64,000 nt of DNA from a virus. The notes under the pieces were generated by a model. It did not search any database. It was not told the origin of the DNA and saw nothing but the letters and a program-made list of their open reading frames with translations. The stretch spans positions 1-64,000 of the IMG/VR virus record IMGVR_UViG_3300030102_003270. One strand, written 5' to 3'. The translations under genes and the position numbers were made by a program. Positions 1 through 64,000 of the stretch are shown one piece after another; position 1 is the stretch's first letter, and every line of letters starts with the position of its first letter.

Positions 1-1
1 G

Positions 2-319
2 TTTGAACTTCTTGCTGAGAAGTATGCAGAACCAAACGACATGAGACATCTTGATTACATTCGCAAGAAACATGGAAAGAGAAGCATAGAATTCTATGAC
101 TTATTGAACAAACAGGTAAAGGATGCCATGAAAGAAGGCGAATGGTATTCTCTATCCGATATTTCAAAGCAAGTCAAGAAGGCAAATCCGGGTCTTAAGT
201 ATGACATATCAAATCTAGAGCAGGTCATAAAGAATAGAATAGATGATTATGGTCTAAGGTCTAAAGAAGAATCTTCAGTAGGCAGAACTGGAAAGACCAA
301 GTATTACAGGAGGGATTGA
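2..319 (+). CDS. Hypothetical protein, 5'-partial
   Basis: The reading frame is open from the first bases of the window through a stop at 317-319, giving at least 105 residues. The first ATG is at base 41, but nothing resembling a Shine-Dalgarno site precedes it and the frame continues upstream, so the gene probably starts outside the window. The product is basic and helical. Residues after the ATG (SLSDISKQVKKANPGLKYDI, then an IKNRIDDYG helix) look like a small winged-helix or helix-turn-helix fold with a basic C-terminal wing, but I do not recognise the family. It is followed directly by the next gene, whose AGGAGGGATTG ribosome site lies in this gene's last codons. Confidence 0.6.
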   Translation, partial: FELLAEKYAEPNDMRHLDYIRKKHGKRSIEFYDLLNKQVKDAMKEGEWYSLSDISKQVKKANPGLKYDISNLEQVIKNRIDDYGLRSKEESSVGRTGKTKYYRRD

Positions 320-1852
320 ATGAAGTATGGTTTTGATTTGATGACTGAAGATGAGGCACAGCAGATGGTCTATCAATACCTCAAGAGATTTGGCTATAAT
401 CCAATACAGGCTTTTCCAAAAGCAGCATTTAGAGGAAATGGGGGAACGTTGCTATACAGACTATTCAACCCAGAAAAATATCTATCATATGTCTACTATG
501 TTGAGGATGAAGGAATAAGACATCCCTTGGCTGTTCGCACAGTAGCGATTAAGGCAGACAGAATACTCCTATACATGGGTCTTGTCTCAATGCGTGACAA
601 AATGAAACATAAGCCAGAAAAGAACTCAATGAAGACTTCCGATAGAAAGGGAGGAATGACGGAACGTGGTAAATTAATGGGAAAGCCGTTCTTCAGCCAG
701 ATACAGGAATTGACTAGAAGGCTGAAGTTACCTCCAATACAATTCACCGTGAATCCAGCAAATAGAAGTCAACCAATACCAGTTGGCTATAACTTGACTG
801 CCAGTGAGGATATGACTGGAGAGACACAAAGTAAGTGGTTGAGAGCAAACTACCCGGAACTATACAAAAATGGCAAATTTAGAAGAATGGAACAACAAAT
901 ACTAGATGACCTACAATGGACACCAGAAAAGGACAAGGCATATAGAGACATATTAAAATACAGCAAAAACATCAATTTTAGCAAGTTTATGTATGAAAAC
1001 GAACCTACTAGTTTCAATAAATATATTCATGTAGCAAATGCCGTAAATTCTAAAGTAGCGGATTCCTTAGAGGCACTTGGGTTAGTGAGGTATAATGACC
1101 AGAATCTCAATAACGATAGTGAAATATTTGGTTATCTAAAAGAAATACTTGACACGGTGGAAGAAAAGGATAGAACGGGGGTCTTCATCAAAATGCCAAC
1201 ACAAATCAAGAAGTGGATGAACGTATTGAAGATATTCGATACCTTTGATGATGATGAGGATGAGGATGATGGTCTTTCACCAGATGAGAAGATAACCAGA
1301 ATAAATCCAAAATGGCAAAGAATCATGAGAGGAACAGGTGGTAGGAAGCAACCTGCAAAGGAATACTACAAGAGGCAAATGATGGTCAACCCCGATGCAG
1401 ACCCATGTTGCGACGAACTAAGAGAACATCTATACAATTTGGTAGTCATAGAAGCAGGAGACTACTTGGGATTGACCGACTATGATATTAGGAAGAAGAT
1501 AGAAGATTTGACTTGTGACCAACTAAGCAGAAGCATGGAGTCTAATAGTTTCGAGATAGTAGAAGTGGAAATAAAACCAAAGAAAATCCTAGATGAAAAG
1601 AGAAAGAGAGCATTGGGAATAAAAGAACCAACGTTGTTCGAGAATCATCAGAACTGTAAAAGACAGATAGCATCATTTACAGAAGAACTACAAGAAGACG
1701 TAGAAAATCCCCTTGGTGCAGGTAATGTGCCAGACCCGGAAGAAATGACCAGAAACGAAAGGTTGAGAGAAAGGTTCCGAGATTACAGGGAAACAGTAGA
1801 AGGAAAGAAAGTAGAAAGATTCGGTTTTGAACAGGAGGAAGATGATTTATGA
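320..1852 (+). CDS. Hypothetical protein, 510 aa
   Basis: A soluble, charged protein of 510 residues that I do not recognise. The ATG at 320 has a strong AGGAGG site 6-12 bases upstream. Visible features: a very acidic run near residues 312-320 (DDDEDEDD), a single CC pair near residue 359, and a charged helical C terminus ending in EEDDL. No membrane segment, signal peptide or nucleotide-binding motif is seen. It overlaps the next gene by 4 bases (ATGA), so translation is probably coupled. Position at the left of the head module suggests a structural or internal virion role, but that is inference only. Confidence 0.7.
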   Translation: MKYGFDLMTEDEAQQMVYQYLKRFGYNPIQAFPKAAFRGNGGTLLYRLFNPEKYLSYVYYVEDEGIRHPLAVRTVAIKADRILLYMGLVSMRDKMKHKPEKNSMKTSDRKGGMTERGKLMGKPFFSQIQELTRRLKLPPIQFTVNPANRSQPIPVGYNLTASEDMTGETQSKWLRANYPELYKNGKFRRMEQQILDDLQWTPEKDKAYRDILKYSKNINFSKFMYENEPTSFNKYIHVANAVNSKVADSLEALGLVRYNDQNLNNDSEIFGYLKEILDTVEEKDRTGVFIKMPTQIKKWMNVLKIFDTFDDDEDEDDGLSPDEKITRINPKWQRIMRGTGGRKQPAKEYYKRQMMVNPDADPCCDELREHLYNLVVIEAGDYLGLTDYDIRKKIEDLTCDQLSRSMESNSFEIVEVEIKPKKILDEKRKRALGIKEPTLFENHQNCKRQIASFTEELQEDVENPLGAGNVPDPEEMTRNERLRERFRDYRETVEGKKVERFGFEQEEDDL

Positions 1853-2145
1853 GTTGGAGAGATATATTGAAAGATGCAAGCGCAGTGAAAGAGTTGGAAG
1901 ACATGATGAGCAAACCCATGCCAAGTTATCAAGGGTTGAAAGCGACCCTTGTAAACATACAAAGGAATTACCCTATGATATTCTCAGCAAATGAGAATGT
2001 CGCTGATATGAATCAAATGGTTCAGCAGATGATAGATGAGGCAGAAGCACACTATCGGGTAACTAGGCAATTAGGGGTTAAGAAACTAGAGGAACAACTT
2101 CGCAGCGTTTCTGATTCAATCAACAGATTACAAGAATTGGAGTGA
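1849..2145 (+). CDS. Small helical protein with N-terminal SW-ILK tag
   Basis: 98 residues beginning MSWRDILKD, one of the clearest copies of the N-terminal peptide shared by at least ten proteins in this part of the window. The rest is predominantly helical with a heptad-like C terminus (LEEQLRSVSDSINRLQELE), suggesting a coiled coil. The start overlaps the previous stop (ATGA), and an AGGAGGAAG ribosome site lies just upstream. Function unknown. The tag and the coiled coil would fit a scaffold-associated or internal head protein, by inference. Confidence 0.75.
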   Translation: MSWRDILKDASAVKELEDMMSKPMPSYQGLKATLVNIQRNYPMIFSANENVADMNQMVQQMIDEAEAHYRVTRQLGVKKLEEQLRSVSDSINRLQELE

Positions 2146-2150
2146 TTGGA

Positions 2151-2309
2151 ATGAAATGGTGGTCTGTTCTCAAAGAGGGCGGAGCAGTTGTATTTGGTGG
2201 TCATGGTGCTAATCCATTGATGAACATAGTTTATGGTAGCAAAATGAATAGGAAGAACCTCAATCAAGAGGAAGATGATGAGGAGGAAGACGAGATTGCC
2301 AAAGACTAA
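2151..2309 (+). CDS. Small acidic-tailed protein with N-terminal KW-VLK tag
   Basis: A 52-residue gene starting MKWWSVLKEGG, another copy of the shared N-terminal tag. A Gly-rich middle (VVFGGHGAN) is followed by a strongly acidic C terminus (EEDDEEEDE). The ATG follows a GTGATT ribosome site that overlaps the preceding stop region. The 3' end overlaps the start of the next gene by about 35 bases if that gene begins at its first ATG. Unknown function; the tag and spacing are the reasons for calling it a gene. Confidence 0.7.
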   Translation: MKWWSVLKEGGAVVFGGHGANPLMNIVYGSKMNRKNLNQEEDDEEEDEIAKD

Positions 2310-3453
2310 GAAATCCAAAAGGACAGTTAGAATAACTAATTCTGATGGTGAAGAGGTAGTAGTCACACAAACCTTCGATGTAGAACAATTCAGAACAGTC
2401 TACAAGAAATGGAAATCAGAATGTCAAGGTATGTCGTCCAAGGAAATGGGAATAAAAGGGGGAGAGAATCTTTTCAAGGTTATCTCAAATCATGGATTAC
2501 CAGCAGCGCAACGTCCACAAGCAAAGAATCCAGTTAGCGAAGAAGAAGGCATAGGGAAATTGCTTAGGGAGATAGATGATTTGGTTGAAGGACCGTCTTT
2601 AATCACTGAGTCATTCAAAGACGACGTTATGGATGCAAAACAGAAACTAGAAGACATTCAAGGAACTGATGCTGACCCAAGAAACATACCATTCACAGTT
2701 CCAATTTATAGGCGAGTCAATAAGAAAACTGCTGCCTATGACAAGGAAAAGCACACAAAAAGATTCTATGGGCATTACAGGACTCCCGATTATTTCAAGT
2801 TTAGAAATCTAAAGGCTAAGGTATTCGATACAAAGAAGTTTGAGGAAACAATTGACCCAGTAGATAGCAGTTACTACAAGACCAAGAAGAACGAATCAAA
2901 GCCTCCAATGTGGCAAGCATTATTTTCAACGGAGGGAGATTCTGGCAAAGATATCAAAGTGGGATTGCTTTCTGTATTGGAAATGGCAGAAGACATGATT
3001 GATGATGTAGAGATAGAGCATGTAAAACTGAGATTGAGAGGTGTTGCCAAAGGAGGTCTTGCCAAGGAACTGTTTGAGATATCCGACATAAAGGAAACCA
3101 TATTGAATCTACTAGGAACAACAACTCAACTAGGTCAAGGGGTAAATCCAAAGACAGGCAATATTAGAGATGACCAAATTGCTAGATTGTTTAGGGATAG
3201 ACTTTCCTTTACTGCTACTCCTAGTGAGTCTAATCAAATAAAAGATGTCTATGGAATTGATGAGGAGATAGTAGGGAAGGTCAAGGGTTATTCCCTTGAC
3301 ATAACTAGAGGCATAGTTAAGAGTCTATTCTTAGAAACGGGTAAAGTAGCAAGAAGGTCTGCAAAGGGACCAGTCTATCTCAAAGGCTATACCCCTCCTA
3401 GTGAGAAGAAGAAAGAAGTAAAGAAATCGTGGAGGGAAATGATAGCATGGTAA
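2275..3453 (+). CDS. Hypothetical protein, 392 aa
   Basis: A basic N terminus (MMRRKTRLPKTKKSKRTVRI) leads into a charged soluble protein with no recognised domain. The start is uncertain. The ATG at 2275 lies inside the preceding 52-residue gene. A TTG at 2296 sits about 9 bases after a strong AGGAGG (2281-2286) and would reduce the overlap to 14 bases, so it may be the real start. The protein ends SWREMIAW, and its stop overlaps the next ATG (ATGGTAA). No membrane segments or cysteine clusters are seen. Role unknown. Confidence 0.65.
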   Translation: MMRRKTRLPKTKKSKRTVRITNSDGEEVVVTQTFDVEQFRTVYKKWKSECQGMSSKEMGIKGGENLFKVISNHGLPAAQRPQAKNPVSEEEGIGKLLREIDDLVEGPSLITESFKDDVMDAKQKLEDIQGTDADPRNIPFTVPIYRRVNKKTAAYDKEKHTKRFYGHYRTPDYFKFRNLKAKVFDTKKFEETIDPVDSSYYKTKKNESKPPMWQALFSTEGDSGKDIKVGLLSVLEMAEDMIDDVEIEHVKLRLRGVAKGGLAKELFEISDIKETILNLLGTTTQLGQGVNPKTGNIRDDQIARLFRDRLSFTATPSESNQIKDVYGIDEEIVGKVKGYSLDITRGIVKSLFLETGKVARRSAKGPVYLKGYTPPSEKKKEVKKSWREMIAW

Positions 3454-4103
3454 CTAGAAGAAGATGTAAGTTATGCAATCATGAGAACCGTGATGCCTTA
3501 GAAGCACAATTGGAAACAATGAACATAGCACCCGATGACTTGGATAAGATGGAAGGATGGCCTAGTGGAACCACATCTAAACACATGAGAAACCACATGG
3601 GGGATTATCATGATGCTTCAAATCCACGTTGTAAAATATGCACACATGAATTAAGACCCCTTATAGAAGAACAACTAGGTCAAGGCCATATTACCCCTAA
3701 TGCAGTGGCAAAAATGGTAGATTGCACCGAAGAACAAGTTAAGAGACATATGACAAAACATCTTCAACCACTCGTTCAAAAATCAGCAGCAAATATTATA
3801 GCGATGAGAGAGGTAGACGAGATTGAGTCTCTATCTAGGAACATATCAAGACTGGAACAAAAAATAGACATATTATTCGACCAAGAAGATATGAATCCTA
3901 AATATGTAGATAGTTTGACTAAGATGGCAAAAGAAATAAGAGAGAGTCTTAGATATCTTATGGAGTTCAAAGGTAAACTTATACATAAAAGACAAGATAC
4001 AGTTATTGTTACACAAATGCAGATTGTTAAAGAAGTATTAGCGCAGAATCACCCTCAAGTATGGTTAGATGTTAAATCAAAGATGGAGGAGAAGTTACAA
4101 TGA
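3447..4103 (+). CDS. Protein with two tandem C2H2-like zinc modules and a coiled coil
   Basis: I start it at ATG 3447, which has GGAGGG 10 bases upstream; a GTG at 3429 in the same frame lacks one. The N-terminal third holds two copies of one module, about 60 residues apart. Each copy is RCK(L/I)C followed by a helix that begins H/N-E-x-R and ends in H-x3-H (KHMRNHMGDY and RHMTKHL). Each copy can supply two Cys and two His, so zinc binding is likely. The remainder is helical with a probable coiled coil (residues ~115-180). This architecture could suit DNA binding, for example a small terminase subunit, which is otherwise not identified here, but that is a guess. Confidence 0.7.
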   Translation: MVTRRRCKLCNHENRDALEAQLETMNIAPDDLDKMEGWPSGTTSKHMRNHMGDYHDASNPRCKICTHELRPLIEEQLGQGHITPNAVAKMVDCTEEQVKRHMTKHLQPLVQKSAANIIAMREVDEIESLSRNISRLEQKIDILFDQEDMNPKYVDSLTKMAKEIRESLRYLMEFKGKLIHKRQDTVIVTQMQIVKEVLAQNHPQVWLDVKSKMEEKLQ

Positions 4104-4177
4104 GGCCAGAATCAACATGTCAAATGTTCATGAGTTTCCTAGCGGAAATGTTTGAAGAAATGGAGAAGGTAGAATGA
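4100..4177 (+). CDS. Microprotein, 25 aa
   Basis: A very short frame (MRPESTCQMF... MEKVE) placed exactly between its neighbours: its ATG overlaps the preceding stop (ATGA), its stop overlaps the next ATG (ATGA), and a GGAGGAG ribosome site lies 9 bases upstream. The peptide would be an amphipathic helix rich in Met, Phe and Glu. The tiling and ribosome site support translation; function unknown. It could instead be a coupling leader for the next gene. Confidence 0.45.
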   Translation: MRPESTCQMFMSFLAEMFEEMEKVE

Positions 4178-4347
4178 GTTGGAAAAAACTGTTGAAGCAA
4201 GATGAGGGTCTTGGTGATACCATAGAAAGGATAACCACCAAGACAGGAATAAAGAAAGCCGTTGATTATGTTTCTGAGAAAACTGGTCGTGATTGCGGTT
4301 GTCAAGCAAGAAAAGAAATGCTTAATAAAAAATTCAAGTATAATTGA
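4174..4347 (+). CDS. Small conserved phage-type protein with CGC motif and SW-LLK tag
   Basis: 57 residues starting MSWKKLLKQDEG (shared N-terminal tag), then GLGDTIERITTKTGIKKAV and DCGCQARKEMLNKKFKY. The second part matches, from memory, a small protein found in many bacterial and marine phages, built as GxGDxIxxxTxxTGIK followed by DCGCxxRxxxLNxxFPY. Its function has not been established as far as I know. In this virus it carries the head-region N-terminal tag in front. The single CxC could bind a metal only if paired with another chain. Confidence 0.75.
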   Translation: MSWKKLLKQDEGLGDTIERITTKTGIKKAVDYVSEKTGRDCGCQARKEMLNKKFKYN

Positions 4348-4356
4348 GGTGATTGA

Positions 4357-5271
4357 ATGAAGTGGTTTGATATTGTAAAGGCTCCTCCACCAATGACATT
4401 TAGAGGAACTACTTGGAAATTCTTCGCACCCGGAGACATACCATACCTAGAAGATTTGATTATGGCTAAGGATGCTCCTTGGGAAGAACTATGGCCTACT
4501 GTATCTAGAAAGATATTTTTCGAGAAAGACCAAACTTTCACACCTAAACTAAAAGGAAAGGGTGTAGGATTTTGGGCTATAATGAATATAACCAACGGAG
4601 AATTAGTAGGTGAGGGTTGGGAGATGATGAGGACTAGAGATACATTGAATCGAGATGACCCCGAATCAGTTACAGAAGTGCAATGGGGAATGGGAATGAA
4701 TTCCTTGCAACTAACTCCAAATCAGATAGGAGTAGAGGTAATCAAATACGGGGCAATACCAAAGGTGGAAGTAACCATACCACCGGAAAGTAATCTTCTT
4801 TCAAGGATTGGAGAAGAATACATGAAGGATAAGTTTGAAACCAATCCCGGTAATTATCAACTAAACAACGGGGAGGCAGCAGCACTAGCAATTCTAGGTA
4901 TATTTGCAGAACAAAGAAAACCTAGAGAACGTAAGAATAGAATAAGACTGTTCGATGAATTCCGTATAGGGCCGTTGAAGAAAGAAAGCAACAGCAAGTA
5001 CCTAAGAGGATTAGAGCAGAAGGGTCTTGTTGACTATGGCTCAATGAGAGATGACATTTCTCCTAGCAATAGGGGCTATCCAAGAATAACCAACGAAGGT
5101 TATAGGGAAGCAACAATGCAGGTTGATATGCCTAGAGCAGTTTTCTTTAGCGAGGAAATGGAAGAGGGACCAAGAGGGGAAATGATTCCCTATGGTTTCA
5201 AAGCGAAAGTATTGAAACAACCCGATGCTCCATATATGGGGTATGAAGGCGGTGCATTGGCTGAAGGATAG
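4357..5271 (+). CDS. Hypothetical protein, 304 aa, with KW-IVK tag
   Basis: Begins MKWFDIVKAPPP, a copy of the shared N-terminal tag. The start follows the cassette TGAGGTGATTGAATG, in which the previous stop and the ribosome site interlock. The middle is globular. The region around residues 195-255 (NRIRLFDEFRIGPLKKESNS, then YLRGLEQKGLVDYGS and ITNEGYREA) looks like a winged-helix fold. I do not recognise the family. A DNA-binding internal head protein is conceivable from the tag plus the possible winged helix. Confidence 0.7.
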   Translation: MKWFDIVKAPPPMTFRGTTWKFFAPGDIPYLEDLIMAKDAPWEELWPTVSRKIFFEKDQTFTPKLKGKGVGFWAIMNITNGELVGEGWEMMRTRDTLNRDDPESVTEVQWGMGMNSLQLTPNQIGVEVIKYGAIPKVEVTIPPESNLLSRIGEEYMKDKFETNPGNYQLNNGEAAALAILGIFAEQRKPRERKNRIRLFDEFRIGPLKKESNSKYLRGLEQKGLVDYGSMRDDISPSNRGYPRITNEGYREATMQVDMPRAVFFSEEMEEGPRGEMIPYGFKAKVLKQPDAPYMGYEGGALAEG

Positions 5272-5277
5272 ATTTAG

Positions 5278-7227
5278 ATGTGGCTAGACGTATTGAAGGC
5301 TTTACCTCAAAAGGAAGCAATAGAACCAATGCTTAGTGATGACAAGGGATTGTCTTCTATAATTGGCATGGCTAAACTACCCGATAAGAAAGGTCTGAAG
5401 AATGCGGTTGATGAGACAAAGAGGCTATCTGAAGGAAACGTTAGCACCAACTATAACAAGGAAGATAGAGACAAGATAATAGAGAATGCCGAGAAAGCAT
5501 ACAAAGCACTCAAGGAAATCCTAGATGAATATAGAAAAGAGCAACAGCCCGGTAAAATGGCTGGAAGAATAAAGGAAACTTTGAAGGACATATTAGAAGA
5601 AGAAGACATGGATAGATTCAAAGAATTTATTGGCACAACAGAAATACGCCGACAAAGAAACTCTAGAGAGAAAATAAAAGCAGTCAAAGAACTAGAAGAC
5701 GATGTTAAGAACTTCATCAACGAGAACAAGAAAGACTTCTATTGGGTAGATACCTCTAGCAGAAAACTATTGACTGTTGACGAACCGCCCGAATACATAG
5801 AGGGAGAAATTAAACAAGAAGAGATTGATGGCAGAAAAATCTTCGTTACTGACTTGCCAGATAGAATGAGTGTAGATGACTACAAGAAGACATCAGCATG
5901 GTTCATGGAAGGAAAGAAAAAGAAACCTCTAGGCTACAAGACAGAAGGCCGAGTTCAGTTAGCACCTTTAGTTGCTATATTTGGCTTGTTAACCAGTAGG
6001 GCAGCAGAAGAAGCCACTGACCCATTTACCAATAAGAGATTCACAGTTAACGTTAACACTGGAGAAGACGCAGTAAAATACCTATCATTGCTTACAAAAC
6101 CAAGGTGGAGGAGGTCTTCTGAGTTCATGCCTAAACCTAATCTAAAAAGTTCTGGTGCCACTGTCGCTGCAAGAAAGGCATTGCTAATGCCACAAGGAAA
6201 GGTATTGATTCCTTCTGCATTGAGAGCAATACTAATCAATCCGTCATTAGACATAAACGCCTTGATGGAAGAAGGGGTAAAGCAAACCAAGGAGAAGATA
6301 GTTCCTAATTTTGTTAGAATGGTTCTGATGGGAGAAGAAGACTTTGACTTAGAGGAACAAGGAATAAACCCATCTGACTTTAGAGAATTGCAGAAATTGT
6401 TTACAGGAGCATCCAAAGGAAGAATGTCCGAGTTCGTTAGAAGAGTGAACAGAAAGGGAGGTAGTCTCAAGTCCACCTTGGACACTATAATAGAATTCTA
6501 TGTTGATAAGCAGAATATGTTCAGCGAGGAAGAAGCACAGAAACTTGAGGAAATAAAAGATAGGATGGACGAATACGATACTCAATCAGAACATAAACAG
6601 GCTTTGGAGCAGATATATGAAAACATACCAGATTCCTTGGCAGACTCAATGTATGATTTGATGGACGAGGCAGAAGAAAAGGGAGTATCGTTGTTCAATA
6701 AGGTAGGAGAGTTCTACAAACTCAAAGTAACAGGTTTAGACAAGGAAACAACAGATAGGTTGAACCGTGACTTTAGGGCTTTGAGAATGGACTCAGAAAA
6801 AGTTTCTATTAGCGTAGAGGATAGTTCTTGGAGCAAGATAGAAGAAGAATATGACGAAGAGTATGACCTATCATCAACAGCAGGTCTTAACGTTCTAGAC
6901 ATATTCCACATAATTGCGCTTCTCGATTGGTATTATGGTCAAACAGACTTGTATGAAAAGATACAAGATTGGCTTAATCCAGATGAGTATGAAGAAGAGG
7001 ATGTTCTATTTGATGAGGTAAAAGCAGCAGCAATACAGAACTTCGGGGATATAGTAAATTCATTCATAGAGGCAGTAAAGCAAAGAGTCGAAGATATAGT
7101 TACTAGGCCAAAGACATATCAAGACAAATTAGTGTATACAGAAAAGAGAAAAGATGGTTCTGCCACTAAAGCAACAAAGATGATTAGAGACTTACAAGAA
7201 GCAGGGGTAGTGTCGGTGGTGCAATGA
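5278..7227 (+). CDS. Large hypothetical protein, 649 aa, with WLDVLK tag
   Basis: Starts MWLDVLKALPQ (tag without the extra Ser/Lys). The product is long, soluble and rich in Lys and Glu, with helical stretches at residues ~45-150 and ~400-480 and acidic patches (EEEYDEEYD near 525; DEYEEEDVLFDE near 568). No catalytic motif recognised. It overlaps the next gene by 4 bases (ATGA). It is one of three very large unrecognised proteins in the left arm; two of the three (this one and the one at 15830) carry the tag. Size, charge and tag fit an abundant internal or scaffold-associated protein, by inference. Confidence 0.7.
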   Translation: MWLDVLKALPQKEAIEPMLSDDKGLSSIIGMAKLPDKKGLKNAVDETKRLSEGNVSTNYNKEDRDKIIENAEKAYKALKEILDEYRKEQQPGKMAGRIKETLKDILEEEDMDRFKEFIGTTEIRRQRNSREKIKAVKELEDDVKNFINENKKDFYWVDTSSRKLLTVDEPPEYIEGEIKQEEIDGRKIFVTDLPDRMSVDDYKKTSAWFMEGKKKKPLGYKTEGRVQLAPLVAIFGLLTSRAAEEATDPFTNKRFTVNVNTGEDAVKYLSLLTKPRWRRSSEFMPKPNLKSSGATVAARKALLMPQGKVLIPSALRAILINPSLDINALMEEGVKQTKEKIVPNFVRMVLMGEEDFDLEEQGINPSDFRELQKLFTGASKGRMSEFVRRVNRKGGSLKSTLDTIIEFYVDKQNMFSEEEAQKLEEIKDRMDEYDTQSEHKQALEQIYENIPDSLADSMYDLMDEAEEKGVSLFNKVGEFYKLKVTGLDKETTDRLNRDFRALRMDSEKVSISVEDSSWSKIEEEYDEEYDLSSTAGLNVLDIFHIIALLDWYYGQTDLYEKIQDWLNPDEYEEEDVLFDEVKAAAIQNFGDIVNSFIEAVKQRVEDIVTRPKTYQDKLVYTEKRKDGSATKATKMIRDLQEAGVVSVVQ

Positions 7228-9668
7228 AGATAGTTCAAGATTACATCACAATGTCACTTCGCCCATTTAGAAGGCAATATGGGGATGAGGCCAAGAACTT
7301 CCGTAGAAATCTTCCTAATCTTGATTTTAGTCTGAGTCATATACCTCAAGAAGTAAAGGACTCAAAGACCAAGGATAGTTACAGGAAGATATTGTTAGAC
7401 AAGGGATTCAACTCCGAATACATTGACAAGTTTATGTCTAGCATAAGTGATGATTTGGAACAGGCAAAGGAGTCTTCTCTAGATTCTCTAGGTGTGTATT
7501 TTAGACACAAAGGAGAGAAGTTGAAAATAAAGGATTTGAAGTCTGGCATAAGACTAGAAAACATCACTAGGAACAAAGGCTACAAGGATGAAGAGATACT
7601 TGGAGTCATAGACCAACTAAAGAACATAAACCCTAACTTTAGGTCTGCACTAGCAGTTCTAGAAACAAAGGTATCATCGAAGATAGACAATGCAGATAAA
7701 ATGTCTATTGATTTTGAGGATGTCTTTGGAGAAATGGACATGCGACTACTGAATTCAAGGAAGAAGGTCTATGATTACTTCAAGAAGAAACATTCTGTAT
7801 ATTCTGATATGAAGAAGAAGATAAAATACATCATGCTATCTTGGGATAGGATTGTAGAAAACATAGAAACTGGTGAACTGAATTTAAAGACTGATGATTT
7901 CATAGTAGAGGATTTGAATGATGACTTAGAAACACTATTCAAACTATACAAAGAAATGGACGGAATGAATTACATTGTGAAACTATCTCCTGTCAAGATA
8001 CCCACATACCCAGACACAGATAGTGGTTCTTCTCTTGCTGCTTCAAATATCATGTATAATTACTTGAAGCACATACTAGACGAAAAAGACACATCATACA
8101 GTGAAAACGTTTCCACTGAAAGCGAAGACGAAAGGATGGCTAGGAGACAACAACAAGAAGGGGATGAAGAGGATTTCAATAGGAGATTCATGTCTGGATA
8201 TGGAAGCGAGGAAGAAGGCACTCTAGCAGCAGAAATAGACCTACAACCAATGTCTTCAGAAGAATTGAAGGAAAAGGAATGGAGCATGAACATAGACAAA
8301 TTGACTCTAATTGAAGAAGTGGACCCACTTTATGCAATAGCAGCAGACAAGGGAATACTTAGACAGGCACATACCAAGAACTCAAGGGATAGAATGGCTA
8401 ATGATATCAGAATAATAATTCAAGGAGTAGAGCAGGATAACCCAACAATGGTAGGTGTTTTCAATGAACTACTAGAAGATTTAGAGGAACTACAAGACCA
8501 AGCATCTGATATAGATAGGGAGGTTTACTTCGTTCCTTTGACACCTAGCGTATCTAAACTATACGACAGATATTATTCGGGTGAACCGTTAGACTATGAT
8601 AAGATAGAAACCTTCCATGTCAAGATGATTAAGGCGATATCAGAAATAATAGAACTACCGGAGGATAGAACCCTACTGCCCTATCATTGGCTTCAAGAAG
8701 ACTATGGAATAACTGGTAGCCAAAGTGAGAGGGAAGAAAAGGCCAAACAAACAACGGCCTTTCAATCCACTTCATTGGGTAGAAGTGGAAAATTGAAAGA
8801 CTTAGGTAAATTCACAGATGCAATCATGGAATTATTAGAATTAGCCGAGGAATACTACGTTGACCCAATAACAGACAACATGTTGCGATTCGATTCACTA
8901 CCTAAGTATCTAGATAGGAAAGCATCATCAGCACTAACAACTCATGGGAAGAACGAAGTAGCACAACTGCTACAAGCAGCGTATATATCAGAATACACTG
9001 CCTTCATCAGCAATGCTGATTTGGAAGACATAAATGAATACAGAAGAATACTTAGGGCAACTCCATCAGAAAAAGGATTCAAGAAAACAATAGCAAAAGT
9101 GGAAAGGGTGTTGGATATACTCAGCGACTTATTTCCAAAGGACAGGGAGAAGGACAGAACATACTTTGCCAATAGGCTAAGAAACATGTCCAGTAAGAAT
9201 AGTAACATAAATTTGGAAAACTACTACCTAGATGGGAAGAAGATATCTGAATTGACAAGCAAAGAGGACGTTGCAGGTAACTATGGTAAACTCATAGCAA
9301 TGATATACTCAGTCTCCTCCGAGATGAAGAAGGATAAAACTAAGGAGGATTCTATTGCAGAATTCAAGGAACTACATGATGACTTCAACAAGCGAACAAA
9401 ACTAGCAGGTCCACAGGGGCAATTGTTGGATGCTCATGACGCAATAAGAAAGATGATGAATAAGCCCACATACTATGGAATATGTGATGTCGAATCCTAT
9501 GATAGTGTAAATGATACTATTGATTTGATGAAATCAGAATATGGTATTCAATTGACAGCACATGATATAACAAACATAGTAGAAGAGATAGATAGTCTAG
9601 AGTCGCTTGCTAAGAAACATGGAACAAATGAAGATGTTATCTATCATGTAAAGGCAATGTATAGGTGA
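7224..9668 (+). CDS. Large hypothetical protein, 814 aa
   Basis: Begins MKIVQDYITMSLRPF and lacks the N-terminal tag found in many neighbours. It is highly charged and mostly helical, with no cysteine clusters or membrane segments. An acidic low-complexity part lies near residues 295-335 (SEDERMARRQQQEGDEEDFN). It is the longest gene left of the tail region. Its start overlaps the preceding stop (ATGA) and its stop is followed by an AGGTGAT ribosome site for the next gene. No family recognised. Confidence 0.7.
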   Translation: MKIVQDYITMSLRPFRRQYGDEAKNFRRNLPNLDFSLSHIPQEVKDSKTKDSYRKILLDKGFNSEYIDKFMSSISDDLEQAKESSLDSLGVYFRHKGEKLKIKDLKSGIRLENITRNKGYKDEEILGVIDQLKNINPNFRSALAVLETKVSSKIDNADKMSIDFEDVFGEMDMRLLNSRKKVYDYFKKKHSVYSDMKKKIKYIMLSWDRIVENIETGELNLKTDDFIVEDLNDDLETLFKLYKEMDGMNYIVKLSPVKIPTYPDTDSGSSLAASNIMYNYLKHILDEKDTSYSENVSTESEDERMARRQQQEGDEEDFNRRFMSGYGSEEEGTLAAEIDLQPMSSEELKEKEWSMNIDKLTLIEEVDPLYAIAADKGILRQAHTKNSRDRMANDIRIIIQGVEQDNPTMVGVFNELLEDLEELQDQASDIDREVYFVPLTPSVSKLYDRYYSGEPLDYDKIETFHVKMIKAISEIIELPEDRTLLPYHWLQEDYGITGSQSEREEKAKQTTAFQSTSLGRSGKLKDLGKFTDAIMELLELAEEYYVDPITDNMLRFDSLPKYLDRKASSALTTHGKNEVAQLLQAAYISEYTAFISNADLEDINEYRRILRATPSEKGFKKTIAKVERVLDILSDLFPKDREKDRTYFANRLRNMSSKNSNINLENYYLDGKKISELTSKEDVAGNYGKLIAMIYSVSSEMKKDKTKEDSIAEFKELHDDFNKRTKLAGPQGQLLDAHDAIRKMMNKPTYYGICDVESYDSVNDTIDLMKSEYGIQLTAHDITNIVEEIDSLESLAKKHGTNEDVIYHVKAMYR

Positions 9669-9672
9669 TAAA

Positions 9673-9957
9673 ATGAAATTAAGGCATAAGATGATAAGCA
9701 AGGCAATTGCTTTGATGGGTCATGTCTATGTCTACTTAGATAGTAAGATGCCTCCAGAAACAGGACCAATTCTAGGATTAGAGATAGACAGTGATTTTGA
9801 GAAAATGACAAGAAGGGAACTATGTAACCACATAGAAAACAAATTTGGGTTGGAGAAAGATACTTTTTGGTATTTGCAATCAACACAGAAAATAAGATAC
9901 TGCTGCCAGAAAGCAAGAGAGTTGATGAAACCGAGTAAAATGAACAGGGGATATTGA
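9673..9957 (+). CDS. Hypothetical protein, 94 aa
   Basis: A 94-residue basic protein preceded by the AGGTGATAAAATG start cassette. It contains a helix RRELCNHIENKFGLEKDTFW and a CC pair (RYCCQKARELM), which could pair with the earlier Cys, but no clear zinc ligand set is present. It lies two genes upstream of the terminase ATPase. Function unknown; it could be part of the packaging machinery by position only. Confidence 0.65.
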   Translation: MKLRHKMISKAIALMGHVYVYLDSKMPPETGPILGLEIDSDFEKMTRRELCNHIENKFGLEKDTFWYLQSTQKIRYCCQKARELMKPSKMNRGY

Positions 9958-9958
9958 T

Positions 9959-10387
9959 ATGAGTTGGTTTAAAATCATAAAAGAAGATGATTATGATGAA
10001 GCGAGAAGAATATTGAACAGGCCAATGGAAGTAGAAGATTGGATGAAAAGAACGATGAAACCGCATACTCAACATAGGAACTGTTGTGAATATACACAGG
10101 AGAAATTCAAGTTAATGCCCAATTACAGAAATGTGCATGAAGATATTCAAGAATTCATCATGGGTATAAATTGCAAGAACAACGAAGAATCAGATACTCT
10201 ACTACTACTTTTGGAAAACATAGATGAGGATGGTATGGAACTGATGAATGATGCTATGATAGAAGAGGGTTTGACTCCTCCAAGCATAAGTGAGTTAGAT
10301 GCTAATGTCAAAGCAATGAGAGAACTTCTAAAATTCTGGCAGACCTGTGAGGCAGAATCCACAGACAAAAGAGGAGTTCCACAGTAG
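9959..10387 (+). CDS. Hypothetical protein upstream of terminase, 142 aa, with SW-IIK tag
   Basis: Begins MSWFKIIKEDDYDEAR, a clear copy of the shared tag, then a helical protein with HRNCCEYTQEKF in the middle and a long amphipathic helix toward the C terminus. It directly precedes the large terminase gene, where small terminase subunits usually lie, but no helix-turn-helix DNA-binding domain is obvious, so I do not call it TerS. The tag suggests it belongs to the same set of head-region proteins. Confidence 0.7.
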   Translation: MSWFKIIKEDDYDEARRILNRPMEVEDWMKRTMKPHTQHRNCCEYTQEKFKLMPNYRNVHEDIQEFIMGINCKNNEESDTLLLLLENIDEDGMELMNDAMIEEGLTPPSISELDANVKAMRELLKFWQTCEAESTDKRGVPQ

Positions 10388-10398
10388 GAGAGAGATTA

Positions 10399-11838
10399 AT
10401 GAGTGGGATGGAAGACCTAAATTTCTCTCACACAATGGATATGGAGTTATCTAAGAACTCATTTCCATATTTCTTTCAGAATGTACTGGGTATGATGTAC
10501 CCAGAATACATGCAAGAATGGTTAGAAACAATGGAGAATACAGATAGAACAGTTATTGTTTGTAGCCGTGACCACGGAAAGTCAGTATTCATGCACTCAT
10601 GGGTAGTATGGAATTTAGTATTCCAAGAACCACCATATCAGATGCTATACATATCATCTAACCAAAAGCAGACACTCGTTCACATGAGAGAGATTGATAG
10701 ATATTTCAACATACCACAACTCAAGAAATTTAGGCCATCTAGAGGATGGGCGATAGGTAACATCCAGTTGACAAACGGCAATTCTATTCTAGAAAGGTCG
10801 GTAGGTTCTCAGATTCGTGGTCTTCACCCACAGGAGATTATCATTGACGACCCCTTGAAGGAGTTTAGTTTGGCTGGAATCAATAGAGTTACTGATTGGT
10901 TCTTTGGAGACATGATACCTACGCTTCATCATACTGCTAATCTTAGAATGATAGGCACTCCGTTCACATATACTGATATTTTTACTCAATTAGAGGAAAA
11001 TGCAGCGTATACCGTTAGAAAATACCCATGTTTAGACTCAAATAATGACCCTCTTTGGCCGGAAAGGTGGAATTATGAAGCATTGATGCAGAGAAAAGCA
11101 GAAATAGGCTCTCTAAAATTCACTAGAGAGTATTTGTGCATACCAATATCAACAGGAACGGCATTATTTGGACAAGAACACTTGGAAAATGCGAAAAATG
11201 AGCATTTGATATTGAGATTAGGCAATAGAAGGGATAAAGGCTACAAATACTACGTTGGTGTTGACCCTGCCATCTCAACAGACGGAGATTACAACGTAAT
11301 CATAGTCTTAGAGGTAGATGAGAACATGAATAAGTCAATTGTTCACATAGATAGGGCCAAAAACGTGCAGTTTAGAGAGAATATAGAGAAACTTAAATTG
11401 ATTGGTCAGATATTTCAGCCAGAAGTGGTTTTGTATGAGACAAATACATTCGCAAAGGCATTTACGCAAGAGTTGAGAAGCGTTACCGATATGAATGTTA
11501 GAGACTTCAATACAACAAGGAGAAAAAAGCAAGAAATCATCTTGGGTCTTCAGATGAATTTCGAGAATAACAAAATACACCTACCCTATGGGGATAACAA
11601 TAGTAGGAAGATGACGATGAATATTATCGAGGAACTATCCATGTTTTCAATCACTGATTCTGGTAAGTTTGAGGGAGTTGGAGCGCACGATGACTTGGTA
11701 ATGGCCCTTGCTTTAGCAAATGCGGCCTCTCAAACGCCTTCTGAGTCCTTTATGCTACTAGACGACCTAGAATTATTTGATGGCCCACAAAAGCCTTCTA
11801 TTGGACTTCCTGTGGGAATAGCAGGTTTGAACTTTTGA
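10399..11838 (+). CDS. terL: Terminase large subunit (packaging ATPase-nuclease)
   Basis: 479 residues, a normal length for TerL. ATPase motifs: Walker A-like SRDHGKS (residues 56-62), preceded by TVIVC; Walker B IIIDDP (147-152). The C-terminal RNase H-fold nuclease shows YYVGVDPA with Asp289 and a late acidic motif GAHDDLVMALALA, typical of the metal site. It powers DNA translocation into the prohead through the portal and cuts genome ends or concatemers. The start at 10399 has GGAGAGA upstream. The portal gene lies one gene downstream, as expected. The intervening gene is the LAGLIDADG fusion. Confidence 0.95.
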   Translation: MSGMEDLNFSHTMDMELSKNSFPYFFQNVLGMMYPEYMQEWLETMENTDRTVIVCSRDHGKSVFMHSWVVWNLVFQEPPYQMLYISSNQKQTLVHMREIDRYFNIPQLKKFRPSRGWAIGNIQLTNGNSILERSVGSQIRGLHPQEIIIDDPLKEFSLAGINRVTDWFFGDMIPTLHHTANLRMIGTPFTYTDIFTQLEENAAYTVRKYPCLDSNNDPLWPERWNYEALMQRKAEIGSLKFTREYLCIPISTGTALFGQEHLENAKNEHLILRLGNRRDKGYKYYVGVDPAISTDGDYNVIIVLEVDENMNKSIVHIDRAKNVQFRENIEKLKLIGQIFQPEVVLYETNTFAKAFTQELRSVTDMNVRDFNTTRRKKQEIILGLQMNFENNKIHLPYGDNNSRKMTMNIIEELSMFSITDSGKFEGVGAHDDLVMALALANAASQTPSESFMLLDDLELFDGPQKPSIGLPVGIAGLNF

Positions 11839-11851
11839 AGAGGTGAGAGTA

Positions 11852-13168
11852 ATGAGTGAATTGACGGAGCAAATGCGTGAAACTGCTGATAAACTAGACG
11901 CTGCCGATGAAGAGGCAAAAGAAGCAGAAAGAGAATTACAAATAGCAATAGAAGAAACTAAGAATGCATCTGATTGGTTAGCATCTCAACCTTTGATGGG
12001 GGATGATGACCTAATCAAGTTGTTCGCAAGTGAAAGAGAAATTAACTTATCTCAAGCAAAGAATACACTGTTCACATATCCCAGAAGATACCTAATCAAA
12101 GGAAAGGATGTTCCTTCTATCGTCAAGGAGATGAGAACATACCGAAGAACCTTGAAGGGAAGTCAGAAGGTACAGTTCACAAAGTCAATAGACAATCTGA
12201 TAGATGCTTACACCGACCATTTAGGCAAGTGCATAGATAGCATTCATTGGATTAAGAAATACAAGGTTCCACTACAATCTATGGTATTGAACGAGGAGCA
12301 GTTGTATAAGTTGTATCTAGTAAAAGAGGAAGAGAAGAGAAGAAAGATGGTAGATAGCCTATGCAAATATTGGGAAGCAAGTCTAGAAAGAAAGGAAATA
12401 CCATTCAATAAAGAATACGCTAGTCTAACAAAGCAGATGACTAATGAAAAGAAAGCCTTCAAATTATTGCTAAAGGAAACCCCTATAAGCACATCTCCTA
12501 AAGACGAGATTAGGAAGGCCATCCTAGATTCTGTTTGTTATAATCCGGGTATATCTGCTAGACAGATACATGACCAGTTACCTAAGAAACTACAAAACAG
12601 AAGTTCTTCCAGAATAATAGCAAAATTAGCAAAAGACGAAAATATAACAAGTGTTGATGGTGCTTACTATAAAATAAATGATGAGATTAAAAAGAATATA
12701 TGGGCTTATACTGCTGCCTTTATTGATTCAGATGGATATATTACAATGGATAAAAATCATAACCCAAGAGTAGGTTTAGTAGCGACAGGAAATAGAGGAA
12801 AGGCATTCATGTTGGAGATGCACAAATCAATAGGGATGGGAAGATTGCATTTAGACCAAAAATCTCCACAAGATACCAGACTAATAAACAGACTTAATTT
12901 CTATTCCGGTACAGAAATAACAGACTTATTGACCAAATGCTTACCACATTTTAAATTAAAGAAAAATAATGCTAAAGTATTATTAGAATTAATTAAGATT
13001 AAAAAAGAAAATAAGAAAGAAGATTGGTATAAAGAAAGAAAGGGAGAGTTATTCAAATTGATGAAGTATTATAATCATAGTGATAACAGCAAATTCGATT
13101 GGAAGGCATGGGATATTGACATAGATAATATTTCTAAACTCGAACAGAACAGTAAAATGGAGTTCTAG
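11852..13168 (+). CDS. Coiled-coil protein fused to winged helix and LAGLIDADG endonuclease domain
   Basis: ATG 11852 is chosen because AGGTGA lies 6-11 bases upstream; a GTG at 11843 overlaps that site. Residues 1-215 are helical (N-terminal coiled coil TADKLDAADEEAKEAEREL). Residues ~216-280 look like a winged helix (DEIRKAILDSVC... GISARQIHDQLPKK). Residues ~290-395 carry one LAGLIDADG motif (YTAAFIDSDGYI) with the following strand and RLNFYSG, typical of homing endonucleases. The DNA for the last ~500 bases is markedly richer in A and T than its surroundings. A homing endonuclease appears to have joined, in frame, a gene lying between terminase and portal. The N-terminal part is unrecognised. 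Confidence 0.8.
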   Translation: MSELTEQMRETADKLDAADEEAKEAERELQIAIEETKNASDWLASQPLMGDDDLIKLFASEREINLSQAKNTLFTYPRRYLIKGKDVPSIVKEMRTYRRTLKGSQKVQFTKSIDNLIDAYTDHLGKCIDSIHWIKKYKVPLQSMVLNEEQLYKLYLVKEEEKRRKMVDSLCKYWEASLERKEIPFNKEYASLTKQMTNEKKAFKLLLKETPISTSPKDEIRKAILDSVCYNPGISARQIHDQLPKKLQNRSSSRIIAKLAKDENITSVDGAYYKINDEIKKNIWAYTAAFIDSDGYITMDKNHNPRVGLVATGNRGKAFMLEMHKSIGMGRLHLDQKSPQDTRLINRLNFYSGTEITDLLTKCLPHFKLKKNNAKVLLELIKIKKENKKEDWYKERKGELFKLMKYYNHSDNSKFDWKAWDIDIDNISKLEQNSKMEF

Positions 13169-13170
13169 AA

Positions 13171-14823
13171 ATGGTGCAAGAGAGAAGAAGATTCACCCTC
13201 ACTAATCTATTTAGGAGGGCGACCCCAAAGCCGGAAGATAGGAAGATATTCAATCCCGGCATACAAGAAAAAGATACAAGTTATATGATAACTTCACCAA
13301 TACTCTATCATGTTGCTCAGTCTTCTGTAATAGTCAGAACTTGCACAACCCAGTTGAAGAATGAGATATTCAGAAGAGGATATACATGGGAAGAGAAGTT
13401 CACATCAAAATGCGGTGAATGTGGCAACGAGCATCAAAGCGCAGTAAAACAGTGTGCTGATTGTGGTTCTATGGAACTAAAGAAACCAGACAAAAGCCAA
13501 TTAAAATATGCTCACAAATTCCTAGATAGATATGTCAATTCATCTGAGCAATTGTTCATTGACGTATTGAAGGAATTAGAGGATGACCTAAACATCATGG
13601 ATGACGCATATATCATATTGGTCAAGGAATACTATATTGACAATGCTGGTAAAATAAGAATGCATAAGATAAATCAGATATATCGTGGCGACCCTGTGAC
13701 CATGCACATCCATTCAGACATGAATGGTGACAAGGGTAATTCTGGCTTCACTTGTATCAAGCACAGGGACCAAATCACAGAAGACCCAGTTGGACATTGT
13801 GAGATATGCGGGGATATGATGTACCCTGTCCATTATGTGAATAGAGTGAACGGAAAGGAACAGTATTACATCGAGGGTGAGGTTCTTCACTTCAGTAAAT
13901 ACAACCCAAGTAGATTGTATGGGCTATCTCCTGTATTGACATTATGGAATCACATAACCACTTTACTTGCTATGGAGAACTACGTCAATTCATCATATTC
14001 CAAGAGCAGAATGCCTAGAGGACTTCTTGCGGTGCAGACTAGAAATATAGACTCAATGAAATCCTTCTGGCGAGGAGTCAAAGAAAAGATGGAGCAAGAC
14101 CCTCACTTCATACCTGTTATGGGTATTGAGGCAGAAAACGGTAAGGGTTCTATTGAGTGGATTAAGTTCATGGATAGTCTGAAGGAAATGGATTACGTTT
14201 CTGTTAAGGACGACCTAAGAGATAGAATATCAGCATTCTACGGAGTAAGCAAGATATTCATGTCTGATAATTCTGCTAGTGGCGGATTGAATAATGAGGG
14301 TATGCAGATACTTGTGACCAATAGGGCAGTAGAGATGGCTCAGACACTTTACAATGAATATGTTTTACCTTTCATAACCAAGGAGTTTGGTATTACAGAT
14401 TGGCAATTGAAACTACCTCCATCGGAAGAGGAAGATGCAATAGCAAAACTAAGGAAGAGAGAAATCGAAGTAAATATTGCAGCATCAATAAAGAATCTAG
14501 GTTTCGAGGTTGATATGGACGATGAAGGAAGATTTACGTTTGAGAAGCCTCCTCCAGAAATGCAAGAAGGAAAGAAGGATAAGGATGAGGAAATAGAATT
14601 AGACCCCTATGCAGGAACCAACATAGACCAATCACAATTAGGACAAATGATGGAACAAGGAACTAGACCTACTAAAGAGGAAGCAGGTAAGCCAGCAGAA
14701 GTAAAGGGACAGACTAGAAACAAACCTAGCATGAGTGTAGGTCCAGACCAAAGATTCACAGGACTACCTAAAGAAGCAGGTAATCAAAACGTGGACAAGA
14801 GGACAGAAAGGAGGGTTGGTTAG
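13171..14823 (+). CDS. Portal protein with two inserted zinc-binding sites
   Basis: 550 residues downstream of terminase. The central and C-terminal parts fit portal proteins: YNPSRLYGLSPVLTLWNHIT, then a long helix, then DDLRDRISAFYGVSKIFM, NEGMQILVTNRAVEMAQTLY and ending in a Gln/Pro/Lys-rich tail. Portal dodecamers form the DNA channel at one capsid vertex and dock terminase and the tail connector. Unusual here are two cysteine clusters in the N-terminal half: C81-C84-C95-C98 (a zinc-ribbon spacing) and C195-H198-C210-C213. Zinc ribbons are not a general portal feature. Confidence 0.9.
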   Translation: MVQERRRFTLTNLFRRATPKPEDRKIFNPGIQEKDTSYMITSPILYHVAQSSVIVRTCTTQLKNEIFRRGYTWEEKFTSKCGECGNEHQSAVKQCADCGSMELKKPDKSQLKYAHKFLDRYVNSSEQLFIDVLKELEDDLNIMDDAYIILVKEYYIDNAGKIRMHKINQIYRGDPVTMHIHSDMNGDKGNSGFTCIKHRDQITEDPVGHCEICGDMMYPVHYVNRVNGKEQYYIEGEVLHFSKYNPSRLYGLSPVLTLWNHITTLLAMENYVNSSYSKSRMPRGLLAVQTRNIDSMKSFWRGVKEKMEQDPHFIPVMGIEAENGKGSIEWIKFMDSLKEMDYVSVKDDLRDRISAFYGVSKIFMSDNSASGGLNNEGMQILVTNRAVEMAQTLYNEYVLPFITKEFGITDWQLKLPPSEEEDAIAKLRKREIEVNIAASIKNLGFEVDMDDEGRFTFEKPPPEMQEGKKDKDEEIELDPYAGTNIDQSQLGQMMEQGTRPTKEEAGKPAEVKGQTRNKPSMSVGPDQRFTGLPKEAGNQNVDKRTERRVG

Positions 14824-15494
14824 TGTGGAAGAGTGTTCTGCTAAAATCTTCTAATTTTAATACGCTTATGGCTTGGTGGTCTAGATACGTTAGACCCGAT
14901 AATGAGCAAAATGAATCCTTCTTGGATATATGGGTTACGTGGGAAGAAATAGAAGCAATAGAGAATAGTGATGCTGTTGAAAGAAGACTCGTTGGCAGTT
15001 ATCCAAGAATACAACTGTTGGAAGAAATAGAAAGAAGGATAGGTTTCTTATTGAAAATTGTAGTGGATGGAGCATATAGTCAAGGAAGCAACATTAGCAT
15101 AAAATACAAAAATGCTGACAATTCTAATCTAGTTAATAACTATGTATACCATGCCAAAGATTATTCTGATATGTATAAAGAACTAATCTTATATGAAAGA
15201 TACAGAGTAGATGACATATCCAATAATATCTGGAACACATCTGTATCGGCACTAAAAAGAAAAAACTATCCGAATATGCAAACAGAAAGAAATAAGCATC
15301 AAAAACTCAAAAGACATATACCTAAAGACTTGTTAGAGAAATTCACAGACGAAGAAGAGGAGAAGATGCTAAAGGTAATTTCCAGTAATGATTATTCATA
15401 CAATAATTATCTGATAATGCAACTGATAAAGAATCAAAGGTATAGTACAGATATAAACGCACTAAGAACAGCATTAAGAGATGTGGAATTATGA
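14823..15494 (+). CDS. Hypothetical protein, 223 aa, with WKSVLLK tag
   Basis: GTG start at 14823, overlapping the portal stop (TTAGTG), and giving MWKSVLLKSSNF, a variant of the shared N-terminal tag; that match supports GTG as the true start. The body is helical, Tyr- and Asn-rich and charged, with a basic helix near residues 140-160 (RKNYPNMQTERNKHQKLKRH). No family recognised. Phage genes right after the portal often encode head morphogenesis (Mu gpF-like) proteins, but I see no such motif. Confidence 0.7.
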   Translation: MWKSVLLKSSNFNTLMAWWSRYVRPDNEQNESFLDIWVTWEEIEAIENSDAVERRLVGSYPRIQLLEEIERRIGFLLKIVVDGAYSQGSNISIKYKNADNSNLVNNYVYHAKDYSDMYKELILYERYRVDDISNNIWNTSVSALKRKNYPNMQTERNKHQKLKRHIPKDLLEKFTDEEEEKMLKVISSNDYSYNNYLIMQLIKNQRYSTDINALRTALRDVEL

Positions 15495-15622
15495 AATGGG
15501 AAGAAATAGTTAAGAAAAAGAAAAAGCCAGATTTTCTGGATTTAGATGGAGATGGAAACAAAACGGAGCCTATGAAAGAGGCAGCGAAAGATAAAGGTAA
15601 GAAGGGTGAGAAAGATGAGTGA
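15491..15622 (+). CDS. Small EF-hand-like protein with KW-IVK tag
   Basis: 43 residues: MKWEEIVKKKKKP (shared tag and a Lys run), then DFLDLDGDGNKTEPMKEA, which matches the calcium-loop pattern DxDxDGNxxxxxxx(E), then a Lys/Glu tail. Similar small proteins with a single DLDGDGK loop occur in bacterial phage structural operons. Its start overlaps the previous stop (ATGA) and its end overlaps the ribosome site and start of the next gene. Calcium binding is inferred from the loop alone. Confidence 0.7.
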   Translation: MKWEEIVKKKKKPDFLDLDGDGNKTEPMKEAAKDKGKKGEKDE

Positions 15623-15827
15623 GAAAAGCGTAAGAGATTTAGAAAGAGAACTAGTCAAGGCTAGAAAAAGAGAAGCCAGCGAGCGTAAAGTTAACACAAG
15701 TAGAAACTTGGATTACATAGGCCCAGACCCTAACTCAGTGAAAAAGGAAAAGCCCGGAATGGCAGATATACCAGACTATATCGGACTACCAAAGAAACAA
15801 AGAAGAAGAACAGAAAACAAGTGGTAG
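15615..15827 (+). CDS. Small basic hypothetical protein, 70 aa
   Basis: I choose ATG 15615 (MSEKSVRDLERE), 8 bases after a GGGTGAG ribosome site, over the upstream GTG at 15606 that lies within that site. A charged helix rich in Arg, Lys and Glu is followed by two copies of a DYIG motif (NLDYIGPDP and IPDYIGLPKK) and a basic C terminus. Function unknown. The repeated DYIG elements might be short binding motifs for a partner protein. Confidence 0.65.
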   Translation: MSEKSVRDLERELVKARKREASERKVNTSRNLDYIGPDPNSVKKEKPGMADIPDYIGLPKKQRRRTENKW

Positions 15828-15829
15828 TC

Positions 15830-17935
15830 ATGAGTTTCATGGATGTATTGAAGGCCAAGCCGATAATCATAGAGAAATCTATGCCTATTGTAAAGGAAGA
15901 CTATACATCCAGACCATTATACAGAAAACTAGAATCTAGGTTAGAGGAAATCAGTGGACTGAGCGCACCTGTTCCCACTATAATGCAAGCGGTTGATGAA
16001 GCAATAAAGGATAGCCAACAGTCTGATGTTGAGTTATCAGCAGAAGAAGAGAAGCAAATGAAGGTGAAGATAAAATCACTCAAGGAAGAATTGAAACTAG
16101 TTGACAAGACTAGCAAAAAAGCATATCAAAATAGAATAGAAAACCTTGAGAAAATCATATCGAGGTTAGAGGAACTAAAAGAAACCCACGATGAAATCAT
16201 GGAAAGATTAGAGCCACTAAAGAAGGAATATAAAGAACTAGAAGGGGGAATGGGGGAAGAGGCTCAGACTAGAGCAAAGGAACTAAATGAAAAAATAAGA
16301 CCTCTAGAGAAAGAAATCAATGAAATAAAGAGTAACATGCGTTTTGCATTTACTGGGACTTTCTCATATCGTCCGGTGTTACCCGAAGAAAAGACTGAGG
16401 GAAAAATGGCTGATAAAGTATCTAAGAAGCCTAGAAACGAGAGACAAAGAGATGGAGATGCAGAATATGACATCACCTTCTCAACAGGGATAGCGAACTA
16501 CAAGAAGAGGGTGGAAGAATACAACAAACTAGAGCCTATCGTAACAAGCAAGAAAGACAAGGCAATAACAAAGGACAAGATAAAACAACAAATAGATTCT
16601 TTGGAAAGGCAAGTTAAAACAGGGAAGAAAGATAGACCTCTTCTAATCACTTCCAAGGGAGGTATAGGTAGGCAGGAGAATGTCAATGCTGTTCTAGTCA
16701 ATGCAATAAGACAACTAAACATGTCAGAATATGCAGATGAAATAGTAGACAAACTCTCGCCTAAGATACGCCAAAGAGTCAAAAGACAAGAAAGAGAACT
16801 AAACAACCAAGAAGAAGCATTGATGCAGTTAATAGATGAACTGAATGCTGAAGAGATATCTAGTTCCACCGAAACAAGATTGCAAGTAAACAATATGCTC
16901 AACAATAGATTCCTATACAATATGACTCTAAACGTATCTGGAGAAAGAGATAACATACATCCCGATGTGGTAAATGCGCTAAGGGAACCAGATGTGTTTG
17001 AGGATGTAGTTAGAAAGATGAAGGAAATAAAACCAAGTCTGAAGAGAGTGAAGTCCAAGGATGTAAGAACAGTCATGCAATCCTTACGAACAGCAAAGAC
17101 AGATGTATCTCAAATAGCGAGACAGGTTCTATCAAGACAATATCCCGACAATATAGAATACAAAGACCTACTAGCATTGAACTCAGAATCGGATTTAAGT
17201 AAATTACTAGACAAACTTGGAATGCTGGTTGCATCATGGGATGCATTGTCAGATAGATTTTTCCTCGATGCAGAAGATGTGGATGAACAGTATTGGTCTG
17301 ATGAAAAGATAGTAGCAGAAATAAAAGAAAGTTGGGAGACACTATTGGAAGATGCACCGGAGATAGCAGGGTTGAGCGAGGAAGAAATGCAATCCAAGTA
17401 TAATGAGCATCTAAAGAAAGGATATAGTAGACTGGTCAAGCAAATGGAAAAACTATACAAGAGCATAATAATGTATTACGATGCAAGCATGACTCTATTA
17501 GATGCATTCATCAGCGCAAAGGGATTCAGATATCAACTACCTGCAACTAGTGATTGGTCGGGAATACTCACATTAGGGGCAGGTGAAAAGAGAGACACTG
17601 ACTTGGCTTTGGAAACCATTAGAAAGAATCTAATGGAGACAAAGAAGGATGTGGATGGACAGCGAACCATAATGAAAGGCTTCATTCCTAATATAGATGA
17701 CTACATGCAATCGCTAGAGGAAGACAATGTAGATAGCACTTTACTCGATGAATATGAAAGAGCCAGCAAAGAAGCACAAAGAGAAAGAGTTAGGCAAGCA
17801 AAAGAAGAAGACGATAAGAAAATAAGAAGGGATAAGGATAATCCTTATTCCAGAAGGGCAACTACCGAGACAATGAGAGAGGCATCTAAGCCGTTCCTTG
17901 AACAGCCAAAAAGAAAGAAAGAAGAAGAGGAATAA
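15830..17935 (+). CDS. Large coiled-coil hypothetical protein, 701 aa, with SFMDVLK tag
   Basis: ATG 15830 gives MSFMDVLKAKPIIIEK, the tag with Phe in place of Trp; an in-frame GTG lies 9 bases upstream. Residues ~65-165 are a long coiled coil (KKAYQNRIENLEKIISRLEE). The rest is helical and highly charged, ending with a Lys/Arg/Glu tail. No enzymatic motif recognised. Together with the 649-residue protein at 5278 it forms a class of large, tagged, Lys/Glu-rich proteins; an internal head protein is my best inference. Confidence 0.7.
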   Translation: MSFMDVLKAKPIIIEKSMPIVKEDYTSRPLYRKLESRLEEISGLSAPVPTIMQAVDEAIKDSQQSDVELSAEEEKQMKVKIKSLKEELKLVDKTSKKAYQNRIENLEKIISRLEELKETHDEIMERLEPLKKEYKELEGGMGEEAQTRAKELNEKIRPLEKEINEIKSNMRFAFTGTFSYRPVLPEEKTEGKMADKVSKKPRNERQRDGDAEYDITFSTGIANYKKRVEEYNKLEPIVTSKKDKAITKDKIKQQIDSLERQVKTGKKDRPLLITSKGGIGRQENVNAVLVNAIRQLNMSEYADEIVDKLSPKIRQRVKRQERELNNQEEALMQLIDELNAEEISSSTETRLQVNNMLNNRFLYNMTLNVSGERDNIHPDVVNALREPDVFEDVVRKMKEIKPSLKRVKSKDVRTVMQSLRTAKTDVSQIARQVLSRQYPDNIEYKDLLALNSESDLSKLLDKLGMLVASWDALSDRFFLDAEDVDEQYWSDEKIVAEIKESWETLLEDAPEIAGLSEEEMQSKYNEHLKKGYSRLVKQMEKLYKSIIMYYDASMTLLDAFISAKGFRYQLPATSDWSGILTLGAGEKRDTDLALETIRKNLMETKKDVDGQRTIMKGFIPNIDDYMQSLEEDNVDSTLLDEYERASKEAQRERVRQAKEEDDKKIRRDKDNPYSRRATTETMREASKPFLEQPKRKKEEEE

Positions 17936-17937
17936 AT

Positions 17938-18492
17938 ATGTGCAATTCTTGTGGAGATGATACTCATGTTGTCAAAGAGGAATTCTCTTCAGATGTATGG
18001 GTCAAAGGATATGATAACTGGAAGAAAGTCCTAAAGAATCTAAGACCAGAAACTATAATCAGACCAGATGAGAAAGATAGAAGCAGAAGCGATGACCTTT
18101 CTTGGATTGCTCCTATTGATGCTGTTGATTTGAAGGACGAACAAGACGTTAGAACAAAAACTGCTGATTGCCCTGAATGCGAATTCATAACCGATGGAAG
18201 CATGGAGGATAGAAGAAAGTCAAAAGAAAACCCAAACTATCCCGGCAAATGCAAAGAATGTGCAGAATATTGGTGTTCAGTTCCATACAATGATAGATAC
18301 TCAGATAGTGGTATGTGTGGTTTTAGGGTATGCGAGAAGCATTGGAAGAAGATGACAAAAAACGGTAAAATAACGGACACAGTAGGAGGCCATCGTTTTA
18401 CAGGAGATTATGATACTACCAGAAGACAATCGGACTATGATGAAGATGGTCAATTTAATGAAGACAGATACAACAGGAGGAATCGGAGATAA
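17938..18492 (+). CDS. Cysteine-rich zinc-binding protein, 184 aa
   Basis: At least ten Cys: N-terminal CNSCGDD, a central ADCPECEF pair, then GKCKECAEYWCS, GMCGFRVC and EKHW. The CxxC pairs in the centre can form one or two zinc ribbons, the last resembling a treble-clef or RING-like layout. Residues 26-34 (DNWKKVLKNL) contain an internal match to the W-x-x-V-L-K tag seen at the N terminus of neighbours. The C terminus is Arg/Asp-rich (NEDRYNRRNRR). Unknown function. Confidence 0.7.
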   Translation: MCNSCGDDTHVVKEEFSSDVWVKGYDNWKKVLKNLRPETIIRPDEKDRSRSDDLSWIAPIDAVDLKDEQDVRTKTADCPECEFITDGSMEDRRKSKENPNYPGKCKECAEYWCSVPYNDRYSDSGMCGFRVCEKHWKKMTKNGKITDTVGGHRFTGDYDTTRRQSDYDEDGQFNEDRYNRRNRR

Positions 18493-18836
18493 TGTGGGAA
18501 AGCCAACTATTGAAAGAAGACAGTGATTTACTTCAAAAGGTAAATCCTAAGCAAAAGAAGAAACTGAAGAAATTGGTTCAGACATCTGAGCCTAGTGAGT
18601 ATATGGGACAGGACTTTACCAAATTGAGTGACTTAGTAAAGGAACTAAAGTCGCTAGATATGATGAAGTCAGACAAGAAGATGCTCAAGAAAATGAATAA
18701 GATAGATGAGGCCAATGTCTCCTTGATTGCTGCCGCATCTGAATTGAGAAAGGAATACGAAACTCTATACAGACAACTTAGAGGATTAGTATATCCAAAA
18801 AGCAAAGGAGAACTAGGAGATGAGAAAAATGAGTGA
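18492..18836 (+). CDS. Small helical protein with WESQLLK tag
   Basis: 114 residues starting MWESQLLKEDSD (shared tag), with a very basic stretch after it (NPKQKKKLKKLVQ) and a helical remainder containing a likely coiled coil (LIAAASELRKEYETLYRQLR). The start overlaps the previous stop (TAATG). Unknown function. It sits at the start of a run of three small genes leading to the DNA ligase. Confidence 0.65.
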   Translation: MWESQLLKEDSDLLQKVNPKQKKKLKKLVQTSEPSEYMGQDFTKLSDLVKELKSLDMMKSDKKMLKKMNKIDEANVSLIAAASELRKEYETLYRQLRGLVYPKSKGELGDEKNE

Positions 18837-19065
18837 AGAAAATGAGATGTTGATGCTAATGAAAGAATTAGTAGACAAAGTGAAGAAGTTAGAGAGAGCA
18901 GTCTATAATGATGATAACCTACTGATGAAGTCGGGTTTTGTTGTAGCAAGCACACCAACTCCATCAATTGCTAATAACTCAGCATCAATTGATGACGATA
19001 AGATAGCAAAGATGGATTGGAGTGAAATCAATGATATGGTTTCAAGGATAGAAGGCGGTGTATAA
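18829..19065 (+). CDS. Small scaffold-like protein sharing C-terminal W-(S/A)-E-I-N motif with the protease/scaffold
   Basis: 78 residues from ATG 18829, which has GGAG 9 bases upstream; the in-frame ATG at 18820 touches that site. It starts MSEENEMLMLMKELVDKVKK (helix), passes through a Ser/Thr/Pro linker, and ends KMDWSEINDMVSRIEGGV. The prohead protease/scaffold gene ends EMSWAEINSFVSQYEE, so the two share M-x-W-(S/A)-E-I-N-x-(M/F)-V-S-x-x-E. Phage scaffolds bind capsid protein through a short C-terminal helix, so this looks like a mini-scaffold or scaffold partner. That function is inference. Confidence 0.7.
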   Translation: MSEENEMLMLMKELVDKVKKLERAVYNDDNLLMKSGFVVASTPTPSIANNSASIDDDKIAKMDWSEINDMVSRIEGGV

Positions 19066-19066
19066 G

Positions 19067-19306
19067 ATGGATGATTTACTACCAAGAAAAATAAACAAAG
19101 AAGAAAAGATTGAGGAATTGTTAGAGAATGCAGTGACGAAAGCAAAAGAGGCAGTGGGAGAAGTAATGAATTACAATGAAATCCCACTAGAGGAAACAGC
19201 AAAAGTAGAGGGTGAAGATGTCAAACTAACTAGGCCCGATGCTAATCCTCCGAAAGAGAAACTAGACGTGCTAGAAGGAATTAGACCGGAATTCGGAAAG
19301 GAATGA
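19067..19306 (+). CDS. Small acidic hypothetical protein, 79 aa
   Basis: Start at ATG 19067 (MDDLLPRKINKEEK), directly after the preceding stop; a GTG at 19058 is in frame but overlaps that gene. The protein is a helix followed by an extended, acidic, Pro-containing tail (TRPDANPPKEKLDVLEGIRP). No domain recognised. It precedes the ligase with a 1-base gap. Confidence 0.6.
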   Translation: MDDLLPRKINKEEKIEELLENAVTKAKEAVGEVMNYNEIPLEETAKVEGEDVKLTRPDANPPKEKLDVLEGIRPEFGKE

Positions 19307-19307
19307 T

Positions 19308-21821
19308 ATGCTTCTGAAGTCAGTCTTTGTTGGCAAGCAAAACAAAGCACTAGCGAAGCGTATCTTAGACTTCTATGAAGATGTTAGGTATAATTATCTA
19401 TCAGCAAGGGAAGACCCGAAGGAATATAGAAAGAATTGGGTGGAGAGCGTAAAGAGAATAAGAAAGGATTTTGACGGACTAGGAGAGTTTTCTTCCATGC
19501 TGAAGAAATATCTAGAGGAAGAGAATGTATTTAGTCAGAAGTCACTTAATCCCGAATCATACGATGCCAAGAAACTATATGATTCTATCAAGCAGATGAG
19601 ATTTAACTCTTCTGAATTGAATGACCCGTTTGCCAGACAGATGGGCGATGATGTCATAGAGAATCTACTACGCTCCCCTCCAATATTTGCTATGTTCATA
19701 CACTATGCATTGCGTTCAGATTCTAGCGCAATAAAGGAAGATGCGTGGAATAAGCATGACCTCAAACCAGATAAGATTACTCAAGGTGCGGAAGGATTGG
19801 ATTTAGCATTAAAGGATGTACCATTATACATCATTGAGCATTATGGAGATGACAAGGATGGTAATGATAGAGTAGAGGATAAATTTGAGGCAGCATTGAA
19901 ACTACTGAAGAAAGTCTTCCTAGAAGAGAAATCAGAAGATGAGTGGGAAGCACTAGTTGACCTAGACCTAAAGAAGAGTGATGAAGAGAAGGCTGAGATA
20001 GAATTCATAATACCTAACAAGCCGATGTATAGAATATTTGAAATAAATGACATAAAGGAATTGAAAGGATTCACAGGAGAATGGGTAGTTCAAGAAAAGT
20101 ATGACGGAATAAGAATACAGATACACAAGACAAATGGGGATGTGAAGATATATTCTTACAATAAGAAGGACATATCTGAGAAGTGCAAGGACATAATCAA
20201 GATACTGAAACAGAAAAAGTTCGGTGATTTGATACTTGACGGAGAACTGATACTATATGATGGAGATGAACCTCTACATAGAGCAGACACAATAGCCCAC
20301 TTGTTCAAGAACAAATACAAGGATGCTACACTAAAAGCCAAGGTATTCGATATTATGTCCCATGATGGGGAAGACCATACTGATAATCCATTGAGAGAAA
20401 GAGTGAATATACTTCAGTATCAACTGGCTCAACACTCCGAGGATATACTAGAGTTTCCAAACAAGAAGAATACGAGGATAGCAGACTCGTTAAGCGAGAT
20501 AGACAAATACGCAAAAGACATTATGCAGTCAAAAACCTCAGAAGGGGTGGTGATAAAAGATATAGAATCAACATATTACATAGGCACGAAAAAGAATCCT
20601 AAGTGGATTAAGTTCAAGAAATTCGTTGACTTAGATGTAATAGTGTTGGAAAAGAAGAAGACAAAATCAAATATGTACTCTTACAGTGTAGGGGTTGGTC
20701 CTTTATCTGGTGAAGAAGCAAGAGAGCATACGGGAATAGAGTATGAAGGAAAGACATATCTGCCAGTAGGAAAGGCACTTAACACCAAAGAAAACGTAGA
20801 CATAGGTGCTATTGTAAGAGTGAAGGTTGATGAAGTAAGAAGGGCAGGTAAAGGATATAGTCTGTATTCTGCTAAGGTTATAGAAATTCCAGAAGTAGAT
20901 ACTCCAGAAAAACTAGTCACTCTAGAGTTACTATCAAAGGATGGTAGGAAGTCCTTGAAGTATAATGTAGAAGAAGCATTGCTAAAATACACAATAACTG
21001 ATGGTATTCACGGCACTGCTGAGATTCTATTGAAATCAGACTATGAAGGATATAGCATATATGGTATTGAAGGAGACAGTCTAATGGAGAAGAATGCCAT
21101 TGCTGATATGGATATGTGGAAGGAGCAGTTATCTGAGATACATAAGGGTAAGACAACTGAAGCAATAGCCATAATAAAACAATATCTGCAAGAGGAAGAC
21201 CCAGATGAAAAAGGTATTCATGTCAAAGATATATTTGAGTTCATAGAAAAGAGAGATGCAGACTTGACAGAATCAATGTTTGAAAATAATCCAAGGAAAC
21301 TAAAGAACTTCCTAAATGACCATGATGCATTCATACCATTAGGTAATCAGAAGTTCACTGCTAACTCTAAGATAATAATAAAAGACAAAGAAGAAGATAA
21401 CAGTAGATATGGTAAGTTTCAACTATATACTAGAAAAGACAATAATATTGATTTCATAATTAATTACAAAGATGAAACATTTGCTTGGACTATTGACATA
21501 GATGACTCAAAAGATATTTACAACCTATTTGGAAAATCAGGTAAATATCCAGCAGAAGTTTCTAGGGGAGTTCAAAAGGATAAACTTTTAGATAGCGGTA
21601 AAATACTAATGGGAGTTCAAAAGCATGGATATCATGAATATAAATTAGAAGGGGATAAGTTTGAGACTAGATTACATTTGAGAGTTATACCAGTCAAAAA
21701 CCAAGATACATGGCTTGCTTGGACTGGAATAAAACAAAAGATGTTAGAAAGGTCAGATGATGAAGGAATATGGGATATTACTGAAGATAGGTATAAAAAA
21801 TTAACCATGCAAATAAAGTAA
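19308..21821 (+). CDS. ATP-dependent DNA ligase with long N- and C-terminal extensions
   Basis: Nucleotidyltransferase motifs are clear: motif I VVQEKYDGIRIQ (AMP-accepting Lys264), motif III ILDGELILYD, motif IV SEGVVIKD, motif V WIKFKK, then an OB fold. It seals nicks using ATP. At 837 residues it is longer than usual for archaeal ligases (about 560-600). Residues ~590-837 add a domain ending FETRLHLRVIPVKNQ... WLAWTG, which recalls the LigD phosphoesterase-like modules that bacterial phages fuse near XkdF proteases; that is a tentative match. The gene lies in the head module, beginning MLLKSVFVGK (weak tag resemblance), not with the replication genes. DNA from ~21.35 kb becomes more AT-rich. 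It ends in a TAATAA double stop. Confidence 0.88.
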   Translation: MLLKSVFVGKQNKALAKRILDFYEDVRYNYLSAREDPKEYRKNWVESVKRIRKDFDGLGEFSSMLKKYLEEENVFSQKSLNPESYDAKKLYDSIKQMRFNSSELNDPFARQMGDDVIENLLRSPPIFAMFIHYALRSDSSAIKEDAWNKHDLKPDKITQGAEGLDLALKDVPLYIIEHYGDDKDGNDRVEDKFEAALKLLKKVFLEEKSEDEWEALVDLDLKKSDEEKAEIEFIIPNKPMYRIFEINDIKELKGFTGEWVVQEKYDGIRIQIHKTNGDVKIYSYNKKDISEKCKDIIKILKQKKFGDLILDGELILYDGDEPLHRADTIAHLFKNKYKDATLKAKVFDIMSHDGEDHTDNPLRERVNILQYQLAQHSEDILEFPNKKNTRIADSLSEIDKYAKDIMQSKTSEGVVIKDIESTYYIGTKKNPKWIKFKKFVDLDVIVLEKKKTKSNMYSYSVGVGPLSGEEAREHTGIEYEGKTYLPVGKALNTKENVDIGAIVRVKVDEVRRAGKGYSLYSAKVIEIPEVDTPEKLVTLELLSKDGRKSLKYNVEEALLKYTITDGIHGTAEILLKSDYEGYSIYGIEGDSLMEKNAIADMDMWKEQLSEIHKGKTTEAIAIIKQYLQEEDPDEKGIHVKDIFEFIEKRDADLTESMFENNPRKLKNFLNDHDAFIPLGNQKFTANSKIIIKDKEEDNSRYGKFQLYTRKDNNIDFIINYKDETFAWTIDIDDSKDIYNLFGKSGKYPAEVSRGVQKDKLLDSGKILMGVQKHGYHEYKLEGDKFETRLHLRVIPVKNQDTWLAWTGIKQKMLERSDDEGIWDITEDRYKKLTMQIK

Positions 21822-21860
21822 TAACGCTCAGTTCATATAGTAAAAGTAGGAAGTGTCCCT

Positions 21861-23111
21861 GTGTCCGAGTCAAAGTTACTTAAGTCTGGAGATGATAACG
21901 AGTTTAATATTCTCAAATCAGATGATTTAATCATAGGTGGATATGCTTCAATAGAAATAGTAGACAAACAAAATGATTTAATTACACTAAAAGCATTAGA
22001 AGAAGCAGTAACAAAATACATGAAAGATGCAAAATATAGAAATGTAATGTCAAACCATTCAAATGTTCAAGTAGGAGATGTAATAGAAAAGTATAGAGAT
22101 AAAAATGGTAATCTCCATAGAACACAAGTAGATGATGTAGGATTTTATGTTGTTATTAAATTAAGAGATGACATAGAAAAAGCAAAAGAAATATCAAGAG
22201 GTATTAGAAAAGGAACATTACGTTCTTTTAGTATAGGTGGTCAAGCCTTAAGTAAAAGAAAAAAGTCTAATGAAGAATTAGGTGAATATAACGAAATTGA
22301 CAAGTTAGAACTCCATGAAGTAACAATTTGTGAGAAGGGGATAAATCCAGAAGCAAAGTTTGACATTCTAAAAGAGGAGAAAGATAAAATGAGCGAAAAG
22401 TTGGAAAAAGCACTTGAGGAGTTGAACGGTCTTATGACGCAGTTGAACGAATTCAAGAAAGAAGAGTCCGACATGGACGACAAAGAGAAAATGTCCATGA
22501 AGGAGAAAGACGAAGAGAAAATGTCCATGAAGGACAAAGACGAGGAGAAGATGGGCTATGAGTCTATGGATTCCGATGAGGAAGACGTTGAGATGATGGC
22601 TGAGAAAGACCTCGAAATGGCTGATATGGATGAAGCCGATATGGAAAGAAAGGGAAGAATGGGGCCAGAAGGCTTTGTTGAGAATGCTGGTGCAGGTGAA
22701 CCCGGACAGGGCAAAAAGCACGAACAAGCAGGTCAACTAGGTTCTCTCTACAAAGAGTGGTCGAATGATGAATTCTCCACACTAGACCTTTCCAGTGAAA
22801 ATGTGGAGAAAGCATACGAGGCTTTCAAAGCAGAACAGTTAGAGAAGATGGCTTATGATTCTCTAAAGGAGCAGTTCGCTGCAAGGTTCGCTAATGAGCA
22901 AAGTGTCCGAAAGGCCGAAGTAGCACGAAGCGAGTATGATGCAAAGAACGAAGTTGAAGCACTAAGAGAGGAATTTGCTACACTAAGGAAATCTCTTTCT
23001 GAGCAGACTGATACAATAGCAAAAGCACAGGCATTTGAAATGCCAGATGTTGATGTATCAGAAATGTCATGGGCCGAGATAAACAGTTTTGTTTCACAAT
23101 ATGAGGAGTGA
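21861..23111 (+). CDS. XkdF-type prohead protease with C-terminal scaffold domain
   Basis: GTG start at 21861 (MSESKLLKSGDD) after an AGGAAGTG site. Residues ~18-170 match phage prohead serine proteases of the XkdF/S78 type: DDLIIGGYASIEIVDKQNDL, NVMSNHSNVQVGDVI (candidate catalytic His) and LRSFSIGGQAL (candidate catalytic Ser). A Met/Lys/Asp/Glu low-complexity linker with two 30-bp repeats follows, then a coiled-coil scaffold region ending EMSWAEINSFVSQYEE. The protease matures the prohead. Codon use changes sharply near 22385: protease part AT-rich, scaffold part less so. An internal start there probably gives a separate scaffold. Major capsid gene follows 5 bases later. Confidence 0.88.
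   Translation: MSESKLLKSGDDNEFNILKSDDLIIGGYASIEIVDKQNDLITLKALEEAVTKYMKDAKYRNVMSNHSNVQVGDVIEKYRDKNGNLHRTQVDDVGFYVVIKLRDDIEKAKEISRGIRKGTLRSFSIGGQALSKRKKSNEELGEYNEIDKLELHEVTICEKGINPEAKFDILKEEKDKMSEKLEKALEELNGLMTQLNEFKKEESDMDDKEKMSMKEKDEEKMSMKDKDEEKMGYESMDSDEEDVEMMAEKDLEMADMDEADMERKGRMGPEGFVENAGAGEPGQGKKHEQAGQLGSLYKEWSNDEFSTLDLSSENVEKAYEAFKAEQLEKMAYDSLKEQFAARFANEQSVRKAEVARSEYDAKNEVEALREEFATLRKSLSEQTDTIAKAQAFEMPDVDVSEMSWAEINSFVSQYEE
22389..23111 (+). CDS. Nested scaffold protein from internal in-frame start (lambda Nu3-like)
   Basis: ATG 22389 is in frame with the protease gene (residue 177) and has GAGGAG at 22374-22379, 9 bases upstream, an ideal archaeal ribosome site. It would yield a 240-residue protein, MSEKLEKALEELNGL..., holding the coiled coil, acidic linker and W-A-E-I-N C terminus without the protease. 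Lambda C/Nu3 and other phages make scaffold this way. The new N terminus (MSEK...) resembles that of the 78-residue protein at 18829 (MSEE...). Supported by sequence position; translation is inferred. Confidence 0.55.
   Translation: MSEKLEKALEELNGLMTQLNEFKKEESDMDDKEKMSMKEKDEEKMSMKDKDEEKMGYESMDSDEEDVEMMAEKDLEMADMDEADMERKGRMGPEGFVENAGAGEPGQGKKHEQAGQLGSLYKEWSNDEFSTLDLSSENVEKAYEAFKAEQLEKMAYDSLKEQFAARFANEQSVRKAEVARSEYDAKNEVEALREEFATLRKSLSEQTDTIAKAQAFEMPDVDVSEMSWAEINSFVSQYEE
22485..22553 (+). repeat. 30-bp tandem repeat in protease/scaffold linker
   Basis: Two nearly identical 30-bp units (22485-22514 and 22515-22544) encode EKMSMKEKDE and EKMSMKDKDE, followed by a partial third (EKMG). They lie in frame within the acidic, Met-rich linker between protease and scaffold regions and probably arose by slippage. 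Confidence 0.85.
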
Positions 23112-23116
23112 TTTAG

Positions 23117-24463
23117 ATGAGTGGATATATTAAGACAGTAAAAGATTTAGAGGCCGCAACCTATGGAATTAGAGGCGGTACAGGAAATACCCTACTGAAA
23201 GGTGCAGGTGTTGTTGGTGGATTACATACCGCCCATGACGCTGGAACATCTGTTTTGAGTACGGGTGCAGCAAGCGGATTAACTTCGCTATATAACACAA
23301 TATTTGGACAGAAAGTTTGGTCTATGCTTAACCAAGAGGTTAATGCTTTGGCTATTCTTCCAAAGAGGCCATACACGTCAAGTGGATGGAGAATACTAAA
23401 AAGCAGGGCATTTGGTGGAAGTGGTTCTACCTTTGACGTTGGTACAGGTGATTTTGGAGGGGCTGCTCCAAGAGCAGACAAGTTAGGTGCTGTTGAGGAG
23501 AATGCTGCAATAGGTGTAGGAAACCTATCGGCTGTTGCACCCGAATACACAACGCTGTTTACCAGCCCTAAGACCGTTGCACATCTGTTTGAGTTTTCTG
23601 AGATTGCTCTTGAGATGGCTAAGATTGACGATGGTGTAGGTGACTTAAGAGCCTTAATCCGTGAGGATATGGGTAAACACCACGCTGAAGTACAGAACAA
23701 GATGCTACTAATGCCTCTTGAGAAGTATGACGAAGCAAACACACTAACAGACCTTGGAAGGCAATATACTTCTTTGATGAAGGTAGTTGCTTCAAGTGCT
23801 GAGTTAGCAGCAATGCAGGATGCTTCGTTAATAGCAACAACGTCTGGCTCTACCCCAGATACCATAAGCAAGTTGTACGGTAACAACGATAGGGACTTAG
23901 ATGGTAGCGGTAACCCTACTGCTTCTTTCTTAGACGCAGAAGTTGATTTTGGTGCTGGATATGCTACGGCAAACTGTCGTGTTCTAACCTTAACTATCTT
24001 AAACGATATGCTAAGGCGAATCCGTCAAAACGGTGGTAGTCCAAAAGTTATCTTAACTGGATATGATACTATTCAGCATCTAGGTGACTTGCTACAAGCA
24101 CAAGAGAGGTTCATGGACCGAAGGGAGATTATTCCTACGCACAACGGCGTAAGGGGTGTTAAGGGTGCAGAAGTTGGCTTTAGAGTCGCTACTTACTTTG
24201 ACATACCAATTATTCCTTGTAAGGATATGCCAAGCACAGGTGAATCTACCTCAAACAGACTAAGTGACATACTGATACTTGATACCGACCATCTTTGGAT
24301 GAGCGTTATGAAGCCTACTCAGTATTTCGAGGACGGTATTGACAACGGCAACCCATTCGGTGTTGGAACATTAGGAAACAGGGCAATGTATCGAACCATT
24401 GCTGAGACTGGTTGTTCCTTCTTCAAGGGCCAAGGTAAGATAACCAACCTAAAGAGTGCGTGA
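23117..24463 (+). CDS. Major capsid protein, HK97 fold
   Basis: 448 residues immediately after the protease/scaffold. An N-terminal segment (GGLHTAHDAGTSVLSTG) precedes a body with the expected long helix (FEFSEIALEMAKIDDGVGDLR), A-domain strands (LTGYDTIQHLGDLLQAQERF) and the C-terminal VATYFDIPIIPCKDM... ILDTDHLWMSVMKPTQYFE motif seen in HK97-type capsid proteins. Codon use is balanced with more C/G at third positions than neighbours, as expected for the most highly expressed gene. It forms the icosahedral shell. No N-terminal tag is present. Confidence 0.9.
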   Translation: MSGYIKTVKDLEAATYGIRGGTGNTLLKGAGVVGGLHTAHDAGTSVLSTGAASGLTSLYNTIFGQKVWSMLNQEVNALAILPKRPYTSSGWRILKSRAFGGSGSTFDVGTGDFGGAAPRADKLGAVEENAAIGVGNLSAVAPEYTTLFTSPKTVAHLFEFSEIALEMAKIDDGVGDLRALIREDMGKHHAEVQNKMLLMPLEKYDEANTLTDLGRQYTSLMKVVASSAELAAMQDASLIATTSGSTPDTISKLYGNNDRDLDGSGNPTASFLDAEVDFGAGYATANCRVLTLTILNDMLRRIRQNGGSPKVILTGYDTIQHLGDLLQAQERFMDRREIIPTHNGVRGVKGAEVGFRVATYFDIPIIPCKDMPSTGESTSNRLSDILILDTDHLWMSVMKPTQYFEDGIDNGNPFGVGTLGNRAMYRTIAETGCSFFKGQGKITNLKSA

Positions 24464-24474
24464 GGTGATTAAGC

Positions 24475-24837
24475 ATGGCATTGGAATATAGCGTAACATT
24501 ACTTGCCGACCATAAGGGAGTTACACTTCCAAAGGCAGTAGGTGATGAATACGTTGTTGATGCTGTGATAGATGTAACCAAGGTAGTCGCAGCAGGGTCA
24601 GAAATCCCTGCTTCGGCCCTTGGCCTATCATCTATTCATTGTGTATCAATATGCGGTGATGACAACCCTAACAATAGCACAAATGACATAGCAATTAAAG
24701 TGGTGATTAATTCTGCTGGTGCTTATGCAAGCGCAACATCGTTTGCTCTTAAGCACACTACTATGTCATCAGGTACTACGTTATCTAATGATGCTAATGG
24801 CGGTTCTGTTAGAGTAAGAGTGTGGGGCAATCTCTAA
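24475..24837 (+). CDS. Small beta-rich capsid-adjacent protein (possible decoration protein)
   Basis: 120 residues, Ala/Val/Ser/Thr-rich, beta-strand pattern (YSVTLLADHKGVTLPKA, VRVRVWGNL at the C terminus), no Cys cluster. The AGGTGATTAAGCATG start cassette overlaps the capsid stop. Like the capsid gene it uses a higher-expression codon set. Position right after the major capsid gene and size fit a decoration or cementing protein; this is inference from context. The 14-bp hairpin follows its stop. Confidence 0.7.
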   Translation: MALEYSVTLLADHKGVTLPKAVGDEYVVDAVIDVTKVVAAGSEIPASALGLSSIHCVSICGDDNPNNSTNDIAIKVVINSAGAYASATSFALKHTTMSSGTTLSNDANGGSVRVRVWGNL

Positions 24838-24847
24838 ATAAGTAAAT

Positions 24848-24885
24848 GTGGCCTTTGCCCCTATGAAAGTAGGGGCATTGGTCAC
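24848..24885 (+). terminator. Strong hairpin downstream of capsid genes
   Basis: The transcript can fold as GTGGCC (24848-24853) paired with GGTCAC (24880-24885, one G-U pair), a symmetrical UU/UU internal loop, then TGCCCCTA (24856-24863) paired with TAGGGGCA (24870-24877), closed by a 6-base loop TGAAAG. No U-run follows, so a Rho-independent-style stop is doubtful. It could stabilise or end the capsid mRNA or mark a processing site. Confidence 0.6.
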
Positions 24886-24906
24886 TACACTAGAGGATGT
24901 ATTATT

Positions 24907-25311
24907 ATGGCATTTTTAGAATTGAGTGAGAAAGGTAGTCCGTTGAAGGTTTTACACCCTAACGGAACAGAATATGTTTTTGAGCATGGAAAGAAAACTT
25001 CTGTTTTGTTTCATTATGCAGTTGCCAAGATAGGCAATCCAGAATTCAAAGTAAGTTTTGAATTAAGTGATAAAGATGCTGTGGCTTCAGCATCAGATAA
25101 TATCATTAATATCTTAAAAGACGAATTTGGTGTAAGTGGAAACAGAGAAGATTTAGTAAAAGCAATGTTTCCAGCATCAAAATCAAGAAAAACACCAAAG
25201 CCAGTAAAGAAGGCCGTTGCTCCTGTAAAGGCAACAACAACCAAAGTAACAAGTCCGGTAAAGAAATCACCAAGCAAGGTTGATAAGGACAATACTGTTT
25301 CAAGCAAGTGA
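24907..25311 (+). CDS. Small protein with histone H1-like basic tail
   Basis: 134 residues. Residues 1-85 are globular (FLELSEKGSPLKVLHPNGTE...). Residues ~90-134 form a Lys/Pro/Ala/Ser/Thr tail with repeated KP, PVKK and SP motifs (KTPKPVKKAVAPVKATTTK) that recalls linker-histone tails and would bind nucleic acid non-specifically. The globular part could be a head completion or DNA-compaction protein. Position between capsid and connector genes is consistent with a virion protein. Function unknown. Confidence 0.7.
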   Translation: MAFLELSEKGSPLKVLHPNGTEYVFEHGKKTSVLFHYAVAKIGNPEFKVSFELSDKDAVASASDNIINILKDEFGVSGNREDLVKAMFPASKSRKTPKPVKKAVAPVKATTTKVTSPVKKSPSKVDKDNTVSSK

Positions 25312-25324
25312 GAGGACGATGGAA

Positions 25325-25645
25325 ATGGTCGCTGGATGTAATACAACAGGTGTGCTTACCGCCACTAAACTTTGTTACGTCGGAAAGGCTAGAATCGCAT
25401 CTATCAAGGCGATGTCTGATGGTAGCACTGATTTTGATACTTCTGGTGGGGTAGCAGCAGGAAACATAGCAGTCTATGATTCCAGCACTGCCACTACAAG
25501 CGGAAAGAAACTCATCACCAAGATGTATGTTGAAGACGATGGAAAACCACATATGTATGACTTTGAGTTTCATGGTGCTATTATGGCAGAAGGCATCTAT
25601 GTAGTAGTAACTGGCGACATACAATACTCCGTTGAATTCTTCTGA
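25325..25645 (+). CDS. Small beta-rich structural protein
   Basis: Start chosen at ATG 25325 (MVAGCNTTGV), 9 bases after GAGG; ATG 25319 is in frame but only 3 bases away from that site. 106 residues, beta-rich, Gly/Ala/Ser/Thr-rich (GGVAAGNIAVYDSSTATTSG), ending GDIQYSVEFF. Its composition resembles the capsid-adjacent protein at 24475, so it may be a second minor head or decoration protein. No family recognised. Confidence 0.65.
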   Translation: MVAGCNTTGVLTATKLCYVGKARIASIKAMSDGSTDFDTSGGVAAGNIAVYDSSTATTSGKKLITKMYVEDDGKPHMYDFEFHGAIMAEGIYVVVTGDIQYSVEFF

Positions 25646-25653
25646 GTGATTGA

Positions 25654-26055
25654 ATGCCAGCATTAGAAAAAGAAACAAAACTCGTAATGACGATATTATT
25701 CGTCGGAGCGATAAGCGGAACAAACGTCTACTTCTACTCGAAGTATGGTGATATGATTGCCTTCAACAACTACGCTCATGCGTTGGTTTTCGGGCTTATG
25801 ACCATTGGAGGAATACTAGTCATGAAGGCTATTTTTGACCTAGCCTTGAACGACTACATAGAGATGGCCTTACTAGACAGACGAATTGCTGCCTATTGGT
25901 CTAAGAAACAAAGAGATGACCAGCAAAGGGAGAAGATTAGAGCCACTATGCAACAATATAGAATCCCTCAACAGTTTGCTCCACAATTCAATCAACCAGT
26001 AGTAGAAGAGAACAGGCAGACCATCGCCCCCTCATTCTTAGCAAAATTAGAGTGA
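25654..26055 (+). CDS. Membrane protein, two predicted transmembrane helices
   Basis: 133 residues. Two hydrophobic segments are visible: LVMTILFVGAISGTNVYFY (about residues 10-28) and YAHALVFGLMTIGGILVMK (about 40-58). A charged Gln-rich cytoplasmic-like tail follows (KKQRDDQQREKIRATMQQYR). The AGTGATTGAATG start cassette precedes it. It heads a block of two membrane proteins and a GTPase not expected in a head-tail operon. A role in host-membrane interaction, egress or entry is possible, by inference. Confidence 0.75.
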   Translation: MPALEKETKLVMTILFVGAISGTNVYFYSKYGDMIAFNNYAHALVFGLMTIGGILVMKAIFDLALNDYIEMALLDRRIAAYWSKKQRDDQQREKIRATMQQYRIPQQFAPQFNQPVVEENRQTIAPSFLAKLE

Positions 26056-26059
26056 TGTC

Positions 26060-26281
26060 ATGTTAGATGCCATAGCGTTTGGTATGGATGAGGGTTCTTT
26101 GGCATATGATATGCAAAGAGCGCATTCAGCAGACGTTTGGTTTCTAAGGGCTAGGTTTTATTTTTGGGGATTCATTGCATCAGTTACTAGTTTTCTTGTT
26201 GGACATGGAATATCGTTATTTGGAGTTAATCTATATGAATCAGTCTGGGAGGGTCTTAAGGATTTCATCAGCCACCTATGA
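26060..26281 (+). CDS. Small single-pass membrane protein
   Basis: 73 residues with one hydrophobic helix (FYFWGFIASVTSFLVGHGIS, about residues 32-51), an N-terminal soluble segment and a short amphipathic C terminus. It follows another membrane protein by 4 bases and is joined to the GTPase gene by a TGAGGTGATTGAATG cassette. Size and topology are within the range of archaeal viral holin-like or envelope-associated proteins, but nothing identifies it as either. Confidence 0.7.
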   Translation: MLDAIAFGMDEGSLAYDMQRAHSADVWFLRARFYFWGFIASVTSFLVGHGISLFGVNLYESVWEGLKDFISHL

Positions 26282-26290
26282 GGTGATTGA

Positions 26291-26959
26291 ATGTCAGTAA
26301 TGACAGGTTTTGTCATAATAATGGCAGAACAGATAGGACTTCTGTGGAAGAAACTTCATGCAGTATCTTTTGGAGTATATGGAGCCACCAAGGTAGGAAA
26401 GACAACATTACATCACCAATTAAGAACAAGGGGAGAAGTGCCACAGATAAAAGAAAGAACAGTTGGAAGAGGAAGGGCAACTAGGAAATCAATAAAGATA
26501 GATGGCGACCAGCACACAATCAAGACAGCAGACATAGGAGGAGAGACACTTTATTGGGGTGAATGGCTTAAAGACATGAAAAGCCGTAAAGTCAAATACA
26601 TTATCTTCATGATTGATGATAGACATATGGATAAACACTATGATATTGAACAGCAGTTGTGTTGGACGTTTCTAGTAGATACAATATGTTCTCCTTATTG
26701 GGATGCTATAAATAGAAGACAGAAGAAAAAGAATCACGATTATCCAGTAGCAGTAGGATTATGGGCGAACAAATTTGATTTGTGGAAAGACAAATATGAA
26801 TATGAAGACATACAGAAACACCCAATATTTGAATCATTCAAAGACGGTATGCAAAAATTAAACGATAAAGGAATACCTTGTTATAAGTATATAGTAAGTG
26901 CAAAATCAGACTCAGAAATGGTTTATCGTGGTGTAGCAACAATGATAGAGGATTACTAA
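26291..26959 (+). CDS. Arf/Ras-like small GTPase
   Basis: 222 residues with a complete set of small-GTPase motifs: G1 P-loop GATKVGKT (31-38), G3 ADIGGE (80-85; DxGG is the Arf/Sar/MglA form), G4 NKFD (160-163) and G5 SAK (205-207). The position of the Arf catalytic Gln after DxGG is Glu here. Residues 1-20 (MSVMTGFVIIMAEQIGLLWK) form a hydrophobic or amphipathic helix like the membrane-binding helix of Arf proteins. Two membrane-protein genes lie directly upstream, and overlapping zinc-protein genes downstream. GTP-dependent membrane recruitment is the natural inference; no viral role is known to me. Confidence 0.88.
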   Translation: MSVMTGFVIIMAEQIGLLWKKLHAVSFGVYGATKVGKTTLHHQLRTRGEVPQIKERTVGRGRATRKSIKIDGDQHTIKTADIGGETLYWGEWLKDMKSRKVKYIIFMIDDRHMDKHYDIEQQLCWTFLVDTICSPYWDAINRRQKKKNHDYPVAVGLWANKFDLWKDKYEYEDIQKHPIFESFKDGMQKLNDKGIPCYKYIVSAKSDSEMVYRGVATMIEDY

Positions 26960-27027
26960 TGTCATATGATAACTGTTCCATGTCGCCGTATTGCTATTGT
27001 AAAACATGTAAGGAGAGAAAAGAATGA
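26959..27027 (+). CDS. Zinc-finger microprotein, 22 aa
   Basis: A 22-residue frame, MSYDNCSMSPYCYCKTCKE..., with four Cys at 6, 12, 14 and 17. Its ATG overlaps the GTPase stop (TAATG) and its stop overlaps the next ATG (ATGA), so it tiles exactly between genes. Four Cys in so short a peptide suggest a zinc-binding microprotein, but an upstream ribosome site is not clear. Confidence 0.4.
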   Translation: MSYDNCSMSPYCYCKTCKERKE

Positions 27028-27692
27028 CGATGAATTACCAACCGCCAAGTTTAATCGGTGCTACCAATGCAACGGTAGCCAACCCGTTTATGCCACCACT
27101 GAAGTTTGCTAGGGCTGCGGGTTCTATAATGACATATGAATTTAAGAGTGAAAAACCAAAGAAGCAAGTAAAGGAGATGCTAAAGGTTCTTTGGCCCGAA
27201 AGAAAGTCCTTTTTCAAAATACCATTTGGTTACAAATTTAACACTAAGGACAGATGTGTTGTCTGTGGAACTCATAAAATCTGGGATAGGTCAGACCCTA
27301 TGAGGCCACCTATACCACTTCACAAAGTAAAGAAAGGCTATCCAATGAGAGGGACTTATTGTGAAAAACATGCGGGATTGTATATGCAATATGAAATGCT
27401 AGAACAACAGATAATCGCACAAGAGCATGGGCTAGAATTTAATCAATATATACCAAAACCAAAGATGCCCAAGATGCTACAATCTGCACCGCTAACTTCA
27501 TTAAGGCAATCAGATATAGAGTCATTGTCTACGATAGGTTGGATGATACGACCACCTAAAATGTTAAATGAAACAAAAGAAGATGAGTTGTTCAGATTAA
27601 CAATAGAAAGCCAGTCAATAAATACAAGAATAATAGAGTTGATGTCAACAGGCACACAAATAGTACAAAGAGAAATAGAAGAGGTGGAATGA
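27024..27692 (+). CDS. Zinc-binding hypothetical protein, 222 aa
   Basis: Start at 27024, about 8 bases after AAGGAGAG. Residues ~78-115 carry CVVCGTHKIWD then YCEKHAG, giving a C-x2-C...C-x2-H zinc site like that of some HNH or treble-clef proteins, but no HNH catalytic His-Asn pattern is seen. Remaining regions are Pro-rich and helical (MLEQQIIAQEHGLEFNQYI). The same operon segment as the GTPase. Function unknown. Confidence 0.7.
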   Translation: MTMNYQPPSLIGATNATVANPFMPPLKFARAAGSIMTYEFKSEKPKKQVKEMLKVLWPERKSFFKIPFGYKFNTKDRCVVCGTHKIWDRSDPMRPPIPLHKVKKGYPMRGTYCEKHAGLYMQYEMLEQQIIAQEHGLEFNQYIPKPKMPKMLQSAPLTSLRQSDIESLSTIGWMIRPPKMLNETKEDELFRLTIESQSINTRIIELMSTGTQIVQREIEEVE

Positions 27693-27693
27693 A

Positions 27694-28401
27694 ATGGGAC
27701 TTTTTGGAACAAGCAATACAACATTGGCACAGCAGATAACACAACAAGGTGCTGCTGATTTCAAAGCAGTTAACAACTTGCTAACGCTACAAGAGAATCA
27801 TGTAGAGGAATTCTTCACGTATCATGGTGTGGAATTCATTACTGCATTTGAGAAATTATTAGAAGATGTGACTACTAGGGTGATAGCACAGATGCTTCCT
27901 AAACTAAAATTCATCAACAACACAAACGGTGATTTGGAAGTAGAGCAGAATGCACTGAGGGAGTTTGAAACAATAACTGCTGAGAACATACAATTAGACA
28001 TACAGGCTATTGTTTCTGCTGCGTTGAATACAGAAGTGGTCATGCAAAGGAAGATGGCTAAACAACAGTATCTAGAAGCACAAGGTTTCGCTACATCACA
28101 AATGCCACAGCAACAAACAATGCAACCACAAATGGGTATGCCAAACCAAGGAGGACTAAACCCCTCTCAAATAACAGGCGGTAATCCTATAATGCAAGCA
28201 AATAATATGATAAATCAACAACAACAGGCATTCAACAATCCGTCTGGATATCCTGTTCCACCAGCAGGAACCGATACAATGGGTAATCCATATTGGATAG
28301 ACCCTGCTACCGGACAAGCAACATATACACCGCCGGGTTCTGGGTTAGGTCTAGGTGCAATGATTCAGAAAGGTGCTGCATGGGCGGCTTGGCTGGCATG
28401 A
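27694..28401 (+). CDS. Hypothetical protein with Gln/Asn/Met-rich linker
   Basis: 235 residues. A helical N-terminal half (residues 1-125) is followed by a low-complexity Gln/Met/Asn/Pro region (PQQQTMQPQMGMPNQGG), then a conserved-looking GNPYWIDPATGQATYTPPGS motif and an Ala/Trp-rich hydrophobic end (KGAAWAAWLA). No family recognised. The C-terminal hydrophobic tail could insert into a membrane or bind a partner. Confidence 0.65.
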   Translation: MGLFGTSNTTLAQQITQQGAADFKAVNNLLTLQENHVEEFFTYHGVEFITAFEKLLEDVTTRVIAQMLPKLKFINNTNGDLEVEQNALREFETITAENIQLDIQAIVSAALNTEVVMQRKMAKQQYLEAQGFATSQMPQQQTMQPQMGMPNQGGLNPSQITGGNPIMQANNMINQQQQAFNNPSGYPVPPAGTDTMGNPYWIDPATGQATYTPPGSGLGLGAMIQKGAAWAAWLA

Positions 28402-28410
28402 GGCGGATAA

Positions 28411-30285
28411 ATGACCATAGTTATTCCTTCTCGTCTGGTATTGGACAAGCAGAATAGCGTAGTATCTTTAGGTGAAACCATAAGGCTAGATTCTTCCGAC
28501 ATGGGAAATACATCTAGCCCTATGTTTAGGTTGATGGTAAGATACTTACTTAATCCTGTATCTTCGGGTGACTATGACAAAATAGAAAGAAACCTACCCA
28601 AATTCCTAAACTATGACTTCATGGAGAATGCATCAGAACAAACTCCCGATATGAAATACGATAAAGAGGAATACAAGAAGCATGTAGATGATGCTTACAG
28701 ATTAATATCAGAAATGGACATAAGGCAATTCTTAGAGGAACATGTAAAGCCGAAAATAAGACAAAGTGATAAAGCAAGTTTTAGCCAAAAAGATTTAGAT
28801 TTCGTTCTGATTAACTTAGGTGAATCAAACCTACCCATGAAGGAGTATCTAACTTCTTCGGGGTTTGACCAAATAATAGGTGCTAGGAAGACAGGAGAGA
28901 CTAGCAGAAAAATTAGGAATATAGCAGAATCCAAAGCAATGTATGAAGATGCTTTGAAAAACATTGACAAATACATAGATGTGACCCAGACTAAAAATGA
29001 ACAGAAGGCCGGAGGAGCAGGAGGGTATTTGACAACAGTTGATGGGGTGCGTGAAGAAAGACCTGCTAGTATCATAGAATACGATATAGTAATAGATACA
29101 GAAAAGATGTTCAACGATATTTTCAAAGAGGCAGGTATATCCCCTCAAATGAACCTGCAAAAGTCACAGATAAATCTAGATGATGTCTTGGAAGACTATC
29201 AAAAACAAATACAACCCGAAAGCGATTATCAAATGGAAATAAAACCAGACATGCCTACTCTACAAGATTTGAGTGAGTTCAAATTCATATGGTTTCCTAA
29301 AGATTTGAGGGACGAAGCAAGTAAGGATTCTCAACTAGCGGAGAAGATTATCAAAATAAACATGAAGTTGATTTGGAATGAGGATAGGTCCGAGTATGAA
29401 ATGCCATATGATACGCTAGACGAGGAACAAAAAAATCTACTTTTTTTACTCTTTAACACTAACGTAATAAAGATTGATTCAATTTATAAGTATGTTAAAG
29501 ATGGTAAAACACCTTCAAACAGAAGTTTGAACAAAGAAGAGGTAGATTTCCTAAAAACACAAATACAACCAAGAGCCAAAACACAAGGACAAAAACCTAG
29601 TTTCGTAGATGAATATGAACAAAAATTATGGAGTAATGTAAAAGATAAAGTGTTAGCAGATAGAAGAATGGATGTAATATTACATGCTCCAGAAGAAAGT
29701 AAATATAAAGAAATAAAGTTATTTAAGACACCAATAAATTATTCTAAGCCAGTAGTTAATGGAAAAGAAGGATTATTAAGTGTAAGAAGAAATGATTCTT
29801 CTAAAGTCATGAATGATATTATCAAAAGTATGTTGAATCCTAGTGACATAGGTTTGCATACACTAAAGGCAAGAGTCATTCAAGTAGATGAGCCTTATGT
29901 TAAACTAGGAGAGAACTATCTTAGAAACAAAACAATGCCAAGTGGAGGTTCTTCAAAGGACAATAAGAAAATATTTAGAGAACTTTTAGATGAGAAATGG
30001 AATGTATTTAGATTGATAGATGCAGATTATAAATCAAAGGCAAGACCATTTTTGAGTGATATAGAGGAAGCATTTCCTCAAAGAAGACCAAACAAAAAGA
30101 AACTTACAGATGTTGATTATGAAAGAATGAAAAAACCAATTACTAGACCGGGCAGTAATCCTGTTGGTTCAGCAGGTAGAGTTAAGGAAGGAGGCCAAGT
30201 CAAGATGATTAGTGTCAAGTCAAGGGTATTCAACAGTTCCATAAAGAGACAACTTAGAAGACTAAAGAGGTATGTAAATGAGTAA
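28411..30285 (+). CDS. Large hypothetical protein, 624 aa
   Basis: Soluble, charged protein with no recognised domain, preceded by GGCGG. An internal Gly-rich loop (KAGGAGGYLTTVDG) lies near residue 197. From about 29.45 kb onward codons become distinctly more AT-rich, suggesting mosaic origin of the C-terminal half. The C terminus is basic (SSIKRQLRRLKRYVNE) and overlaps the connector start by 8 bases. Position between the GTPase block and the connector suggests a head-tail junction role, unproven. Confidence 0.65.
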   Translation: MTIVIPSRLVLDKQNSVVSLGETIRLDSSDMGNTSSPMFRLMVRYLLNPVSSGDYDKIERNLPKFLNYDFMENASEQTPDMKYDKEEYKKHVDDAYRLISEMDIRQFLEEHVKPKIRQSDKASFSQKDLDFVLINLGESNLPMKEYLTSSGFDQIIGARKTGETSRKIRNIAESKAMYEDALKNIDKYIDVTQTKNEQKAGGAGGYLTTVDGVREERPASIIEYDIVIDTEKMFNDIFKEAGISPQMNLQKSQINLDDVLEDYQKQIQPESDYQMEIKPDMPTLQDLSEFKFIWFPKDLRDEASKDSQLAEKIIKINMKLIWNEDRSEYEMPYDTLDEEQKNLLFLLFNTNVIKIDSIYKYVKDGKTPSNRSLNKEEVDFLKTQIQPRAKTQGQKPSFVDEYEQKLWSNVKDKVLADRRMDVILHAPEESKYKEIKLFKTPINYSKPVVNGKEGLLSVRRNDSSKVMNDIIKSMLNPSDIGLHTLKARVIQVDEPYVKLGENYLRNKTMPSGGSSKDNKKIFRELLDEKWNVFRLIDADYKSKARPFLSDIEEAFPQRRPNKKKLTDVDYERMKKPITRPGSNPVGSAGRVKEGGQVKMISVKSRVFNSSIKRQLRRLKRYVNE

Positions 30286-31390
30286 ATTGAAGACAGAAAG
30301 CGATTATATAATTAGCACTTTGCCTAATTACTCAACAGGAATAGGTCATTATACAACACACACAGAAGTTTCAGATTTACTCCAAGTAGGTGCTTTCACT
30401 GTTGATTCAGTGCCTAGTATAGCAATGGTTGGCAAGATAATAAAAAGAGTAGAGGGTAAGATAGACAACAGCATAAAATTATCCTTTAGGCCAGAGATAA
30501 TCAAGGACGAAGTTCATAATTTTGAATCCTTGAGAATGAATTCCTATCCTGTTGTTCCTTTCAAAGACTATGTTGGATTTATACAACTACAAAGTGAGTC
30601 AATAAGAAAGATAATCAAGTTAGAAGTTTATCAAGGAAGCGAATACGTTGACCTTGCTTCAGCCAGTGTAAAATATACTCCTCCAGAAAGTCCTGTTAAT
30701 GGCTCGTTTACCATTACTTTAGGGGTAGGAGATGCAGGGACAGGATATAGATTTACATTAACTAAAGGAAATTCAAACGGTTTTTACGATACATTTGGTC
30801 AAAAAACAACTGTTTTACAAATATGTGACGCAATAAACGAAGTATTTCCATCAAAGACTGCACAATTTACAGGAGAAACAACATCCAAAAGCACAACAGA
30901 TGCTCCCGATAATGGTGGAGTAACTAGAAGTATTTCTGATTTCTTTTATGCAAGTCCTTCAGGGGGAGGAACACAAGTATGCATTACTTCTCTACTTCCT
31001 TCTGATGCGGGAACTATATGCACTATTGAAGCAACACACGGTAGCCATACTACTTCTACTTCCTTTACGGACAATGAGACTTCTGGTAGAGAAGATGACT
31101 TTTGGACTATCAATGATGAGGGTAAGTTATTCTTCAAACAGAACTATCCTTACTATCAAAACCATTCTATAAGAGTGACATATGTAAGAGGTAAATCAAG
31201 AGTTCCTGCTGAAATACATGAGGCAGCAACTAAACTAGCAGCAGCAGAAATACTTGTCCATGATGACAATACTATCCTTATTGCCGAGACAGGTTCTAAT
31301 ATTGACATAAAGACCAAGCACGAAATATTGGTCAAAGAAGCAGAAGATATCATCAAAGGAAAGCAGGTTCTACTGCATCTCATAGACTAG
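30278..31390 (+). CDS. Head-tail connector-like protein with inserted beta domain
   Basis: 370 residues. The N-terminal helical part (TEVSDLLQVGAFTVDSVPS, KIIKRVEGKIDNSI) and the C-terminal helical part (VPAEIHEAATKLAAAEILVHDD) resemble gp6/gp15-type head-tail connectors, which sit beneath the portal. Between them, residues ~125-275 are an inserted beta-rich domain (NGSFTITLGVGDAGTGYRFT ... TSTSFTDNE) similar in layout to the repeats in the 922-residue tail protein at 36786. The connector call rests on fold-like pattern and position. Confidence 0.65.
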   Translation: MSKLKTESDYIISTLPNYSTGIGHYTTHTEVSDLLQVGAFTVDSVPSIAMVGKIIKRVEGKIDNSIKLSFRPEIIKDEVHNFESLRMNSYPVVPFKDYVGFIQLQSESIRKIIKLEVYQGSEYVDLASASVKYTPPESPVNGSFTITLGVGDAGTGYRFTLTKGNSNGFYDTFGQKTTVLQICDAINEVFPSKTAQFTGETTSKSTTDAPDNGGVTRSISDFFYASPSGGGTQVCITSLLPSDAGTICTIEATHGSHTTSTSFTDNETSGREDDFWTINDEGKLFFKQNYPYYQNHSIRVTYVRGKSRVPAEIHEAATKLAAAEILVHDDNTILIAETGSNIDIKTKHEILVKEAEDIIKGKQVLLHLID

Positions 31391-31398
31391 GTGAAGAC

Positions 31399-31641
31399 AT
31401 GGACCCCTCAGTAAACTTCTATCGAGTGATGAAGAAGTATGCTGATGAGCAGATTAGGATAGCAAGGGAAAGAGAAGAAATCTTATCTGAGTTAGGTTTG
31501 GGAATAGAGACAGAAGCAGACTTGAATGAATATCTCCTAGAAGTAGGAACAAAAGCAGCATCATTAAAATTAGTGGAATATAGCATGGAGATGTATAAAA
31601 ATACAGCATTAGCGGTAAAGAGGGAAATCCATGTTAGATGA
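31399..31641 (+). CDS. Small helical protein, 80 aa
   Basis: Entirely helical, charged, with KKYADEQIRIAREREEILSE near the N terminus and YSMEMYKNTALAVKREIHVR at the end. It follows the connector and overlaps the next gene by 11 bases. Likely a small head-tail joining or chaperone component by position; family not recognised. Confidence 0.65.
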   Translation: MDPSVNFYRVMKKYADEQIRIAREREEILSELGLGIETEADLNEYLLEVGTKAASLKLVEYSMEMYKNTALAVKREIHVR

Positions 31642-32176
31642 AGTCACTTTCGTTATCCGTCTTCTCAGCGACAATTGGACAGATGCGGCTGAAAATACAA
31701 ACGGAGTAAATGCATACGGCGACCCTACTCCGGGCTTGGCAAATCATCGAGGTAAACCGAACATAATTGATGTTAGGAGCATAGAACCGGGACAAGGAAG
31801 AAGATACGATGCCGACCAGAAAGAGGTAATCGTGGTTTTCGAGGATAGCGCAAGCCTAACTCTACCCACTATTGATTGGTCTATTAGAAACGAGGACTAT
31901 TCCTTTACTCTTCACCTTAGAGTTCTACATCAAAAACAGTGGACGAGTTTAACTTACGGAAGGGATAGACTGCAAAGTTTATATCAAATCGCAAGATACA
32001 TCCTAGAGAAGAAAGGTCTGCGACCCGCCGTATATGACGCAAACAATAATATCGAGGGTAGTGCAGAATTAATTCAAATAACAGGCAGAAGTGAGGCTAA
32101 TGATAGAGGTAAGCGTTTATTAGGTTATAAGATGTCTGTTACCATGAAAAGGTTCGGAAGAACCACAGTATGTTAG
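31631..32176 (+). CDS. Tail-completion/terminator-like protein
   Basis: 181 residues, mixed alpha/beta: VTFVIRLLSDNWTDAAEN at the N terminus, a beta-hairpin centre (EVIVVFEDSASLTLPTIDWS), a helix LQSLYQIARYILEKKGLRP and a final strand pair. Size, position between the connector and the tail tube, and this layout fit tail terminator or tail-completion proteins, which cap the tail and join it to the head. No direct sequence match from memory. Confidence 0.6.
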   Translation: MLDEVTFVIRLLSDNWTDAAENTNGVNAYGDPTPGLANHRGKPNIIDVRSIEPGQGRRYDADQKEVIVVFEDSASLTLPTIDWSIRNEDYSFTLHLRVLHQKQWTSLTYGRDRLQSLYQIARYILEKKGLRPAVYDANNNIEGSAELIQITGRSEANDRGKRLLGYKMSVTMKRFGRTTVC

Positions 32177-32188
32177 TAAGGTGATAAA

Positions 32189-33772
32189 ATGGGCAGCAGT
32201 GAAGTATATACAGGAGCAGGAGCATCGGCAACGTTAATCCCAGAAGCGGATTATAACATTGGAAATCAGTTAGGACCGATATCAATAACCACAGATGTAA
32301 AGGGTTTTGGTTTCCTTAATTCAAACAATAACAGTGCAGTAGATAGAACAACATTATCATGGGGTTCTGACGCTACTGACGGCGGCGCAGAATCAGATAC
32401 CAATAGGCTCCCTGTCAATATATATCAAGGATGTTTTGCTGAAGTCTCTAAATACGAATCGGGTTCAACCACAGAAGTTCCCTTGGGAATACACGTAATC
32501 AAGAGCAACGCTGCACAGACAATAACTTTCGATAGAGAACTTTCTGGTACAGATACAGATAGATTCACAGTAAAAATACTAGGGTTCGGAACACCTTTAC
32601 ATTCACCAGCAGTAATGACAGGTAAGCACAATTTACTATCAGATAACTGGTTAGGTTTGGTGAACTCAATAACTGCACCAAGCATTGATGCTGAAATGAA
32701 GCAATTAAATCTAGCACTAGGGGGAACCAGAAACTTTGGTTTCCAATACAAAGGAGCAGAATCCTACGGAAGTGCATCTATTGATGTATCTCTAAACAAT
32801 GGTTCTTGGTTATATTACGCATTAGGAAAGAAAACATTTACTGCAACTCAAAAAACTAATTCTCAAGGTACGGCTATAAATTTAAGTTTGAATCAAGAAA
32901 ACGGTAAAGTGTACTATGACGATACAAATAAGACATTTCATAGATTAGAATCAACAACATTAAGCCCACCTAAACCATACGGAACAGCAGACGCTAGTAT
33001 ACTGAAGTTATCTGATGATAGTAAAATAGATTATCAATTTACAGAAGCCGATGGAGACTCACTACCGTCTTTTGCATTAGAATTCACAAATGAGAAAGGT
33101 AATGTTGCTGACGCAAACTATTTTCAAGATGCTTCAGATGAAAGATTATTCTCTCGTATATTCACAGGATGCCAAGTCAATACATTATCAATAAATTTTG
33201 AAGAGGGTCAAGAAGTTAAGGCTAGTATTGACGCAGTTACTAGAAGAGGATATGATAGCAACCAAAATTACACACCAAAAAGAAGAGTTAGAACACCATC
33301 TTCTTTATTCAACTACAATGATACCGATGCAAACTTACCATTTATGTTTTCAGATGGAACCATTCAAGCATTTGGTCAAAATCTTGCTAGAGTAAAAAGC
33401 GGGACTCTTACTATTAACAACAACATAACTCCACAAAGATACATCGGTAATTATGATAGGTCTATTGTATCTGCACATATACCTGCACAAAGAACTTATG
33501 AAATAACTCTTAACTTACAAATTACAGACAGGTTGATTTTTGATGAATTAAGAAGTGCTGATGAAGTTACTCTAGGAGACATTGTTCTAACATTTGATAA
33601 AAATGCTACTGCCGATACTGATAAGATTACAATGACGTTGAAAGATTACATAGTGCAATCTGTTGATATTCCGTTCCCAGACGACAAAGGAATGATTGAT
33701 GTGGCCGTGACTCTAGCGGCCCGGACCCTACATGAGTGTAAATATCATGGTAAATGGATTATCATTGGATAA
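32189..33772 (+). CDS. Major tail tube protein
   Basis: 527 residues, larger than many tube proteins. The start uses AAGGTGATAAAATG. The C-terminal third (LARVKSGTLTINNNITPQRY ... TYEITLNLQITDRLIF ... DVAVTLAART) has the SGTLTINN and ARxxEITL patterns typical of phage tail tube domains. It stacks as hexameric rings to form the DNA-conducting tube. The N-terminal half probably holds an additional exposed domain. Followed by the only sizeable non-coding gap in the left arm. Confidence 0.78.
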   Translation: MGSSEVYTGAGASATLIPEADYNIGNQLGPISITTDVKGFGFLNSNNNSAVDRTTLSWGSDATDGGAESDTNRLPVNIYQGCFAEVSKYESGSTTEVPLGIHVIKSNAAQTITFDRELSGTDTDRFTVKILGFGTPLHSPAVMTGKHNLLSDNWLGLVNSITAPSIDAEMKQLNLALGGTRNFGFQYKGAESYGSASIDVSLNNGSWLYYALGKKTFTATQKTNSQGTAINLSLNQENGKVYYDDTNKTFHRLESTTLSPPKPYGTADASILKLSDDSKIDYQFTEADGDSLPSFALEFTNEKGNVADANYFQDASDERLFSRIFTGCQVNTLSINFEEGQEVKASIDAVTRRGYDSNQNYTPKRRVRTPSSLFNYNDTDANLPFMFSDGTIQAFGQNLARVKSGTLTINNNITPQRYIGNYDRSIVSAHIPAQRTYEITLNLQITDRLIFDELRSADEVTLGDIVLTFDKNATADTDKITMTLKDYIVQSVDIPFPDDKGMIDVAVTLAARTLHECKYHGKWIIIG

Positions 33773-33985
33773 ATCGAGTGAAAAACAATTCAAAGGGTTA
33801 TACAATATTTCTAAGAAAGTCGAGGGCGAAAATGATGCACAAATCTGTGAATCTGTGGGTCTATTCCTGTTTTCGTAGTATGGATTCGTCCATATTAGGA
33901 GGGCTAAAAAGAGGATAAAATCCTTTTATCTTAACATTCCACTAACAATCGTTTGTTTGTTAGTTTTATATTGTAGGTGGAAAAA
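33773..33985 (+). promoter_or_regulatory. 213-bp non-coding region with three hairpins before the tail chaperone
   Basis: No supported gene. In order: a near direct repeat AATCTGTGAATCTGTGG (33843-33859); a hairpin TATGGA-TTCG-TCCATA (33879-33894); a hairpin GATAAAA-TCC-TTTTATC (33914-33930); a hairpin ACTAACAA/TTGTTAGT with an 8-base loop (33941-33964) followed by TTT. An AGGTGG ribosome site (33975-33980) ends the region. Likely terminates or separates the tube transcript from the chaperone/tape-measure transcript; the precise function is not determined. Confidence 0.55.
33941..33967 (+). terminator. Hairpin plus short U-run after tail tube gene
   Basis: ACTAACAA (33941-33948) pairs with TTGTTAGT (33957-33964), 8-base loop, followed by TTT, giving four T in a row. 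It lies 168 bases after the tail tube stop and 18 bases before the next ATG. It may reduce read-through or control translation of the tail chaperone. Confidence 0.4.
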
Positions 33986-34342
33986 ATGGAAAATGTAGTA
34001 AGTGATAAGAACAGACTGTTTACAACAGTAGAAACAAAATGTCATCTTTTGAAAGTTGATGAAACTTCAGATGATATATTGAAGGTGTGGGTCAAAGAAC
34101 CTACATGGCTTCAAGTAGAACAAGCGTTATCTGTGGTGATGAACCTTAACGCTGACCAAGGAAGTATGGGCATAGACCTAAATAAAATGTATAGGTTTAT
34201 GGTTGAAAACTTCATAGAGAAAACAGAACCGTCATTAACGACAGTAGAAATTTTAAGGTTGACTCCTTTTGTTGGAGCGCAATTAAAAAATGTTCTACCT
34301 AATCCCTTTAATGATTTCTTAGGGGATGATACGGGAAACTGA
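33986..34342 (+). CDS. Tail assembly chaperone, upstream frame (gpG-like)
   Basis: ATG 33986 lies 5 bases after AGGTGG; an upstream in-frame GTG (33977) is inside that site. The 118-residue product ends DFLGDDTGN. It sits between tail tube and tape measure, the standard place of the lambda G/GT chaperone pair. The last two codons before the stop form the slippery heptamer G-GGA-AAC (34333-34339), with the TGA directly after it. Ribosomes that slip one base back continue into the overlapping frame to make a longer chaperone. The chaperone coats the tape measure protein during tail assembly. Confidence 0.85.
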   Translation: MENVVSDKNRLFTTVETKCHLLKVDETSDDILKVWVKEPTWLQVEQALSVVMNLNADQGSMGIDLNKMYRFMVENFIEKTEPSLTTVEILRLTPFVGAQLKNVLPNPFNDFLGDDTGN

Positions 34343-34554
34343 AAGAGATTCGTAGAGGACTAAGAGGAGGAGAAATAAAACCTACTTTAGCCTCACGAAT
34401 CCTTATTTATTCATATTCAAAAGTATTTGGTATAAGTCCAATGGAAGCATACAATACTCCGGCAACAATAATATTAGAAATGATGAAGATACATACAGAA
34501 GCAGAACAGTTGAAATCAGAAGAAATAGATAAGCAAATAAAGAAGGTAAGATAA
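33986..34554 (+). CDS. Tail assembly chaperone, -1 frameshift product (gpGT-like)
   Basis: Reading 33986-34339 and then, after slipping one base, 34339-34554 gives a 189-residue protein. The downstream frame has no start of its own near the junction. It encodes LKEIRRGLRGGEIKPTLASR, then SKVFGISPMEAYNTPATIIL and a charged C terminus; its stop overlaps the tape-measure ATG (TAATG). The heptamer GGGAAAC fits the X-XXY-YYZ rule exactly in register. This is the conserved G/GT arrangement of long-tailed phages. The T part normally binds the tail tube protein. Confidence 0.82.
34333..34339 (+). promoter_or_regulatory. -1 ribosomal frameshift slippery site GGGAAAC
   Basis: G-GGA-AAC in the zero frame re-pairs as GGG-AAA after slipping one base. 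The zero-frame stop TGA follows at once (34340-34342). A purine-rich GAGGACTAAGAGGAGG lies about 15-30 bases downstream and includes Shine-Dalgarno-like sequence. Phage lambda uses GGGAAAG at the same place. Confidence 0.85.
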
Positions 34555-36032
34555 TGGCTAAAGATGCACCTGAACTAACCAACGATTTAACTGTTGCTAT
34601 CAACAGATTAAATCGAGCAAAAGACGGATTAATATTTCGTTTTGGTCAAGCAGGTGAAAGCGGAAATAAACTTTGGAATGTCATTAGTAGATTTAGTTCT
34701 GGTAGCACATTTTGGAGATTACAAAATTATCTTCGTGGTGTCTCAAACGTAGTTAACTTCTTCACAAAAGCACAAGAAGAAAACAGAACACAAATTTTAG
34801 AGTCATTAGAATCTAATCTAGCACTTGCTGATTCATTGAAAATGTTAAAAGAAAGATATGACAAAATAGAAGCAGGTGGAACTACACCATACTATGAATT
34901 ACTTTTAGGTGATTTAGGAGATGCAAAATTAGCAAAAGAGGAAGCAAAAGGATTTTATAAAAAATATATAGATGAAATTGAAAATGTTGTAAAAAAAAGA
35001 GGCGCACAACTTAGAAAATCTATATTGAATAGAGGTAAGGGTATAACAAAAAGATTTGCCGAGGCTAATCCTTTTGAGTTCCAAAAACCAACATTAGAAG
35101 GAGGGACAAAAAATGCACCAATACGAGGCTCAATTGGATTTATTTTAAAAGAAACTTTTGCTCCTTTAACGAATATACTAACTAAGACATTTGAATTTAC
35201 AAAAGGTCCATTTCTTGACAGTATAAAAGGCCCGGAAAGAATAGTGAGAAAAAAATTATTTGGTCTAAGTAAACTTGAAGAATTTGAAAATAAAGGTAGA
35301 ATTGGATATAGAAAGAAAATGACACAAAACCTGCAAGTGATGGGAAAATGGTTCAAAGGAGCAGGTAAGGCTCTAGGAGAATTTTCAGTTAAAGCGGCTG
35401 CTCTCATAGGTAAATTTGCTATGTATGGATTGCTGATTGTCTTTGGAATAACTCTAATTGCTAAAATAATCAACGCAGGATGGCCTGTGATTAGAAAGCA
35501 GTTTGAAGATGCTTTTGGTTTCTTCAAGAAAGCATTTTTGAATGTTCTTGGAATTCTTTTAGGAGTATTCAATCTAATTGGAAAAATATTCGCAGGTGAT
35601 ATAGTAGGAGCAATCAAAGTTTTCTTCAAAGAAATTGTATTCAATCTAGTCAAATTGCTAGGTAATCTCCTAGCAGGTCTATTCAAGATTATGTTAGGTA
35701 TCATTACAGGAATCTTAGCAGGTATTTACAATGCTACATTTGGAGCGTTAACAGGTCGCAAAATTGGTAAGCATTCAACAGGAGGTGTATCTAGAGGAGG
35801 TCTAGCGGTTGTTGGCGAAAATGGACCGGAACTAGTATCATTACCTAGAGGTGCAAGAGTACAGAACAATGCAAATAGCATGGGTGCAAGAGCAGGTGGA
35901 AACAATATTCACATTCACATAAATGGCCGTGTTGGTGCTTCTGATGCAGAAATAAGAGATATTGCCAACAAGGTAGCAAGAGAAATCAACATAAGAATGA
36001 ACAGAACAGGAGCAAATAGAATAGGTGCATGA
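34554..36032 (+). CDS. Tape measure protein (short)
   Basis: 492 residues with a helical N-terminal half, hydrophobic segments from about residue 275 to 405 (FAMYGLLIVFGITLIAK; NVLGILLGVFNLIGKIFAG; LLAGLFKIMLGIITGILAGI) and a characteristic C-terminal motif GGLAVVGENGPELVSLPRG, found at the end of many phage tape measures. Tape measure length sets tail length; with about 0.15 nm per residue in known phages, this would give a tail near 75 nm. Start overlaps the frameshifted chaperone's stop. Confidence 0.9.
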   Translation: MAKDAPELTNDLTVAINRLNRAKDGLIFRFGQAGESGNKLWNVISRFSSGSTFWRLQNYLRGVSNVVNFFTKAQEENRTQILESLESNLALADSLKMLKERYDKIEAGGTTPYYELLLGDLGDAKLAKEEAKGFYKKYIDEIENVVKKRGAQLRKSILNRGKGITKRFAEANPFEFQKPTLEGGTKNAPIRGSIGFILKETFAPLTNILTKTFEFTKGPFLDSIKGPERIVRKKLFGLSKLEEFENKGRIGYRKKMTQNLQVMGKWFKGAGKALGEFSVKAAALIGKFAMYGLLIVFGITLIAKIINAGWPVIRKQFEDAFGFFKKAFLNVLGILLGVFNLIGKIFAGDIVGAIKVFFKEIVFNLVKLLGNLLAGLFKIMLGIITGILAGIYNATFGALTGRKIGKHSTGGVSRGGLAVVGENGPELVSLPRGARVQNNANSMGARAGGNNIHIHINGRVGASDAEIRDIANKVAREINIRMNRTGANRIGA

Positions 36033-36033
36033 T

Positions 36034-36777
36034 ATGGTTAATTATGGAACTCTTACCGAAGTAACCTCCTATTGCATGTTAGAGTTAGCAAGAAGAGGTT
36101 CTGGCGATACACTACCAGATACTATAAACGATACAGCATTGTTTCAAAACAGAATAGGACTACTGGCAACTAATATAAACATAGCAACAAACAAACAATC
36201 CATTGCCTTTCCTGTTCCTTTTTCCGGTATAATATCTGGTGAGTCATCCACTTTGGCACTGGATTTAGGTCTAGCAACAAAGACAGTATCAATAAATGGA
36301 ATATTATCTGACCAAATGCTATTCAAAAAAACAAAGAACGGTACTCAAAAGAATAAGAAACTGACAGCATATGAAATGGCGCAATTACTACACTCATATG
36401 TGGATTCTTCTTTCTTACATGAAGACCAAAACGTAAGTAAATTAATCGTATTGATACCAAGTCGTGTAGATACTAATTTTGAATATCATGCTGGCGTTAA
36501 TGAGAACACCCCTTTATCGGAATGTCCTCTAATACCTTTTCACTTTGGCAATCGAACCTTCGATATGCCTACACTAGACGGGACTAAGATAGACTTTGGC
36601 GCAACTGAGTTTCCATCTGCATTGGCTAATATTGACCAAGAGATACCGGGTATGAGTGGATTCATCAATGATTTCTCTACTGATATTGCTGGCGACCAAA
36701 TACCATCAATAAACTTCACTCTTAACTTTACAATATCATCTACTGCTATGTCTGATTTTATCAATAAGGCTTTCTAG
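36034..36777 (+). CDS. Distal tail/baseplate protein, 247 aa
   Basis: ATG 36034 is 6 bases after AGGTG; an in-frame GTG at 36025 lies within that site and the tape-measure gene. Beta-rich protein (SIAFPVPFSGIISGESSTLA; LNFTISSTAMSDF) directly after the tape measure, where distal tail proteins are usually encoded. No specific family recognised, so the role is inferred from position. Confidence 0.65.
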   Translation: MVNYGTLTEVTSYCMLELARRGSGDTLPDTINDTALFQNRIGLLATNINIATNKQSIAFPVPFSGIISGESSTLALDLGLATKTVSINGILSDQMLFKKTKNGTQKNKKLTAYEMAQLLHSYVDSSFLHEDQNVSKLIVLIPSRVDTNFEYHAGVNENTPLSECPLIPFHFGNRTFDMPTLDGTKIDFGATEFPSALANIDQEIPGMSGFINDFSTDIAGDQIPSINFTLNFTISSTAMSDFINKAF

Positions 36778-36785
36778 GTGATTCT

Positions 36786-39554
36786 ATGCCGGGTGTATAT
36801 GTTGGAGATACCAAGTCACTAGTATTTCCAATGTTATGCGATGGATATATCAAACAGGTATATGGCGACCTAAACCTAACCAACCCTATTCAAGAACTAG
36901 GGGTAAGAGGTGGTCTTTGGGGCCAAACTACCCCATTTACATTTGAGGCAATTATAACCCCATACGATGTAAATGGATATGGAACAAAGACAGGAACAGG
37001 TGTTGGGATATCTGACTCTCAGAAAACAAACCCTAGTTTAAGCATAGACGTAACTAGTAATGAAGCAGATTACCAATCTAATTCCTTCTTTACAGACCGA
37101 ACTGCACAAAAAATGCATCTTTTTTACAACAGGAACTTTGAGGTGTATTTAGAAAACACTACTATTTCTACAACAGGGTTGAAAAATAAAACATTTAATA
37201 GACCAGCAGAATATAGAATAGTAGCAAAAATACATCAAGATAATACAACTAAGGTTACTGCAACATCAGATACAATCATAAAACCAAACAATCTTCTACA
37301 TGGTTATTATGATGCTGTTGGTTTCTATGATGGAATAAATACTGAACTAACACAAGTATCAGCAAATGCAATGAACGCACAACCTAGTAAAGTAATCACT
37401 GTATCTAGCAATAGTTTCACAGGAGAGGTTAATGCTCCTGCTGTTGCATCAACAGGAAGTGTAACATTCGATATAAATAATAATGCGCCTTCTTCCTACT
37501 TTCCTGCTACGAGTGCATCAGCAAGCATTACATTCAACAACAACAATTTTGCTGTTGATACCACACCCGTTGCTGGCACAGGAACAATAGAATTTCACAA
37601 TACTCTAGGGGTAGTCACTACCAATGCCTCAAACCGATATATACAGGTGGTGAGTGAAGATGGGAATACAACAACAAGATGGTTTCCGGTTTCTGGACTA
37701 ACCTACAATAATAATGTTGACTTGTCAAATGTAGATAATTTTTCTTCGGGAGATAGGGGTTTTACTGTCACAGACAATTCTAACAATGTTTTCTCTAGAC
37801 AGGCACAGGCTAAACAATTTCATGATGCTGTCAATGCTTGGAACAATGGATGGGCTGGAAGTGTAGCCGTGGGACTGGTTCTAGCAGGACAGGATGATAT
37901 TGTCACATTCACTGCTGCAATAAGAGGAACATCACCAAATAGACTAGGGACCGGAGGAGACTTATCAACAGGTTCGGGCATTGTAGATACTGATGTAGAG
38001 GTCACATCCAATATGAGTGGAGGGGTAGATGAAGTAGTTAGCAACGAATCCATAACGATAAACACAGGTAGTGGTGATAAGAAGTACAGGATATTTAGCA
38101 GTGGTGTTGTGGGTTCTATACAGACATCATCATCAGTGAATTATATCACATTCAGAAAAGGAAATTCCTTAACCAATACTATGGCTTCATTGGTTTCTGC
38201 TATCAATGACCCAACAAATGGCAACACCGAAGTCACTGCATCTGCACTAAGCAACAATGGGGTCACATTGACTGCCAATACTGGTGGAACTAATGGAAAC
38301 AGTTTCACAATAACAACAAGCAACATGTCAACATCAAACACTTCTCCAAATCCTACAATAAGTTCTTTTTCTGGTGGAGTAAACGAAAATATTCCTAATG
38401 AACACATACAACTAACAGATGCAGATGGAACAACAGTCAAGTTTCTAGCCGCACATCCAACCACTAATAGTAATAACTATCCAACAGGCTCTACCATAAC
38501 GCTCAGTGGTATTCAGTATGTCATTTACAGATTACCATCAACAGGCTCCAATAGGGCTAATTTTGCAAACGCAGTAAATAATGCGACCAATCTAGACATA
38601 ACTGCAACCAATGATGGAGTTGATGAAGACAAGGTGAATCTAACTCAAGACAATGGAGGAACAAGTGGAAATACAAGCATTACAGGAGTGAATACCAGCA
38701 ATATAACGGCGGCGAATTTTAGTGGTGGTCTGAACGCTGCAAATCCAACTGATTCTCTTGACATAACGGATGCTGGTGGTGTGTTAAAGAAATACAAACC
38801 GTCAACAAACGCTTCTGGTGAGACTGATACCACTTACGAGTTCTTTCAAATAGGTGCTGATAATAATGCAACTGCTACTAATTTAGCATCAAAGATAACC
38901 AGCGCACACGGAGGAAATATATCAGCAACTCCTTCTAATAACACAGTGACAATAAAAATATTAACAATAGGAAACTCTTATGCGATTTCCAATAACTTGG
39001 ATAATATAGCATTATCAAATAACAACACTACCTTCGATACATCGGGAGTTAGAATAATAACAGTTCAAACAACACAAGCAGATACAATAGGAGCAGGTGA
39101 GAAAATATACGATGTAAATGCTAGGTTGATAGGAACCACTGCTGATGTAAGTGGGAATGATATAACTTTAGATGCAGACCCACTTGTTCCTGTTACATCT
39201 GTAATATATGCTTCTCAACCAAGAGAGGCATTGTATGTAGAATCAACATATAGGATATCTTGCTCATACAACACTAACTCCTTGAGAATATACGTCAATG
39301 GAAATGAAGTTGCATCTCAACCTATAACAACGACAATATTGCCACACGGTTTCTTCTTTGACCCTAGTGATTGTAGGATTGGTCAAGGTGAGACTAGAAC
39401 AGGTTCTTCATACAGTAATGACAAAGCGAATCAGTTTATGGGAGAGATGTTTGAGGTATGTATGCATTCAAGTGGGGAACCAAGCCCAAGAAACAGCACA
39501 CTCTCCGTTGGACTTAGCGATATCATATTCTATTACAGGTTTGGTGATGAGTAA
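36786..39554 (+). CDS. Tail protein: lectin-like shell split by beta-domain repeats, 922 aa
   Basis: The N terminus (about 1-200: TTPFTFEAIITPYDVNG) and the C terminus (about 800-922: YRISCSYNTNSLRIYVNG, GEMFEVCMHSSG) look like two parts of a LamG/concanavalin-like jelly roll. Between them are about four copies of a ~115-residue beta domain, boundaries near residues 295, 410, 530 and 646. Each copy has a helix with an AI/AVN motif, a TLTANTGGTNGNSFTIT-like strand and an FSGG ending. Such domains bind host glycans or extend tail appendages. The nested arrangement is unusual. It ends by overlapping the giant hub gene (TAATG). Confidence 0.75.
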   Translation: MPGVYVGDTKSLVFPMLCDGYIKQVYGDLNLTNPIQELGVRGGLWGQTTPFTFEAIITPYDVNGYGTKTGTGVGISDSQKTNPSLSIDVTSNEADYQSNSFFTDRTAQKMHLFYNRNFEVYLENTTISTTGLKNKTFNRPAEYRIVAKIHQDNTTKVTATSDTIIKPNNLLHGYYDAVGFYDGINTELTQVSANAMNAQPSKVITVSSNSFTGEVNAPAVASTGSVTFDINNNAPSSYFPATSASASITFNNNNFAVDTTPVAGTGTIEFHNTLGVVTTNASNRYIQVVSEDGNTTTRWFPVSGLTYNNNVDLSNVDNFSSGDRGFTVTDNSNNVFSRQAQAKQFHDAVNAWNNGWAGSVAVGLVLAGQDDIVTFTAAIRGTSPNRLGTGGDLSTGSGIVDTDVEVTSNMSGGVDEVVSNESITINTGSGDKKYRIFSSGVVGSIQTSSSVNYITFRKGNSLTNTMASLVSAINDPTNGNTEVTASALSNNGVTLTANTGGTNGNSFTITTSNMSTSNTSPNPTISSFSGGVNENIPNEHIQLTDADGTTVKFLAAHPTTNSNNYPTGSTITLSGIQYVIYRLPSTGSNRANFANAVNNATNLDITATNDGVDEDKVNLTQDNGGTSGNTSITGVNTSNITAANFSGGLNAANPTDSLDITDAGGVLKKYKPSTNASGETDTTYEFFQIGADNNATATNLASKITSAHGGNISATPSNNTVTIKILTIGNSYAISNNLDNIALSNNNTTFDTSGVRIITVQTTQADTIGAGEKIYDVNARLIGTTADVSGNDITLDADPLVPVTSVIYASQPREALYVESTYRISCSYNTNSLRIYVNGNEVASQPITTTILPHGFFFDPSDCRIGQGETRTGSSYSNDKANQFMGEMFEVCMHSSGEPSPRNSTLSVGLSDIIFYYRFGDE

Positions 39555-42500
39555 TGGCTGATAACTATACTTATGTAATCAATCAAACCGAAAACCAATC
39601 CCTCTCTCTAAACCATGTATATGCTAATAGGGATGACCCCTTTCCTAATTCTGCATTTACAGATACATCAGTAAATCCTGTATTGAAGAATCCCGGTCTT
39701 AATACCAATGACCAAGATTCTGCTAACTTCTTTGAGATAAGAAATGCACCAACTAGTGTGGGTTCTAATGATGAGCCAATAATTTCTGGTCATACCAAAA
39801 CCAGACTCGTAAATAGAATAATTCCATCTAGCAATCAGTCAACCTTGGCTAACTATGCTAAGAACAAGCAAGAGACATCATCCTACAAGATTAGAGTGTA
39901 TGACAGAAATGCCAGTATTACTGGTCAATTGTTAGCAGGTTCAACAGGACCGGGAATGGACTTAGAAAGCAAAGACTACTTCGTTCTAATCAACCCAGAA
40001 ATACGTGGCGATGATGGAGCAGTGAAGAACAGACCGCATTTCGCTAAGATAAAGAGACTGACCACATATGATTACTATGGTGATGGTTTTGAGTTTGAAC
40101 CTAGATACCCAACTTCAATACCAAAGGACACAAACTTTGAGATTTACGAGGGTCCGGCAAAGACAGATACTAGTGTGGTAGCAGTATCATATGGATTAAG
40201 AGGTAAAACAGACACCACTTCTGGTAGAACATCCTTATTCGATAAATACGATGTTAGCAGCACAGTAAGTAGACCTACTTGGTATTTCTATGAGGATAGG
40301 CTACAACACAAGAATCAATTGGATTACAACACCAAGTATCAACTTACTACTTGCAGATGGTTTAGTGATTGGGCGGCAAGAGGCGCAATACGCTCTAGCA
40401 CTATCAATACAGTGACTCTATATCAAACAACATACAAAACTGCTGTAAATGCCTCATACAATGGTTGGACTAATGCTGATATCGGAAGAAGTGTATTTTC
40501 TGGCATTGGCGCAGGACTCGTAGAATGGATAGGGAATATTGCTTCCTTTGATAACAGTGCGAATACAATAACATTAGATTATCCAAGAAGAACATTACCC
40601 ACTAATGCAGGTCTATCTAACGTAGACATTTACGTGGGGAGAGACATACAGCAAACGATATTTCTAACCGAACAAGAGTATGGAGTGAATATCACAGACT
40701 TAGGAGACATAAAACACAATGGAATACTAATTGACAACAACAGAAGTGAAGATACAACTAGAGCATCATTTCAAAATATTAGTGGAGGAACGGATGTTGA
40801 TACCGACACAGTATACAATTTTGCCCCAGATAGATGGGGATATGCATTTAGAAATTACAGTAGAAGTTCTGAGGACAAGACTTCTTCTCATCCAGATACA
40901 TTTCCAACAGGCTCGTATAGATTTAATCATGGTAATTTTATAGGACCAAGTAGATACCTATACTACAAATCATCACATCTTAAGAATAACATTGTGGACC
41001 CAATACTAGAATCTTCAGTTAACTTTCCAAGAAACAAAATGAGTCAAATAGCAAGGGCCAAGGTCTTCGACATATCTGGAATACAGCATTTGAAACTCAA
41101 AGAAGACCATTCCTTCGTTGTAAGAACTACATTGCATACATCGTCATTAGGCCAATACAAATTGCCATTCAAGGCAACAAGCATCACAGGAAACAAGATA
41201 AGACTAAGTAAACTTACTGAGAATTTTGATGTGAGAAAAGATGATTTCTTGAAGGTAAACGATTTGATAAGAGTAGAAAATAACTACTACATCATATCTG
41301 CCTTTGATTCTCCTGCTATTGTAAACGAAATGATAGTGCAAGACATAACAGTGAACAAGATAAAGACTGATTCAGAAACAACGTGGGGAAACATTACCAC
41401 TATGCCATCATTTACTGATGTAGACGCATACGTTAGAGCATGGAATGGTGGACTCAAAGGAACATTCCCCCTTGATACAGAAGCAGTGTATGGCGCAAAC
41501 CATTCTTTCCAGCGACTAACAATAAATGGTAATACCATTAGCAAAACAAACGCTTCAATGAACGATAATAAAATAGTATTGTTAAGTCCAGAATTCTCAA
41601 ATCATCAGATAGACATAGACTATGGAGACTCAGTTCATCAACAAATAAAACTCACATCTGAATTTACAGCAAAGAAATATTACCAACCAACGCCAATATC
41701 TATGCTATATTATATATCTGGGAACTATGCTATTGATGAAGAAATATTTAGTGGTTCAGTTGAAGATATAAATTCACAAAACAAGCATGGATTGATTAGT
41801 TATGAAATATTAGGTAGAGATAAACTTTCTAAACTTCTAGGCTCTACTACTAATAAAAACCTAAATCACACTAATGATATTGTATATTCTACATTATTAC
41901 CAATGTTAAACAACAGTGTGAATGTAACAATTGATGGTAACTTAATCGCCACAGGAACAACAACAGAACTGAGAATAACTGATGCCCAATTTGCTTTGGG
42001 TATAGTGCCTAAGCCATTTGATATTCTTATGGATAGCAGTAACAATCTATTAGGTGAAATAAGCGTAGTCGGACCTAGATTTACGGGTACGGGTTATAGG
42101 CAATACCCTATTACACTAAGAAGTCCCAACATATCTGAAACTCAAGTAACTAGCGGGGCTACTGTAAAGTTATACAGGAGAGATGTAGGGTCATATATTT
42201 CGGGAGTCAAAGCACTATTATCAAATCCAACACTCACTACATCACCTACTGATTTCACTTCAATAGGAGATAAGGGTGTAGTTTTCATAGACGGAGAGAG
42301 GATAGCATTCACCGATAACGGGGTTGGCCCTATAACAACCACCATTTCATATTCAGACTTAGCGTATTCTTCTGCAATTGGAGGATATAACAAAGACACT
42401 TCGCTTGGTTTTGACATAATAGATACGGACAACATAGGAGTAAGTGATTCAAAGTTTGCGTTTAAGGCAGGATTAGAAAGTGAAGTTACTAGTGTAATGA

Positions 42501-45500
42501 ATGAGATAAGCACTCTTTCCACTTCTACATACTTCAATGTGTTAGATTCTGTTTCTCAAGACGGCCAAACTATCATTACTCTATCTCCTACCTTCCCAAT
42601 AGTTCTAGGCAGTATAGAAGACAATTCTTCTGACACTACCTTTAGTTCACACAACAGCGATTTGTATATAGTGAATAGAAACATTCCAAGGTCGGGTTTT
42701 ATTCATACTCTCAAAAATGAAAATACAACACAGTATGTGCCAAGAGAGACTTTCAAGTATAATCCAATCCAAGAAATCAGACCGGGTGAACTCAAGGAGA
42801 CTTTTACATCCGTTTTGAACGATGCTAAAATAAATCAGAAGATAATGGGATATTCTTCTGGGTATAGAATAAACGCTGATGGTTCTATCAACGGAACTAA
42901 TTACTCTACTCCTAACAACAATCCCATTATGGGTAGCAATTTCCACGATGAAAACTATACGGGAAACGATAAACTAACACTACTACCAAAACAATTCCCT
43001 AGTTCTAGGTCATCGAAGTTTGTTGGAGTTGACACGATTAGAGACATAGAGCAAAAGGATTTCAGAAGCAAGAGATATGAATTGTTGAGTGTAGGAGATT
43101 TATATCCAGAATCGAAACTTAGATACAACAGCATATTCAACGCAGCCTCTTTCTCTAATTACGGTCTGTTGACAGAAACAAAACCACAGAAAGATGTAAA
43201 CAGCATTTCTCACACTAATTACACAGGAGGCAGTTTTGCATCGTTAATGAATGAGGCTAACTTCAAAACAAACAAGATAAATTCATCTTCGATTCTTCCT
43301 TCAGAAATAAAAAGATTCGGAGTCATGAGATTGGTTGAGGCCACATTTGATTGGCACTTTACCCCGATAGATGCTGAATCTCTAAGTGACATAGATACCA
43401 TGCCTAAGATAAGCCCTCAAATCATGATATATCCAAGATGGAGCAACCCTACTGATTTGACTTTTACATTGTCTTCTGAGAATGCCTTCAATATTACCAC
43501 TAACCAGATTACTTGCAGTGGTTCTACCACAAGAACATTCAAAGAAGGAGATATGATATTCAAGGAATCTGATGGTAGCCTAATCGCTAGAATAAATAGC
43601 GCAACAGACGGCGGGAATGTAACTACCAATAGTTCTGGTGTATTGTCTGGTTCTGGGGTAACTGTATATCAGAACGTATCTGCGGGTACTAATGTATTCA
43701 AAGCGAATGTTAGGATTTGGGACTTATGTGCAGATGATGGATTTGGATTGGATTCTCTAGCGGTAGGTGCCGATTTCAGACATATGGCGGTATATTTAGT
43801 CAAAGGAGACATAGACAAAACTTACTTTCAACACGCTAGGAGACTGAGCGAAGGCGGAAATACTTTCAAATCGCACAATATATTCCTGCCAATCATTCCA
43901 AAAGTATTCGATAACAACGGAGTTGCCCCAAACAACACAGACAATGATGATGTTAGGAGAACTCCTTTCCACGCAGAAGCAGATTGGGGATTGACGGGGG
44001 TTACTAGTTCAGACAAATATTGGCATTATTCTAGAGTGATAAATGCACTTCATACTCAGACATTCCTTTCTAACACTAGTCAAGAACAATACAAAGTGGC
44101 GAGAGGCACACACTTGTATGACAACTGCATAGCCGTATTCAAACACCTTAGAGGCTCGATATCACAGTCACAGGGATTGAGCCAAAGAAGAATAGATACC
44201 ATGTCATGTCTTTTGGAATTAGATACTCAGTCAAATTACAATTCATACAATATTGCTGTATCGCATAACCAACTTGGCGACCCAGATAATAGACAGCAAC
44301 ATAGTAGAAACATGAGGATAGACCAATTAGGAAGCCCAGATGTAGCGTATATCGGGACTAAAACTAAAATTTCCTTGTTTTCGGGAGAAGAAGACTATTC
44401 CAATCCTCCTGTTAGACAACATCACAATGACGCAAATCAAAGTGATGGAGAGATGTATCAAGCCCAGATGATAATCAAACCCACAATAGATACAACGGGA
44501 ATGACAGAAAACAACACGATAGAAATCACAATGGATGCAAACAACAAACACAATTGGATTCACTATGTACCTAATCTAGCAGGGTACTATCTAGTTAGAG
44601 CAGGTAATGGTAGGGACACTTTGAAGATACTATCCCATACAGTGAATGACAGTGGTAATCATGCAGTTCATACTTTGACATTAAATACTAACCTTACAGC
44701 AAGCCAGAGGTATAGATTAATGAGAATATCAGAAACCACATTCGATAGGACTCCGGGTTTCATTGAATTCAACAAGGAGATACATACAGGACTGCAATAT
44801 TCTGATGTTGTCAATAGACTCGATACAGGACAAAAAGCGACAATGGGAGAAAGCACTACCGATTTCGTAGGAGAGGGAATAGTCTCCATGTATGTTCTAT
44901 TAGACGTAGATGATGATTTAGACTCCAACAATAAAAGAGTGGAGAACATAGACTTAGTAGAACAAAGCCTAGAGTTATTTAGTGATGGAGAGGTAATTGA
45001 TTGTTGTATAACAGATGGTAGGACAACGACTAGAAAGAATATCACTGTGAGCAAATCAACTTCCAGTGGTGCAGAAAGCCTTAGATTTGACTATGAAGGA
45101 ACACTTTCTGGAAATGGGGTTGTCTCCTTCGGTAAAACATTCACAATAACAACAAACACAGACTTCCCCAACGGTGTAGAAAGAGCATACATAGGAGCAA
45201 CTATGGCAATAGGTCTAGATGCAGAGAAGGCAATCAATGAGATATTGAATGAGAATGACATAGAAGTGGACGATAATGAGAGAAACATAACCTTCACAGG
45301 GGCTATCGTTGAAAGCACCAGCACAAACACAATCACATTAGAATCAGAAGTATCTACCGATGTAATAGCAAATGGAGATGTTCTATACAATCAAGAGGGT
45401 AAACTCATTGGTATAGTAGCATCGGGTCAAGGAACTACTACGTTAACGATGAGTGATGTTGATTACGATAGTGATAGCACTGTTGATGTATTCTATACTC

Positions 45501-46339
45501 CACAACAATACGAGGAATTAGTCAAATACACAAGAAGGCCGTTTGTAATCAACACAAAGTTCGCTGAGAGTGATGTATTCACAGCAGTAAATTTCCTAGC
45601 ATCTAAGAAAGGACTAGAGTATATTTTCAAGGGAGATAAGATACAGATTAGAGACATTGATGATTATTCATCTAGAAGACTATTCTCCTTGAGATATAGA
45701 GATGGTCAAAATTTGTTAAGTGCAGAAAATAATACTTCTCTGTTTGATAAAGCAAACAAAGTGATAGTGATAGGAGACAACGTAAAAGCAACATCAGAAA
45801 TACCTACTGATAAAAACACAAGAACATTGACTCATGTTGATTCTAACATCAAATATGCTAAAGAGGCACAAATAAAAGCAGAACAACTGCTTGCTTTGCA
45901 CAATACAAAAACAACAAAAGTAACTATTGAGATAGAGCGTAAAGACAAAATGAAATTAATGAAGCCCGGTGATATTATTACATTGAATTTTCCAAACCAT
46001 AACATTCCACCGGATGATTACATTGTTTACGAAATAGAGAACGCTATGTCTTCTATAAGTAAAATAACAGTCGGAACGTTTAATAAGACAATAGCAGAAA
46101 GGCTTGCTGAAATGAATATAGAAAGAAAAGGTGGCTTTTCTACCCTGTTAACGAGGGAAGTTACAGTTGAAGTAACTAGCAAAACAATTCTAGATGAAAT
46201 AGGAATTCGTGAGGTTTCACTTAAAACACAAAGAACAACTCCCACAGGCACACCGATAGGTTGGGGAACCTTAATAGGTTGGACAGAAGTAATGAATGCA
46301 GGGAGTGATGTTGTTACAACGGAGGAAATAGGACTATGA
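39554..46339 (+). CDS. Giant tail-tip/hub protein, 2261 aa
   Basis: A single 2261-residue beta-rich frame following the distal tail genes, in the position of central tail-tip (gpJ-like) proteins. The last ~350 residues (AVNFLASKKGLEYIFKGDKI ... KLMKPGDIITLNFPNHN ... YEIENAMSSISKITVG) resemble the hub domains of baseplate or tail-tip proteins, whose rings close the tail tube. The first ~1900 residues are unrecognised, with repeated Asn/Ser/Thr-rich beta segments. The stop overlaps the next start (ATGA). Confidence 0.75.
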   Translation: MADNYTYVINQTENQSLSLNHVYANRDDPFPNSAFTDTSVNPVLKNPGLNTNDQDSANFFEIRNAPTSVGSNDEPIISGHTKTRLVNRIIPSSNQSTLANYAKNKQETSSYKIRVYDRNASITGQLLAGSTGPGMDLESKDYFVLINPEIRGDDGAVKNRPHFAKIKRLTTYDYYGDGFEFEPRYPTSIPKDTNFEIYEGPAKTDTSVVAVSYGLRGKTDTTSGRTSLFDKYDVSSTVSRPTWYFYEDRLQHKNQLDYNTKYQLTTCRWFSDWAARGAIRSSTINTVTLYQTTYKTAVNASYNGWTNADIGRSVFSGIGAGLVEWIGNIASFDNSANTITLDYPRRTLPTNAGLSNVDIYVGRDIQQTIFLTEQEYGVNITDLGDIKHNGILIDNNRSEDTTRASFQNISGGTDVDTDTVYNFAPDRWGYAFRNYSRSSEDKTSSHPDTFPTGSYRFNHGNFIGPSRYLYYKSSHLKNNIVDPILESSVNFPRNKMSQIARAKVFDISGIQHLKLKEDHSFVVRTTLHTSSLGQYKLPFKATSITGNKIRLSKLTENFDVRKDDFLKVNDLIRVENNYYIISAFDSPAIVNEMIVQDITVNKIKTDSETTWGNITTMPSFTDVDAYVRAWNGGLKGTFPLDTEAVYGANHSFQRLTINGNTISKTNASMNDNKIVLLSPEFSNHQIDIDYGDSVHQQIKLTSEFTAKKYYQPTPISMLYYISGNYAIDEEIFSGSVEDINSQNKHGLISYEILGRDKLSKLLGSTTNKNLNHTNDIVYSTLLPMLNNSVNVTIDGNLIATGTTTELRITDAQFALGIVPKPFDILMDSSNNLLGEISVVGPRFTGTGYRQYPITLRSPNISETQVTSGATVKLYRRDVGSYISGVKALLSNPTLTTSPTDFTSIGDKGVVFIDGERIAFTDNGVGPITTTISYSDLAYSSAIGGYNKDTSLGFDIIDTDNIGVSDSKFAFKAGLESEVTSVMNEISTLSTSTYFNVLDSVSQDGQTIITLSPTFPIVLGSIEDNSSDTTFSSHNSDLYIVNRNIPRSGFIHTLKNENTTQYVPRETFKYNPIQEIRPGELKETFTSVLNDAKINQKIMGYSSGYRINADGSINGTNYSTPNNNPIMGSNFHDENYTGNDKLTLLPKQFPSSRSSKFVGVDTIRDIEQKDFRSKRYELLSVGDLYPESKLRYNSIFNAASFSNYGLLTETKPQKDVNSISHTNYTGGSFASLMNEANFKTNKINSSSILPSEIKRFGVMRLVEATFDWHFTPIDAESLSDIDTMPKISPQIMIYPRWSNPTDLTFTLSSENAFNITTNQITCSGSTTRTFKEGDMIFKESDGSLIARINSATDGGNVTTNSSGVLSGSGVTVYQNVSAGTNVFKANVRIWDLCADDGFGLDSLAVGADFRHMAVYLVKGDIDKTYFQHARRLSEGGNTFKSHNIFLPIIPKVFDNNGVAPNNTDNDDVRRTPFHAEADWGLTGVTSSDKYWHYSRVINALHTQTFLSNTSQEQYKVARGTHLYDNCIAVFKHLRGSISQSQGLSQRRIDTMSCLLELDTQSNYNSYNIAVSHNQLGDPDNRQQHSRNMRIDQLGSPDVAYIGTKTKISLFSGEEDYSNPPVRQHHNDANQSDGEMYQAQMIIKPTIDTTGMTENNTIEITMDANNKHNWIHYVPNLAGYYLVRAGNGRDTLKILSHTVNDSGNHAVHTLTLNTNLTASQRYRLMRISETTFDRTPGFIEFNKEIHTGLQYSDVVNRLDTGQKATMGESTTDFVGEGIVSMYVLLDVDDDLDSNNKRVENIDLVEQSLELFSDGEVIDCCITDGRTTTRKNITVSKSTSSGAESLRFDYEGTLSGNGVVSFGKTFTITTNTDFPNGVERAYIGATMAIGLDAEKAINEILNENDIEVDDNERNITFTGAIVESTSTNTITLESEVSTDVIANGDVLYNQEGKLIGIVASGQGTTTLTMSDVDYDSDSTVDVFYTPQQYEELVKYTRRPFVINTKFAESDVFTAVNFLASKKGLEYIFKGDKIQIRDIDDYSSRRLFSLRYRDGQNLLSAENNTSLFDKANKVIVIGDNVKATSEIPTDKNTRTLTHVDSNIKYAKEAQIKAEQLLALHNTKTTKVTIEIERKDKMKLMKPGDIITLNFPNHNIPPDDYIVYEIENAMSSISKITVGTFNKTIAERLAEMNIERKGGFSTLLTREVTVEVTSKTILDEIGIREVSLKTQRTTPTGTPIGWGTLIGWTEVMNAGSDVVTTEEIGL

Positions 46340-46683
46340 TAACTGATGCAGGTAAAAACGCCACAGCCGATTTAATGATTGGAACTAATGGATTCACCCA
46401 TATAGCCGTTGGAGATGGGGGTGATGATACTTCTAGTAGTCAAAATACTTTAGATAATGAAATAATTAGAAAGCCAGCAGATTCTAAAACAGTAGTTGGT
46501 AATACAATAGTCTATACTGTGTCTTTTACAGGTTCAGAACTAGTATCAAATGTAATATCAGAAATGGGAGTTTTTGATGATGCTAATGGAGGTAATATGT
46601 TAAGCCGGGTCAACTTTAAGAGCATAGGACCATTAGCATCAAATGAGACATTGAGTTTCACTTTTAGGGTGGTGATTCCCTAA
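46336..46683 (+). CDS. Small tail-fibre-associated protein
   Basis: 115 residues: MITDAGKNATADLMIG, then FTHIAVGDGGDDTSSSQN, LDNEIIRKPADSK and a final beta-hairpin LSFTFRVVIP. The pattern xxxIAVGxGxTxxxxxxxxLxxEIxR is shared, from memory, with small baseplate/tail-fibre network proteins in many bacterial phages. It joins the hub (ATGA overlap) to the fibre gene (1-base overlap) and probably forms the fibre attachment collar. Confidence 0.75.
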   Translation: MITDAGKNATADLMIGTNGFTHIAVGDGGDDTSSSQNTLDNEIIRKPADSKTVVGNTIVYTVSFTGSELVSNVISEMGVFDDANGGNMLSRVNFKSIGPLASNETLSFTFRVVIP

Positions 46684-49600
46684 TGACAGAATTTTCTGGT
46701 TTTATCAGCACCTTGAAAATAGCCCCCTCAACATCAGACCATTTAGAAGACGCTATTGACAATATCCATAGTGGTATCATCAAGGCACTGAATGTTGCAG
46801 ATGCAGGTTCATTCATAGCGCATGGTTTCATGGTGACATCAAACATCAATGGGACATTCAACATAAGTGAAGGAGGTTACTTCGATAAGGGAGAGTACAA
46901 GACTCTAGGAGCGCAGACTAACGCTGACCCCGGAAATGCATTTACAGGAGCCACTGACTATGATTGGTATGGTTTCATTGTAATCAACTCAAGTGGAGCC
47001 ATAGCGTTTAGAGGAGACAGTAGTTTAGGAAATAGTGCTGCTAAGACTGCCGACCTTAATGATGGCGACATACCAATATGCGTAGTTCAGATAGGAAAGG
47101 GAACAACTAATACCAATCTTTCAGCAGCAAGAAAGATACAGTATTTTGGTATAAAGAAAACAAGCAACGTCCTCACAGCAGGTGAGGAAAATAGTGGAGA
47201 CTTCAGAAAGTTATTCGAGGTTAAGACTGATGGAGATATATATTCATATAACGCATCAAACGCTTTCCATACTAAGTTAGCATTTACAAATGCTTCTGGT
47301 TCAAACAAAACTGTAACTGTCCCAAGCATAACAGGGACATTGATTACAACAGGAGATAGTCAAACAGTTTCTACTTCTATGATTGAAGATGGCGCAGTTA
47401 CACTTGCCAAGACATCTGGACTACAAGGCTCACTTACATTTGGCATAGCAAATACCAATGCAGTAAAGGTAGACGGCACAATAACAAATGGAGACTTTGC
47501 CAGATTCACTGGTACAGGATTAGAAGGAAGAAGCATATCAGAAGTAAAGACACAACTAGCGTTGGATAAAGGGGATGTTGGACTAGGTAATGTAGATAAC
47601 AAATCATCTTCCACACTACAAACTGAGATACTAAATGCTGCAACCGCTAGTGATGTAGGACTAGGAAACGTCACTAACGAATCAAAGGCAACGATGTTTA
47701 CATCTCCTACATTTACAGGAACAATATCAATACCTAATATTTCTAACTTAGAAACAGCAGTAGCAGCAAACACAGCAAAGACAGTTAGAACAGACTCGGA
47801 GATAAATGCACTGGCACAGGCTTTGATTGATGACCTAATTGCTGGCGCACCTACCGCTTTGAATACTCTAAACGAATTAGCAGTTGCCATACAATCTAAT
47901 GATTCTGATATTACTGGAATAACTACTGCTTTAGGTAATAGACTAAGAATAGATATCAACAATCAGAACTTGAACGCTACACAATTAACCAACGTTAAAA
48001 CAAACCTATCACTGTCTAAGGCAGACGTTGGCCTTGGTAATGTTGACAATGACTCCACTGCAACAATAAGGGCAGGGACAACAAAGGCAAACGTTGGTCT
48101 TTCTAACGTTTTGAATCAAGCACAAATCACAACATTCGTTTCTGATAATGCTCCTACTGCTACTGCCATTGGTGATTTGTGGATTGACTCGAATGACAAC
48201 AATAAGATGTATAGAGCATCTGCAACAGGTAGCAGTGATTGGGTTGCAGTAACATTAGGCAAAGGTGCTTTGGGACTAGTAAAGGCAGATGTAGGGCTTG
48301 GTAATGTAGACAACATAACAACTGCACAAATGAGAGCAGGTGTTACTCATTCAGATGTAGGGACAACAAAATCAGATATAGGACTAGGCAATGTAGAAAA
48401 TAAATCATCTGCAACTATCAGAGGAGAAATAGAAGTTAGTAACATACCAGACCTACCCACCAGCAAAATAACAACTGGGACTTTTGCTGACGGTCTTATA
48501 TCAAAGAGTTCAGTTATAGCACACTCTCCTTCTGCAACTAAGGGTGACATAGGTGATTTGGGTTCAGATATAGATATCTCTAATGACTTCATGTATGTCT
48601 TTGATAGTTCAGCGAACAATAATATCAAAGGTACTACGATAGATGAAATACTAGGTAAGATAACATCTTCTCAATTAGTAGGAACAGGAAAGGTATTCAG
48701 CACATTACCCGCTAGTGGTGCGGAAGTAAACGTTCAAGCAGACTTCAATGAAACGGATAACACATCAGATGCATTCATACAGAATAAGCCTACAATACCT
48801 AGCGGCAATCAGATTATTGATTGGACTCAAGACCAAGGCTCAACAAACATAAACGCTGGAAACTACATCAACACCAATCAACTAACAACATTCGATATTG
48901 GCGTAGATACTGATAACAATCCTACAACTATTGCTCATGGTGAGACTCTCACCTTTACAGGCGGAACGGGCATCTCAACAACAACTACTGCTGATGGAAC
49001 AATCACAATCACAAACGATAACCCAGACCAAACTGTTTCTCTAACAGGTTCGGGTGCGACTAGTGTAAGTGGCACTTATCCTAACTTTACGATAAGTTCC
49101 ACTGATAACAATACCTTCAGAACAGTATCAGTAGATACAAACGGAGATGGTAGTGCAAATGAGACATTAGGAACTAGTGAGACTCTAACTATCAAGAAAG
49201 GCTCAAACATAACACTAGCAGAAGCAAGTGGGGTAGTGACGATAACAAACGCTGCTCCCCATATTGCAACAAACTTAGGAAGTTCAACCGCTACTAATCA
49301 AATCACCATTACAAGCAGTACAGGAAACAATGTAGTTGTTGGGGAAGCAACTAGTAGTATTGCTGGATTAATGTCAACTACTCATCATGATAAATTGGAC
49401 GGTATTGAAGCATCTGCTGATGTGACAGATACGGATAACGTCACTAACGCAGGTGCTTTGATGGATAGTGAGGTGACTAACCTTGCACAAGTAAAAGCAT
49501 TTGACTCATCTGATTACGCTACTGCTGCTCAAGGAGCAAAGGCTGATTCAGCACAACAACCTCCAAGTGAAGGCGCATTCGCTAATGGCGACAAAACCAA

Positions 49601-52600
49601 ACTAGACCATATCACTGTCACACAAGCAGTTGATTTAGATACGATGGAAAGTAATATAGCAACTAACAATGCTAAAAACACAAACGTTTCAACGAACCTA
49701 TCAGTAAGTAGAGATGGAACTAAATTACACGTTGTATCTTCTGACGGTACTAATGCAGAACTTCCATTGGCAGACACTAACAATTGGGGTGTTATGTCTG
49801 ATGAGATGTTCGATAAATTAGATGGTATTGAAACAAACGCAACTGCTGACCAAACAGGAGCAGAAATAAAGACAGCACTTTTCAATGAATCTGACACTAA
49901 TAATCTTACAAATGCCCTATTGAGTAAACTCAATGCTATTGAAGCATCAGCAGATGTCACTGATGCAGATAATGTAGCAGATGCCGGAGCAATAATGGAT
50001 GGAGACTTCACCAGTAATGGATTCATGAAAAGAACAGGTGCAGGTCAATATAGCGTAGATACAAACACCTACCTAACTGCACATCCAACAATTAGCGGTG
50101 CTGCGAGTAGTAGTGACAATTCTGGGAGAACGTATATCCAAGACATAACTCTAGATTCTAATGGTCACGTTATTGGTATCGCCACTGCTACTGAAACTGT
50201 CACTAACACTGATTCAGATGTATCTGTTCTATCTTTGAAAACAAGATTGAATTCTGACTTCAATGGAGACATAACCATAGGAAATCAGACTGATGATACT
50301 GTAATTATCACAGGCGATTTATCAGTTGGAGGAGATTTCAATATCACAGGAGACATAAACACAGTAAACGTTACTGACTTGGATGTGGTTGATAAAACAA
50401 TTACAGTAGCAAGTGGAGCAACAACATTGTCTAATACTGATGGTGCTGGAATACAATTTGGTGCAAATGCCAGTGCGCCTACATTCAAATGGGATAACAG
50501 CAATTCTAGACTTGCATCCAGCAGACCAATATCCGCTAGTAGTTTTATTGGTGACTTAACTGGAAATGTCACAGGAAACGCTTCGGGTCTTTCTTCGACT
50601 TTAGCGATATCTAGCGGAGGAACAGGAGTCACAAACAGCAATACTTGGTTGAATAGTAGAATCACCACAAATGCTGATGGTTCGCTTAACTATGATGCTA
50701 CTACTGCCACAGCAGTAAATCACGATAGCCTAGCAGGTTTCGTAGCGGCAGAACATTATAGATGGGATAATGACATAAGCAGCACTGCACAAATCAATGC
50801 TGCTAATATTCCTACATTGAATCAAGATACAACAGGAACAGCAGCAGGTCTTTCTGCAACCTTAGCAGTTTCTAGTGGTGGAACAGGGTCTACGACTGCT
50901 CCTATGGTTGGAGTGATTACTGCTGCTAATGCTGGTGCTGCAAGAACAGTATTAGGATTAGGAACAGCAGCAACACTGTCTGGCACAGGTAATATCCTAA
51001 ATGGCAACACAGGACTAGTAACTGGTGATACGGTATTTGATTACTTTAGAGCAACCACATTAACAGTGGGGCAGACAATAGAAGCAGCAGGGACAAATAA
51101 ACTTCAACTAAAAGCAGGTTCAAGTTATATTGACATTCTAGACGGTGGTGGAAACAATCACATCAATGTCGTTCCTGCTAGTGGCCGTTTGAATATATTC
51201 GGAGAAACAATTGCTATTGGTGAGGCAGATTCAACAATAACAACCGGAGGAGCGTATGACTTGACTCTAGATACAAACGGAGGAACAAACTCCGGTTCGA
51301 TAAAGATACTAGATGGTGCAAATGGAAACATAGAGTTGGATAACAATGGTTCGGGACAAGTGGTATTCAAGGGTAATTCAACGAAGGGTTCCGGTCAATT
51401 TGTATTGAACTGTGAACAAAACTCACATGGTATAACAATCAAAGGTCCACCACATTCCGCAGGAGCGTCATACACACTGACATTACCAAATAATGATGGC
51501 AACTCTAACCAAGTCCTAAAGACAGATGGTTCTGGTAATCTCAGTTGGGTTGACCAAAGTAGTGGTGGTATCTCCGATGTGTCTTCTGACACAACACCAC
51601 AATTAGGTGGTGATTTAGATGTTAATGGAAATAAGATTACATCGGCCTCAAATGCTGATATCACAATAGAACCAAATGGAACAGGTGACATTAATCTCTA
51701 CGCTGATACAGTAATTGCTGGAGATGCTTCTACTGACTTCAAGATACAGCACAGGACAAAAACAAATTCGCATATGACATTCTTGAATAACGGTAACAAT
51801 CAATTTACTGCTGATGCAAATATATTTCTCAATGCAGATGAAGCGGGTAATGGTAACAGTCTAATTAGGTTGAATGCCCTTAAAACCACACTTGGAAAGT
51901 CCAATTTCGATGCTACTCTAACTACACAAGGAACAGGCGACTTAACTCTAAGCACAAATGGAGGAACAAATTCTGGAACAATACAAATCAGTGATGGTGC
52001 TAATGGAGACATTACAATCACACCAAACGGAACAGGTCAAGTAAATATGGGTAATTACCAATTTAAGGTAGACCAAACATTAGGTTCTGGACAAGATAAC
52101 TATGTTCTAACTTATGATGATAGTGAGGGAACTATTAGTTTTGAGGCCAATGGTGGTGGTGGCGGTGGTGGTGCTGTTTCGGCAGTAGCCAACGGTGCTA
52201 ACAATCGTATTGCTACGTTTAGTAGCACAGATGCTTTGAATGGTGAGGCTAATCTCACATTCGATGGAAGCACTCTATCAGTAAATGATGCGGGTATAGA
52301 CATAAGGGAACAATATGGAAGATTAAATTTCAAGAGGGATGCATCTACTAATTTTGCGAATAACTACGCTATCTACTTCTATAACAATCAGAATTCAATT
52401 AGAGGTGGAATACAATTCAATGTATCTGGCGATAGATTAGGATTTGCTAGTGGTGGTGGAGGTGGCGGTAATTACCAACTATACATCCAAGATGGTGTTA
52501 TTTATCCTCCTGTTGATGATGACGTAGATTTAGGAAAATCAACTAACAAGTTCAAGGATTCCTTCTTCGGCCTAGTTGATGCTGAGAACTTCAAGATAAA

Positions 52601-53489
52601 TGGTGGACAAGGTTCTGATGGTCAAGTGCTAACATCAACAGGTAGTGGTGTTGCTTGGGAAAATCCAAGTGGAGGAGGTGGTAGTGCATCACCTTCTGGT
52701 AGTGATGGTCAAATACAGTATAACAACAATGGAAGTTTTGGTGGAGATGCAGACTTTGTTTGGGATGATACCAATAATAGATTGGTCATAGGCTCAGTCA
52801 CATCACAACATGACAGTCTAAAGCAATTGACCGTCAAGGGACCAGATGCGGGAATGCTCATAGAGAAACATGATAATAGTTCAAGTGGTGGACCTACTAT
52901 CGCACTTTACAGGTATTCTGCATCAGAAGCCGATGGTGACTTGATTGGGCAGGTGACTTTTAGAGGTGAAGGCTCAACAGGAAACCCATCAACATACATG
53001 ATGATAAGAGCAGAAATAGAAGATACAACTGAAGGAACAAAAGATGGTTCATTGATTATTAGAGGATTGGTCAACAACTCACAAACAGACTTTGTTGAAA
53101 TAAACTCAGCAGGGCATACTCTAAATCAAGGGTCATACAACGTAGGCAATGCATCTACTGATGCTAATACAGTATCGGGGTCTAGTCTTGGTAATGGTAG
53201 TTCTGTGACATTATTTACTGTTCCAGCCACTACTAGAGGTTTTAGAGCAACTATATACGTCAAAGACACAAGTAATACTGAATATCAGATTGAAGAGATA
53301 ATAGGATATAACACAGGTTCGGGAGTTGATTTTTCATCATTCGGTCAAGTATACAGTGGTTCTGCACCTATTGGTTCTTTGAATGCAACAAACAGTAGTG
53401 GCACAACATTAATACAATTCACAAATGGACAGGGTAGTGCAATTAACTATCAAGCCAGCATTAGTGTGACACATATGGATTTAAGTTGA
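46683..53489 (+). CDS. Giant tail fibre, 2268 aa
   Basis: Modular fibre. Residues ~290-580 contain about six copies of the VGLGNVDN repeat found in phage fibres. Further modules common in marine bacterial phage fibres follow: KLDGIEASADVTDTDNV (twice), SSDTTPQLGGDLDVNGNKIT, GTGDINLYAD-type and SDGQIQYNNNGSFGG blocks. Gly runs (GGGGGGG near residue 1822) are flexible joints. The C-terminal ~120 residues form a beta domain ending SISVTHMDLS. It mediates adsorption to the archaeal surface. Repeats shared with bacteriophages point to exchange across host domains, by inference. Confidence 0.88.
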   Translation: MTEFSGFISTLKIAPSTSDHLEDAIDNIHSGIIKALNVADAGSFIAHGFMVTSNINGTFNISEGGYFDKGEYKTLGAQTNADPGNAFTGATDYDWYGFIVINSSGAIAFRGDSSLGNSAAKTADLNDGDIPICVVQIGKGTTNTNLSAARKIQYFGIKKTSNVLTAGEENSGDFRKLFEVKTDGDIYSYNASNAFHTKLAFTNASGSNKTVTVPSITGTLITTGDSQTVSTSMIEDGAVTLAKTSGLQGSLTFGIANTNAVKVDGTITNGDFARFTGTGLEGRSISEVKTQLALDKGDVGLGNVDNKSSSTLQTEILNAATASDVGLGNVTNESKATMFTSPTFTGTISIPNISNLETAVAANTAKTVRTDSEINALAQALIDDLIAGAPTALNTLNELAVAIQSNDSDITGITTALGNRLRIDINNQNLNATQLTNVKTNLSLSKADVGLGNVDNDSTATIRAGTTKANVGLSNVLNQAQITTFVSDNAPTATAIGDLWIDSNDNNKMYRASATGSSDWVAVTLGKGALGLVKADVGLGNVDNITTAQMRAGVTHSDVGTTKSDIGLGNVENKSSATIRGEIEVSNIPDLPTSKITTGTFADGLISKSSVIAHSPSATKGDIGDLGSDIDISNDFMYVFDSSANNNIKGTTIDEILGKITSSQLVGTGKVFSTLPASGAEVNVQADFNETDNTSDAFIQNKPTIPSGNQIIDWTQDQGSTNINAGNYINTNQLTTFDIGVDTDNNPTTIAHGETLTFTGGTGISTTTTADGTITITNDNPDQTVSLTGSGATSVSGTYPNFTISSTDNNTFRTVSVDTNGDGSANETLGTSETLTIKKGSNITLAEASGVVTITNAAPHIATNLGSSTATNQITITSSTGNNVVVGEATSSIAGLMSTTHHDKLDGIEASADVTDTDNVTNAGALMDSEVTNLAQVKAFDSSDYATAAQGAKADSAQQPPSEGAFANGDKTKLDHITVTQAVDLDTMESNIATNNAKNTNVSTNLSVSRDGTKLHVVSSDGTNAELPLADTNNWGVMSDEMFDKLDGIETNATADQTGAEIKTALFNESDTNNLTNALLSKLNAIEASADVTDADNVADAGAIMDGDFTSNGFMKRTGAGQYSVDTNTYLTAHPTISGAASSSDNSGRTYIQDITLDSNGHVIGIATATETVTNTDSDVSVLSLKTRLNSDFNGDITIGNQTDDTVIITGDLSVGGDFNITGDINTVNVTDLDVVDKTITVASGATTLSNTDGAGIQFGANASAPTFKWDNSNSRLASSRPISASSFIGDLTGNVTGNASGLSSTLAISSGGTGVTNSNTWLNSRITTNADGSLNYDATTATAVNHDSLAGFVAAEHYRWDNDISSTAQINAANIPTLNQDTTGTAAGLSATLAVSSGGTGSTTAPMVGVITAANAGAARTVLGLGTAATLSGTGNILNGNTGLVTGDTVFDYFRATTLTVGQTIEAAGTNKLQLKAGSSYIDILDGGGNNHINVVPASGRLNIFGETIAIGEADSTITTGGAYDLTLDTNGGTNSGSIKILDGANGNIELDNNGSGQVVFKGNSTKGSGQFVLNCEQNSHGITIKGPPHSAGASYTLTLPNNDGNSNQVLKTDGSGNLSWVDQSSGGISDVSSDTTPQLGGDLDVNGNKITSASNADITIEPNGTGDINLYADTVIAGDASTDFKIQHRTKTNSHMTFLNNGNNQFTADANIFLNADEAGNGNSLIRLNALKTTLGKSNFDATLTTQGTGDLTLSTNGGTNSGTIQISDGANGDITITPNGTGQVNMGNYQFKVDQTLGSGQDNYVLTYDDSEGTISFEANGGGGGGGAVSAVANGANNRIATFSSTDALNGEANLTFDGSTLSVNDAGIDIREQYGRLNFKRDASTNFANNYAIYFYNNQNSIRGGIQFNVSGDRLGFASGGGGGGNYQLYIQDGVIYPPVDDDVDLGKSTNKFKDSFFGLVDAENFKINGGQGSDGQVLTSTGSGVAWENPSGGGGSASPSGSDGQIQYNNNGSFGGDADFVWDDTNNRLVIGSVTSQHDSLKQLTVKGPDAGMLIEKHDNSSSGGPTIALYRYSASEADGDLIGQVTFRGEGSTGNPSTYMMIRAEIEDTTEGTKDGSLIIRGLVNNSQTDFVEINSAGHTLNQGSYNVGNASTDANTVSGSSLGNGSSVTLFTVPATTRGFRATIYVKDTSNTEYQIEEIIGYNTGSGVDFSSFGQVYSGSAPIGSLNATNSSGTTLIQFTNGQGSAINYQASISVTHMDLS
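47568..48424 (+). repeat. VGLGNVDN tail-fibre repeats
   Basis: About six degenerate copies encoding (K/S)-x-D-V-G-L-G-N-V-(D/E/T)-N, separated by 15-90 residues. The first (KGDVGLGNVDNKSS) is at 47568 and the last (KSDIGLGNVENKSS) ends by 48424. They form the trimeric shaft module of phage fibres. Confidence 0.85.
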
Positions 53490-53498
53490 GGTGATTGA

Positions 53499-54218
53499 AT
53501 GGGAAGACAGCCATTTAGATTAGTGCAAGCAGATGGAACGGTTAAGTCGGCAGCAGATGTAGGTGCTGGTGGAGGTGGTGGTAGTTATGCAAATCCACCT
53601 CTCAAGACTGATGGTTTCTATTGGTATGGAAGTCAATTAAAAGACATTAGGACTACCTCTCTACCGCCATATGGAAGTAAACTGGCTAGTATTTTTACAA
53701 TGAATACAAGTTCACAATGGGATAAGACCATGTTCTTTCCATTCGTTGCACCAAAAACAGGAAACGTATCAAGAGTTATGGCTTATCTCCAATCTGGAAA
53801 CTCTGGATTAAGTCTTCTTGTAGGGTTATATAGTGACAGTAATGGCTATCCGTCTAACTTACTTTACAAATTTGAGTTGGATGCCCAAAGTGGTGGAAAT
53901 AAAACTGCTACATCTTTTGAAGATGCAAGTGGTAATGCTGCGACCTTTGCATTGACAGCAAACACTCAATATCATTGGGGATTCGTTAGAGATACTGCTA
54001 CCACACAATTACAAATTTATGGCCTAGATGCTAGATACACTGCAAATTCGGGTTTGAACCTAAATATGGCTGATGGATATGCAGGTGCAGGTGATTTGAT
54101 TGTCCAAGTCGGTGGTGACAGTAACACATTAGCCTCATCTTATGATGGTGGTTATGAAGACTTTAGCATATTCAATGCAAGCGTGAAGAATCCTAATTTT
54201 GGAATAAGGTATACATGA
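53499..54218 (+). CDS. Tail-fibre tip or accessory receptor-binding protein
   Basis: 239 residues starting GRQPFRLVQADGTVKSAADV with a Gly-rich hinge (GAGGGGGSY), then a beta-rich jelly-roll-like domain (MFFPFVAPKTGNVSRVMAYL; QYHWGFVRDTATTQLQIYG). Such a hinge plus beta domain directly after a giant fibre fits a fibre tip or receptor-binding module. Preceded by the TGAGGTGATTGAATG cassette. Family not recognised. Confidence 0.65.
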   Translation: MGRQPFRLVQADGTVKSAADVGAGGGGGSYANPPLKTDGFYWYGSQLKDIRTTSLPPYGSKLASIFTMNTSSQWDKTMFFPFVAPKTGNVSRVMAYLQSGNSGLSLLVGLYSDSNGYPSNLLYKFELDAQSGGNKTATSFEDASGNAATFALTANTQYHWGFVRDTATTQLQIYGLDARYTANSGLNLNMADGYAGAGDLIVQVGGDSNTLASSYDGGYEDFSIFNASVKNPNFGIRYT

Positions 54219-54227
54219 GGAATTGTT

Positions 54228-54512
54228 ATGACTATTGATTTGAGAACATACACTACCATTAAAGAAAATGGAGAAAGGGAAACCACTATTGAAGAGGCAA
54301 CTTGGGATTTAGTGAGAGGTGCTAGACTAAATTACTTGCAAATGACTGATACTTTGATGGGTAATCAATGGGATAGACTGACAGAAACTCAACAAGAGGA
54401 GTTAAAAACACTAAGACAACATTGGAGAGATATCCCCTCACTATACGATTCACCTAATGAGGCATGTGACAACCTACAAAATATGCCTCTATGGTTAACA
54501 CTTTTACTTTAA
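54228..54512 (+). CDS. Tail-fibre assembly chaperone-like protein
   Basis: 94 residues. The stretch RLNYLQMTDTLMGNQWDRLT ... EELKTLRQHWRDIP matches the R-x-x-L-x-x-(S/T)-D ... L-x-x-x-R-x-x-(L/W)-R-D-I-P signature of phage tail-fibre assembly proteins. These help fold or trimerise the fibre and are encoded right after it, as here. Confidence 0.7.
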   Translation: MTIDLRTYTTIKENGERETTIEEATWDLVRGARLNYLQMTDTLMGNQWDRLTETQQEELKTLRQHWRDIPSLYDSPNEACDNLQNMPLWLTLLL

Positions 54513-54526
54513 AGGAATGATACAGA

Positions 54527-54817
54527 ATGGCACTTAGAATAACATATGAAACAGACCACGGAATAAACTGCACTGAAGCGCATTGCGTTATAAGCAGAAC
54601 AAAATGCATTAAAAGCGGAACAAGATTTATATTGACATATAATGGAGAAATATATTACAATGAACAATCTTACTCAGAAGGAAAGAATCCTATTTCTGGA
54701 TTTGAGATGGAATATGACTTAAATTCCACTGATGATAATAATTACTATAATGTTATAAAAGAGTGTTATGAACACCTAAAAACTATTTCAGGCTTTGATA
54801 ATGGTATTGATTGCTAA
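54527..54817 (+). CDS. Conserved marine-phage small protein, 96 aa
   Basis: MALRITYETDHGINCTEAHC, then a beta-rich middle (RFILTYNGEIYYNEQSYSEG), PISGFEMEYDL and a helical YNVIKECYEHLKTI end. From memory, similar small proteins with ITYET...GxxxxxAH and a PISGF motif are frequent next to fibre genes in marine phages. Function unknown; probably fibre or baseplate associated. It is the last + strand gene. Confidence 0.7.
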   Translation: MALRITYETDHGINCTEAHCVISRTKCIKSGTRFILTYNGEIYYNEQSYSEGKNPISGFEMEYDLNSTDDNNYYNVIKECYEHLKTISGFDNGIDC

Positions 54818-54914
54818 ATCAAAGATAAATATTTCATGTTAATTAGCATGAGAGGCATATCCCCGCCGTATATGAACTTCCAAATGGCTTGGCATAAAAA
54901 ATTGAACTTTTATC

Positions 54915-54945
54915 CCAAAATAAGAACGTAATTTCTTAATTTTGG
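54915..54945. terminator. Bidirectional hairpin between converging gene sets
   Basis: CCAAAATAAGAA (54915-54926) pairs with TTCTT-A-ATTTTGG (54933-54945), 12 bp with one bulged A and a 6-base loop. On the + strand AAATTTTTTG follows at 54955-54964; the - strand side also reads into an AT-rich segment with TTTTTTAT. It lies between the last + gene (ends 54817) and the last - gene (ends 54936, so the hairpin overlaps its final codons), the right place for a shared terminator. Confidence 0.65.
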
Positions 54946-55157
54946 ATTTTGCCAAATTTTTTGAGGTTGGCCCCCACAGCAGGTAAGACCTTTTCGGACC
55001 ATAGAAAGAAACACTCTCTACACTCCCAAATCTTCACCCTTTGTGGGGAACCAACATAAAAACCTAGAATTCTTCTAGGTATCGTATCTAGTCCACAATC
55101 GGGACACTTCTCTCTAAGAGCCACGATTATTTCCGCCCCAATCCTGTTGTTCTTCAC
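54936..55157 (-). CDS. Zinc-ribbon protein, 73 aa
   Basis: CPDCG at residues 18-22 and CRECFFLW at 45-48 form a four-Cys zinc ribbon; the C terminus is a basic amphipathic helix. Start is a GTG at 55157 and is uncertain: a second in-frame GTG (MALREKCPDC) lies 11 codons later. It overlaps the upstream small membrane protein gene by 44 bases. Possible DNA-binding regulator, unproven. Confidence 0.6.
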   Translation of the reverse strand: MKNNRIGAEIIVALREKCPDCGLDTIPRRILGFYVGSPQRVKIWECRECFFLWSEKVLPAVGANLKKFGKIQN

Positions 55158-55284
55158 TCATCAGATTATCCATGTATTCTTCGATTGTTTGATTAGAAAC
55201 TCTATCTCCACTAAACGCTGCAAAGAATAACAGACATACTGCTATCAGAAACAATGCCCATAATATCCATTCTATTGTTGTCAC
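55114..55284 (-). CDS. Small membrane protein, 56 aa
   Basis: GTG start at 55284, overlapping the exonuclease stop (GTGA) and 4-5 bases after AGGTGA. One transmembrane helix (WILWALFLIAVCLLFFAAF, residues 6-24) is followed by a short acidic, Asn/Gln-rich tail ending GGNNRGS. No family recognised. Small single-pass proteins like this are common in viral replication regions; membrane tethering or lysis roles are conceivable. Confidence 0.65.
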   Translation of the reverse strand: MTTIEWILWALFLIAVCLLFFAAFSGDRVSNQTIEEYMDNLMSEEQQDWGGNNRGS

Positions 55285-55877
55285 CAGTTCACCTCTATTT
55301 CTCTTGTTTTTTCTTCGTTCATATCGAAGCCTTTTACAACTCCGTTGTCAATACCATACTTCCACAGGTCATAGACTAATTCACAATCCTTCAAACAGTA
55401 TTCTGCTACTTCTGAGTAGCCCCCTGCTTTCCAGACTTTAGGCGCATCTTCACTATGCATTATTTTTCCATCTCCCAAAGTATGTGTGACTAAGTTATCT
55501 AGGGTATATCTTTCACCCATTACACTGCTCACCTCACGACTAGTATCAATGTAGGCTTTCTTGTTCATATACTTCTGAATGCAAAAGATATCCAAAGAAT
55601 CCCTAAGCACAGGCAAGTCAAACCCTGCTATGTTATGTCCTAGAAGTAGTCCTCCTTTCTGTAAATGCTCGTCTAAATCAAACTTCAATTGGGATATAGG
55701 CTTGACTTCAACATTAGACTTCTTCAGTTCGTCCACTGCTTTGTCTATGTATATTGTTCCTTTGTCACCATCCCAAGTGCATACAGTAGACACTTGAAAC
55801 ATATGGGTATTACCCCAACCCCCTATATCATAGGAGTAGTTCTTAGTCTCCAAATCTATTGCTAATACCTCAGACAT
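55281..55877 (-). CDS. DnaQ-like 3'-5' exonuclease
   Basis: Start chosen at ATG 55877 (MSEVLAIDLETK), after GAGTGATT; a GTG three codons upstream is in frame. RNase H-fold exonuclease motifs: Exo I AIDLETK (Asp8, Glu10), Exo II GHNIAGFDLPVLR, Exo III AEYCLKDCELVYDLW with the final Asp. About 198 residues. It probably processes replication intermediates or proofreads alongside PolB, whose own exonuclease motifs are partly altered. Confidence 0.82.
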   Translation of the reverse strand: MSEVLAIDLETKNYSYDIGGWGNTHMFQVSTVCTWDGDKGTIYIDKAVDELKKSNVEVKPISQLKFDLDEHLQKGGLLLGHNIAGFDLPVLRDSLDIFCIQKYMNKKAYIDTSREVSSVMGERYTLDNLVTHTLGDGKIMHSEDAPKVWKAGGYSEVAEYCLKDCELVYDLWKYGIDNGVVKGFDMNEEKTREIEVNW

Positions 55878-55882
55878 GTGAA

Positions 55883-55984
55883 TCACTCTACGAATCCATC
55901 ACCGCCGCCTCTAAACAAGAACGACCAAGGACTTACGCCCCACATACGCATGATTTGTCTATCTTCCTTTTTCCACCATTTCAT
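55883..55984 (-). CDS. Microprotein MKWWKKEDRQ..., 33 aa
   Basis: The ATG overlaps the DUF4177-like stop (ATGA) and the stop lies just before the exonuclease start, so it fills the gap exactly. MKWWKKEDRQIMRMWGVSPW then SFLFRGGGDGF. The MKWW start recalls the head-region tag but lacks the hydrophobic-hydrophobic-Lys part. Unknown function. Confidence 0.5.
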   Translation of the reverse strand: MKWWKKEDRQIMRMWGVSPWSFLFRGGGDGFVE

Positions 55985-56214
55985 TCGCCACCACCCCAAA
56001 GTCTAGCGATATTTGCTTTCTTATCGTCTTCTGGGTTTGGCATCTTAATGTCCTTTGCTCTCTTTAGGAAGGCAATCATATGGTCGCCCCCACCAACAGA
56101 TATGATTGAACATAGTTCCCAACCCTGTTCTCCCTCAGTATTTAGGTTATCTATTACATTCTTAGGGCCGTTAGCCGCATCGAAAACCATGTATTTATTC
56201 TCCCACTTCACCAT
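55981..56214 (-). CDS. DUF4177-like small protein
   Basis: 77 residues: KWENKYMVFDAANGPKNVID, LNTEGEQGWELCSIISVGGG, MIAFLKRAK. The pattern KWEYK...LNxxGxxGWELVSV...GxxxAFLKR is that of DUF4177 proteins, small alpha-beta proteins of unknown function. It overlaps the helicase-like gene's 3' end by 20 bases. Confidence 0.75.
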   Translation of the reverse strand: MVKWENKYMVFDAANGPKNVIDNLNTEGEQGWELCSIISVGGGDHMIAFLKRAKDIKMPNPEDDKKANIARLWGGGE

Positions 56215-57676
56215 CTTTCTTGTCCTCCAATAATCTTACATAAACTACTCTATTTATTTTGTCTTCTTCAAAGTATTCTTCAATCTTTGCCCACCATTTG
56301 TAAAGTGTGGATTGACCTTTCTTTGTCTTTTCTCTAACCTTTTGGAACAAAACGTTCTTGTTAACCCATCCGTCCTTAGATTGCAACTCTCTATAAACTG
56401 TTTTAAACGCACTAATATTGGCTCTTTCTTGCAGACCCTTCTTCTCTTCACGTAGGCTTTCATCTAGCCAAGATACGAGGGACTTATAGCACTTCCTAAT
56501 TAGAGAGGATGCTTGTAGCACGTTTTTTTGAGTGACAATGAACCTTTTATCTTTATCAGATATACTTGGTGCTTCTGCCACTGCACACAATATTGCCATC
56601 TTTTGAATGTGCTTTAGCATTCTATTGATGAAAGTCTCTACTGACTGAAACACTTCTATTCTACTACTTTCGATATATTTCTCCATTAGTTCACATTCTC
56701 TCTCTAAAGCATCATTAGCATTCTTACTAAACCTCATTACCTTTAGTGGGTCTTGGCCCACATCATCGAACCTATCTTTCAAGGTATCATATAGAGTCAA
56801 GAAGTTTTTAGCGTAAGTTGTCTTAGGCAATGTTCTGTTTCCAACGATACCCCAATCTTTGATTAGTTGTCTTCGCATCTGCTTCTGTTGATGTTGAGGA
56901 ACTTCATAGATGAATATCAGAATCCTTTGAAGAACCCCCTTCTCAGTAATAACAGTGGTCAACTCCTTTGGAATGTAAGTAGTAGCATACACTGACCTTC
57001 TACACTTGCAGATAATAGGGTCTTCTCCTTGTTTCAATTTCTTGCTTATAATCCAAGTCTCTCCCCATAGAGTATTCATGAATGTATTGAGATACACGAT
57101 TGCCTGTTCTTTGTGCTGGCTTTGCTTGAATATACCCGAATACTCAAACTCATCCCACATAGCCATTCCTTCTCCTTCCAATTGACCGGGAACTTGAACA
57201 TCAACCTCAACCCTTCTCATCTGTCCATTATCATCTTCAACCTCTTCTCTTCTCTTCTCATAAGAACCAATCAATGCTGCATCAGTATAGTCGGTTATGT
57301 CAAAGATGTCAAAATGGGTATCATGCTTGGCATTGATTGTATCGAAGGTCAACCTCAATACAGGTAGGAACCAGTTGGTCAAAGTTGACTTTCCTGTTCC
57401 CGATGTCTGCATCCAAAGAAACTGAATACGTGTATCGTCCACATTCAGATTACTAGGAATGGCAATCATGTCTTTACATAATTGACCCAATACTGAGAAG
57501 AAGGCCAATGCCGCAGGAACGTCATTGTAATTTGATGCCAATACAGCATCAGCAGTCCACTTCTCTACAATCTTTGGCAACGTCAACTTATTGCTTTCTG
57601 CTGCCACATTATCATCTACGAAACTGTAATACAGTTCGTCTTCATACTCATTTCTATTAGTTTCTGTCCAATTCAT
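56195..57676 (-). CDS. Helicase-like P-loop ATPase
   Basis: 493 residues. Walker A TSGTGKST (91-98), Walker B-like MAMWDEFE (172-178), a later RRSVYATTYIP strand and a GVLQRILIF motif with a candidate Arg finger. The layout recalls DUF3987-type or SF3/DnaB-like phage helicases. C-terminal ~100 residues look like a winged helix (GWVNKNVLFQKVREKTKKGQ, STLYKWW). Placed between primase/XPF and small genes, it is the best candidate for the replicative helicase; no MCM is seen. Confidence 0.7.
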   Translation of the reverse strand: MNWTETNRNEYEDELYYSFVDDNVAAESNKLTLPKIVEKWTADAVLASNYNDVPAALAFFSVLGQLCKDMIAIPSNLNVDDTRIQFLWMQTSGTGKSTLTNWFLPVLRLTFDTINAKHDTHFDIFDITDYTDAALIGSYEKRREEVEDDNGQMRRVEVDVQVPGQLEGEGMAMWDEFEYSGIFKQSQHKEQAIVYLNTFMNTLWGETWIISKKLKQGEDPIICKCRRSVYATTYIPKELTTVITEKGVLQRILIFIYEVPQHQQKQMRRQLIKDWGIVGNRTLPKTTYAKNFLTLYDTLKDRFDDVGQDPLKVMRFSKNANDALERECELMEKYIESSRIEVFQSVETFINRMLKHIQKMAILCAVAEAPSISDKDKRFIVTQKNVLQASSLIRKCYKSLVSWLDESLREEKKGLQERANISAFKTVYRELQSKDGWVNKNVLFQKVREKTKKGQSTLYKWWAKIEEYFEEDKINRVVYVRLLEDKKDGEVGE

Positions 57677-58353
57677 ACTACCACTTTATCTTCACTATTT
57701 AGTGTGTCTATTATTCTCTTTGCTATCGTTGGCCCTATGCCATCAATAGAAGATAATTCATTTACATTCGATTCCCCTACTTCCATAACGGAACCATATC
57801 TATCTATTATTTTCTTTGCCTTAGACTTGCTAACGCCCTTGATTGTGCATAGCATATCTAATCTTAAATCATCTGTTGTGATTCTCTTCAACAATGTTGG
57901 TTGAATCACACTTCTCTTTACTGGTCGCATCTTGCATATCGTTGTAACTATCTTCGCTGCCTTTTGTGCGCTCTCTACCCAAAAAACCTTACAATCAGTA
58001 TCTAATGTAAGTCTACCAATAGCACCGTAGAACTTGTGTGTTAGTAGTTTTGGGTTTATATCTAGGTTGACATACTTCGGATATGCCATGACTTGATGTA
58101 GAGAACCATGTATTATCACTATACTATATTCGTAGTGCCTATCCATGTTATCTACTTGGTTCCACAACCTTCCATTCAACACAGATTGCAGAAAATCAAT
58201 GCTTGACTTTGCCTCAAAGCAAACGTCTTGATAAACATAGTCGCCTATCTCCAACCATTTCTTCTCAGTAGGTAAGTTTAGTTTACTGGCTTCTGATATT
58301 ATGAATTCAGATAAATCTGAAGTCTCTCTACTGTCTATTATTATCTTGTTCAT
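57673..58353 (-). CDS. XPF/ERCC4-family structure-specific nuclease
   Basis: 226 residues. ERCC4 nuclease: IIIDSRE (Asp7, Glu10), LEIGDYV (GD at 37-38), FEAKSSIDF. The canonical ERKxxxD reads EAKxxxD here (Glu47, Lys49, Asp53), so Arg is replaced by Ala but the metal-binding acids remain. C-terminal residues ~165-226 hold two helix-hairpin-helix motifs (IKGVSKSKAKKIIDRYG; IDGIGPTIAKRI). It cuts branched or flapped DNA, presumably in replication or recombination. ATGA overlaps at both ends. Confidence 0.9.
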   Translation of the reverse strand: MNKIIIDSRETSDLSEFIISEASKLNLPTEKKWLEIGDYVYQDVCFEAKSSIDFLQSVLNGRLWNQVDNMDRHYEYSIVIIHGSLHQVMAYPKYVNLDINPKLLTHKFYGAIGRLTLDTDCKVFWVESAQKAAKIVTTICKMRPVKRSVIQPTLLKRITTDDLRLDMLCTIKGVSKSKAKKIIDRYGSVMEVGESNVNELSSIDGIGPTIAKRIIDTLNSEDKVVV

Positions 58354-59345
58354 TCACAATACCTCCAACACTTTCCGGGGCAATATCCCTGTGGTATCAG
58401 TTTTTCTTTACAACTAGGGGCATGATAACCACCATCAACCACGAACTTGACATGATGCCTAGTGGTCTTCTCATCCCAATCTAGCCATACCTCTTCCTTG
58501 TTGGCTATGGCCTTGAATTCATTGATTATTATCTCCATTACTTCTGACTTACGTTCATCACTTATATGACGTTCTCTACTAGTCAATATGTCTCTATACC
58601 ACTGTGTTAGATACACCCTAGCAAAATGACCGGGATTCTCAACCATAATCGCATTATTCAAACAAGGGAGTATTGGCAACTCACCCACAGGCTTTGGTGC
58701 CTTTATTTCTATATCGCTAACCTCAATGGGTTTGACGCTAGGCCATTTAACCAACTTGCTTCCGTATCTAACTTGAGGATGATTGCCTGTCATTGCCTTC
58801 TTTAAAATTAAACTCAAACCCATACCCAAGTCTTCTACTGTGATAGGAATACAGAAATACGGTCCTTCACTACTGAGATTAACTGTATTGGGTATTCTAC
58901 GAAGCCTCTTAACCTGTATTCCGCTTCTATCCAAAGAAGGAGCAAGGGGAACCAACGTGGAGAAATACGACTGAATGCATCTGATATCATCAGTCCTCTC
59001 ACCGTAAACTATCATATGAAAGCCTTTACCACTGAAATACATATTGAACAGAACATCTTGCTCCAATAGAAAATCACATACTGCAACACAATCATTGTAT
59101 GCTTTCTCCAAAGGCTCCCCATGTGCATCGAAGTCCAAGAACATTCTATCCTTGATACAAGTAGAATCAATCGCAGCATCTTCAGCATACTTGGCAAAAT
59201 CATAGACTGAGGTGTAGCAATTCATTTTCCCGTTGAAGGAATTGACCCAATCTACAAACTCACTCTTGTTGTTTATCTTTACTCTCTTCATCTGTGGAGC
59301 GTTTTTTATGTGACTTCCCGCCCACACTTCCCTCGGAAACTTCAT
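58350..59345 (-). CDS. Archaeo-eukaryotic primase with C-terminal four-Cys motif
   Basis: 331 residues. Start ATG 59345 is preceded by AGGTGAAT. AEP (PriS-like) motifs: FLDFDAHG (Asp71, Asp73 metal ligands), SGKGFH (105-110), RRIPNTVNL (149-157). It synthesises primers for PolB. The C terminus holds C312, C322, C326 and C330 (GYCPGKCWRYCE), reminiscent of the four-Cys iron-sulfur motif of large primase subunits, though here packed into 19 residues. The single chain may combine catalytic and Fe-S functions. The start overlaps the preceding gene by 86 bases. Confidence 0.88.
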   Translation of the reverse strand: MKFPREVWAGSHIKNAPQMKRVKINNKSEFVDWVNSFNGKMNCYTSVYDFAKYAEDAAIDSTCIKDRMFLDFDAHGEPLEKAYNDCVAVCDFLLEQDVLFNMYFSGKGFHMIVYGERTDDIRCIQSYFSTLVPLAPSLDRSGIQVKRLRRIPNTVNLSSEGPYFCIPITVEDLGMGLSLILKKAMTGNHPQVRYGSKLVKWPSVKPIEVSDIEIKAPKPVGELPILPCLNNAIMVENPGHFARVYLTQWYRDILTSRERHISDERKSEVMEIIINEFKAIANKEEVWLDWDEKTTRHHVKFVVDGGYHAPSCKEKLIPQGYCPGKCWRYCE

Positions 59346-59640
59346 TTTTATTCACCTTAAATTCTATTGTTGCTGATTCTAATTCTTCTTTCACTATCTT
59401 TGCTATCTCTTGAGTCATTGTGTCTTGAACTAACTTTTGAAAGAACTGACCGAATGGCATTCCATCAAGTTGATTCGGAAGCCAAATCTCCACGTTCCAA
59501 ATCAAATCCAACTTTTCCTGTGCATTCAAATCAGAATAGCACATATCCATCAATCCATCTACTACTTCTGCTATACTCGTTATCTCTTGGAATGTCCAAG
59601 TCTTTCCTCTCAATTGTTCTTTTACCTTATCTTTCAACAT
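59260..59640 (-). CDS. Small acidic hypothetical protein, 126 aa
   Basis: Start at ATG 59640 after GGTGATAAT; an in-frame upstream start would run into the nuclease gene. Helical N-terminal half (MLKDKVKEQLRGKTWTFQEI ...), charged Ser/Lys/Glu-rich tail (SHKKRSTDEESKDKQQE). Placed between the Cas4/RecB-like nuclease and primase. Unknown; possibly a replication accessory factor. From memory its layout resembles bacterial phage SaV-like helical proteins only loosely. Confidence 0.6.
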   Translation of the reverse strand: MLKDKVKEQLRGKTWTFQEITSIAEVVDGLMDMCYSDLNAQEKLDLIWNVEIWLPNQLDGMPFGQFFQKLVQDTMTQEIAKIVKEELESATIEFKVNKNEVSEGSVGGKSHKKRSTDEESKDKQQE

Positions 59641-59644
59641 ATTA

Positions 59645-60511
59645 TCACCACATCTCAGATTGTGCAGCATCGCATATTGGCATGAAACTACAATGTTGGC
59701 AGGTCTTGAAATAATACTTAGTGGGAAATTCTTCTCCTACCCTGCATTTATTCTCATACGCCTTTATCAATAGAGTAATGCCTCTCATGACTGCATTGAT
59801 GCTAGTTTGCTTTACGGGTTCAGTCTCAATGTAATTTGAAACAGGGTAATACCAACCCCAATGGGTTATCGGTATTTCTCTATCTATACCTGCTTCTACT
59901 AACATTTCATCTGTGGCGTTGTCTACAAGCAATTTGTAGAACGATAATTCCTGTCTCATTGTTGTTCTCTTGTAGTCTTTCCACGGCCCTGTTTTCAATT
60001 CAATAGGTATGTATGCATTATCCTCTATGAACATCCTATCTATGATACCTTGGAGATGAACGGTATAGTCCCTCTCTAATACGCACTTGGGATTCAAGTC
60101 CTGCGGGATGAACAATTCTGCATCTAACTTAACTTCATTTATCACAGGCAAGTAACTATGCAGTTTGTTTGCTTGCTTGGCTTCAATGAACCTGTTTGCC
60201 TCAAAGACTGATATGTTCCTGTATATGTCGGTGTAGCCATCAATAGGATGCAACCCCATATTATATTCTATCAATTCATCATTTGACATATTCTCAGCCT
60301 TCTTAACATCAAAGACTTCAAAGAAATCCTCTCTACTATTGTGAACCGCAGTGCCTTTTATCATGGCCTCGCTGGTATCTTGTGGTAGTCTGTCAATATA
60401 CGAAAACTCGTATTTCTTAGGACACCACTTAAATGAACCATACGAAGATTTTGTTATCTTCAAAGTAGGTTCGTCGTCTTCTACATTCCATTGGTATGTG
60501 TATTCTCTCAT
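59645..60511 (-). CDS. Cas4/RecB-like PD-(D/E)XK nuclease with Fe-S cysteines
   Basis: Start ATG 60511 lies in TAATAATG just after GGTGG. 288 residues. Nuclease core: GIIDRMF (Asp158) and IPIELKTGPW (Glu171, Lys173), then a QxxxY-like helix (MRQELSFYKLL). One N-terminal Cys (C30) and three C-terminal (C271, C274, C280) match the four-Cys iron-sulfur layout of Cas4/AddB/Dna2-type nucleases. Likely a DNA end-processing exonuclease for replication or recombination. A RecB-like nuclease is typical of related archaeal tailed viruses. Confidence 0.88.
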   Translation of the reverse strand: MREYTYQWNVEDDEPTLKITKSSYGSFKWCPKKYEFSYIDRLPQDTSEAMIKGTAVHNSREDFFEVFDVKKAENMSNDELIEYNMGLHPIDGYTDIYRNISVFEANRFIEAKQANKLHSYLPVINEVKLDAELFIPQDLNPKCVLERDYTVHLQGIIDRMFIEDNAYIPIELKTGPWKDYKRTTMRQELSFYKLLVDNATDEMLVEAGIDREIPITHWGWYYPVSNYIETEPVKQTSINAVMRGITLLIKAYENKCRVGEEFPTKYYFKTCQHCSFMPICDAAQSEMW

Positions 60512-60513
60512 TA

Positions 60514-61431
60514 TTACCACCATTCATCTAACGTCTTTTGTTTTGAGTCATTTTTTATTGGGGCTAGACTCCAACCCATTGCCTTGTATATTGGTTCAGC
60601 CTTCTTTATAATAGATTCTGCATAATGGGGCCAATCTGGTGTATGTCTATACAATTCTTCCTTTGTAGAAGCAGCGATATAGGACGGTCTTTTGACTACG
60701 CCTGTAACCGGATTAACGTAGGTTGTTCTCCTAACGTCATCTGCTACCTTTAGATAAACATAAGAATCATCTATCTTATTGTCTTCATTCTGATGATTCC
60801 AGATAACACCTTCAATGCCAGAACCTATACTTGGCCTTTTACCAGAAGTTGTGACCACATTCAATTTTTGACCGCACTTACTACAACATGCCTCATGACT
60901 GTCTCGCTTTGCTTCATTGTGAATATCAATGCAATCTTGCATTGAAAGTGCTTTTTTGCAGTCATTACACTTGTAAGATAGCCTTTCTGGTCTATATCTG
61001 CTTCTGTTAATCAGATAGTCAACTGGGACTTTTCCTTCAAGGACTGCGTAATATGCCTTCTTCAACATGCTAGTTATTTCTAACTCGGTGAATTGACCAA
61101 CCCACATTTTCAGAATGCTCATCTGAGTCTCCTTGGCTAGTTTGGTTATTGATAACCGCTTTGCAGTAAAACCCGTCATTACAAATTCTGGCTCATTCAG
61201 ATACTTTCCATCCTTCCAAGAAATCAAACCAGCGTTTCTATTCTTAGTTAGACCTACACCTAGAGACTGATAGTATTTCTCAAACTCCAAAGTAACAGGA
61301 TGTTCATCCAAACCTAACAAGTTAGGAAATATCTGCCTAACATGATTGTTTAGTAATTGTAACGTTGCTTCTGCTTCTTCCATAGGCATTTGAACGTATA
61401 TTGAATCAGTGTGTCCATAAACAACCTTCAC
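60514..61431 (-). CDS. polB: Family B DNA polymerase, C-terminal half with PIP box
   Basis: GTG start at 61431, 5 bases after GGTGAT, gives MKVVYGHTDSIYVQM. This is polymerase motif C, normally YGDTDS; the metal-binding second Asp is kept (Asp9) but the first Asp is His7. Downstream: a palm/thumb region (VGLTKNRNAGLI; TGFTAKRLSITKLA) and an inserted zinc site (CNDC at ~154-157, then CCSKCG). The last residues QKTLDEWW form a PIP box for PCNA. It must pair with the N-terminal half to make active polymerase. 305 residues. Confidence 0.88.
   Translation of the reverse strand: MKVVYGHTDSIYVQMPMEEAEATLQLLNNHVRQIFPNLLGLDEHPVTLEFEKYYQSLGVGLTKNRNAGLISWKDGKYLNEPEFVMTGFTAKRLSITKLAKETQMSILKMWVGQFTELEITSMLKKAYYAVLEGKVPVDYLINRSRYRPERLSYKCNDCKKALSMQDCIDIHNEAKRDSHEACCSKCGQKLNVVTTSGKRPSIGSGIEGVIWNHQNEDNKIDDSYVYLKVADDVRRTTYVNPVTGVVKRPSYIAASTKEELYRHTPDWPHYAESIIKKAEPIYKAMGWSLAPIKNDSKQKTLDEWW
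60517..60540 (-). other. PIP box (PCNA-binding motif) at PolB C terminus
   Basis: QKTLDEWW fits the Q-x-x-(L/I)-x-x-aromatic-aromatic pattern and is the extreme C terminus, where archaeal PolB PIP boxes lie. A PCNA gene is in the same operon. Confidence 0.8.
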
Positions 61432-61514
61432 TTACAATCACCACACCTATACCTTCTATCTAGACCAAAAGGGTGTATAGCACCACACCATCTACATTGT
61501 CTTCTGTTCTTCAT
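61428..61514 (-). CDS. Zinc-ribbon microprotein in PolB split, 28 aa
   Basis: MKNRRQCRWCGAIHPFGLDR... RCGDCK: CxxC at 7-10 and CxxC at 24-27 make a minimal zinc ribbon. GGAGTG lies 8 bases before its ATG; its stop overlaps the GTG of the PolB C half (GTGA), and its last codons contain the GGTGAT ribosome site for that half. Confidence 0.65.
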   Translation of the reverse strand: MKNRRQCRWCGAIHPFGLDRRYRCGDCK

Positions 61515-61516
61515 AT

Positions 61517-61615
61517 CTAGCACACTCCTACGATAATAGAATTCAATACAAACGCAATCGTGCCGGATATATAGAAACTCATTCTTCCATAAAATATCTT
61601 ATCTTCCCTATTCAT
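61517..61615 (-). CDS. Membrane microprotein in PolB split, 32 aa
   Basis: MNREDKIFYGRMSFYISGTI... with one hydrophobic helix (about residues 13-31). The ATG follows GGTGATTAGA, the ribosome site overlapping the stop of the previous microgene. Unknown function. Confidence 0.55.
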   Translation of the reverse strand: MNREDKIFYGRMSFYISGTIAFVLNSIIVGVC

Positions 61616-61616
61616 T

Positions 61617-61703
61617 CTAATCACCAAACAGAAAGCGATACAGGATAACGCTCATAGCGGAAACATACAATACAATTATACTGAAACTGACGACATTCAT
61701 CAT
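61617..61703 (-). CDS. Membrane microprotein in PolB split, 28 aa
   Basis: MMNVVSFSIIVLYVSAMSVI... FLFGD, almost entirely one transmembrane helix. The ATG overlaps the stop of the PolB N half (ATGA) and lies 6 bases after GGTGAT. Unknown function; spacing and ribosome site are the evidence. Confidence 0.55.
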   Translation of the reverse strand: MMNVVSFSIIVLYVSAMSVILYRFLFGD

Positions 61704-63370
61704 AACTCCATCACCTTGAAAGCCGCTTCCCTAATTGCTTCTCTAGCACTAGCAGTTATACTAGCAGCCAAATCAACATCAGCCCAACCAAATCCTTGAT
61801 ACCCAACCACTCCATAGAATGAAGCCATCAGTCTCTTAACTGCTAATTGGTTGTTGTTCCACTTAGCATATTCAGCAGGGTCTTTTGCGTTATACATTCT
61901 CTTCTTGTATTCCGTCCTTAGTTTCTTTAGGTCTAATACTGCCTTTGGCAGAAGACCCAATTCATCCGTCCTGTAATATTTCCAGTCTTCAAACTTGACA
62001 GGACTGAAATCTCTTGGTATCAGGACGTTCACACCAAACTCAGTTGGTTCCTTTGATTTAGTCTCCCATGATATATTACGGGCAATCATCATACTAGGAT
62101 ATAGCCCTGCAAAATCAAATGCAGCAACACCTAGATGCAAACCATTGGTTCCTTCTGTCTCCGGGTTGTAAATCATAGCACCCTCATACTCCACCCTGTC
62201 ACCTTCTTTGTCTCCTGTTGGAGCCTTCCAAGTAGCATTACGCATGAAGTATATTCCACCCATGTTTGATGCATAGAAACATGCATCGAATGGTGCAACA
62301 ATCAAACGCTGAAGTGATATGATTGCCTCAGAAGTATAGTTTTCTTCATCCAATCTAACAATCAAGTCAACGTCCTTTCTAGCATAGTCTAGATAGTTTT
62401 GAGTATCTTCTAACCATCCTCTTTGAAAGAACTGATTCTTGTCTGGAAACCTATCACTGACTAGTTTCTTCTCACCAAGGACATTCTCAGAAACATAGTC
62501 CAATGCCAATGAGGGTAATGTTCCCCTTTGAGCATCATTCCATTGTCTCTCAAACGCCAAGTCTAGATTCAGAATCAACCTTCCTCTAATCGGTTGCTCG
62601 ATAGGAGTATAGGAATTGACTGCCTTACTGAGTTTTATGCCACCAGAATAATACACTCCCTTGACATCATTGTAAGGAGATAGAAGTCTTGGGTCTATAT
62701 CATTGGCATGTAATCTCTCAATTAACTTAGGCAAATCGAACTTTGAACCAAACCAAGCAATAAGCATGTCTGGGTCTTTTTCCGTAATCTCCTTGACGAA
62801 TGCAAAAAGCATACTCTTCTCAGAATCATAGGGCTTTGAATGTCCTCTAATCTTTCTATTGATTGAATCTGGTTGCCACCAATATACATTAGATTTCTTA
62901 GTATAGTTGTCATAATAGGAAATACAAGTAATAGCACCGTTATACTTACCACGCTGTTGCCACTCTAAATCCCAGTAAAACTTCCTAAGTCTGTATTCTG
63001 GCAGTGATGTTAATCTGTCAATTGCATACCGATAATGAAAGGGAACGTCTGCCTCAAAGGTTTCATTCCATTGCTTACGCAGTTCCCTAACGTAGTTTGG
63101 TTTTGGTGGACTCCAAGTAACTTTCTTCAAAGCCCTACCATCAAGAGATACAGAACCATCAACAGTATAACTTAGATTGATTCTAAACGAATCCTTCCTA
63201 CCATTGACGTATTCTGTAATGTTGACTCCTTGCCTTTCATTCTCATTTGCCAGAATGTAGAAATACGGATTGAAATCCGCATAACTTACATTCGACTCTA
63301 ATCTATTGTTGTTCTCATCTCTCCATCTAAGAACAAACATATTCGCATTGTCTATTGCACTAATTATCAT
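61700..63370 (-). CDS. polB: Family B DNA polymerase, N-terminal half (exonuclease and palm)
   Basis: 556 residues. Exonuclease motifs: Exo I FYWDLEW (Asp134, Glu136), Exo II AWFGSKFDLP (Asn replaced but Asp212 kept), Exo III YARKDVD (Tyr329, Asp333). Polymerase motif A AAFDFAGLYPS (Asp419), motif B KRLMASFYG (512-520; the usual Asn is Ala). The frame stops after REAAFKVMEL, just where the next motif (YGDTDS) should follow. No intein sequence is present. Together with the C half the total is about 861 residues, normal for PolB. Starts 5 bases after the PCNA stop. Confidence 0.9.
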   Translation of the reverse strand: MIISAIDNANMFVLRWRDENNNRLESNVSYADFNPYFYILANENERQGVNITEYVNGRKDSFRINLSYTVDGSVSLDGRALKKVTWSPPKPNYVRELRKQWNETFEADVPFHYRYAIDRLTSLPEYRLRKFYWDLEWQQRGKYNGAITCISYYDNYTKKSNVYWWQPDSINRKIRGHSKPYDSEKSMLFAFVKEITEKDPDMLIAWFGSKFDLPKLIERLHANDIDPRLLSPYNDVKGVYYSGGIKLSKAVNSYTPIEQPIRGRLILNLDLAFERQWNDAQRGTLPSLALDYVSENVLGEKKLVSDRFPDKNQFFQRGWLEDTQNYLDYARKDVDLIVRLDEENYTSEAIISLQRLIVAPFDACFYASNMGGIYFMRNATWKAPTGDKEGDRVEYEGAMIYNPETEGTNGLHLGVAAFDFAGLYPSMMIARNISWETKSKEPTEFGVNVLIPRDFSPVKFEDWKYYRTDELGLLPKAVLDLKKLRTEYKKRMYNAKDPAEYAKWNNNQLAVKRLMASFYGVVGYQGFGWADVDLAASITASAREAIREAAFKVMEL

Positions 63371-63374
63371 TGAA

Positions 63375-64000
63375 TCATCCTCTAATATAGGGTGCTACTA
63401 TTAATTTTCTATCTACACCACACAATAGTATGGGTGCATCGTCTTTCATATACAGATACATAGTACCGGAACAGAACTTGTCTAGTGGTGCAGATACCTC
63501 AAGTGTGGAGTTTTCTCCTTCTCCTAGAATGATTGGTATGTTCACTTTATACTTCTCAGTCTGATGGAAGTTCACAGAAGAGGCAGTCAACTCACCATCC
63601 TCAAAGTTAATCCTGTAAGTAGCAGTTCCTACAATACCACAGTTCTTGATAGCATTGGCTAAAGCATCTCCTTGCACTGTTACTTTTGTCTCAAAGGTAG
63701 TCCTACCAAACGTAGGAAACTCATCTCCTTCTACATCCACTCTCATGCCAAATATTCTACTAATAGCAGCCATACCAGAATGCTCTACAAGCAATGGTAT
63801 CTGCGCTCTTTGTGACGAAGTTTTCAAGATAACGTTTGACGCTGTAATAGTAATATACATATCATCGTCCTTGAAGGTCTTCAGATACTTCAATATCCTC
63901 TCAACCTCAAAAATGAACATAGACTGCTCACTCTTTGTCACTATGTCAGTAATACCAACATTGCACATTGCTGCCATAGTATCGCTGGCATTAGCCAAGG
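63375..64000 (-). CDS. PCNA-like sliding clamp, 5'-partial
   Basis: The frame is open to the window edge; about 208 residues are visible against ~245 for PCNA, so about 40 N-terminal residues lie outside. Clamp-like features: VERILKYLKTF, DMYITITASNVILKT, an interdomain loop region (ISRIFGMRVDVEGDEFPTFG) and a C terminus PILLCGVDRKLIVAPYIRG resembling the PCNA APxxx end. It encircles DNA and tethers PolB through its C-terminal PIP box. First gene of the visible - strand operon. Confidence 0.85.
   Translation of the reverse strand, partial: LANASDTMAAMCNVGITDIVTKSEQSMFIFEVERILKYLKTFKDDDMYITITASNVILKTSSQRAQIPLLVEHSGMAAISRIFGMRVDVEGDEFPTFGRTTFETKVTVQGDALANAIKNCGIVGTATYRINFEDGELTASSVNFHQTEKYKVNIPIILGEGENSTLEVSAPLDKFCSGTMYLYMKDDAPILLCGVDRKLIVAPYIRG

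Follow-up and report, generated by a model that had tools for sequence, protein, structure and literature searches.

Nuclease genes beside terminases have been discussed both as parts of the packaging machinery and as homing genes (PMC10448857). In HK97, gp74 is an HNH protein resembling homing endonucleases, and promotes cos cleavage together with the HK97 terminase (PMC9410871). In HCMV, a LAGLIDADG motif has been proposed in the terminase subunit pUL56, an accessory subunit needed for replication (PMC6950143), and in Gram-positive bacteria a domesticated LAGLIDADG domain is joined to a helix-turn-helix in WhiA, a transcription factor without metal-binding and catalytic residues (PMC3781837). 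I-CreI, I-CvuI and I-MsoI, with one LAGLIDADG motif per chain, are intron-encoded mobile enzymes.

The gene described here lies in the window, i.e. the whole stretch of 64,000 nucleotides that was analysed (positions 1–64,000 of the IMG/VR record IMGVR_UViG_3300030102_003270), and its product is read, with a probability of about 55%, as a packaging partner of TerL derived from a LAGLIDADG endonuclease of the I-CreI class that has been domesticated and is probably active, in effect a TerS. As with gp74, a gene for a homing-endonuclease-like nuclease is found in a terminase module; the nuclease fold is unrelated to that of gp74, which works beside a separate TerS, whereas no TerS was detected in the window family by the profiles tried. 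The resemblance to pUL56, drawn from its description, is that an accessory terminase subunit has been proposed to contain an element like LAGLIDADG, but in pUL56 this element is only a short motif, and a later model did not put it close to the drug-resistance mutations, whereas the window protein contains the whole fold.

The ORF occupies 11843–13168 on the plus strand, as do the neighbouring genes of the locus, and its ATG at 11852, together with the translation and the full-length relatives, defines a complete fusion gene of 438 codons plus stop (11852–13168). It is preceded by the TerL gene (10399–11838, plus strand; phrog_38, a PHROG terminase, 6e−49, and Terminase_6C) and followed by the portal gene (13171–14823, plus strand; phrog_18178, a PHROG portal, 7e−67). 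An earlier note on this DNA, made from the sequence alone, had described an in-frame fusion, located between the genes for terminase and portal, rather than an intron or intein. The ORF, the PHROG assignments and Rfam agree with it, the one Rfam hit being at chance level (E 0.98) and a group I intron not being found. An intron or intein is unsupported, as the ORF is intact and the LAGLIDADG domain is its C-terminal domain; none of the locations of a mobile homing endonuclease gene (intron, intein or free-standing ORF) is thus seen. A UniProt viral entry, A0A516LD89, is 50% identical to the window protein over the full length.

An AlphaFold model built on an alignment of 35 relatives (mean pLDDT 86.6) consists of four parts, each modelled with confidence, their relative placement being uncertain (pTM 0.51). 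Residues 2–45 (11855–11986) form a long N-terminal helix (pLDDT 66–80), a probable coiled coil for oligomerization by the model. There follows a helical N-terminal domain (residues 45–215, about 51–209 in the model; 11984–12496; pLDDT 89), for which Foldseek returned no significant PDB match. A profile of the N-terminal part showed a resemblance of residues 147–205 (12290–12466) to phage T4 Vs.4 (PDB 7uq2; E 1.6e−4), which is absent from the fold search and possibly reflects chance likeness between helical proteins. Residues 216–283 (12497–12700) correspond, from the secondary structure of the model, to a winged helix-turn-helix, the core of which (216–273) is modelled as three helices and a beta hairpin; Pfam HTH_24 is weakly matched by three relatives (best E 0.054). 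The single-motif LAGLIDADG domain of the I-CreI class is placed at residues 284–402 (12701–13057) by Foldseek, the sequence profile and phrog_5046 (1.2e−5), with residues 283–386 modelled in the alpha-beta-beta-alpha-beta-beta-alpha topology of the LAGLIDADG core, motif helix included, and two further helices after it. The C-terminal winged helix and single LAGLIDADG motif of the earlier note are therefore borne out by model, fold search and profile, with a small correction: the winged helix starts further upstream than the 12600 given there, near 12497.

The first 40 Foldseek matches in the PDB are all I-CreI, I-CvuI, I-MsoI or engineered derivatives (E about 3e−6), and the profile of the C-terminal domain matches an engineered I-CreI chain at 3.9e−7 and I-CreI itself at 1e−3, so that the predicted identity as a LAGLIDADG endonuclease is far beyond chance. 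The motif AAFIDSDG (12713–12736), within TAAFIDSDGYI at residues 287–297, is invariant at residues 288–290 and 292–295 in the 140 non-redundant relatives among the matches listed, with I291 present in 139; D292, D294, G295, T312 and K370 are identical in all 140. In I-CreI numbering, the alignment equates D294 (codon 12731–12733), the acidic metal ligand closing the motif, with D20, the basic active-site residue K370 (codon 12959–12961) with the catalytic K98, and T312 with Q47. What the domain has in common with I-CreI, I-CvuI and I-MsoI is the fold, the one motif per chain and the positions of the catalytic Asp and Lys. It differs in having Thr in place of Gln47 of I-CreI, in being fused to a coiled-coil/helical domain and a winged helix, and in its fixed position beside TerL, which those intron-encoded enzymes do not share. 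From the single motif per chain a homodimer would be expected, by analogy with I-CreI, and the conserved residues suggest that the nuclease domain is probably still active. The entry phrog_5046 is labelled ‘HNH endonuclease’ but is matched by all 35 aligned LAGLIDADG members, and the label looks wrong; an HNH endonuclease was rejected for this gene, with no Pfam HNH match and with fold and sequence being those of LAGLIDADG.

The viral collection was scanned with the complete protein and, separately, with its C-terminal and N-terminal domains; the three scans gave at least 227 loci, in each of which a single ORF encodes all three domains. When scans with the portal and with a distant family member were added, the complete architecture was found in 358 loci among the matches listed, and the sole three exceptions are clipped by contig ends. 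The 358 loci represent 193 distinct proteins, 140 of which fall below 95% identity, and do not equal a number of viruses, as contigs recur across scans; each scan covered the best 80 of about 290–430 matches, and a rare exception in the tail is possible. Because scans with the fusion could be biased towards finding it, TerL was also used as the seed, and the fusion lay downstream in one ORF at 80 of 80 loci (the best 80 matches of that scan). No relative consisting of the N-terminal protein alone was present among the matches listed, so that no insertion point inside the gene can be placed, and the search proposed earlier for relatives without the endonuclease met instead with the absence of the whole gene in haloarchaeal viruses. 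Within the family no empty allele was found among the matches listed from the fusion- and TerL-seeded scans, and the presence/absence polymorphism of a mobile homing endonuclease gene is thus not seen outside the comparison with the haloarchaeal outgroups. Some marine contigs of the portal scan stop before TerL and are uninformative on the fusion; the single near-full-length contig in that group carries the fusion at its opposite end.

A search of 84,980 cellular species genomes gave a single match, the 29-kb contig NZMJ01000101.1 (L314), 91% identical to the window gene and filed under a Maricaulis (bacterial) MAG, which is probably a misbinned marine virus contig, and plasmids gave no match. 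The 184,733-base record IMGVR_UViG_3300021958_000021 (L334, L357, L405 and L461) contains two different sets of TerL plus fusion about 90 kb apart, and is probably a chimaeric assembly of two related virus genomes.

Wherever TerL was found, which is in 134 of the non-redundant loci listed, it lies upstream of the fusion, at a median gap of 4 bp; the gap exceeds 100 bp in seven loci, where it is filled by small inserted genes. The portal is more than 300 bp from the fusion in 49 of 137 non-redundant loci listed, and up to 3.6 kb away. The constant adjacency of TerL, set against the variable distance of the portal, indicates that the gene travels with TerL, and favours a link with the packaging motor over the ‘virion protein’ suggested in the earlier note. 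The gene preceding TerL is variable, with one family in 60 of 86 loci, to which the window does not belong, and no other gene universally adjoins TerL in the relatives' loci listed. The fusion is therefore a TerL-adjacent gene, conserved with TerL and containing a predicted DNA-binding domain, as would be expected of a TerS. In a sister clade (L310 216–3141, L296 1–1601, L312 1–1427, L301 1–1231), an array of small genes, many beginning with W..[IV]LK, separates fusion and portal.

Among 116 relatives, the LAGLIDADG domain is the best-conserved part of the protein, with a median pairwise identity of 0.765, to be compared with 0.737 for TerL, 0.713 for the portal, 0.471 for the winged helix and 0.435 for the N-terminal domain, and the distances of TerL, N-terminal domain, winged helix and LAGLIDADG domain covary (Spearman 0.61–0.75). 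Synonymous differences among 35 relatives of less than 90% identity have reached saturation in every domain alike (median pS 0.77–0.82), with nonsynonymous differences of 0.15 in the LAGLIDADG domain versus 0.35 in the N-terminal domain. The saturated synonymous divergence and the covariation with TerL argue for vertical descent, and the same saturation combined with the invariant active-site residues is the pattern of a working enzyme kept under long purifying selection rather than of a decaying or freshly moved homing endonuclease gene. The AT-richness of the C-terminal DNA remarked on earlier is real in the window (GC 0.308 in residues 284–402 versus 0.372 in residues 45–215), but it is local and no family trait: in the 116 relatives the LAGLIDADG part averages 3.5 points GC-richer than the N-terminal domain, being poorer in only 9%. 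Excess synonymous conservation across the same 116 relatives was found within TerL, at 10654–10680 and 10798–10866 of the window (residues about 86–94 and 134–156), and could mark a cis element or nuclease target, or merely codon preference at conserved residues. Inside the fusion gene, the scan for a conserved target site found none.

The haloarchaeal outgroups are linked to the window family through the portal, which is 28–30% identical to those of Druskaviridae (HVTV-1, HCTV-1, HCTV-5). Before TerL, Druskaviridae carry a small gene for a helix-turn-helix protein that weakly resembles small terminase subunits (phrog_3218, 1.3e−3). The slot between TerL and portal is empty in HCTV-1 and holds a free-standing HNH gene in HVTV-1 (gene 111) and HCTV-5 (gene 106), and in further contigs with related portals TerL directly abuts the portal; among archaeal tailed viruses this position is a hot spot of nuclease genes (L231 for HCTV-5, L232 for HCTV-1, L398 for HVTV-1). 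These Druskaviridae genes share with the fusion the slot and a related portal, but they are HNH rather than LAGLIDADG, are unfused, are missing in HCTV-1 and coexist with the TerS-like gene. Two TerS profiles, from the Druskaviridae TerS-like gene and from phrog_3218, detect three of three haloviruses and none of 13 near-full-length records of the window family, the window's own included; a divergent TerS elsewhere in the genome could have been missed by them. The fusion protein itself has no PHROG or profile match as a TerS, and its N-terminal domain, which has no PDB match, is unsupported as a known TerS by profile or fold search.

In one other reading, the LAGLIDADG domain binds DNA without cutting it, for example as a packaging-site binder or a late-gene regulator. 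The combination of winged helix and LAGLIDADG recalls WhiA, which is built of an HTH and a LAGLIDADG domain, and DNA binding alone would be enough for a TerS, yet WhiA is degenerate and has lost its catalytic residues (PMC3781837), whereas D294 and K370 are invariant in all 140 proteins listed, which makes this reading unlikely. We regard as distinctly unlikely that the gene is still a selfish homing endonuclease, cutting alleles without the gene in co-infecting viruses and using the rest of the protein as a DNA-binding segment: with no empty allele among the matches listed, no homing cycle is visible, no decay of the fusion protein is seen in the 140 non-redundant proteins listed, and the divergence pattern is that of vertical descent. 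In its favour, phage terminases often have endonuclease genes clustered next to them (PMC10448857), Druskaviridae have free-standing HNH genes of patchy occurrence in the corresponding slot, and the TerL stretches with excess synonymous conservation could be its target.

An offensive nuclease directed against competing viruses, satellites or host DNA, and found in the packaging operon by chance, is highly unlikely. Genes of this kind are usually patchy and fast-evolving, whereas this domain is no less constant than TerL and keeps its fixed place next to it. The conserved active site does fit this reading, as does the reuse of endonuclease domains against satellites in other phages (PMC10448857). 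The GC step in the window is what speaks for a recent horizontal insertion by which the C-terminal end of a head protein was cut short or replaced, in line with the captured or replaced C terminus proposed in the earlier note. The whole fusion is present in all 358 assessable loci listed, old and with no N-terminal-only relative, and a recent acquisition is ruled out by the saturated synonymous sites and by the absence of the step in relatives, so that this explanation retains hardly any probability. A full fusion in all relatives, with matching codon use, had been named beforehand as the mark of an old integral domain; every assessable relative listed does have it, and the odd composition of the window gene is not shared by them.

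In the preferred reading of the gene as a packaging component, a former selfish endonuclease has probably become a permanent and essential part of packaging, and is not a recent insertion. The N-terminal coiled coil and helical domain would serve for oligomerization, for docking on TerL or for both. A specific site in the viral concatemer would be recognized by the winged helix together with a LAGLIDADG homodimer; the nuclease would cut or nick at this site, and TerL would start (or end) packaging there. The fusion protein would thus do the job of the small terminase subunit in a group with no recognizable TerS. The stronger form of this proposal, namely that a site-specific LAGLIDADG homodimer has replaced TerS in abundant marine archaeal viruses and chooses the packaging start by cutting, is advanced tentatively and is open to considerable doubt. 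To our knowledge, packaging initiation by such LAGLIDADG cutting has not been described.

If the preferred reading is correct, a second and unrelated class of homing endonuclease, LAGLIDADG besides HNH, has been drafted into viral DNA packaging, with the catalytic site retained over long divergence and fixed across a whole virus group. It would provide a concrete TerS-equivalent candidate for magrovirus-like viruses, in which the TerS profiles tried found none, and a real example for comparison with the LAGLIDADG element proposed in the herpesvirus terminase. The protein is present in databases; its description as a fixed terminase-linked LAGLIDADG fusion was not found in the searchable literature. 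No paper was found on LAGLIDADG with Poseidoniales viruses, and LAGLIDADG is unmentioned in a magrovirus survey (PMC10160649) and in the archaeal tailed-virus taxonomy paper; the original magrovirus paper or a 2025 paper on Poseidoniales viruses may contain a prior mention.

By gene content, the window family looks magrovirus-like at the level of the order. The genome of about 96 kb encodes a split B-family polymerase, an ERCC4 nuclease, a ligase, an S78 protease and an SU10-type capsid protein, a gene set like that described for Poseidoniales viruses, or magroviruses (PMC10160649, PMC10768690), and the traits of Magrovirales (about 90–110 kb, tailed, PolB, ligase, ERCC4 nuclease, S78 protease, portal and TerL) are all found. 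PolB, at 60514–63370 on the minus strand, is split into two ORFs (556 and 305 aa), as in Aoguangviridae, for which a PolB-NTD/CTD pair has been shown (PMC10768690). The plus-strand gene at 19308–21821 encodes a protein of 837 aa, which includes an ATP-dependent DNA ligase domain and large stretches outside it without an assignment; the gene lies in the head module, ahead of those for the S78 protease and the capsid.

Fixed genome ends are unsupported, as contig break points look random: those of 27 near-full-length contigs, with positions taken by hand from contig ranges, are compatible with a random distribution (KS p 0.29). The window itself begins inside an ORF, and its first gene, tried as a marker of contig ends, had no match in 25 records. 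Headful packaging from a pac site would agree with the random break points and with the fact that a related genome assembled as a circle (PMC10768690), but assembly alone could produce the same picture.

Many otherwise unrelated, often K/R-rich proteins of the head module share a start peptide of the form M(x0-6)W..[IV][LV]K (e.g. MSWRDILKD, MKWFDIVKA and MWLDVLKA). In the window, the genes concerned lie at 1849–2145, 4357–5271, 5278–7227, 9959–10387 and 15821–17935, all on the plus strand, and others were seen in the loci L310, L296, L301, L312, L062 and L368. The pattern is 6.5-fold enriched near N termini in the window, and the peptide may be a capsid-targeting or scaffold signal cleaved off by the S78 protease.
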